From positions 1 to 41,517 of the forward strand of contig CAIXME010000078.1 of assembly GCA_903920425.1 (NCBI GenBank): a stretch of DNA of 41,517 nucleotides, read 5' to 3'. Source of the DNA: an uncultured Pirellula sp. (GTDB lineage Bacteria; Planctomycetota; Planctomycetia; Pirellulales; Pirellulaceae). The notes below the pieces were generated by a model. That model saw nothing but the letters and a program-made list of their open reading frames with translations. It did no database searches and was not told the DNA's origin. This document shows positions 1 through 41,517 of the stretch, one piece after another. The position numbers and the translations under genes were made by a program. Positions within the stretch are counted from its first letter, which is position 1. The number at the start of each line of letters is the position of its first letter.

Positions 1-1
1 A

Positions 2-154
2 AATCGATTCATTGATCCGCTGAATTTGACGCAAGTCGAGCTTCTCCGTCGGTGTCGCCAGCAGAAGCTAACCGAGCAGCAGACCGAGGAACTCCGGTAT
101 CTGACCCGGCTCACGATCAATGGCGTCGCGGCAGGTATGCGTACAACGGGATAG
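2..154 (+). CDS. ppc: Phosphoenolpyruvate carboxylase, C-terminal fragment (5' end outside window)
   Basis: Frame 2 from the window edge reads NRFIDPLNLTQVELLRRCRQQKLTEQQTEELRYLTRLTINGVAAGMRTTG*. The LxxLxRLTxNGxAAGxRxTG ending is the PEPC C-terminal signature. Absent from the ORF track because no start codon lies in the window. Confidence 0.85.
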   Translation, partial: NRFIDPLNLTQVELLRRCRQQKLTEQQTEELRYLTRLTINGVAAGMRTTG

Positions 155-241
155 ATTGGTTTAGGGCAATGGCGCAATGGCTTGTTAATTGGAATCACAA
201 TCCGATGAGCAAGCGAGCGGTGCAGAATCCTTGCTATTGCG

Positions 242-392
242 TCGGTTTGTGATCTTGGCGTTCAGGCTCGATTTTTCACACAGAGACGCAGAGGCACAGA
301 GAAGGCGCACAGAGAAGAGTTGAACGCAGAATAGATTTTTTTGAAATCTCTGTGGCTTGGTGGCTCTGTGTGAGACCTCTTGATCATTGCAG
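242..392. repeat. Intergenic palindromic repeat, copy A (CACAGAGACxCAGAGGCACAGAGA type)
   Basis: Left arm ttcacacagagacgcagaggcacagagaa and right arm tctctgtggcttggtggctctgtgtgaga are imperfect inverted repeats. Leader tcggtttgtgatcttggcgttcaggctcg is shared with copy B. Confidence 0.8.
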
Positions 393-431
393 GTAATCGC
401 TGGTGGGATGCCTCGCAAACGCACTTACGCA

Positions 432-562
432 TCGGTTTGTGATCTTTGCGTTCAGGCTCGAGTTTTCACACAGAGACACAGAGGCACAGAGAAGTGGCAT
501 GGAGAGGAGTTGTGATCCAAAAATGAATTCTTGAAAACTCTGTGCCTCCGTGACTCTGTGGT
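432..562. repeat. Intergenic palindromic repeat, copy B
   Basis: tcggtttgtgatctttgcgttcaggctcgagttttcacacagagacacagaggcacagagaag ... ctctgtgcctccgtgactctgtggtta; same leader as copy A. Confidence 0.8.
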
Positions 563-587
563 TAACTCTTATTAGCGCTAAGATTGG

Positions 588-680
588 TCCACCACGAAGA
601 ACACAGTGAGTATGAAAGATGCGATTCATGTCTTCCTTCTTAATCTTCTTAATCTTCGTGTTCTTCGTGTCCTTCGTGGT
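588..680. repeat. CTTCGTG-type inverted/tandem repeat
   Basis: accacgaagaacac near 591-604 is the reverse complement of gtgttcttcgtggt-like sequence in cttcttaatcttcttaatcttcgtgttcttcgtgtccttcgtggt. Confidence 0.65.
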
Positions 681-692
681 AATAAAGTCTAT

Positions 693-815
693 AGCGGATT
701 GTGATCTTCTAGTTCAGGAGCGATCTTTTACCACAGAGAAGAGTTGAACGCAAAATAGATTTTTGGAATCTCTGTGGCTTGGTGTCACTGTGTGAGACTA
801 CTTGATCATTGCAAG
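693..815. repeat. Intergenic palindromic repeat, copy C (diverged/shortened)
   Basis: gcggattgtgatcttctagttcagg...ccacagagaagagttgaacgcaaaatagatttttggaatctctgtggcttggtgtcactgtgtgagactacttgatcattgcaa parallels copy A. Confidence 0.7.
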
Positions 816-859
816 AAAGCTAAGACCTCAAGTATGCAGTTGCCGCTCACCCGATAGTA

Positions 860-2008
860 TTACTGTTGATTCTGTTGAAGGAGTTTTGAAAGGATACGAT
901 TGCGTTGTTGTGAGGATGCGTTGGCGACTTGATCGAATCGGCCCTCGCAAGCGTCGCGTGCATCGTCCATGAACCAAGGGTGACGCTGTGCACCATTGTC
1001 CAGCAATAGTTCAAAGACTTCGTCGGCTCCTGCAACGATTGCCCAACCCGCGGGAGTGTTGTTGTGCAACTTTCCGGATCTCGCCTCGATATCAGCCCCA
1101 TTATCGATAAGAGCTTTTGCCGAGACTGCGCAGTTGCTCCACGCGGCTGTGTGCAATGAAGTGGCATGGTCGTACCCGCCTCGAACATTGATTGATAGTC
1201 CGCGACCAGCCAGCATGGAAATGGCCTCCATGCGATTCCCTTTTGCCGCTGCATGCATGGGAGTAGAATCGACGCCGACCGAGAACGAAAGAATGTTGTG
1301 CACATTGTGGTCGCTACTGGGCGGAAAGAACGACTGGTTGATCCTCGCGTGAATGAGATCCGGCTTCGCATTCAAGAGCGTTTCCACTGATGGGACGTCA
1401 CCGCATAAAATAGAAGAGAAGATATCTGCACTGGCTCCCGCTGCGAGCAGATATCTAGCGACCTCTGGCCTTGTCGTGCAAAGATACTGCACCGGCGTGC
1501 TGTAGTGATCAATGCATCTGCCGTCCTTGTCGGCACCGCGTTCCATCAATAGCTGTGCGACTTGCGTTGTATCTGCAAAATGGAGAGGCTGGCATCCGTC
1601 GCCGCCTCGCTCATTCGCTCGAGAAGGATCGGCGTCCAGCAATCTCAATAGAGTATCGTATTGCCCAAGGCCCGCAGCGGTGTGTGCGTCCATAGTAGCA
1701 CCATGATGGAGCAAGAACTCCGCCAACGATTTGTCTCGCCGAAAGATTGCACAATGAAGTGGGCTCCATGGCCCCATGCTCCAATCGCTTTTCTTGTTCG
1801 GGTCTGCTCCCAACTCGAGAAGTGTCGCGACCAAACCCGCTTGGTTGCTGAAGCAGGCCATCGTCAAAGGCGTCGCACCAAAGTTTCGATAGTCATGGCA
1901 ATTCAAGATCGTTGGATTGCCTGCAACGATCGTTCGCAATCGCTCATGATCTCCACGAGCAAGTGTCTCGAAAAACAGGATTTGATCAGGAGTGTTTCGT
2001 TTTTCCAT
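860..2008 (-). CDS. Ankyrin-repeat protein
   Basis: ORF with repeated ankyrin motifs: GATPLTMACFSNQAGLVATLLELGADPN, WSPLHCAIFRRDKSLAEFLLHHGA, DSTPMHAAAKGNRMEAISMLAGRGLSIN, ATSLHTAAWSNCAVSAKALIDNGADIEAR. The ATG at 2008 (MEKRNTPDQ) is preferred; an upstream TTG at 2101 is possible. Confidence 0.85.
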   Translation of the reverse strand: MEKRNTPDQILFFETLARGDHERLRTIVAGNPTILNCHDYRNFGATPLTMACFSNQAGLVATLLELGADPNKKSDWSMGPWSPLHCAIFRRDKSLAEFLLHHGATMDAHTAAGLGQYDTLLRLLDADPSRANERGGDGCQPLHFADTTQVAQLLMERGADKDGRCIDHYSTPVQYLCTTRPEVARYLLAAGASADIFSSILCGDVPSVETLLNAKPDLIHARINQSFFPPSSDHNVHNILSFSVGVDSTPMHAAAKGNRMEAISMLAGRGLSINVRGGYDHATSLHTAAWSNCAVSAKALIDNGADIEARSGKLHNNTPAGWAIVAGADEVFELLLDNGAQRHPWFMDDARDACEGRFDQVANASSQQRNRILSKLLQQNQQ

Positions 2009-2091
2009 ATCAGCACTATGCGCAGCGATTGTCAATTGCGAAGTTTCAGTTGATTTTGGTTCTAGGAACTCAAGCGGCGAGTCCCTTTTGG

Positions 2092-2832
2092 CTACTCGCA
2101 AGTCAATCGATTCCAGATTGCATCCAGTGCCTCACCGGCGGGCATTGCCAATCGATAGTCTACCAAGTGGGATACTGTTGTCTCGCTTGGGTTGATTTCC
2201 ACGGTAATCTTGCCCGCGGATTTAGCGAGGCGTACCGGAGCTTGAATGTACGGGAAAATGCTGGTTGTTCCGATGCTAAATACGACATCGAATCCCTTTT
2301 CGAGTTCGCTTTTCATGTGCTCAACTCCAGGACCGCGTAGGAGTTCGCCGAAAAGTACGACGTCAGGACGAACAAGTGCCCCACAAATTGGGCACTTAGG
2401 CGGAGCGGCTATTCCATCAAACGTATCGAGCGATTGAGTGAAATGGCATTTGGTGCACGACAGTGAATGCATGTTGCCGTGAACCTCGATTACATTCTTG
2501 GATCCAGCCGCTCGATGGAAACCATCTACGTTTTGAGTAAGCGTCCACACACGTAGGAAGCGAGACTCTAATTTCGCGATGACTTCATGAGCACGATTGT
2601 ATCGGGCACCTTGAACAGCCAATCCGATTTGCGCGAGATACTTCCACGTTAACGCGGGGTTCTCTGCCAGCATAGATGCAGAAAGTGCTTCCTCAATAGC
2701 GACACCGTCTTCCGTCGTGTCGACATTGTAAAGCCCACCGATACCGCGGTAAGTGGGAATGCCAGACTCTGCCGAAACGCCTGCCCCGGTAATAAACAGG
2801 AGACTCCTGGCCTTTTTTAAAATGCGAACCAA
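2092..2832 (-). CDS. Sir2-family NAD-dependent protein deacylase
   Basis: FITGAGVSAESGIPTYRG, TQNVDGFHRAAGSKNVIEVHGN, a CTKC...CPIC zinc motif, VRPDVVLFGE, and FSIGTTSIFPYIQAPVRLAKSAGKITVEIN. Probable TTG start. Confidence 0.93.
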   Translation of the reverse strand: MVRILKKARSLLFITGAGVSAESGIPTYRGIGGLYNVDTTEDGVAIEEALSASMLAENPALTWKYLAQIGLAVQGARYNRAHEVIAKLESRFLRVWTLTQNVDGFHRAAGSKNVIEVHGNMHSLSCTKCHFTQSLDTFDGIAAPPKCPICGALVRPDVVLFGELLRGPGVEHMKSELEKGFDVVFSIGTTSIFPYIQAPVRLAKSAGKITVEINPSETTVSHLVDYRLAMPAGEALDAIWNRLTCE

Positions 2833-3091
2833 GGCATCGATCGTCGCATTGTCCGGTTCGGTAATGATGGCGTCCCCTACAAAAGCTATCTGTCAGATAT
2901 CAAGTTTCACATCGACGTACAGCGACAGATTCTACTCAACTTCCTTCGATCGTTGGAAGCGTTCCAGTAGGGCACGATTATGACCAGAAGCATTCGAGTC
3001 TATTTGCTGCGAAAAGGTCAGTCGTCAATGCTGTGCCGAAGATAGAAGTAGGGTTTGGACTTCATTCGACTCCTTGCGGATCGCTTATGGA

Positions 3092-3988
3092 TCAGCCAAT
3101 CTTTTCGAGCGAGTCTCGGAAGGTGGACCAGAATCGCAGGTCTCGCTCATATTGTTCTAGGGGAATTTGGTTTTTGAAACGGTCTAGATAATCAAGCCAG
3201 CCATTTGCGGAATCGCGGTATGAGTAATCGCTATTTGCCATGGGATTCATCCAATCCGGATCGCCTGGATCGCTAGAACCGGTGTACGCTCCGGATGAAT
3301 CGGTGTGGATGTTAGCCAAAGTGATAGGCAAGGTCATCTGAAGCACATACGTCATGCGATCTGCTTCGGAAAGATTCTCGGTAGCTTGTTCCCAAGCTCG
3401 GCGTACGTTCTCTGGTGTGTTGCTGTCGGGAAATCGCAACGTGTACGCTGCACCGACGGCCGTGAGACCGTCGTGATTGGAATCAACTTGGGTGTCCGGG
3501 GGTAGTAGCAAATTCAACGAGGATTCGTCTGTCAATTGCTCCACACGGATCGGGTCAGCAAGGTGCTGGACCTGTTGAATCGTAGCAAGCTGGTCCGGAG
3601 ATAAAGATTGCAAGTATTTCTGTGGAGTTGCATAGCCACCGTTGCGGTATGCATCCGAGATAATTTTGCCAAACTCCTGTTTCAATGAATCTGGGCTACT
3701 ACCTTCTTGAACGCTGGGACTGTCCGGCCCAAACATAAACGAGTAACGCGAGGGTGCAATCGAATCAAACCAGTCTTCCCAGCTTGACACCACGCCTTCG
3801 TTCAAATTCGAATCGGATTCTGTGGCAGTAGCTGATTGATAGCCCTCCCGCCCTACTTGAGAAAGTACTGCAGAAAATGTGTCTTGAAGTCGCTCTTCTG
3901 GTGATCTTTCAGCACTTTTGCGACTTGCGAGCGAAAGCGATTCTGCCAGTGGCGAAATGGAGCGAAGATTTTCCGACGCAAGTACCAT
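3092..3988 (-). CDS. Hypothetical protein, 298 aa
   Basis: Long uninterrupted ORF with biased codon usage and no family recognised. Contains an EF-hand-like DSNHDGLTAVGA segment. Confidence 0.6.
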   Translation of the reverse strand: MVLASENLRSISPLAESLSLASRKSAERSPEERLQDTFSAVLSQVGREGYQSATATESDSNLNEGVVSSWEDWFDSIAPSRYSFMFGPDSPSVQEGSSPDSLKQEFGKIISDAYRNGGYATPQKYLQSLSPDQLATIQQVQHLADPIRVEQLTDESSLNLLLPPDTQVDSNHDGLTAVGAAYTLRFPDSNTPENVRRAWEQATENLSEADRMTYVLQMTLPITLANIHTDSSGAYTGSSDPGDPDWMNPMANSDYSYRDSANGWLDYLDRFKNQIPLEQYERDLRFWSTFRDSLEKIG

Positions 3989-4142
3989 GGCGATCCCATT
4001 CGAATTGCAAATGCATTCATTAGGTTTTCAATGCTAAAGATCTCATCGACACGATGGATAGATAGTCTTGAAGAAACAAGTCGATCGAACGGGGGCCAAG
4101 GTGGATTCATGGAATGAGTGAATCCGGAACGTCGGTTATTGG

Positions 4143-4706
4143 TTACTTTCCTAGATCTTGGAAGCGGTCATAAGACTGATTCAAAGGGTGGTGTTCTTTT
4201 TTTCCATCAATAAGAGAAGCGACCCATTCCGAAAGTCGCAGCCCAAGCCTCCTGCATGCAGCTTGTTCTCGATCCTCGCTGGGAGATCCTGCAGCGATGG
4301 CTCCGTAGTGGGCGGAGAATTTGACACCTGTGTAATCCGTCAGGCCAAAAACGAGAAATCCATAGTTCATCAGGATCGATAGAAGCGTCATGCATGTCCA
4401 TTCTTGACCGCCGCCCCATGCCCCCGCAGACGAAAAGACACAGCCAATTTTTCCGTCGCGCTTTCCCCAGTTTTCAATGGGTTGCTGATCCCACCATTGC
4501 TTCATCTGCCAGCTGACGCTGCCGTAATTCGTAGGTGACCCAAGCGCCAGTCCATCACACCATTCCAAGTCCGTATGGTCGGCGTTTGCAATGTCCCGTA
4601 ATCGCACCTCTGCTCCCGCGAGTTGCGATGCACCTTCTGCAACGAGTTCTGCCATTCTTTTCGTGTTGCCAGAGTTGGAGTGATAGAGCACCAATATTTT
4701 TGACAA
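4143..4706 (-). CDS. Flavodoxin-family NAD(P)H-dependent oxidoreductase (WrbA-like)
   Basis: KILVLYHSNSGNTKRMAELVAEGA FMN-binding P-loop; DGLALGSPTNYGSVSWQMKQWWDQ; VFSSAGAWGGGQEWTCMTLLSILMNYGFLVFGL. Confidence 0.88.
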   Translation of the reverse strand: MSKILVLYHSNSGNTKRMAELVAEGASQLAGAEVRLRDIANADHTDLEWCDGLALGSPTNYGSVSWQMKQWWDQQPIENWGKRDGKIGCVFSSAGAWGGGQEWTCMTLLSILMNYGFLVFGLTDYTGVKFSAHYGAIAAGSPSEDREQAACRRLGLRLSEWVASLIDGKKEHHPLNQSYDRFQDLGK

Positions 4707-4957
4707 TGGAATAGCCTTTCAGAAAAATACAACAACCCTCGCACCATCGTGTTCTCAACCTGTGGCCTCGGAGTTATTGCGAGGTGGTAAAAGTCTGCGT
4801 TCGAAATTCTTGTAGGTCTTCGAATAGGCCTCAAGTTGTAACCGAATGAATCGTACTGGAAATAGTGTTTTCGGTCTCCCATGCCAGTTGCTGCGATCGC
4901 CGGGCAATCTCAGGACAACCTGATTGCAACCCATCTGCCAATGCATTACACTTTTTT

Positions 4958-4973
4958 CGTGCGTATACGCACG
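4958..4973. promoter_or_regulatory. Perfect 16-bp palindrome, candidate MarR operator
   Basis: CGTGCGTATACGCACG, centred at 4965/4966, in the intergenic region between the divergent flavodoxin-like gene and marR. Confidence 0.55.
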
Positions 4974-5001
4974 TTCCGAAACCAGCCTCAGAAGGGACGT
5001 T

Positions 5002-5481
5002 ATGACGGAAAAAAGTGAGTTGCCTCTTGCGTTGCGAGCCGCATATTTGGCCATGCACCGACACTCCGATGCGCAGTTTGCGGCGCATGGCGTGACTGCT
5101 GATCAGTTCGTTCTTTTGGCAACGTTGGCCCGAGGGACAGCGCTCACGCAGCGAGAGCTTGCAAGACGCATGCCGTCGGACCCTAGTACGGTGAGGGCTA
5201 TGCTGGTCCTTTTAGAAAAGCAAGGGGTTGTTGAACGCGATGTTCATCCGAGTGACTCGCGAGCGCGGACTGTTGCGTTAACAGCAGCGGGAAAGCGAAA
5301 GTTTCGACAACTGTGGAATGCAGGCGAGTCCATTCGAACTCAAATGTCAGAAGCGATAGAGCCTGCGGAGGCAAGCGAGTTGGTCCGCCTCTTGACTCGA
5401 ATTGCCGAATCCTTGAACCAGGGAGTTCTTTCCGCGTCTCAGCAGACCAATGAAAACGACGCGCGCGTCAGCCCCGCGTAA
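5002..5481 (+). CDS. MarR-family transcriptional regulator
   Basis: wHTH pattern LTQRELARRMPSDPSTVRAMLVLLEKQGVVERDVHPSDSRARTVALTAAGK. ATG at 5002 gives a typical length. Confidence 0.93.
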   Translation: MTEKSELPLALRAAYLAMHRHSDAQFAAHGVTADQFVLLATLARGTALTQRELARRMPSDPSTVRAMLVLLEKQGVVERDVHPSDSRARTVALTAAGKRKFRQLWNAGESIRTQMSEAIEPAEASELVRLLTRIAESLNQGVLSASQQTNENDARVSPA

Positions 5482-5497
5482 TGATCCAAAAAGATGA

Positions 5498-6895
<1,398 letters not shown>

Positions 6896-7393
6896 CTATC
6901 GCTTCGAAGAGAATCACGATGGCCTAGGGTTAAGTGAATGCACAAAGCGATATCCTGATTTCACAATCAAGTATCGCGTCTAGTGCAGTTCAAATAGGCA
7001 GAAACGTGGCTGTCTGGACAACAGGACTTCGGACAGCTGCGTGATTGGTGGTTCTATTTGCAATCGGATTCGCGGAATCGGCTCGATGCGATGCGAATTT
7101 TAAGCTGGCAATAATCCATGTGCCATTGAGGCTATGAACTATGGATTACAGGTTCGAATCCGATTAGGATATCATTTGGTTGTAGACGCCGATCGTGCTT
7201 GATGTACAACCATGTTCACCGCATCTTTGTCTGTCGTTCTCGAATCTTACTAACGCTGATTGTAGCCCCCTTGCCAACGCCTGGACGCATGGGATGGGGC
7301 AAAGTCACGGCGACGGAGAATCGCACCGATTGGAAAAGAGGTATTGAACACCCGCCCAATCCCACCCCATCCTCCATCCCGAGTTATCCATCC

Positions 7394-10141
7394 ATGCATC
7401 GTCATTCGCTGCGCCGTTCGCTTGTTGCTCTCGCACTCCTGGTAGTTTTTCCGGTCGCAGGTTTTTCCAATGGATATGATCCACAGCGATTCGAAAAGTC
7501 AGTTGTCGCGTCGGGGTTGATTCAGCCGATGGAAATGGCGATCGCGCCAGACGGGCTAATCTATTTGATTGAACTGGCGGGCGACGTAAAGAGTATTGAT
7601 CCGGTTAGCAATACCGTAAAAGTAGTCGGTCACATTACCGTGACTACCATCCAAGAAAACGGTTTGATTGGGATCGCTTTGGACCCTCATTTCGCTACGA
7701 ATCATTGGATGTATTTGCAGTACTCACCGCCTGATTTCTCGGGGCAGTGTATTAGCCGATTTACGATGCGCGATGGACTTATCGATCTTGAGAGCGAAGT
7801 CCCGTTGCTGCGATATGAGGAGCAACGGCAAGAGTGTTGTCATCACGCAGGTTCCATGGAATTTGGACCGGATGGAAATCTCTACATTGGAACCGGTGAC
7901 AACACCAATCCGTTCGGCTCAGATGGTTTCGCTCCGATTGATGAACGGCATGACAAGTCCGCATACAATGCGAGACGGACATCAGCCAATACGAAGAGCT
8001 TTAACGGAAAGATTTTGCGGATACGTCCATTGCCAGAAGGGGGCTACGCGATCCCGGACGGCAATCTATTTCCGAAAGATGGCTCGATCGGCTTGCCCGA
8101 GATTTTCGTAATGGGGTGTCGCAATCCATGGCGGCTCAATCTGGATAAGCGAAGCGGGTTTTTGTATTGGGGCGACGTTGGGCCAGACGCAGGCGGGGAC
8201 GGACCTCGAGGTCCTCGTGGCTATGATGAAGTCAATCAAGCAAAGGTGGCTGGCAACTTTGGTTGGCCTCACTTTATCGCCAACAACAAGCCATACCACG
8301 AATTCGATTTCACCAAGGGGGAAATCGGGGCAGCATTCGATCCGAACAAGCCGGTGAACCCATCCGCATTTAACTCTGGATCAAAAGATTTGCCACCAGC
8401 TCAGCCAGCTTGGATCTACTATCCCGGTGGAGACTCAAGCGAGTTTCCGGAGCTTGGGAGTGGTGGCCGGACAGCCTGTGCTGGGCCCACATTTTATTTC
8501 GACCCTTCCAACGCATCCGGTGTGCAATTCCCAGAACAATTCGATCGCTCTCTTTTTGTCTTCGAGTGGTCGAGAAACTGGATTGCCGCAGTTCATTTGA
8601 ATGAAGACTCGAGTATTCAGCGTATTGAACCCTTTTTGCCAACATTCAAATTCATTCGCCCCATCGATTTGCAGTTTGATGCTCGCGGGGCTCTATACGT
8701 TCTCGAGTACGGCGAAACATGGGGTGTGAATGCCGACGCAAAGCTGACCCGATTGGAGTACCAACGTGGGAATCGGCCACCGACGGTTCAAATTCAGAGC
8801 GACCGATTCGCAGGGCGAGAGCCTCTATCTATTCAGTTGACCAGCAAGGGAACTGTCGATAAAGATCTTGATGCGCTCCATTATCGATGGAGCATTACGA
8901 AGGTGACGGATTCCCAAAACGCGATTGTAAAAGGAGATGAGTCGCAGGCTCGCCTTATCGGTTCGGACGCAATTGTAACGGCGACTTTCGAGTCGGCGGG
9001 GATCTACACTGTCAAGCTTGACGTATCGGATCAGCACGGCGGCGATTCGAGCGCGACGACTAACATCATCGTCGGCAATACGGTGCCTGAAGTACACTTT
9101 ACAACTCCACGGGACGGAGACTTTTATGATGCTGGAGGTGCCATGGAGTATCGCGTCCAGATCCGCGATTCCGAAGATGGAACTTCCAATCCAAACGAAG
9201 ATGATACCAACGAGTTGGAGTTCATCGATGCGGATGCGCCGAAGCGAGTCACGGTCCAGGCCAATTTAGTAACGGCGAATTCCATTGAAAATTCCGACTC
9301 CATTCCGATCGGCTTGAAACGCATTCGGGGCAGCGATTGTTTGAATTGCCATGCAATGGATCGCTTACTGGTCGGTCCTGCATTCTTGGAAATCGCGAAT
9401 AAGTATCGTGATCAACCCAATGCCATCGCGGTGACGGTGGAGCGTGTTCAAAAGGGTTCTTCAGGTGTTTGGGGTAAAGTTCCCATGTTGCCCCATGCAC
9501 AGCACTCACAACAAGAAATCCGAGAAATGGTGGATTGGGTATTTGCAGTGAAGCCCGACCCGTCCAGTGAAATGGCAACTGGAGTCTCCAATAGCATTGG
9601 AATTCTAAGGGACAAAGTGGATTTTGAAGGACGCGTGCGACTTACGGCGAACTATTTGGATCTAGGACGAGAGGCCATACCGCCTTTGACCGGCTCTGTA
9701 TCGATCGAGCTTCGCTCTCGGACTATACAAGCTGAGAACGCTGCGGAAATTCATGGGATGCAAGTTTTGGGGGCGCACGAAGCGGTTCAAGGAAAATTCT
9801 GTGGTGCCATCAATCATGGTTCCTATATCAGGTTCGACAACGTACCTTTGGATCGAATCGGCAAATTAAAGGCGAGGGTTACCTCGGCTGGTTCCGGTGG
9901 AATCATTGAAGCCAGAGTCGGAGCCATCGACGGACCAGTTGCTGCCCGTCTCTCTGTGCGTGTCAATGGCTCATGGAATAACTGGTATGATGTGGAATCG
10001 GATTGGGGCAATTCATTGGGAGATAATGTCCCTGGAGAATCCAATCCTCAAGGAAGCCGGGGCACCGTGTTTTTAGTTTGTCTTAACGAGGCTATGCCTG
10101 GCGGTCTTATGAACATCGATTGGATTCGATTCGAAAAATAG
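7394..10141 (+). CDS. Glucose/sorbosone dehydrogenase-like beta-propeller with PKD, cytochrome c and C-terminal CBM6-like domains
   Basis: N-terminal GSDH motifs (LIQPMEMAIAPDGLIYLIE, GIALDPHF, HHAGSMEFGPDGNLYIGTGDNTNPF, GCRNPWRLNLDKRSGFLYWGDVGPD); a PKD-like domain; c-type heme motif CLNCH with later M; a CBM6-like tail (IQAENAAEIHGMQVL...GSYIRFDNVPL...NIDWIRF). ATG at 7394 precedes a signal peptide. Confidence 0.9.
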   Translation: MHRHSLRRSLVALALLVVFPVAGFSNGYDPQRFEKSVVASGLIQPMEMAIAPDGLIYLIELAGDVKSIDPVSNTVKVVGHITVTTIQENGLIGIALDPHFATNHWMYLQYSPPDFSGQCISRFTMRDGLIDLESEVPLLRYEEQRQECCHHAGSMEFGPDGNLYIGTGDNTNPFGSDGFAPIDERHDKSAYNARRTSANTKSFNGKILRIRPLPEGGYAIPDGNLFPKDGSIGLPEIFVMGCRNPWRLNLDKRSGFLYWGDVGPDAGGDGPRGPRGYDEVNQAKVAGNFGWPHFIANNKPYHEFDFTKGEIGAAFDPNKPVNPSAFNSGSKDLPPAQPAWIYYPGGDSSEFPELGSGGRTACAGPTFYFDPSNASGVQFPEQFDRSLFVFEWSRNWIAAVHLNEDSSIQRIEPFLPTFKFIRPIDLQFDARGALYVLEYGETWGVNADAKLTRLEYQRGNRPPTVQIQSDRFAGREPLSIQLTSKGTVDKDLDALHYRWSITKVTDSQNAIVKGDESQARLIGSDAIVTATFESAGIYTVKLDVSDQHGGDSSATTNIIVGNTVPEVHFTTPRDGDFYDAGGAMEYRVQIRDSEDGTSNPNEDDTNELEFIDADAPKRVTVQANLVTANSIENSDSIPIGLKRIRGSDCLNCHAMDRLLVGPAFLEIANKYRDQPNAIAVTVERVQKGSSGVWGKVPMLPHAQHSQQEIREMVDWVFAVKPDPSSEMATGVSNSIGILRDKVDFEGRVRLTANYLDLGREAIPPLTGSVSIELRSRTIQAENAAEIHGMQVLGAHEAVQGKFCGAINHGSYIRFDNVPLDRIGKLKARVTSAGSGGIIEARVGAIDGPVAARLSVRVNGSWNNWYDVESDWGNSLGDNVPGESNPQGSRGTVFLVCLNEAMPGGLMNIDWIRFEK

Positions 10142-10167
10142 GCTTCAGACTTCAGGTTTCAGACTTC

Positions 10168-11814
10168 ATGATTATTCTTCGAAAACTGTTTTTGTTAGTA
10201 GCTATCGTTCCATTATTGGAGCCAACTCTTTCGGCGCAGGAAAATCGCGCTGGCGAGATGGCTGGCTACCTCATTATTCCCAACAAGCGTGTGCCAGAGT
10301 CGTTTGATGCAGGGTTTTCGATGTATGTGGGTGTGTGGCCTTTGCTGCAGCGGTATCCAGGTCAGAGCTTTCAGTCCGGATTGCCTGGTACTTGGATGTT
10401 TGCAAAACCACCAGGTGCGAAGATAAAGGATTTGTATTCAGACATCGAAGGTGGTCTAGGCTGGTGGCGCGACACCGAGTACGCCACGGAGACGCCCAAG
10501 TTCATTATGGGTGGTGTGGCTCCTAATTTTTCCGAGTGGTCCAACGGTCCGGGTGCGGGGAAAAATCGTGACTGGTCAGAATCGATGGGCAAGTATGGCG
10601 TGGCGCAGTTGAGTCCATGGTTGCTATGGCCGCCCGATGGATTGAATCTCAAGCAAGGTATGCAGGGGGAGTGGCTGGGCTATGGTTATCTTCCGTTGCC
10701 GCTCACCGATGAGAAGACCACAACAAATGGCAAAGAAGTCCCAACTGGAAATCAGTGCTGGACCTTGTTTTTGAACTCAAAGAATTTCAAAGGGCCCGTT
10801 GCCTTTTTTACTCCTTATTTTTGGTCCAAGTCTGCGATAGAAAAAGAACCATTCGTTGGGCAGTTGCTCGATAGTCGGCCGTCGGATCCAAACCGTGCCT
10901 TGCAGATGGAAACGCAGCACATCCCATGCGTGCTTGCTCAAGCGAACAATGGTGATACCTACGCGCGTGTAACGCCAGTTCAATTTCCCTGTGATCAGAA
11001 TGGCCAGTCATCGCTTGTGCACCAGGTAACGTCCTACAACCGAAAAGCATTGTGGGACGGGGTTCAAGGTTGGTTCTCTGGAGGAACTGATTGCGATGGC
11101 AGAATTGATGCAGATGCTTCGGTCGTGCACACCTTCGGCGAAGGTGGATATGCAACTTGGCAAATTTACCCCGAAGGAACTAGGAGTAAAGAAGATAAGA
11201 TGAAAGTAGATTGGAACAAGTTTGGCACACCGGCCATCCAGGGTTCCAATACCTTTGGATATCGTTGGAACGAAGACTGGATCAAGACTGAGGAATCAAA
11301 AGAAAGAAAGCTAGTCGTCTTGCCCGAGTTCTATCGGTTGGACAAGACGGACGGTGCAAAGCCTGTTTGGATTCCGATTCGTGCCGACGAAGTCCCCGCT
11401 GAGACCGGCCTAGCGAGCGTCAGCTTCCCACCTCGTCGCAACAAATCCCCCAAAACGTATTCCACACCCGACCAACCGGATAGCAGTTGGATGACGCCTG
11501 GTCCAAAAGCAGGGCCGTTCACCGTCGAACTGGGAGATGGAAGCGAGTTGACGTATAGCTGGTATCGTTTTGCAGACCAGCCCGCTTTGTTAAACGCGGA
11601 TTTGTCCGCCGACGAACGCGAACAATTGCAAAAACGAGTAGAGAAGTTACATGCTCGATGGGGCAAGGATCGCGATTATTTGCCACCACCTGCTTCTGGT
11701 GAGCTTGCAGAAATCGATCCTGCGTTGGTTGTTGCTCCACCACCAGGTTTCGAAATCGGCTACGTACCGATCGTCACTCGACAACAGCCGGGCAAGGGCT
11801 ATCCAAAAAAGTAA
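10168..11814 (+). CDS. Secreted hypothetical protein
   Basis: Long ORF. ATG at 10168 precedes signal peptide MIILRKLFLLVAIVPLLEPTLSAQ. No family recognised. Confidence 0.8.
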   Translation: MIILRKLFLLVAIVPLLEPTLSAQENRAGEMAGYLIIPNKRVPESFDAGFSMYVGVWPLLQRYPGQSFQSGLPGTWMFAKPPGAKIKDLYSDIEGGLGWWRDTEYATETPKFIMGGVAPNFSEWSNGPGAGKNRDWSESMGKYGVAQLSPWLLWPPDGLNLKQGMQGEWLGYGYLPLPLTDEKTTTNGKEVPTGNQCWTLFLNSKNFKGPVAFFTPYFWSKSAIEKEPFVGQLLDSRPSDPNRALQMETQHIPCVLAQANNGDTYARVTPVQFPCDQNGQSSLVHQVTSYNRKALWDGVQGWFSGGTDCDGRIDADASVVHTFGEGGYATWQIYPEGTRSKEDKMKVDWNKFGTPAIQGSNTFGYRWNEDWIKTEESKERKLVVLPEFYRLDKTDGAKPVWIPIRADEVPAETGLASVSFPPRRNKSPKTYSTPDQPDSSWMTPGPKAGPFTVELGDGSELTYSWYRFADQPALLNADLSADEREQLQKRVEKLHARWGKDRDYLPPPASGELAEIDPALVVAPPPGFEIGYVPIVTRQQPGKGYPKK

Positions 11815-11883
11815 CCAACAAGCTTCGATCGCACCCGCTACTTGGGACAGGTCTGCGTTGCGTTCTCGTGACGCAACAAGGCG

Positions 11884-12654
11884 TTACTCGCTATCGCTCT
11901 CTTTCTCGAGTGGTGCAACAAAGTTATGCCATTGGTAACCATCCGGTAGTGTTTCGGATGCAGCAAACTCTAGATGCAAGATTCGACGATGCAGGAGCGT
12001 GTTCGGGCTTGATGAGCCACTGGCGTGCGTTATCAAAGGTCGCATGACCAGAACGTCTCCTGGCTTTGCGTGGATCGTCACTTCCCGATCTGCGCCTACG
12101 CCGATACTGTCGCTATCAACATGAGAACCAGGAATCACGCGCAAGGGGCCGTTTTCATCCGTCACTGGATCCAAGTGGATACGCAATGTTAGCATCTGTT
12201 GCAGAAGGGAATCGCAGGCGATCATGTGGGGAACGCCGGCTTTTACGGTCGGTCGCGAGAGCCATGGAGAGGGCGATCCCGCTAGATGTTCCTTGACCGC
12301 AATCGAAGTGTCCTTGTGCCACGGCAGACTCCACGTGCGCTCGGGAGGCTTGTCGAAAAACAAAGCCCGCACCAGTCCAAAGCCAGGACCAAGTTCGGTA
12401 AAGAGCAGGGACAAGAGTACATCGACTTGCCAAACGGTAGTGACCTCTGGTACGGACTCAATGAGATTCCTGGCTGCGTAAATGTGCCCTCGGCTCGAAC
12501 GGGCTCGAACGCTTGGTGAATCGTCGTCGAAGGTTTCATCAAAAACGGTCAAAAGTCGTTCCACCATCTCTGTTGAAATAGCGCTTGGGAGTACGAAAAA
12601 TCCATCGCGTTGTAGATTCCATCCCGTGGTTGTCATCGTTGTATCCTGTTGCAT
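11884..12654 (-). CDS. Phytanoyl-CoA dioxygenase (PhyH) family protein
   Basis: GWNLQRDGFFVLPSAIS, LPWHKDTSIAV (HxD), TLRIHLDPVTDENGPLRVIPGSHVDS, GDVLVMRPLITHASGSS (distal His). Confidence 0.9.
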   Translation of the reverse strand: MQQDTTMTTTGWNLQRDGFFVLPSAISTEMVERLLTVFDETFDDDSPSVRARSSRGHIYAARNLIESVPEVTTVWQVDVLLSLLFTELGPGFGLVRALFFDKPPERTWSLPWHKDTSIAVKEHLAGSPSPWLSRPTVKAGVPHMIACDSLLQQMLTLRIHLDPVTDENGPLRVIPGSHVDSDSIGVGADREVTIHAKPGDVLVMRPLITHASGSSSPNTLLHRRILHLEFAASETLPDGYQWHNFVAPLEKESDSE

Positions 12655-12693
12655 TGGCTAACTGCTTTGCATTGTGAATCTGACAAAAGCAAA

Positions 12694-13926
12694 TTATCTA
12701 GAGGGCCACTTCCAACCGTACTGGCTCAGCAAATCGCCATCTTGGAGCACCGTCGCTCCTTCGTCTTTTTCTAGCTTTATCGGGATGCATCGATCGTCTT
12801 GTTCCAATTCTCGGACCAGGATCGGGTTGTGGCTGACGACAATCACTTGGCTGTTCTCTGCTGCCAATTGGATCAGTCTGGCCAAGGCTGGGAGCAAGTC
12901 GGGATGGAGGCTATTCTCAGGTTCGTTGAGTACCATTAACTCGGGCGGTCTGGGAGTTAGCATCGCCGCAACGAGCAGCAAGAATCGTAAAGTGCCATCG
13001 GACAATTCTGAGGCGGTAAGCACACGCAGGATTCCTGGTTGATCCAAAGCGACTTGCATAACCGAGTCGCCCGTTTCAATTCGAATTCTCGAGCCGGGAA
13101 AGGCGTCATCGATGGTTCGGTAAAGTCCATCGTGATCTCCAATCTCAATAATCGTTTGTAGCGCTGCGGCCATATCGCTACCATCTCCCGACATGACTGG
13201 TGTAAACGAAGCGATCGAAGGTCGACGTGCGGGGGCTTTGCTATCGACACGAAACGTATCATAGAATCGCCAAGTCCGCAGGCTTTCACGGAGCACGATC
13301 AGCTCGGGTGCATTAAACGGATCGGCGTAGTCGGACAACATGCTGGCATGCCGTGACAGTGAGAGATCCACTTCTGTCCATCTTCCACCAGCAGCCCGCG
13401 TGCGCAGCGTCGAATTACGTCGGTCTGCGCACAACGATTTCGAATCCATCACTGGGCCGTTCCAGACGCATTCGCGTTTCATCTCGGGATCCAAAGAGAA
13501 TGCGGAACTGGAGGGGATTGGCAGGCCGAGGTCCAGGCAATAAGTGAACGAATGCGAAGAGAACCCCAGTCGCAAACTGACGGGCTCTTTACCATTCGAA
13601 CGCTGGCCTGCCCATCTTACTGAGCTGAAGCCCCCTTCACGTGCAAGCGATTCTGCGAGACGCCCTGCAGCCGCATCCGCAATCAATTTGAGGGCTCGGT
13701 AAACGTTGGATTTACCTGAACCATTCGCGCCAGTCACGATATTGAGCTGCCCGAGCCGCAACAGGATCGACTTTATCGAACGATATCCGGAAATAGCGAT
13801 TTGATCGATCAAGGTTCTTAGGGTTCTGTGCGTAATGGGCGCTGATGCATTGAGAAGCTGCAGTTCCGGCCAATTATAACCGTTTCGATTCCGCATGGCC
13901 CCACTCAACCTTAACCTGGCATACAT
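12694..13926 (-). CDS. AAA-family ATPase (RecF/SMC-like, COG4637-like)
   Basis: Walker A GANGSGKSN; signature LSDGTLRFLLLVAAML; Walker B LMVLNEPENSLHPDLLPAL; switch VIVVSHNPIL. Confidence 0.9.
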   Translation of the reverse strand: MYARLRLSGAMRNRNGYNWPELQLLNASAPITHRTLRTLIDQIAISGYRSIKSILLRLGQLNIVTGANGSGKSNVYRALKLIADAAAGRLAESLAREGGFSSVRWAGQRSNGKEPVSLRLGFSSHSFTYCLDLGLPIPSSSAFSLDPEMKRECVWNGPVMDSKSLCADRRNSTLRTRAAGGRWTEVDLSLSRHASMLSDYADPFNAPELIVLRESLRTWRFYDTFRVDSKAPARRPSIASFTPVMSGDGSDMAAALQTIIEIGDHDGLYRTIDDAFPGSRIRIETGDSVMQVALDQPGILRVLTASELSDGTLRFLLLVAAMLTPRPPELMVLNEPENSLHPDLLPALARLIQLAAENSQVIVVSHNPILVRELEQDDRCIPIKLEKDEGATVLQDGDLLSQYGWKWPSR

Positions 13927-14273
13927 GAAGATGGCCGACGGAAGGCGGCTTGTTTTATTGTTTTAACGAGGGTTGGGCATTGAGCGGCGGGGATTGTTGC
14001 AAATCGCAACACCGGGTTGTTTTCGAACATCTGGTATTCTCGTTTCATCGCAATGAAACATGAATTGCGGACAGAAAAGGCGTGCGTAGGAGCAAGGAAA
14101 ATGCGACTTGATCGCAATTACTAAGATGTTGGATTGCCTTCGCTTTGTTCTGTTGGCATAGGGTTTGCTTGTCGGGTTGGTATCGCGCGCTGCTGGAAAA
14201 ACAGAGCTCTGTCTCAATAGATGCCGCTGCGTCAGATGGTTATCAAATTGGCGATGAACCCATTGGATTAGAA

Positions 14274-15896
14274 ATGAAGAGCATGATGAAATCGAATCGT
14301 CTTTGGATTGGATGTTGGGTCTTGGGATTCGCATGCGCGAATGATGGGCTGTTCCATTATGGTTATGCACAGGGCCCGAAGCCTGGTCCTGCGATCACTG
14401 CAGCCAACACCGCAGATCCGAGTCTCCTCGCTGCTGTCACCATTTCGGATGAACCACGATACATCGATCCCATCGCGCTAGTACCGGAGGTGTTGAGAGC
14501 GAAAGTGACTCATACCTTCCAAGAGGTTCCGCTAAACGAAGTTGCGGCATGGATTCAAACAGAGACCGGCCTGAATGTTGTCCTCGACGAGCGGGCCTTG
14601 GACGAGCAAGGTGTTCTGCCCAGCGAACCACTGAGTGAATCGCTAACCAATGTCCCTTTGTATCAATTCCTAGATCGATTGGAACGGATAGGAGTAGACT
14701 GGAGTTTTGACGCAGGATTGGTAACCCTACAACCTCCGCAGGCAAGCCTTCGGAATGTACAGTACAACATCGGGGACTTGCTCGATTTAGGGTTTAAGCC
14801 GGAGACCTTGATTTCTGCTCTGACCTCGACTGTTGAGTCGAATTCGTGGGTGGAAAGCGGCGGAGTGTGCACAGCAGTACTTCTCGGAGATGTCTTGTTT
14901 GTTAGACAAGTCCCCCGAACCCATCGTCGCGTTGTTGCGTTCCTCGAAGCGCTTCGCCATCCATCTCGACGAACATGGATCGATGAGCCAAAGGAGCATG
15001 CAATCGTGGTTTCCACGCTGGAAACAGAGGCGAGTGTTCTGTTCAAAGGAACATCATTGTCGCAAGCCATCCAGTCGCTTGCTGATCAATATAAATTAAA
15101 CATCCGTTTGGATCGGGTGGCGCTTCGCAAGGCTAGGATCTCGGAGCGTTTGCCAATATCCATCGATATCCGTAAACAATCGATTCGAACCATTTTACAA
15201 GTATTGACGACGCAGCATCATTTGGCTTGGTTCTATCGAGATGGTGTCCTTTGGGTCACAACGCAGGAAGAGGCAGCGGGGAAAGCAAAAATCGCGGTTT
15301 TCGACGTGCGCGATCTGTGTAGAAACATGTCCGATTGCCGCAAATTGCAGAATGCGATCGAGCAACAATCAAAACCCGATAGTTGGCAGTCGGCTGGCGG
15401 AACGTCTGTCATTTCCTTTCCAACTTCCGGAATCATGGTAGTGACCCAAACGGAGCCAATCATGGATGAGGTATTGAATTTGTTGGAGAACTACCGGTCA
15501 GCCCTTAAGAACTCCAAGAGACGGATATCCCAAGACGTGGATCCCGAGGGTTATGAAACCAAGTACTACAGGTTGCCAACGGTAATCGCCGTGGATCTTC
15601 AAAGCGTGCTTCCGGAACTCGTCGCGAAAGAGAGCTGGTCTGACACCGGAATCGAAGGGGCGTTGGGAACCATCCAGATATGCCGCTCCAAAAGCGAGTT
15701 ACGAAATGGCCCAGACAAAGCAGCCCCTCCGGCGTTAGAATCCTTTTCGGTGCTCATCATTCATCAGAAGCGTAGGATTCACACCGAAATCTTGGATGTG
15801 ATACGCAAGATTGAAGAAGGGAATACGCAGCCAGTGGTTCAAATGGGCGCTGGGATGGGTGGCATGGGCGGTGTTGGCATGGGAGGCATGTTCTAG
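14274..15896 (+). CDS. Secreted protein with tandem STN/secretin-N-like modules and a Gly/Met-rich tail
   Basis: Two related modules (VPLNEVAAWIQTETGLNVVLDERAL and TSLSQAIQSLADQYKLNIRLDRVAL) and repeated DLL..SW..GG..VLxVxQ...H..V..LLE modules. C-terminus GAGMGGMGGVGMGGMF. Confidence 0.75.
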   Translation: MKSMMKSNRLWIGCWVLGFACANDGLFHYGYAQGPKPGPAITAANTADPSLLAAVTISDEPRYIDPIALVPEVLRAKVTHTFQEVPLNEVAAWIQTETGLNVVLDERALDEQGVLPSEPLSESLTNVPLYQFLDRLERIGVDWSFDAGLVTLQPPQASLRNVQYNIGDLLDLGFKPETLISALTSTVESNSWVESGGVCTAVLLGDVLFVRQVPRTHRRVVAFLEALRHPSRRTWIDEPKEHAIVVSTLETEASVLFKGTSLSQAIQSLADQYKLNIRLDRVALRKARISERLPISIDIRKQSIRTILQVLTTQHHLAWFYRDGVLWVTTQEEAAGKAKIAVFDVRDLCRNMSDCRKLQNAIEQQSKPDSWQSAGGTSVISFPTSGIMVVTQTEPIMDEVLNLLENYRSALKNSKRRISQDVDPEGYETKYYRLPTVIAVDLQSVLPELVAKESWSDTGIEGALGTIQICRSKSELRNGPDKAAPPALESFSVLIIHQKRRIHTEILDVIRKIEEGNTQPVVQMGAGMGGMGGVGMGGMF

Positions 15897-15933
15897 TTTC
15901 AATCGACCATGATTGCCCTAGAGACCAGAACAA

Positions 15934-16785
15934 TCAGAATCCGTTTTCTCGCAATCGCGCTTGCCGCTCTTGTTCTTCTTGGTAAGCGACGTCGATCAAA
16001 TGCAAAACGGTATCGACATCAGCAGCCTCTGTCGGGAACTCAAAATGCCCTGTTAGTTTCAGGTCGGGACGGAGCTCATTCTTTTCAAACAACTCCCAAA
16101 TTTCTTCCGCGTAATGAGTGCCCATTAGCTCAGGCGCAAATCGTGCGTAGTACTGAGTCATGTTTTCGACATCGCGTTTCAGCATGCTCTTTGCGCTATT
16201 GTTGGCCGCTGCATTGACGACTTGAGGCAGGTCAATAATCACAGGTCCTTTTGCATCTTGAAGAACGTTGAATTCCGAGAGATCGCCGTGGATAAGACCA
16301 ACACACATCATTCGCAACACAAAGTTCATGACCGTAGCGTGATCCCGTATCGCCTCATCTGGAGATAACGTGATGTCATTTAGTCTGGGCGCGACGTCGC
16401 CATCGGCTCCGGTGATCAGTTCCATCAGCAGTACCCCACCGTACAGACCATACGCTTTGGGGACTCGCACACCAGCCGCAGCTAAGCGTGTCAATGCGTC
16501 TACTTCTGCCCGCTGCCAAACCACCTCCTGTTGGTCCCTGCCGAATTTAGATCGATTCTCCATGGCCCTTTGTCGGCGTCCATTACGAATTTTGCGGCCT
16601 TCCTGATACTGGACCGCTTTCTTGAAGCTGCGATCGGCGACGTCTTTGTACACCTTAGCGCAGCAAATCTCCTGGCCGCAACGCACTAAGAACACTTGAG
16701 CTTCTTTCCCACTCATCAACGAACGAATGACTTCGTCCACCAAACCGTCATCGATCAACGGTTGAATACTCTTGGGAACTTTCAA
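15934..16785 (-). CDS. RIO-family serine protein kinase
   Basis: SGKEAQVFLV...CAKVYKDVADRSFKKAVQYQEGR; VLLMELITGADGD hinge; LIHGDLSEFNVL catalytic loop; VIIDLPQVV (D of the metal-binding loop). Confidence 0.9.
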   Translation of the reverse strand: MKVPKSIQPLIDDGLVDEVIRSLMSGKEAQVFLVRCGQEICCAKVYKDVADRSFKKAVQYQEGRKIRNGRRQRAMENRSKFGRDQQEVVWQRAEVDALTRLAAAGVRVPKAYGLYGGVLLMELITGADGDVAPRLNDITLSPDEAIRDHATVMNFVLRMMCVGLIHGDLSEFNVLQDAKGPVIIDLPQVVNAAANNSAKSMLKRDVENMTQYYARFAPELMGTHYAEEIWELFEKNELRPDLKLTGHFEFPTEAADVDTVLHLIDVAYQEEQERQARLRENGF

Positions 16786-17253
16786 GACATAGCTTCTTTT
16801 GTGTTATGGGAAATTCTAAGGAACTGAACTATACCATTTGGGGGGCGTTGCGGTTATGCCAAGATTCGTTGTTCTGCGTTTAAGTAGAAGTATAGGCACT
16901 TCGCCAACGGTGCAGGAATCAACTATTGCCTTTGCTGTAGCTAAATGAAGAACTCAATGATCGTTTCGTGAAAGGAATCGAACGCCGGCCAGATCCAAAC
17001 GGTCCTGCGCTGAAGAACTCCACAGCAAGGTTTTTTTACCGACACTTTGTATCGAGGCGAATTTACAGTCCCGATTGCCAGTGGCATTGGTACTTTCGGG
17101 TCAATGCCATAAAAGTGCGTCGCATTCTGGGGCTCGCGATCGCCGGGCATGAAAATGGCGGAAAGCTTGCTCAGAGATAAAATTCGGCGTCTTTTTTGGG
17201 ATTCGTGTCAGACTGCGAGTTCAAGTAGAGTTTAGTCCTGTGGAGACCCAATT

Positions 17254-17847
17254 ATGACCGAATTTCCAGATACTCAATCCTTGCTGCTGGCGAATATCCA
17301 GTCTTTCGAAAATCGAGAGGCTTGGGAAGAGTTCGTACAGGTGTACCGTCCCGTAATCTACAGGATGGCGAGGCGACGTGGGATGCAGGACGCAGACGCA
17401 CAAGACCTTGCGCAGGACGTTTTGATACGGATTTCAAAGTCGATCGAAGGATGGGAGCGGCAGCATGGAATCCGGTTCCGTCACTGGCTGCGAAAGGTAG
17501 CCAGCAATGCGATCGTCACGGCGGTAACGAGGTCCAAGCCTCGTGATATCGTGCAAGGGTCGGCGGCTGAACCATTCTTAGATTCGGCTCTTGAAGAGTC
17601 TGCTGCAACCGATGAACTCCATGCAGAGTGTTTACGGGAACGTTATTTGCGCGCTGCAAACATGGTGAAGCTCGACGTTAGTCCCGATACCTGGTCTGCT
17701 TTCGAGCGGACTGTAATTCAAGGGGAGTCTTGTGAAGTAGCCGCTGAATTCCTCGGCAAGTCGATTGGCACCATCTATGCGGCTCGCAGTCGCATTCTAA
17801 AGCGATTACAAGCGGAAGTTCGACGACTGGAAGGTGACGTGCAATGA
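17254..17847 (+). CDS. ECF-like RNA polymerase sigma factor
   Basis: Region 2 AWEEFVQVYRPVIYRMARRRGMQDADAQDLAQDVLIRI...FRHWLRKVASNAIV; region 4 ESCEVAAEFLGKSIGTIYAARSRILKRLQ. Confidence 0.92.
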   Translation: MTEFPDTQSLLLANIQSFENREAWEEFVQVYRPVIYRMARRRGMQDADAQDLAQDVLIRISKSIEGWERQHGIRFRHWLRKVASNAIVTAVTRSKPRDIVQGSAAEPFLDSALEESAATDELHAECLRERYLRAANMVKLDVSPDTWSAFERTVIQGESCEVAAEFLGKSIGTIYAARSRILKRLQAEVRRLEGDVQ

Positions 17848-20441
17848 ACGCCAATAAAGACATGATGCCTTCAACCGAATGTGATCTTCAGCGGATTAGA
17901 GATTTTCTCAAATCCGATCATTACCACATAGAGGATCATGAGCTGATTACTCACCTCGATTCCTGTTCTGCTTGCCGGCAGTATCTTGAAGAGCAGGCAG
18001 GGGAACCCGAGAGGTGGCAGCAAGCGACTCAGTTGCTGCAAACCTGCGAATACGACCAAGCCAGCCGCGTCGAATTTTCTGCTGCAACCCAAAGCGATGC
18101 AGACAGCAAGCAACCGTTGGTTGTAAAGGACGTCATCGAGATGCTTGTCCCCTCCGAATACCCAAACCATCTTGGGCGGCTTGGTGCATATGAAGTCACT
18201 GGTGTGGTTGGTGTCGGAGGAATGGGCGTTGTTTTGAAAGCGATCGACTCATCGCTTGACCGTGTTGTGGCGGTAAAAGTGATGAATCCAAGATTGGCTC
18301 ACCACGAGAATGCTCGCAAGCGGTTTGCCCGCGAAGCAAAGGCTGCTGCAGCAGTATTGCATCCCAACGTCATTCCGATCCACAGTGTTTCTAGTGGATC
18401 TACATTGCCGTATCTTGTCATGTCGTATATTCGCGGTGGCTCTTTGCAAAAGCGCATCGATCAGGAAGGATCATTGCCGTTAATCGAAGTATTGCGCATC
18501 GGTTCGCAAATCGCAGCTGGGTTGTCGGCTGCTCATGAGCAAGGATTGATTCATCGCGATATCAAGCCCGAAAACATCCTACTAGAAGAAGGCGTTGAAC
18601 GCGTCACGATCACTGATTTTGGTTTAGCTCGCTCGGTCGACGATAATACAATTACGCAAATGGGGTCCATCGCAGGAACACCCCAGTACATGTCTCCTGA
18701 ACAGGCTCGCGGCGAACAACTTGATCAGCAAAGCGACTTGTTTAGTCTGGGGAGTTTGCTTTATACACTGTGTACTGGCAAACCACCTTTTCGCGACGAT
18801 ACCTCGTACGGGGTAATGCGAAAAATCATCGACGAGGTTCCGACGGCAATCCACCACGTAAGCCCGGGAACACCATCCTGGATGGTCAAAATCGTCGATC
18901 AGCTGATGGCAAAGAAAAAAGAGAATCGGTTCGCATCAGCCAAAGCGGTACACGAACTGCTTGAAAACTGCCTCAGTCATGCGCAACAGCCATCGGCTTG
19001 TCCATTGCCAACAAGTCTGCAGTCGCAACCAATAACCATAACCACGCGGGGTAGAAAGAACGCAATCCTATCCGTCTTATCCGTCCTTGCCGTCGGCATC
19101 GTTTTCCTGGCTGCAATTGCAGTACGCCAATACACTTTGCCTTACTCGGCATCGCAATACAGTATGTCGTCAATTCTGATTGGCGAAGAGGGCGAATCGT
19201 TGGCACCGGAACAGGCTTCAGAGGTCAGCGGACGAGTCACGTTCGGAGATCGTGAACGAATACTTGGCACGTGGGAGGTTGTAAAAACGCCCACGCGATG
19301 GGCAGGCCAGGAGAAGAGCAATCGGATCGGCGAGTGGCATACATTCGCAACAAGCTCATACGCCCTCCAACGGTCTGGGATTGCGCCGTCCAAAGGGGAG
19401 TGGCGTTTGGACGATTCGGTCAGCCCGCGGCGAATAGCATTCGATTTCGACGGCGCAGAGCAAAAGGCGATATACAAAATCGAGGGTGATGTCTTGAGTC
19501 TGTACTATGTAAATGGAAAACGCGACTACCCGAAATCGTTCCCTTCGGCATGGAATGTATTTGATAAAGGTGTGTTGTTGATTCTACGTCACAACGAGTA
19601 TGCGGACGTCGAGTTTGATTTCGACGCGTTAACACCTGGGGAAGCAAACTTGATTGCGAAGCATTCGGCAAGGATTTCCCTGACTCGTCTGTCAGAAATC
19701 ACCCCGGAGCTTGCGTCAGTACTTTCTACAGGGCCAGGTAACTTGTCATTACCAGCGGTGACTGATTTATCGCAAGAGACCGCGCGATCGCTTGCGACCA
19801 AGAGATCGGGTTGGCTAGTATTACCTGGGCTGAAAAGAATAACATCTGAGGCTGCAACAGAACTTGCGATGGCAACGTGTGCATTGGACCTGGGAATAGA
19901 GGAGCTCAGCCTCGGAGTAGCGCGTGCATTGGGCTCTCATACTGCAGCACTCTCCTTAAACCGAATTCGGACAATCACGCCGGAGGCTGCCGCAGCACTC
20001 TTGAGCGGTAAGCGATGGTTGCAACTTAGTGGTCTAGAGTCGCTCAGTGTCGAAGTTGCCTCTGCATTGTCACAGCACCAAGGTTGGCTTTCGCTGAACG
20101 GACTGAATGCAATCTCACCAGAATCCGCCGATGCATTGGCCTCGTTTCATGGTGTCAGCCTTGATTTAAATGGCCTTCAAAATTTGGATGTCGCCATCGC
20201 TGAACTACTTGCAAAGGTGAGAACATCTAATCAGTTCAGTTTAAACGGCTTGAGAACGCTCAGCCCAGAGGTTGCAGCAGCGCTCGTCTCTGGCGGACAC
20301 CGCCATTTGAGTCTGCAAGGTATTGAAGCCCTCACAGATGAGTCACTCACGATACTGCGACGACATCAAAGACGACTGACCGAAGGCAATACAGGCGAGA
20401 TGCTGTTGCCTGCGAAGTTTCGGTTGCCAAACAACCAGTGA
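17844..20441 (+). CDS. Serine/threonine protein kinase with N-terminal ZAS-like motif, TM helix, TIGR03067-like domain and C-terminal LRR-like repeats
   Basis: HLDSCSAC (HX3CX2C); kinase motifs GVGGMGVVLKAID, VAVKVM, LIHRDIKPENILL, ITDFGLAR, GTPQYMSPEQARG; TM ILSVLSVLAVGIVFLAAIAV; TIGR03067-like LGTWEVVKTPTRW...GEWRLDDSVSPRRIAFDFDG; C-terminal LSLNGLxxISPEAAxAL repeats. ATGA overlap with the sigma gene. Confidence 0.93.
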   Translation: MNANKDMMPSTECDLQRIRDFLKSDHYHIEDHELITHLDSCSACRQYLEEQAGEPERWQQATQLLQTCEYDQASRVEFSAATQSDADSKQPLVVKDVIEMLVPSEYPNHLGRLGAYEVTGVVGVGGMGVVLKAIDSSLDRVVAVKVMNPRLAHHENARKRFAREAKAAAAVLHPNVIPIHSVSSGSTLPYLVMSYIRGGSLQKRIDQEGSLPLIEVLRIGSQIAAGLSAAHEQGLIHRDIKPENILLEEGVERVTITDFGLARSVDDNTITQMGSIAGTPQYMSPEQARGEQLDQQSDLFSLGSLLYTLCTGKPPFRDDTSYGVMRKIIDEVPTAIHHVSPGTPSWMVKIVDQLMAKKKENRFASAKAVHELLENCLSHAQQPSACPLPTSLQSQPITITTRGRKNAILSVLSVLAVGIVFLAAIAVRQYTLPYSASQYSMSSILIGEEGESLAPEQASEVSGRVTFGDRERILGTWEVVKTPTRWAGQEKSNRIGEWHTFATSSYALQRSGIAPSKGEWRLDDSVSPRRIAFDFDGAEQKAIYKIEGDVLSLYYVNGKRDYPKSFPSAWNVFDKGVLLILRHNEYADVEFDFDALTPGEANLIAKHSARISLTRLSEITPELASVLSTGPGNLSLPAVTDLSQETARSLATKRSGWLVLPGLKRITSEAATELAMATCALDLGIEELSLGVARALGSHTAALSLNRIRTITPEAAAALLSGKRWLQLSGLESLSVEVASALSQHQGWLSLNGLNAISPESADALASFHGVSLDLNGLQNLDVAIAELLAKVRTSNQFSLNGLRTLSPEVAAALVSGGHRHLSLQGIEALTDESLTILRRHQRRLTEGNTGEMLLPAKFRLPNNQ

Positions 20442-20454
20442 AACAATGCGTTGC

Positions 20455-22017
20455 TCATGGCGTATCGTCATCGAACAAGGACAATTGCCGGTACTCTGAT
20501 ACCTTTTTGGGCTTGGGCAATGGATCGCGTTTCTTGCGGGACCCATGCTTTATGAATACCCGCTGAGATTCCTCTATCGCTGGTGCGCTTTGACGAATGG
20601 CAAATATCTTTTCACGAGCCGCTTTGTATGCAAGTCGATGATCGACAATCGGCATCGGGTAGTCCTCCCCCACGACGCAGCCGACGCGGGACTGCAGACT
20701 CAAGGGCATCTTGTGAGGTTCCGCAAGATGTTCGTCGGGGACCATCGACAGTTCGGGTACAAACTTTCTGATGAATTGGCCAGTCGGGTCGTGATCGATA
20801 ACTTGTTTTGCGGGCGAGTAGATTCGAACCGAGTTGATGCCAGTCGTTCCCGATTGCATTTGGCATTGCGAAAAATGGATCCCCGGTTCGAAATCTAGAA
20901 AGTGCTTGGCAAGATAAACGGCCGTTGGACGCCAATGAAGCCAAAGGTGGTTAGCGGCAAAGGACATCAGCATGGCCCGCATCCGGAAATTGATCCAGCT
21001 ATGTTGGCTGAGTGCCCTCATGCAGGCATCGACCATCGGATAGCCGGTCTTTCCCTCTTTCCAGGCTTCGAAGTAGTCTTGGTTGAAATCATTCTCGCGC
21101 AGGCCATCGTAAACACGATTCATGTTACGGAACTCTAGCTCCGGTTCATCTTCTAGTTTTTGCATGAAATGGCAGTGCCATGCCAGTCGAGACGAAAACG
21201 AATTGAGCGAATTTAGCCATCGTGAATCGAAGGAGCCGGCGTGAGCTTCTCGAAGCTCACGTTGTCGGGCTATTAATCGATGGTGCACACTCCTAACTGA
21301 GATACAACCCCAGGCGAGATAAGGGCTGAGGCGGCTACATGAATCCCAAGAAGTCACAGGACTCGACATCGACTTGCGATAGTCAACGCCCCGCGTTGTC
21401 AAAAACGATTCCAGAGTGTCGAGTGCTTGAGACTCACCCCCCGGCTGCAAGTTTGACTTTTGCGTTGGGGCCAGGCCGAGTTCCTCGCCTGTGGGCAGAC
21501 GTCCCCAATCAAATTCGTTGGGGATTTGGATTCGTGCCGGAGGTTGAGCGACCGGTTCTCTCATTCTCTGTTGCCAAAGATCAGCCCAACCATTTCGGCC
21601 CTTGAGGCGTCTCACGACTCCATTGTGATGGTACTGCTGCCAGTCGATTCCTGCGTTTCGAGCCCATTTAGATACAAGCCGATCCCGATCGTAGGTGAAG
21701 CCATTACCTGTCTCTTCATGAGAATAGAGTTTGGCGATGGTAAAATCACGGGAGATGTCGACCAGGACGTCGGGTAGTTCGCCGACCCGAATAGCCAAAC
21801 GTCCGCCGAGCTCTTCCAATTTTGCGGAGAGCTCATGCAGCGACTGCCTGATGAAGTCGAAATGGGATCTGTCCATTTCGGGCATCGCCCATAGCTTGGG
21901 TTCGAAAACATAGAGTATGACGGTCTGGCCAGCTTGACACGCCTCCGTGATTGGCCTGTGATCGCTGAGCCTTATATCACGCTTGAGCCATACTAGATGA
22001 ATTGGAATCCGTTGCAC
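20455..22017 (-). CDS. Deoxyribodipyrimidine photolyase/cryptochrome family protein
   Basis: N-terminal LVWLKRDIRLSDHRPITEA; FAD-binding-domain motifs KTGYPMVDACMRALSQHSWINFRMRAMLMSFAANHLWLHWRPTAVYLAKHFLDFEPGIHFSQCQMQSGTTGINSVRIYSPAKQ. Confidence 0.92.
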   Translation of the reverse strand: MQRIPIHLVWLKRDIRLSDHRPITEACQAGQTVILYVFEPKLWAMPEMDRSHFDFIRQSLHELSAKLEELGGRLAIRVGELPDVLVDISRDFTIAKLYSHEETGNGFTYDRDRLVSKWARNAGIDWQQYHHNGVVRRLKGRNGWADLWQQRMREPVAQPPARIQIPNEFDWGRLPTGEELGLAPTQKSNLQPGGESQALDTLESFLTTRGVDYRKSMSSPVTSWDSCSRLSPYLAWGCISVRSVHHRLIARQRELREAHAGSFDSRWLNSLNSFSSRLAWHCHFMQKLEDEPELEFRNMNRVYDGLRENDFNQDYFEAWKEGKTGYPMVDACMRALSQHSWINFRMRAMLMSFAANHLWLHWRPTAVYLAKHFLDFEPGIHFSQCQMQSGTTGINSVRIYSPAKQVIDHDPTGQFIRKFVPELSMVPDEHLAEPHKMPLSLQSRVGCVVGEDYPMPIVDHRLAYKAAREKIFAIRQSAPAIEESQRVFIKHGSRKKRDPLPKPKKVSEYRQLSLFDDDTP

Positions 22018-22360
22018 AACGGTGCCTCGTTTTTCGTTCGAGTGGTTTTTCGCTCTGAAATCCTTGCGAAGACAACTTTTTTACTCAGTACAAGATATTG
22101 CACTGTCAAGTTCGCGTTTTTCATACTGGTACCGGAGAAACGACGCACAATCCCCATGTTGTTTCTGATTTGGATGGGGAGGGGCAGCTCTTGTGTACGC
22201 ATCTTTTTCGTCCGTTCCACCCTGAAAAAAGGCTAGCATTACTTCGGTCGCCTTTTCCGCGTTCCGCTTTTCATGTGAGCTTGATTTACTCGCCTAAATT
22301 TCGTAGTTTCCCCCGCTTGTCGTGCTCATTTAATTACTCGCGGTTTACGGAAACCAAGCG

Positions 22361-23401
22361 ATGCCCAAACGCATACTTATTGTTCGACTTTCAGCGATCG
22401 GCGATTCGTTGCTGAGTGTGCCCGTGCTGAATGCATTGAGGCGGAATTGGCCGGACGCGGAGATTGGTTGGGTGATCGAAGGGGCTTCTGCACAACTCAT
22501 CCAGGGGCACGCCGCGTTGGACAAACTTTTTGTCGTATCCAAAGCGATGTTCAAGTCGCCACGCAAGCTATGGGATTTTGGCCGCACACTCAAATCTTGG
22601 AAGCCAGACGTCACAATCGATTTGCAGGGACTAACCAAGAGCTCTCTGTTGGCCTGGCTATCAGGTGCAAAAAGTAGGCTCGGTTTTCATCGCGACCAAT
22701 ACGATGGTCGAGAGTTGAGTACATGGTTCAACAATCAACTGTTTCAGCCTGATTCAAAGCATATTGTCGACCGCAGCATCGATCTATTGGGACTGCTGGG
22801 TATTTCTGACAAACGGGTAGAGTTCAATCTTCCGGAGAAGGAACAAGACGCCCATTTTGCCGAAGATTTGCTGCGTTTTGAGCATATCGAAGGTCGTTAC
22901 GGCGTGATCAACGTGGGAGCTGGATGGCCATCCAAGATCTGGCCGTCGGAGCGATATGCGGCTGTTGCACAGCACTTGGGGGAGCACTGGGGGATTCGTA
23001 GTCTGATACTATGGTCGGGGCCACAAGAGCGTTTGGCTGCAGAACAAGTCCATGCGCTTTCTGGTGGTAGCACTGTCATTGCTCCTGCGACGAGTTTAAC
23101 TCAGTTGTCGAGTCTCGTACGCCGCGCGTGCATATTCGTGGGTTCCGATACAGGGCCCATGCATTTGTCGGTTGCGCTTGGGACTCCCACGATCGGTATG
23201 ATCGGACCCATGCCAATAGAGCGAGTAGCCCCGTACGGTTCCCAGCACATTGGAATTCAGCGAGAGCGATTGCCCGAAAGTCGGCAGTCGGATCGGAAAA
23301 GTGATTGTGCGCCGATGTTGTCTATTCAAGTGAACGATGTACTGCAAGGCTGTGACCGAATCATGATGCGAATTACAAAACGAGAGACGGTAGCAGCATA
23401 A
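22361..23401 (+). CDS. Glycosyltransferase family 9 (heptosyltransferase-like)
   Basis: KRILIVRLSAIGDSLLSVPVLNALRRNWPDAEIGWV; DVTIDLQGLTKSSLLAWLSGAKSRLGF; FVGSDTGPMHLSVALGTPTIGMIGP. Confidence 0.92.
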   Translation: MPKRILIVRLSAIGDSLLSVPVLNALRRNWPDAEIGWVIEGASAQLIQGHAALDKLFVVSKAMFKSPRKLWDFGRTLKSWKPDVTIDLQGLTKSSLLAWLSGAKSRLGFHRDQYDGRELSTWFNNQLFQPDSKHIVDRSIDLLGLLGISDKRVEFNLPEKEQDAHFAEDLLRFEHIEGRYGVINVGAGWPSKIWPSERYAAVAQHLGEHWGIRSLILWSGPQERLAAEQVHALSGGSTVIAPATSLTQLSSLVRRACIFVGSDTGPMHLSVALGTPTIGMIGPMPIERVAPYGSQHIGIQRERLPESRQSDRKSDCAPMLSIQVNDVLQGCDRIMMRITKRETVAA

Positions 23402-23505
23402 CGAGGAAAGCTGGATTGATTTCCATGCTTGTTTCCTAGTAAAACCCATTGGGCCCCGTAGATACGGTAAAGCCTGTGAACGAACTGTTTTGGAAAGGAT
23501 TCCGA

Positions 23506-24555
23506 ATGACCTCGATTGATCTACCTACCCTGGCCAAGCGGGTTCAAGGCGAGTTGTTTTCCAGAGACACCGGTGCCGTCATAACGGGAGCGTCTCCACT
23601 GGCTGACGCTCAACCTGGGCATATCACCCTGATCGATAGCGAGAAGTACTTGCCTCGATTGCAGGAATCTCAAGCATCCGCATGCATCACGAACCAATCG
23701 TTCCCTGATTTGTCGATAGCGCAGATTGTTGTGCAAAATCCGCACGCTGCGTTTACGCAGATTTGCCAGTTGTTTCGACCGCAATGCGTCGTGACGCGGA
23801 GATGTGGAGTGGATGCGATGGCCAGTGTTGCGGCCAGTGCACGGGTCGATTCGAAAGCGTTTGTGGATGCGTTTGCAAGCGTGGCAGATGATTGTGAGGT
23901 CGGCGAGGGAAGCCATTTGCATAGTGGCGTTCGGGTCATGAACGGATGCCGCATCGGAAAAGACTGCCAATTGTTTCCTGGCGTGGTGCTCTATCCAGGT
24001 ACCATCCTCGAAGACCGTGTTGTATTGCACGCCGGAGCGGTTGTCGGATCGCATGGGTTTGGCTATCGCATGGAAAACGGGCGGCATACGCCGACTGCGC
24101 AGCTAGGTTGGGTGCATATAGAAAGCGACGTCGAAGTCGGTGCGAATACCACCATCGACCGAGGAACATACGGCGCCACACGCATAGGTTGTGGGACCAA
24201 GATCGATAACTTGGTAATGATCGCGCACAATTGCAACATCGGAAAGCATAACTTGATTTGTTCCCATGTTGGCATCGCTGGGAGCGCAAGCACAGGTGAT
24301 TACGTCGTCCTGGCCGGACAAGTTGGCATCCGAGATCATATTCACATCGGCGCGAGGACTATGGTCGGTGCACAAGCTGGCGTGGTAGCGGATACGGGCG
24401 AAGATAAAGTCATGCTCGGTAGTCCAGCGCTTCCTCGCAATGAACAAGCCTTGATTTTCGCTGCCTTGAATAGGCTTCCAGAGATGCGAAAGACCGTCAA
24501 GGAGTTGTCGCGACAAGTTGATAAACTCGCACCGAAGATCAAGCCTGAAGCATGA
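23506..24555 (+). CDS. lpxD: UDP-3-O-acylglucosamine N-acyltransferase
   Basis: Left-handed beta-helix hexapeptides; VVGSHGFGYRMENGRH, TTIDRGTYGATRIGCGTKIDNLVMIAHNCNIGKHNLICSHVGIAGSASTGDYVVLAGQVGIRDHIHIG. Confidence 0.93.
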   Translation: MTSIDLPTLAKRVQGELFSRDTGAVITGASPLADAQPGHITLIDSEKYLPRLQESQASACITNQSFPDLSIAQIVVQNPHAAFTQICQLFRPQCVVTRRCGVDAMASVAASARVDSKAFVDAFASVADDCEVGEGSHLHSGVRVMNGCRIGKDCQLFPGVVLYPGTILEDRVVLHAGAVVGSHGFGYRMENGRHTPTAQLGWVHIESDVEVGANTTIDRGTYGATRIGCGTKIDNLVMIAHNCNIGKHNLICSHVGIAGSASTGDYVVLAGQVGIRDHIHIGARTMVGAQAGVVADTGEDKVMLGSPALPRNEQALIFAALNRLPEMRKTVKELSRQVDKLAPKIKPEA

Positions 24556-25397
24556 GTTCCGAAGCGATAGGTATCGTGGCTGGCTGGGGTGAGTATCCTC
24601 TCGAAGTCGCCAGAGCACTGCGAGAAAAAGGGCACACAGTTGTTGTTGCAGCAGTGCACGACCATGCATCCAAAGAGATCGAGCAGTTAGCGCACTACAC
24701 CAAATGGATTGGTGTAGCAAAGCTGGGCGGAATGCAACGATTCTTTAAGCAGCATCAGGTTGAGCATGTTTGCTTGTCAGGGAAGCTCTTTAAAGATCGC
24801 ATTTTGTTCCATGGTTGGGGTTGGATGGATCATTTTCCAGATTGGGAATGTGTCATGACGATGCTGCCTTTGTTCTACTCACGCGCCACAAATACCTCGG
24901 ACGATTCCTTGCTGGGAGCGGTAGTAGCGTCCTTTACCAGGAAGGGGATCAAGACTATTCCCGGAACAGAGTTTGCTACCCAATTGATCGCCGATGCCGG
25001 CGTCCTGACTCGGCGCAAGCCGACCAGCAATGAACTCGCTGATATTGAGTTCGGTTGGACAATCGCCAAGCAGATGGGAGGTTTGGACGTTGGGCAAAGT
25101 GTCACGGTCCGCGATCGAACCATCCTGGCGGTCGAGGCTATCGAAGGAACGGATTCATGTATCGTGCGAACGGGACAGATCTGTCCTCGCGGAGGATTCT
25201 CTTTGGTGAAAGTTTCGAAACCTCAGCAGGACATGCGATTCGACGTTCCCACCATCGGGCCGCAAACGATTGAGAAAATGGCTTTGGCTGGAGGAAAGGC
25301 GATCGCAATCGAAGCTGGCAAAACGATCTTGATCAATCGAGCCAAGACGCTCGAAATGGCGGAATCGCACGGAATTACGATTCTGTCTAGAGTCTAG
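24552..25397 (+). CDS. lpxI: UDP-2,3-diacylglucosamine pyrophosphatase LpxI (DUF1009)
   Basis: IGIVAGWGEYPLEVARALREKGHTVVV; DDSLLGAVVASFTRKGIKTIPGTEF; SVTVRDRTILAVEAIEGTDSCIVRTG; FDVPTIGPQTIEKMALAGGKAIAIEAGKTILIN. ATGA overlap with lpxD. Confidence 0.9.
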   Translation: MSSEAIGIVAGWGEYPLEVARALREKGHTVVVAAVHDHASKEIEQLAHYTKWIGVAKLGGMQRFFKQHQVEHVCLSGKLFKDRILFHGWGWMDHFPDWECVMTMLPLFYSRATNTSDDSLLGAVVASFTRKGIKTIPGTEFATQLIADAGVLTRRKPTSNELADIEFGWTIAKQMGGLDVGQSVTVRDRTILAVEAIEGTDSCIVRTGQICPRGGFSLVKVSKPQQDMRFDVPTIGPQTIEKMALAGGKAIAIEAGKTILINRAKTLEMAESHGITILSRV

Positions 25398-25595
25398 TTT
25401 GCGGTCGGCAAAGAGGTCTCCATTTGGTGTCGCTCGATTTCTAGCATATGACGATTCTTGTTATCATTCGATGAGAAATATTTGCCAAGCTGGGCATGTA
25501 GACTACGAATGGGGGATTACACTATTTTAAACTTTGTCTTTGGCGGCGATTGGTTTGTCGCGTAGTTGTGTTAACTCGGATGGTTCTCAAGTATC

Positions 25596-26546
25596 TTGTA
25601 TTCCAATAAGAACACCGACAACATTATCGAAATCCAGGGGCTCTCCAAAAGATACCGTGGGCAGTTTGCACTCAACAATGTAGACATCACAGTCCCCGTC
25701 GGCGTGACCGGCTTGCTCGGCCCCAACGGTTCTGGCAAAAGTACGTTTATCAAAACGATACTTGGGCTGGTCCGGGCGGAAAAAGGCCACGGCACAGTGC
25801 TCGGTATGGCTTGGCCTCGTCTCGTGAAAAAGCTGCGAGATAAAATCGGCTATTTGCCTGAAGATGATTGTTACATCCTGGGCCTTCAAGGTGTCGAGTG
25901 CGTGCAAATGATGGCGAGGCTTTCGGGGCTGCCTACCACAGAAGCCTTGAGACGTGCCCATGAAGTTCTCGATTTTTGCGATGTTGGACAAGAGCGGTAT
26001 CGCAATGTCGAAACGTATTCAACAGGTATGCGTCAAAAGCTGAAATTCGCACAAGCATTGGTGCACGATCCGCAAATGATCATCCTCGATGAGCCAACAA
26101 CCGGCTTGGATCCAACGCAACGCGAGGAGTTTCTCGATCGTATCCACGACCTAGCCCATCGTTTCGAAAAATCAATCTTGCTGTCGACACATATCTTGCA
26201 TGATGTCCAGCATGTTTGCGATCAAGTAATCATTTTGGTTCGCGGAGAGGTCCGGTTATGCGACACGCTTGAAAACCTGCAGCGACCGACTCAATCCGGC
26301 GTGCGAATCAGCGTCATCCATGATGGCCTACGATTTGCAGAATCGTTGCGACGTGATGGATATGACGTGCAATGCGATAGCGACCAAGAACTGCGAATCA
26401 ACGTCAAGGGCTCCCAGTCTTTGCAGTCCATATGGGCAGCGAGCAAGCGAGAGAGTGTTTTGATCCAGCGTATGGACGAAGCACGCAATTCGCTGGAGGC
26501 CTCATTTATCGAAATCGTGAGCGAGAAGAAACATGCCCATACTTGA
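25596..26546 (+). CDS. ABC transporter ATP-binding protein (first of two)
   Basis: Walker A GPNGSGKST; signature YSTGMRQKLKFAQAL; Walker B MIILDEPTTGLDP; probable TTG start. Confidence 0.92.
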   Translation: MYSNKNTDNIIEIQGLSKRYRGQFALNNVDITVPVGVTGLLGPNGSGKSTFIKTILGLVRAEKGHGTVLGMAWPRLVKKLRDKIGYLPEDDCYILGLQGVECVQMMARLSGLPTTEALRRAHEVLDFCDVGQERYRNVETYSTGMRQKLKFAQALVHDPQMIILDEPTTGLDPTQREEFLDRIHDLAHRFEKSILLSTHILHDVQHVCDQVIILVRGEVRLCDTLENLQRPTQSGVRISVIHDGLRFAESLRRDGYDVQCDSDQELRINVKGSQSLQSIWAASKRESVLIQRMDEARNSLEASFIEIVSEKKHAHT

Positions 26547-27504
26547 TCTCGGTTATCGGCCTTGGACCGGGGCCCGTTCAGGGGAATGGTGGCGATGGTC
26601 TGTTGTTGCTCGTACTGGCATATCCTTGGTTTGGCGAGGGACCTGGGTGAAGCGGATTTTGCTTTTCGCTACGATTCCCGCGTTGATTACGATGTTTGGC
26701 GTGGGAGTCTTTGAGCAAGGGACACGCGACGAAAGTTATCGAATCGCGTTCAATCGCTTCTTGATGGAACGCAATAGGGAGATGGGACCACGCGGCCGCA
26801 TGAGCGAAGTAAAGGAGTTGATCGTTGACCCGTCTTCGCAACGCCACTTTGGATGGTCCAATATGCTGCTCTGGTACTTTCGTTACCCGCAAGCATTTTG
26901 GATTGTCGTGATTATTGGCTTGGTCGCGCCCCGATTGATTAGCTATGACCTGCGCAGCCGCGGGTATCTGTTGTATTTGTCCCGTCCGCTATCTCCGGCC
27001 GGATACGTGTTTGGCAAGGCATGCATCCTGTTCTTCTTGTTGGCGATGATTACTACCATTCCTGCATTGGCAATCTATGCCGGAGGGCTATTGTTGTCGA
27101 ACGACTATGGTTCCCTGTTGCAGACATGGGATCTGCCGTTTCGGATTTTGCTTGCTACCGCCGTATTGGTTTTGCCTACGTCGGCGGTCGCACTTGCTTT
27201 CTCATCACTCACGCAGGAAAGTCGATTTGCTGCTTTTGCTTGGTTCGCAACGTGGGTCGTCGGATGGGTGACCTACTTGGTCCTGACGGGTTCAGCCATG
27301 TTGAATGAAAGCGATGTCAATGAACTGCATCGCCGCTGGCTACTGATTTCGCCCTACCACGTATTGGGTCACCTGCAACAAGAGATCTTTGGCCTCATAC
27401 CGGAACAAGAGCACATGATAGGCCCGTGGATTGTATCGGGTTTGGCTACCGTCATTGGCTTTTACGTTGCCCATTGGAGGGTAGCTAGGATGCTAAAGGT
27501 TTAG
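26533..27504 (+). CDS. ABC-2 type transporter permease
   Basis: Multiple hydrophobic TM segments (FWIVVIIGLVAPRLISYDLRSRGYLLYLSRPLSPAGYVFGKACILFFLLAMITTIPALAIYAGGLLL). Located between two ABC ATPases; overlaps the first ATPase ORF. Confidence 0.87.
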   Translation: MPILDLGYRPWTGARSGEWWRWSVVARTGISLVWRGTWVKRILLFATIPALITMFGVGVFEQGTRDESYRIAFNRFLMERNREMGPRGRMSEVKELIVDPSSQRHFGWSNMLLWYFRYPQAFWIVVIIGLVAPRLISYDLRSRGYLLYLSRPLSPAGYVFGKACILFFLLAMITTIPALAIYAGGLLLSNDYGSLLQTWDLPFRILLATAVLVLPTSAVALAFSSLTQESRFAAFAWFATWVVGWVTYLVLTGSAMLNESDVNELHRRWLLISPYHVLGHLQQEIFGLIPEQEHMIGPWIVSGLATVIGFYVAHWRVARMLKV

Positions 27505-27506
27505 TC

Positions 27507-28496
27507 ATGAGCACGATCCAACGAGTTGATTCTACTTTTGTCGAAAACGCTCCGCTTATTCAGTTAGAGCATGCGACGAGGTTGTATGGAAAGGTGATCG
27601 GCGTCAACGATCTCAATGTAGAGTTGCCCCTCGGAGCATATGGTTTGGTCGGCCCTAACGGTGCGGGCAAATCCACATTGATTGGATTGATTACGGGCGC
27701 TTTTACTCCAACGCTGGGGACCGTCCGGGTGTTTGGCGTGGATCCACACCGATCGCCCGGGGTTTTGCGACATGTGGGGTTGTGCCCAGCAACCGATTTG
27801 TTGCTGCCTGGTGTTACGGCGCGCAGGTGGATCGAGCAGCTTCTCGCGCTCAGTGGTTGGCCTCCACGCGATGCAGCGCAGCGGACCCTTGAGGTGCTCG
27901 AGTTAGTCGGGTTGACCGAAGCGATGAATCGACCGATCAACACGTATTCGCTTGGCATGCGTCAACGATGCAAATTGGCCCAAGCGATTTCAACTGACCC
28001 TCAACTGCTGATCCTCGATGAACCCTTTAATGGGCTCGACCCGGTCGGTAGACATCAGATGACCGATCTGCTGGTGCGATGGGCCCGAAGCGGAAAAAGC
28101 CTACTGCTGGCTAGTCACGTTCTACACGAGGTCGAGCAAGTCACCGATTCGTTTATCTTGATCTACGGAGGCAGACTACTGGCCTCTGGTACGGCAGGAG
28201 AGTTACGAGGGATGTTAGCCGAGCTGCCTCAAGAGCTAACAATGAGCAGCCCTCAGTTTCGTGAGTTGGCCTCAAGACTTGCCAATGAAGAGTGGGTTGA
28301 ATCGGTGCGGTGTGATGCGGATCTGAATCAAGTTACCGTCGCGGTACATAAGCCAGTCGAGCTGTATTCCGCTTTGGCTGATTGGGCCGGCGAAGGGATA
28401 GAAATCGAGCGATTGATTGGTGTTGATGGCGATATGCAGTCGTTGTTCAAACTGCTCGTATCTCGCCATCGAGGCAGTAAAGCCAAATTGCGTTAG
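27507..28496 (+). CDS. ABC transporter ATP-binding protein (second)
   Basis: Walker A GPNGAGKST; signature YSLGMRQRCKLAQAI; Walker B LLILDEPFNGLDP; ASHVLHEVEQV. Confidence 0.93.
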   Translation: MSTIQRVDSTFVENAPLIQLEHATRLYGKVIGVNDLNVELPLGAYGLVGPNGAGKSTLIGLITGAFTPTLGTVRVFGVDPHRSPGVLRHVGLCPATDLLLPGVTARRWIEQLLALSGWPPRDAAQRTLEVLELVGLTEAMNRPINTYSLGMRQRCKLAQAISTDPQLLILDEPFNGLDPVGRHQMTDLLVRWARSGKSLLLASHVLHEVEQVTDSFILIYGGRLLASGTAGELRGMLAELPQELTMSSPQFRELASRLANEEWVESVRCDADLNQVTVAVHKPVELYSALADWAGEGIEIERLIGVDGDMQSLFKLLVSRHRGSKAKLR

Positions 28497-28510
28497 GGGC
28501 TTTCGGCTTT

Positions 28511-28672
28511 CATCACCAGCCGATGCGTTTGCGAGTCATCCCACCAGTGCTTACATGCAATGATCAAGAAGTCTCACGCAGAGACACAGAGGCAAGGAGA
28601 AGCGGCACTGTTAAGTGAGTTGAAACCAAAAATAGACTCCTAAAATCTCTGTGCCTGCGTTTCTCAGTGGTT
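28511..28672. repeat. Intergenic palindromic repeat, copy D
   Basis: gtctcacgcagagacacagaggcaaggagaag...aaatctctgtgcctgcgtttctcagtggttag. Upstream flank ccgatgcgtttgcgagtcatcccaccag..ttacatgcaatgatca is the inverted counterpart of the sequence joining copies A and B. Confidence 0.75.
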
Positions 28673-28770
28673 AGCCCTTCTTTGGCGCCAAGATTGAGTC
28701 ACCACGGAGAGCACGAAGAACACGGAGAGCACTGATAGCACGAAGGATCACATCCGAGCTTTCCTTCTAG

Positions 28771-28850
28771 ATCAGTCTCGATTTTTCACACAGAGACACA
28801 GAGGCGCAGAGAAGTGTTGAAATCAAAATTGATTTTTGAAATCTCTATGG
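28771..28850. repeat. Intergenic palindromic repeat, copy E
   Basis: cagtctcgatttttcacacagagacacagaggcgcagagaagtgttgaaatcaaaattgatttttgaaatctctatggct. Confidence 0.75.
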
Positions 28851-28968
28851 CTCGAACGCGTCGGGTTTTGACTAAAGCAACAAGCCCTCACGCGTCGGGT
28901 TATGATCAAATGAACAGCGCCGATGGTCCCCTTCGCTGAGCGGGACGTCGCAGGGGTAACGCAAAGTG

Positions 28969-31900
28969 TTATTTTGCGAATCGTTCCTGCAAGCTCATCA
29001 CGGTCATGGAGGTCGTTCGCATCACCGACATCGCTTCTACGGCCATCCTGCCGGCAGCAACTGTCGTGATGCACGGCACGCCGAATTGCACAGCAGCGGC
29101 TCGGATTCGACCTTCGTCGGTTCGAGCGCCTTTTCCGTTAGGCGTGTTGATGATTAACGACACGTCGTCGTTCTTCAAGTAGTCGATGAGATTCGGGTTT
29201 CCTTCGGCCAGTTTTCTTACACGCGAGACCGGGATGTTCGCTCGTTCGAGCTCGAGCGCGGTGCCTGATGTGGCGAGCAGTTTGTAGCCCATATCGTGAA
29301 GCTGTTGGGCCATGTCCGTGATGCCAGCTCGATGCCGCGCAGCGATACTGAGAAACACGTTGCCGGATGAAGGCAAAACGACACCCGCTGCGATTTGGCT
29401 CTTGTTGAACGCCACGGGGAATTCATCGCTGATTCCCATGACTTCACCGGTGCTCCGCATCTCTGGCCCCAGTACGATGTCCACGCCGGCAAATTTGCGG
29501 AATGGAAAGACAGATTCCTTGACCGAAACGCTCCGAGGGATTGGCTCGCTCGTGATACCGAGTTCCTTCAGCTTCTTGCCAACCATAACTTTCGCAGCGA
29601 TGTTCGCGACGGGTGTACCTGTCGCTTTGGCAACAAACGGGACGGTACGGCTAGCGCGAGGATTCACTTCCAGAACGTAAACGATGGACTTGCCGTCTTC
29701 TTCTTTGATCGCAAACTGGACATTCATCAATCCAACAACCTTGAGCCGTTTGGCCATGGCCACTGTGGCTTGGCGAATTTCCGTGAGTACCTCTTGGCTG
29801 AGTGAAAACGACGGGATCACACATGCCGAGTCACCGGAGTGCACGCCTGCTTCTTCGATGTGTTCCATAATGCCCATGATGACGACATCGTCACCATCGG
29901 AAACCGCGTCAACGTCCACTTCTGTTGCATCTTCTAGAAAGCGATCGATCAACACAGGTTGGCCCTGTGCGACGACGAATGCTTCTGCCACGAATCGTTC
30001 GAATTGCGAGTTGTCGTAACAGATTTCCATAGCGCGTCCGCCAAGAACGAAGCTTGGTCGGACAAGGCACGGGTAGCCGATCTTTTGAACTTCGGCTCGC
30101 GCTTGAGGAAGTGTCCTGGCGATACCGTTTGCAGGTTGCTTGATATTGAGTTCGTGCAGGAGAATTTGAAATTTCTCGCGGTCTTCTGCGTCTTCGATGG
30201 TTTCTACACTCGTACCGATGATGGGAACACCTTCGTTGGCAAGTGCTCGGGCGAGGTTCAAAGGTGTTTGACCACCGAATTGAACGATCACTCCATCGGG
30301 CTGAATGGTATCTACTATGTTTAGAACATCTTCGGTCGTGAGAGGCTCGAAGAAGAGCATGTCACTGGTGTCGTAGTCTGTGCTGACGGTCTCAGGGTTG
30401 CTGTTGACCATGATCGATTCGATTCCGAGCTCGCGCAGCGCGTAGCTAGCGTGGCAGCAACAATAGTCGAACTCGATGCCCTGTCCAATTCGATTGGGAC
30501 CACCACCCAAAATCATGACTCGCTTTTTGTCACCCTTTGGCGGTGTTTCGTTTTCGGATTCGTAGGTGCTGTAATAATAGGGCGTATATGCCTCGAACTC
30601 GGCTGCACAGGTATCGACCGATTTGTAGGTCGCCACGATGCCTTTGCTCTTTCGCCATTCGCGAACTTCGCCGTCATCGCTATTGAGGAGCGTTGCCAAT
30701 TGACGATCCGAAAAACCGTACTGTTTGGCTTGTCGCATGGTTGCAGCGTCGATGTTAGACAGAGAGCCAATTCCTCGCAGATGATTTTCGATTTCCACCA
30801 ATTCAAGTAGCTGATCTAAAAACCACTCGTCGATCTTGGTAATGGAGTGAATTTCATCAACGGTCATTCCGCTCAAAAGCGCGTATCGAAGAAACCAGAC
30901 ACGGTCCGCATTTGGACGCGAGAGCTTGTTTCGAATCTCTTCGTCGTCAGGGCGGCGATCTGTGTACCAAAGGTCTTTACTATCAGAACCAAATCCAAAT
31001 GCGCCCACCTCGAGGCCACGCAAAGCCTTTTGAAAGGACTCTTTGAATGTGCGTCCAATGGCCATTGTTTCTCCAACACTTTTCATCTGTGTAGTAAGTG
31101 TGGAGTCGGCTTCTGGAAATTTCTCGAATGCAAAACGTGGGATCTTCGTAACGACGTAGTCGATGGTCGGTTCGAAACACGCTTGTGTCTTTTGGGTAAT
31201 GTCGTTCTGCAATTCCCAAAGACGAAAACCAACAGCTAGTTTCGCAGCGATTTTGGCGATCGGGAAGCCGGTTGCTTTACTGGCGAGAGCACTGGATCGG
31301 CTCACGCGAGGATTCATCTCGATGACGATCATGCGGCCAGTGTCTGGGTGGATAGCGAACTGGATGTTGGAACCACCAGTTTCCACCCCGATCTCTCGAA
31401 TGATTTTGAGACTCGCATCTCTCATTCGCTGGTACTCTTTGTCGGTCAGCGTTTGCGCCGGAGCGACGGTGATAGAGTCTCCGGTGTGAACACCCATCGG
31501 GTCGAAGTTTTCTATGGCGCAAATGATGACGACGTTATCGTCGACGTCGCGCATGACTTCCATCTCGTACTCTTTCCAGCCGATAATGGATTCTTCGATA
31601 AGCACTTCGGTGATTGGCGATAGCGTCAGACCGTTCTGGACCAAGTCGTCGAAATCATCGCGGTTGTAGGCGATTGCGGAACCGCTGCCACCCATCGTAA
31701 AGCTAGGGCGGACAACGCATGGCAACCCGATATTTGCGAGCGTTTTTCGAGCTTCGTCTAGGTTGTGAACAACATCCCCGCGGCATACTTCCATGCCGAT
31801 TTTTTCCATCGCGATTTTGAATGCATCGCGAGCTTCCGCTTTGTGGATCACTTCGGGAATTGCGCCGATCATTTCGCAATTGTACTTTTTCAGAATCCCA

Positions 31901-32214
31901 TGTTTGTCGAGATCCATTGCGATGTTTAGTGCCGTCTGCCCTCCAAGAGTGGGGAGCAATGCATCAGGGCGTTCCCGCTCGATGACTTTCGTAACCATTT
32001 CCCAAGTTAATGGCTCGATATAAGTTCGTTCTGCAGTTGCCGGGTCCGTCATGATCGTGGCGGGGTTGCTGTTAACCAGCACCACTTCATAACCCTCTTC
32101 CCGCAATGCTTTGCAAGCTTGCGTGCCAGAATAATCGAATTCGCAAGCTTGGCCGATTACGATCGGACCCGAACCAATTAGAAGGATTTTTTTGATGTCG
32201 GTGCGTCGAGGCAC
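28969..32214 (-). CDS. carB: Carbamoyl-phosphate synthase large subunit
   Basis: 1081 aa: [58 protein letters not shown], duplicated ATP-grasp halves, [26 protein letters not shown]-terminal MGS-like allosteric domain. Confidence 0.98.
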
Positions 32215-32337
32215 AGCAGAAACCTGGGAGTATGCGGGGGATGGATGTCCGTGTCACGACAAAACCGTTGCCGGTGAATCGCTGACCAAAATCCCCCAGA
32301 ACTTAACATGCTTCGCCCGGTTTTGGTAGTCGAAACG

Positions 32338-32826
32338 CTATGCCAAGGATTGCGATAATCTTAGGCATTGAAGCAATGCGTCGGCAGCTTCCTGCCCTTT
32401 GTTTCCGACCGTGCCACCGCTCCGCTGGATAGCTTGTTCCAGGTTGTTGACGGTTAGCAAACCAAAAGCAACCGGCTTGCCATGATCGACGGACAGTTGC
32501 ATGAGGCTCATGCTCACGGCGCGGTTGATATGCTGATCGTGGGTCGTTTCGCCGCGAATCACTGCACCCAAAGCGATTACGCCCCGAATATCCTTTTTTT
32601 GGATTAGTTGCTGGGTTAGGTAAGTGAGCTCCCAAGCTCCCGGAACATGCACTACCAGGATGTCGTCGTCTGCGATTCCGGCTTGCAGCAGTGTTGTGAT
32701 GGCGCCTTTGCGAAGCTTTCCCGTAATGTTCTCGTTGTACTGCGACACCACGATGGCTATCTTTCGAGGGGTGTTAGGCAACGGAGCTGCGGATTCGCTA
32801 GGCAACAATTCATGAGGCATGGTCAT
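32338..32826 (-). CDS. ribH: 6,7-dimethyl-8-ribityllumazine synthase
   Basis: KIAIVVSQYNENITGKLRKGA; VHVPGAWELTYLTQQL; GVIALGAVIRGETTHDQHI; KPVAFGLLTVNNLEQAIQRSGG. Confidence 0.96.
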   Translation of the reverse strand: MTMPHELLPSESAAPLPNTPRKIAIVVSQYNENITGKLRKGAITTLLQAGIADDDILVVHVPGAWELTYLTQQLIQKKDIRGVIALGAVIRGETTHDQHINRAVSMSLMQLSVDHGKPVAFGLLTVNNLEQAIQRSGGTVGNKGQEAADALLQCLRLSQSLA

Positions 32827-32872
32827 CTATTCCTGGTTCTGGCAACGGTGGCGATCGAGATTCGATACGGGG

Positions 32873-34336
32873 TTAGGCTGGGCGAATTCCCATCAAGAAC
32901 TCGGCGTTGGACTTGGTCTTGTTGAGCTTTTGTACCAGTGTTTCCATCGCATCAGGTGGGCTTGAGTCGGCCAAAACTTTGCGCAAGTACGAAATCCGTT
33001 TGTACTCCATCGGATCTAGCAGCGATTCTTCTCGGCGTGTTCCGGATTGGTTCATGTCGATTGCGGGCCAAATCCGTCGGTCGACCATGGCTCGATCTAG
33101 AACGATTTCGAGGTTTCCGGTCCCCTTGAACTCTTCGAAGATAACGTCATCCATTTTGCTGCCGGTCCCCACTAATGCAGTCGCGATAATGGTGAGTGAG
33201 CCACCCTCCTCGACTTTGCGGGCCGCACCAAAAAAGGACTTTGGCTTTTGCATGGCATTGGCGTCGAGACCACCAGTCAGCAGTTTGCCGGACTGAGGGC
33301 ATTCGCCATTCCAGGCTCTTGCCAAACGGGTGATCGAGTCCAAAAAGATAACGACATCCACTCCGTCTTCGACCAGCCGTTTTGCTTTCTCAAGAACCAT
33401 TTGGCTGACTTGGATATGACGAGATGCAGGTTCGTCGAAAGTACTGCTAACGACCTCGCATTTGGGGCCGCGCACTTCTCGCTGCATGTCCGTTACTTCC
33501 TCTGGACGTTCATCCACCAAAAGCATGATGACATACGCAGCTGGATAGTTGTTTAGGACAGCCTTGGCCATCTTTTGTAGCAAGATCGTTTTGCCAGACC
33601 GAGGCGGAGAGACGATCAACCCACGCTGTCCGAACCCGATGGGAGCAATCAAGTCCACCACACGCGTTTCGATCACATCCGTTGTTGTTTCCAGCACAAT
33701 ACGTGTCGTCGGGTGCAACGGCGTCAATGTATCGAATGGTTTGCGAGAGCGAACTTCGTTAGGGTTGCGGTGATTGATTGCTTCTACACGCAGCAGCGCG
33801 AAATACCGCTCGTTCTCTTTCGGAGGTCGAATCTGGCCCGATATGGTCATGCCCGTCGTCAAGCCGAACCGGCGAATCTGTGAAGGCGAAATATAGATGT
33901 CATCAGGGCAGGATACGTAGTGGTGGCTGGAGGAACGCAAAAAGCCGAAACCATCGGCGAGGATCTCGAGCGTTCCCTCGCCATAAAGGATGCCTGACGA
34001 CATCATCCGTGCCTTGAGGACTTGGAAAATCAGCTCCTGCCGATCCAGTTTTTCGGGGTTGTGGATCTGTTCTACAGCAGCGTTTTCATACAATTGCTCT
34101 GCAGTCATTTGCTGCAGGGTTGCAAAGTCCAGAGTTGGGCGTTTCTCTACCGAAGATGGCGGGCTGCCATTGCGTTTATCCTTGAACAACTCTTCGGATA
34201 GGGAGAGCGTCTCTTCTTTGCGTGGCTCGGGCCGCGAGCGCATTTCGCTCCTGGGCTTATTCGATTCGTCTTCATAGCCAGTCATAGTTCGTTGGGCGTC
34301 GAAAAGCATCAAATCCTGGAGGCCTGGGCAAAGCAA
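32873..34336 (-). CDS. rho: Transcription termination factor Rho
   Basis: [114 protein letters not shown]. The ATG at 34285 is an alternative start. Confidence 0.97.
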
Positions 34337-34732
34337 GTCGGCTGCAATGAGAAGCGCAACGGCATCGTCGGCGGTCTGGATATGAATTTAGGAGGGAGTC
34401 TTGGAAGAGTAGATTGCGTGTCTCGACGGTCTCGAGCCAAGCAACCTGATCAAGTATAGCTACAAGAATGGTGGCGACGCAACAGCCAACGCGCGAACCC
34501 ACAAAGTTCTTGCATCAAAGAAAAACCCTGGATTTTTCCTCAATTCACAGCCACTTGTCCGGCGGTCTTCGATCTGTTTTTGCTATGGTCGTAGCGACGC
34601 CGTATGGGGTACGCGAAGGAACTTAACCGACCGCAATCGGATCCAAGATGGTGTTCGAGGTTGAGTCTGAAACTGCCCGAAGATAGACTTGGTGAAGAAA
34701 CTTTCTTTTCGGATGAGATCGGTCCAACGCCC

Positions 34733-36181
34733 ATGCTTAGATTGATGGCCTGTTTTGTAGCGGTTGCTCTGCTGCTGGTGTGTTTTTCGGCAGGTGTGGG
34801 CTACGCCGATTTTGTTGTGTACCGACTCCCCGGCACCAAGCTAGTCACCGTTTTCGAAGGAAAAACAAAAGTGCTCGCGGGGCGACTCGTCGAGTACACC
34901 CATCCAACATTCGGGGCTGTCGCGTTGAGTCTCGACGACGCAGTGATCATCAAAGCCCCAACACGCCAAGAGGAGTTCAAACGTCTCTATCAAAAGGCGA
35001 TGAAGTCAAACCGTGTTCCCGACTTTATTGAGGCTGCCAAACAAGCGATCAAACGTGGTTTGCTCAAAGAGTTCTACGAATGCTGTAGCGCTGCTTACAA
35101 GATTGACCCTCAAAACGAAGTCATCGTTCGGCTCATCGAAGCTCGCAAAAAGGTGAAAGAGCCTCTCGGCGACCCGGCGGCAGTGGAGCGAGGGCTCCGA
35201 GAGACTACGCAACTCAAAAAGATGAAAGTTGCCACCAGTGCACATTACGTTCTGCTACACGACACAAACGACGCCAAGATTGGACGAAAGCGGCAATCTC
35301 GCGCCGAGACAAGGCTCGAATTGCTGGAAACAGTTTACGAATCCTACTTCATGAAGTTTGCCATCGAAGGCGTTGTGCTAGAGCCTCCGAAAGAGCATCT
35401 GGCCGTCTTGCTTTTCGACGACGAAGTTAATTTCCATCGCTATTCCTCGTTGCTTGATCCAGAGTTGACTATGGCCGCAGGTTTTTGGTCTCCCAAAGAC
35501 AACATCGGCGTCTTCTATGATCAAGGGACTACTCCGTCCATGCGGGCGCTTGCACTCGTTTCAGAGGATCTCAAGCGAAAGAAATCCCAATCGAGAGGGA
35601 CCGCCGTTTCTCAGGAAATTGCCCACTTGTCCAATACCTTTGAGCTGCTGGTAAAGGTGTCTAGAGAAGAGTCCGATGTGGAAGTCGTCTCTCACGAGGC
35701 AACTCACCAATTGGCTGGGAATACAGGACTGATGCCACGCGGCAAGATTGGTGCACGCTGGGCTCATGAGGGGCTAGCCAGCTACTTCGAAACACCTGCG
35801 GGAGCAGGATGGGGAGGAATAGGCGCGGTGAACGAGACCCGGCTCAAAGACTATTGGACTATCGCTCGCGATCCCTCCCGATCCGAGATTGAATGGGTGA
35901 TCTCCGACGAACTCTTCTATCGTGCGAAAGATCAAAATCAAGCAGTCGAGGCATACGGACAAGCGTGGGCACTAACTTATTTTTTGATGGAAACGAGATT
36001 CGAGAAACTCATTGAATACTATCGGGAATGTGCCCAGTTGGAAGACGACGCAACTCCTCGCGCACGAGTTGACCTGTTTCAAAGAGTGTTCGGTGACCTG
36101 CGGGCTTTCGAGCGCGAGTTTCACAGGTATATGACGACGCTCAAGACCGATCTGGATCGTATTCGGGATGCATCCAAGTAG
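34733..36181 (+). CDS. DUF1570-like secreted protein with HExxH motif
   Basis: Signal peptide MLRLMACFVAVALLLVCFSAGVGYA; VVSHEATHQLAGNTGLMPRGKIGARWAHEGLASYFETP; C-terminal EAYGQAWALTYFLMETRFEKLIEYYREC. Confidence 0.82.
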   Translation: MLRLMACFVAVALLLVCFSAGVGYADFVVYRLPGTKLVTVFEGKTKVLAGRLVEYTHPTFGAVALSLDDAVIIKAPTRQEEFKRLYQKAMKSNRVPDFIEAAKQAIKRGLLKEFYECCSAAYKIDPQNEVIVRLIEARKKVKEPLGDPAAVERGLRETTQLKKMKVATSAHYVLLHDTNDAKIGRKRQSRAETRLELLETVYESYFMKFAIEGVVLEPPKEHLAVLLFDDEVNFHRYSSLLDPELTMAAGFWSPKDNIGVFYDQGTTPSMRALALVSEDLKRKKSQSRGTAVSQEIAHLSNTFELLVKVSREESDVEVVSHEATHQLAGNTGLMPRGKIGARWAHEGLASYFETPAGAGWGGIGAVNETRLKDYWTIARDPSRSEIEWVISDELFYRAKDQNQAVEAYGQAWALTYFLMETRFEKLIEYYRECAQLEDDATPRARVDLFQRVFGDLRAFEREFHRYMTTLKTDLDRIRDASK

Positions 36182-36641
36182 AAGACTCCTTCACGTCATT
36201 GATGCAGCAACGGCATGTTAATTATGCGAGCTACCGGCTCGTGCTCAATGATATCAGGCTTGCAATCGAAGGTGTGGTGAGTGCACGAGCACTAGCCTTA
36301 GCACGAAAATTCATTGGCTTCCAATGGTGCTCGAATCGATCGATGCCGTATGCTTCCGCAATTCAGCTGAGAGCAAGGAGCTGGGGCCCTCGTTTATGAA
36401 AACGCCGATTTAATCACGAACCGACGCTTAGTTTTAAACTCTGCTATTTCTAATTTGTCCCAGGGATCGATACCTCGTGTGCTGGAGCGGTGAGGCACCG
36501 GAGTTCCTGTAGCAAGGATTTCAGTCCAGAATGGCCAGCACACGTTTTCCATGTGCAGTTCATTCAGGCATTGAAGACTCTCGCTCGATGGGCTGCGGTT
36601 AGAAACTTGGGGTGTGGATGCGATGGATGCGGCTAGCCAAT

Positions 36642-36670
36642 AAAAAAACCCGCTCTTGCGGAGCGGGTTT
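36642..36670 (-). terminator. Rho-independent terminator downstream of rpsG
   Basis: Minus strand AAACCCGCTC-CGCAA-GAGCGGGTTTTTTTA: perfect 10-bp stem, 5-nt loop, T-tract. Confidence 0.92.
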
Positions 36671-36715
36671 CTGTGAATTTGTGGTTCGCATGAAGCGAGC
36701 CAGGTTTGCTCAAAC

Positions 36716-37186
36716 TTACCAGGCGAAGTGAGCGAATGCCTTGTTGGCGTCTGCCATGCGGTGTGTGTTTTCTCGCTTGGTGATCGCTGTGCCTTCTTTG
36801 CGATAAGCGGCCATCAACTCGTCGGCTAGCTTTTGATGTGTAGCGCGGCCTTTTTTGTCGCGAACTGCTGCAAGAACCCAACGAAACGCAAGGCTTTGCT
36901 GGCGATTCTTGTTAACTTGCATTGGGACTTGGTATGAAGCACCACCGACTCGCTTCGATCGCACTTCGATGTAAGGCTTCACGTTCTCAATCGCTTGCTC
37001 GAAAACTTCGATTGCCGGACGGTCTTTGATCTTTTCAGCGATCTCTTCCAGTGCGTTGTAGAAAACGCCTTGAGCAGTCGATTTCTTTCCGTCGTACATC
37101 AAGCAATTGATGAACTTGGATGCAAGCATCGAGTTGAATCGAGGATCAGGACGCAGGCTTGTGCGGGAAGCGGTAATTTTACCCAT
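36716..37186 (-). CDS. rpsG: 30S ribosomal protein S7
   Basis: [66 protein letters not shown]-like [20 protein letters not shown]. Confidence 0.98.
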
Positions 37187-37237
37187 AGTTTAGGAACTAG
37201 TGCTTGACTTAAAAAACGTGGAGTAACGAGGGGAAAA

Positions 37238-37606
37238 CTACGCCTTCTTGGCGCCGTAACGACTGCGGGATTGTTTCCGACCGGTAACGCCGAGCGTATC
37301 ACGGCAACCGCGAACCACTTGATAGCGAACCCCTGGAAGATCGCGAACACGACCACCGCGAACGAGAACAATCGAGTGCTCTTGTAGGTTGTGGCCTTCG
37401 CCTGGAATGTAAACGGTGACTTCTTTGCCGTTGCTCAACCGTACCCGGGTGATCTTTCGGAGAGCCGAGTTCGGCTTCTTTGGAGTCATCGTTCTAACAA
37501 GCAAGCAAACGCCTTGCTTTTGAGGGCATTGCTCAAGGACGGGACTCTTTGTTCCCTTGCGTTGAACGACGCGGTTTTTTCGAACCAATTGGTTAATAGT
37601 TGGCAT
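37238..37606 (-). CDS. rpsL: 30S ribosomal protein S12
   Basis: [82 protein letters not shown]. Confidence 0.99.
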
Positions 37607-37674
37607 ACGGAATCAAAATCGTCTTGCGAACAAAAGGTAGTAACTAAATCCTAATCTATCGACAAACTGGCAAG

Positions 37675-37759
37675 TACCAAAGGTGGGAATCGAACCCACA
37701 CGTCTGTTAAGGACACTGGATTTTGAGTCCAGCGCGTCTGCCGATTCCGCCACTTTGGC
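37675..37759 (-). tRNA. tRNA-Leu (anticodon CAA), CCA not encoded
   Basis: Minus strand GCCAAAGTGGCGGAATCGGCAGACGCGCTGGACTCAAAATCCAGTGTCCTTAACAGACGTGTGGGTTCGAATCCCACCTTTGGTA. Anticodon stem CTGGA/TCCAG with loop CTCAAAA, long variable arm, T-arm GTGGGTTCGAATCCCAC. Confidence 0.96.
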
Positions 37760-38433
37760 AAATAACGTCAGCAGTCGACAAATTTGGGATAAGAAGTTTA
37801 CTAGCGACCTGGCCGTTTGGACAAGTCCAACCAGGATTTTTCGCCTAAATTCCTTCCGCCAACTCGAACCTACTCATGGATCTGGTCTCCGGCCCTGTGC
37901 CGCACGCACTCGCCGCATTCCATCTGGGTTGCAAAGAAGGTAAACCTGCTGTCGTCATTTGTCCCAATCATTCTTGTGAATATATGCGGTTTTTTTCTTG
38001 GACCTGATTATTGTTGGACGAAGTTTTTGGATCGATGCGAATACACCGTTTTTGCATCGACGTTTTGTCGAAAAGGAGTTCAGAATCAGTTGTCCTCACC
38101 ACCCAGAATGACCAGATTGGTATCGTTGTGATGCAGTGGCGCAGTCAATTTGAATTCAAGCTGTGATTTGGCAATGGGGCCGAAAAGTCCACCTTGCGCA
38201 ATTTTTCCAGCGGAAACACGCTCCTACACCATTCCAAAGCCCCTTGGCCCACGTTTTGCATCAGAAAACAGATAATCCGCTAGCCTTCGATGTATTCACC
38301 GGGCAAAACCGCAATGAATAAAAAAGTGGAGCGTAACTGAGATGCGACGTATATCCGCAACTCAATCGCTTGACCACAATAGAGTGCTAGCAAATTTCTC
38401 TCCAGACATACACAAAGGCAAACAGAGGAAGTC

Positions 38434-41133
38434 ATGCAGATTCTCAAGGTAAATAAACTCCGAGGTCCGAACATTTGGGCGAATTTCCCAGTGCTCGAAG
38501 CTTGGGTCGACCTGGAAGAACTCAAAGATACTTCTTCGGAAATGATTCCGGGGTTCAACGAACGACTGATGGCATGGTTGCCAACAATGGTCGAACATCG
38601 CTGCAGCGTGGGTGAGCGCGGCGGTTTCTTTGTGCGTTTGCGCCGAGGAACCTATATGGCGCACATCCTTGAACACGTGACTCTCGAGTTACAATCCTTG
38701 GCCGGCACGCCTGTGGGCTACGGTCGAGCACGTGAATCAAATGTAGATGGCATCTACAAGGTCGCCATAGCTTACAAAGAAGAGAAGCTCGGCTTGGCAT
38801 GCATCGACAAGGCATTTGAGTTGATCCTCGCGGCGGTACACGACACGCCGTTCGATATCGATGCAGAAGTTGCCGCGCTCAAGAACTATGCATATGAAGT
38901 TTGCCTCGGGCCAAGCACGCGTGCCATTGTGGATGCCGCGAAAGCACGTGGCATTCCATGGCGACGATTGAACGAAGGCAGTCTCGTACAGCTCGGCTAT
39001 GGACAGCACCAGCGCCGCATTTGCACCGCAGAAGCGGACAGCACCAGTGCGATCGCTGAATCGATTGCACAAGATAAAGATTTGACCCGGATGTTGCTGA
39101 AGACCATCGGAGTTCCTACTCCTGAAGGCCGGCCTGTCGAAAGTGTTGAAGACGCTTGCGAGGCTGCCGAAGATATTGGATACCCTGTCGTGGTAAAACC
39201 TCAGTACGGCAACCATGGCCGAGGTGTTGCAACCAATCTCCAGGATCGTCAACAAGTAGAAGCTGCGTATTTAGCTGCTCGCGAAGAGGGAAGCTCGATC
39301 ATTTGCGAACGCCATGCACCGGGTGATGATTACCGCGTGCTTGTGATCGGTGGCAAGATGGTGGCTGCTGCTCGTCGTGAACCAGCGCACGTAATTGGCG
39401 ATGGGCAATCGACCGTGCAGCAACTAATTGATGTGGTCAATCAAGACCCACGACGAAGCGATGGCCACAGCACTTCGTTGAGCATGATCAAAATCGATGC
39501 GGTGGCTCTCGGTGTTTTGCTTGAACAAGGTCTCACGCCAGACACTATCGCGCCTCTGAACAAAAAGGTTCTCATTCGCCGAAATGCCAACCTCAGCACT
39601 GGTGGAACAGCGGCAGACGTCACTGATTTAGTGCATCCCGATGTGGCGCGTCAATGTGTTGAAGCAGCACGCGTGATTGGATTGGACATCGCCGGCGTGG
39701 ACGTTGTTGCCCAAGACATTACACAACCACTCCAAGGCCAGCGCGGAGTTATCGTCGAAGTGAACGCAGGGCCAGGTTTGCGTATGCACATCGAACCTTC
39801 GTCTGGATTGCCACGACCTGTTGGTCAAGCGATCATCGACATGATGTATCCAGAAGAGCAAACCGGTCGTGTTCCGATAGTGAGTGTTACCGGTGTAAAC
39901 GGAAAGACGACGACCACGCGTCTGATAGCCCACATGGTTTCTTGCAGCGGCAAAAAAGTCGGCATGACTTGTACCGACGGCATCTACATCGCTGGTCGCC
40001 GAATCGATTCGGGTGACTGCAGCGGGCCACAAAGCGCACGTGCGGTTCTCATGAACCCGTCCGTGGAAGCGGCTGTGTTGGAGACAGCTCGAGGTGGTAT
40101 TTTGCGAGAAGGACTCGGGTTCGATATGTGTGATGTTGGCGTCGTAACCAACATCGGCGAAGGTGACCATCTTGGTCTCGCTGACATTGAAACGCTGGAG
40201 CAACTATCCAAAGTCAAACGTTGCATCATCGAAGCGGTGCACAAGAATGGTTACGGCGTTCTGAAAGCCAACGACCCATTGACCGCTGAAATGGCTGAGA
40301 AGTGCAAAGGTGCAGTCGTGTTTTTTGCGATCGATGGTCTTGATCCGGTTTTGAGCGCTCATCGCGCTAAAGGCGGACGAGGAGCATTCGTTCGCGACAA
40401 TGCGGTGATGCTTGCCGAAGGAGATGCTGAGTTTGTTCTGCTCTCGCTGGATCGCGTTCCATTGACCCACAACGGTCGCATCGGGTTCCAAGTAGAAAAT
40501 GTACTTGCTGCCGCGGCTGCTTGTTGGGCACTAGGAATGCCTTGCGAACAGATTCGACTTGGTTTGGAGTCGTTCTCCTCGCACATGGACAAGGTACCTG
40601 GTCGATTCAACTTGATGGAGATTCACGGCGCTACTGTGGTAGTAGACTATGGTCACAACCAATCGTCCTTGCTCGCCATCGCAGAGACGCTAGACCAGTT
40701 TCCGCACCCAAGCCGCACTGTCATCTACTCCGCTGCTGGCGATCGTCGCGATGTCGATATGATTCGCCAAGGTGAGATTCTGGCCGACCATTTCGATCGG
40801 ATCATTCTTTACGAAGACCAGTACCTGCGAGGCCGCCAACCAGGCGAAATCATGGGGCTGTTCAAGCAAGGAATGGATGGCGGCAAACGCGTCAAGGAAA
40901 TTCATGAAGTTCAAGGCTGGCAGAACGCAGTCGACCGAGCGCTCAAGCTGATTCGAAAAGGTGAGTTTCTGTTGATGCAAGCGGACGTGATCGACGAGGC
41001 TGTGCAATACCTGCATCATTCGATCAAGCACGAAAGTCTAGGACGAGAAATCGATCTGGATGCTGCTATCCAAACGCCGGATGCTCCCACTCAGACCAAC
41101 GTCGCACCGGAATCCAAGTCGCGATCCCACTGA
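38434..41133 (+). CDS. cphA: Cyanophycin synthetase
   Basis: 899 aa: N-terminal MQILKVNKLRGPNIWANFPVLEAWVDLEEL; ATP-grasp VVVKPQYGNHGRGVATN; Mur-ligase VTGVNGKTTTTRLIAHM; TCTDGIYIAGRRIDSGDCSGPQSARAVLMNPSVEAAVLETARGGILREGLGFD. Confidence 0.97.
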   Translation: MQILKVNKLRGPNIWANFPVLEAWVDLEELKDTSSEMIPGFNERLMAWLPTMVEHRCSVGERGGFFVRLRRGTYMAHILEHVTLELQSLAGTPVGYGRARESNVDGIYKVAIAYKEEKLGLACIDKAFELILAAVHDTPFDIDAEVAALKNYAYEVCLGPSTRAIVDAAKARGIPWRRLNEGSLVQLGYGQHQRRICTAEADSTSAIAESIAQDKDLTRMLLKTIGVPTPEGRPVESVEDACEAAEDIGYPVVVKPQYGNHGRGVATNLQDRQQVEAAYLAAREEGSSIICERHAPGDDYRVLVIGGKMVAAARREPAHVIGDGQSTVQQLIDVVNQDPRRSDGHSTSLSMIKIDAVALGVLLEQGLTPDTIAPLNKKVLIRRNANLSTGGTAADVTDLVHPDVARQCVEAARVIGLDIAGVDVVAQDITQPLQGQRGVIVEVNAGPGLRMHIEPSSGLPRPVGQAIIDMMYPEEQTGRVPIVSVTGVNGKTTTTRLIAHMVSCSGKKVGMTCTDGIYIAGRRIDSGDCSGPQSARAVLMNPSVEAAVLETARGGILREGLGFDMCDVGVVTNIGEGDHLGLADIETLEQLSKVKRCIIEAVHKNGYGVLKANDPLTAEMAEKCKGAVVFFAIDGLDPVLSAHRAKGGRGAFVRDNAVMLAEGDAEFVLLSLDRVPLTHNGRIGFQVENVLAAAAACWALGMPCEQIRLGLESFSSHMDKVPGRFNLMEIHGATVVVDYGHNQSSLLAIAETLDQFPHPSRTVIYSAAGDRRDVDMIRQGEILADHFDRIILYEDQYLRGRQPGEIMGLFKQGMDGGKRVKEIHEVQGWQNAVDRALKLIRKGEFLLMQADVIDEAVQYLHHSIKHESLGREIDLDAAIQTPDAPTQTNVAPESKSRSH

Positions 41134-41165
41134 TCTCACTGATCGAAACGCCTACAACAATTTAC

Positions 41166-41190
41166 CGCCAGGTCCATTTCGGACCTGGTG
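41166..41190. terminator. Stem-loop downstream of cphA
   Basis: CCAGGTCC-ATTTC-GGACCTGG, perfect 8-bp stem extendable to about 10; weak T-tract, so only a candidate. Confidence 0.45.
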
Positions 41191-41262
41191 TTCCTCGTTC
41201 GTAATCTGCTCAATAGGCTCTTCTTTTAGCCTATTTATTGGCTTGCCAATTTGCTGGCTCAC

Positions 41263-41517
41263 CTATTTCCGTGCACAAGACGCTTGATGCTCTAACATCG
41301 TAGCGACCAGCGACGTCCAGCCCGTTTGATGACTGGCTCCTAGGCCGCGACCGTTGTCTCCGTGAAAGTACTCGTAAAAGAGAACGAGATCTTCCCAGTT
41401 TTTGTTTTCCGAGTATTGCAATTCGTCGCCATGGCATGGCCTTCTGCCTTGCTCGTCTTTCTTAAACAACGTGACCAATCGCCGTTCTATTTCGTCAGCA
41501 ACTTGCTTCAGATTTAG
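41263..41517 (-). CDS. GH63/MGH1-like glucosidase, C-terminal fragment (5' end outside window)
   Basis: Open reading frame runs to the window edge: LNLKQVADEIERRLVTLFKKDEQGRRPCHGDELQYSENKNWEDLVLFYEYFHGDNGRGLGASHQTGWTSLVATMLEHQASCARK*. The FYEYFHGDxGRGLGASHQTGWT ending is typical of this family. Confidence 0.75.
   Translation of the reverse strand, partial: LNLKQVADEIERRLVTLFKKDEQGRRPCHGDELQYSENKNWEDLVLFYEYFHGDNGRGLGASHQTGWTSLVATMLEHQASCARK

Follow-up and report, generated by a model that had tools for sequence, protein, structure and literature searches.

A Photolyase-Fold Protein of Pirellula with a Probable Clamp-Docking Peptide near Its C Terminus

Introduction

Clients of the bacterial sliding clamp (DnaN, or β clamp) carry short peptides of the consensus Q-phi-x-[LM]-[FL] or Q-phi-x-[LM]-x-[FL] (PMC13254535). 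The archaeal clamp is PCNA, and its clients carry the PIP box QxxLxxFx (PMC7776575); this review of PIP-box proteins names no photolyase among them. A search of open-licence papers found none that lists photolyases among clamp clients, which is weak evidence of novelty because of that restriction. To our knowledge, photolyases have been treated as freely diffusing enzymes that locate lesions unaided. A conserved clamp-docking tail would bring enzymes that reverse UV damage directly to the sliding clamp, where the choice falls between pathways such as mismatch repair and translesion synthesis. The protein described here is encoded in a stretch of 41,517 nucleotides from an uncultured Pirellula sp. 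(the window), and its C terminus, seen together with those of its relatives, suggests that certain photolyases act while attached to the replication machinery.

Results

Domain Organization and C-Terminal Tail

The features of the gene are as follows.

20455..22017, minus strand: photolyase/cryptochrome-fold coding sequence, an open reading frame with a GTG start encoding 520 amino acids, with PF00875 and PF03441 both over cut-off
21613..21996, minus strand: PF00875, N-terminal DNA photolyase (antenna-type) domain, residues 8–135
20605..21198, minus strand: PF03441, FAD-binding domain, residues 274–471
20488..20547, minus strand: basic linker HGSRKKRDPLPKPKKVSEYR, residues 491–510, with low model confidence
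20473..20487, minus strand: putative clamp-binding motif QLSLF, residues 511–515, supported by homologue conservation
20458..20472, minus strand: acidic end DDDTP, residues 516–520

AlphaFold2 models the 520-residue protein with confidence as a photolyase fold (mean pLDDT 83.8). Among solved structures, photolyases and cryptochromes come closest, at 24%–26% identity. Disorder is predicted for the tail, where pLDDT falls below 50 at residues 492–498 and 504–520. The motif CAATTGTCCTTGTTC (QLSLF) lies exactly at 20473–20487 and is followed by DDDTP and the stop codon, which places it five residues from the C terminus; an acidic residue downstream of the motif is common among homologues. QLSLF conforms to the β-clamp consensus (PMC13254535). 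The first-pass annotation had placed this motif near the photolyase C terminus, matched it to that consensus, and assigned it to a probably disordered tail of basic and acidic character, and all of this is borne out by the coordinates, the low pLDDT at 504–520, the basic linker, and the acidic end. The neighboring plus-strand stretch (17254–20441) encodes a sigma-factor-like protein and then a serine/threonine kinase that contains an extended stretch of repeats; it is convergent with the photolyase gene, and 13 bases separate their ends.

A pentapeptide of this composition could be a common hydrophobic string without a role. Indeed, when a degenerate DNA pattern for QLSLF, with the serine position loosened to WSN, was counted in the organism's own genome, 46 matches were obtained versus 58 for the reversed pattern used as control. 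The pattern is not enriched, and QLSLF by itself is therefore uninformative, being at chance level. The weight of the argument falls on where the peptide recurs and where it is absent.

Conservation of the Motif within the Genus

Among 27 genomes of the genus, including the organism's own, a homologue was present in 26 and its C terminus was visible in 25. The first-pass annotation had proposed a check of the terminal motif in homologues, with its absence from close ones as the refuting outcome. The proposal withstood this check: 24 of the 25 intact C termini were found to carry a motif, 14 in a QLxLF-like form and 10 in the form Q-x-x-LPG-[FLM]. The sole homologue without the tail is that of genome G012 (locus L024). 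The 14 motifs read QLSLF, QLTLF, QLFLF, QLSFW, or QQSLF, are followed by D, and stand 5–14 residues before the end. Codons within the motif differ synonymously between genus homologues (CAA/CAG, TTG/CTG/CTA/CTT, and TCC/TCA/TCG/TCT), as expected under purifying selection on the peptide.

The remaining 10 homologues (L015–L023 and L028) end in sequences such as QPRLPGMEDF, QQLFLPGLFDD, and QPLLPGFDE, which retain the glutamine, one leucine, and a bulky residue, in most cases with acidic residues downstream. Q-x-x-LPG-[FLM] is not a documented clamp motif, and it counts against the docking reading. Some of the ten have PIP-like spacing (Q..L..F). Genus members with this tail still have QLSLF-type motifs in DnaE, MutS, and ImuB.

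Clamp Motifs of Local DnaN Clients

Known clamp clients were inspected in 10 genomes, nine from the genus and a tenth from a different genus within the family. In all nine genus genomes, Q[LM]SLF or QLNLF lies near position 940–970 of DnaE, DinB carries QLSLF or QMSLF in all three genus members that possess it, and MutS carries Q[LM]TLF close to its end in 10 of 10 genomes; QLSLF or QLGLF is found in ImuB in several of them. In the organism's own genome, the corresponding sequences are QMSLFDDFE in DnaE and QMTLF in MutS, next to QLSLFDDD in the photolyase. The agreement among these clients indicates that the photolyase tail follows the local version of the clamp motif. Alignment of this genome's DnaN with solved clamps extends to the segments ATDG[RH]RLA and YVVMPM, which we take to be part of the peptide pocket.

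Distribution in the Wider Bacterial Family

A genome-wide scan returned at least 592 relatives of the photolyase-fold protein, the best 80 of which span Planctomycetota, Verrucomicrobiota, Pseudomonadota, Cyanobacteria, and Acidobacteria (organism names are those on the records, many of which are MAGs). The typical tail consists of a conserved H[GA]SR, a basic linker that varies in sequence and length, and a near-end motif such as QGDLFA, QADLFG, QMDLFP, QPTLFD, QLALDL, QLSFDL, QLSLPL, QEELPL, or a similar form. Q..[LMF](x)[FWLM], comprising the Q..LF and Q..LxL forms, occurs in 61 of the 82 distinct tails that reach 20 residues or more, and the mean over 2000 shuffles is 3.3 (maximum 12). The strict consensus occurs in 28 of the same 82 tails (shuffles: mean 0.43, maximum 5); a further 19 tails are too short for a motif. 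Because the 80 loci were the closest matches to the query, these proportions are biased toward its near relatives and do not serve as a census.

A quick tree requires at least 13 changes between presence and absence of the motif. In it, the clade of 18 rows to which the window protein belongs has the motif throughout, and neighboring rows are without it. Sampled Planctomycetes outside the genus mostly stop at HGSRRR, and most have no tail or motif. Such repeated gain and loss, together with the many tailless members, indicates that docking would be an accessory to the enzyme and not essential to it. In phage records, only distant photolyases were found. On Tritonibacter and Salinivibrio plasmids (L207 and L210), a small DUF2256 gene lies immediately 3′ of the photolyase gene, a combination for which a literature search found no paper.

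Haloarchaeal Sister Clade

Six haloarchaeal members of the sister clade have intact genes, and five of them end in a PIP-box-like sequence: QSSLDAFE, QASLDAFE, QASLDAFEKN, QQQLADYS, and QRGLDAYT. The bacterial form of the motif is found in none of the six. PIP-type ends arose in 0 of 20,000 shuffles and differ in frequency from those of bacteria with p = 9e-6 (Fisher), values that overstate independence because the members are related. The presumed docking peptide thus follows the clamp of its host, being of DnaN type in bacteria and of PCNA type in haloarchaea. The haloarchaeal loci lie on plasmids (L211, L213, L214, L215, L216, and L217), and the Halorubrum copy (L216) is annotated as two genes, probably because of a frameshift.

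These tails also bear on a different interpretation, in which the peptide is a protease degron, a fold-back peptide like those of cryptochromes, or a contact to another partner. Several family motifs do sit at the extreme C terminus with hydrophobic ends, and cryptochromes are known to make use of C-terminal tails. As many as 18 residues may, however, come after the motif, the conserved glutamine and the spacing agree with the clamp consensus, and a PCNA-specific form in archaea is predicted by neither a degron nor an intramolecular contact. A role unrelated to the clamp is accordingly judged improbable, and the sequence very probably represents a genuine clamp-docking peptide.

Class II Photolyase-Oxidase Fusion and Control Proteins

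A second photolyase with a similar ending is a fusion of a class II photolyase to an amine-oxidase-like flavoprotein, which occurs both within the genus and in further genera of its family.

L281:459–2999 and L287–L315: class II photolyase-oxidase fusion loci, from the same genus, family, and order

QxxLF is found at most five residues from the end in 21 of 23 complete copies, with endings that include QLSLFS, QLDLFT, QLELF, QMELFE, and QPMLFDPDA; the terminus of the copy in the organism's own genome (L284) is not visible because a contig end cuts it. Attribution of this motif to the oxidase was rejected, as it is missing from all 11 stand-alone oxidases of this type, and so was attribution to class II photolyases in general, as it occurs in 0 of 6 stand-alone class II enzymes of the genus. 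Classical photolyases of the same phylum (0 of 28) are likewise devoid of the motif and stop directly past the last domain helix, and the DPRP-type photolyase of the organism's own genome has no C-terminal motif.

The signal is therefore the C-terminal conservation in homologues together with the absence from control proteins, not the pentapeptide itself. A chance origin, which agrees with the control-level frequency of the pattern in the genome, is rendered extremely improbable by the retention of the terminal peptide through synonymous codon changes, by its recurrence across the family relative to shuffles, and by the empty control proteins.

Enzyme Class and Active Site

The window protein scores below every cut-off of the NCBIfam models for Cry-DASH, 8-HDF-type, plant cryptochrome, and class II photolyase, and assignment to a named class by this route was rejected. 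PF04244 (FeS-BCP, DPRP-type) is absent from it; the other photolyases of the same genome are two class II-like enzymes and one of DPRP type, which has this domain. Judged by sequence, the window protein is a member of a widespread, unnamed bacterial subfamily with the photolyase/cryptochrome fold.

When aligned with PhrA (4u63), the protein has R277, H381, C385, and M387 at positions that we take to correspond to E274, N378, W382, and W384 in E. coli numbering. The active-site set of class I CPD photolyases (E274, N378, W382, and W384) is thus not matched, and R277, H381, and M387 are invariant in a family alignment of 16 sequences. Archaeal sister proteins retain N and W at the N378 and W382 positions. 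R345, R347, W362, and D375, which align with conserved photolyase residues, are retained in the window protein.

The substituted positions, and the presence of the other photolyases in the genome, would suit a protein that binds the clamp and acts there as a light or redox sensor, no longer as a repair photolyase. Against this stand the four retained residues and a fusion found in Deinococcus, where family members encoded on plasmids are joined to uracil-DNA glycosylase (UDG; L208:3995–6277, L219, L220, and L223). Cytosine in a CPD deaminates readily, and reversal of the dimer then leaves uracil, which makes photolyase and UDG a sensible pair; the fusion thus points to DNA repair as the likely function of the family. 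Loss of repair in favor of sensing appears unlikely, without being far-fetched. The linker between photolyase and UDG contains QPNLF or QPALF; these motifs may belong to the fused UDG and were rejected as proof of docking.

The earlier proposal that the motif tethers light-driven repair to the clamp consequently divides in two. Its clamp half is supported, given the recurrence in the family, the switch to PIP-type ends in archaea, and the match with DnaE, DinB, and MutS. Its repair half is to be worded more cautiously: because the active-site positions are changed, we infer light-driven repair.

Discussion

The reading that we favor, and regard as probable, is that of a folded FAD enzyme (residues 1 to ∼490) followed by a disordered basic linker and a QLSLF peptide that docks on DnaN. 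Like its counterparts in DnaE, DinB, and MutS, QLSLF would most likely insert into the hydrophobic DnaN pocket, and the flexible linker would allow the catalytic domain to search the DNA beside the clamp. UV lesions at forks, at gaps, or at clamps left behind replication may thereby be met quickly. The observations behind this reading are the motif and its conservation, the disorder prediction, the agreement with local clamp clients, the change to a PIP box in haloarchaea, and the second photolyase type. Binding to DnaN, recruitment, the benefit at forks and gaps, and light-driven repair are what we infer from them.

If correct, direct light repair would be coupled to replication forks and postreplicative gaps, and the effect of losing five residues on light-dependent UV survival and on mutation rate offers a test. 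The family would also exemplify how a docking peptide is switched to fit the clamp of the host. The chances are slightly better than even that clamp-tethered photoreactivation is a general strategy that evolved repeatedly, with a bacterial subfamily on DnaN, its haloarchaeal sisters on PCNA, and the class II photolyase-oxidase fusion of Pirellulaceae acquiring such docking independently.

Analogous to the β-clamp clients DnaE, DinB, MutS, UmuC, and RecB, the photolyase combines the motif with a flexible location near the end of the protein and a context of DNA repair; those clients are a polymerase, a mismatch protein, or a nuclease, whereas here the client would be a protein of the photolyase fold. 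The haloarchaeal relatives share Q..L..[FY] with archaeal PCNA clients, at the same place in the protein. Class I and III CPD photolyases and animal-like cryptochromes (1dnp, 4u63, and 5zm0) have the same two-domain fold, with 24%–26% identity to the nearest structures, and the window protein differs from them in its divergent active-site positions and its C-terminal tail. The Pirellulaceae class II photolyase-amine oxidase fusion resembles the window protein in bearing QxxLF at the C terminus and in coming from the same bacteria, but it is of another photolyase class and has an added oxidase domain, after which its motif is placed.
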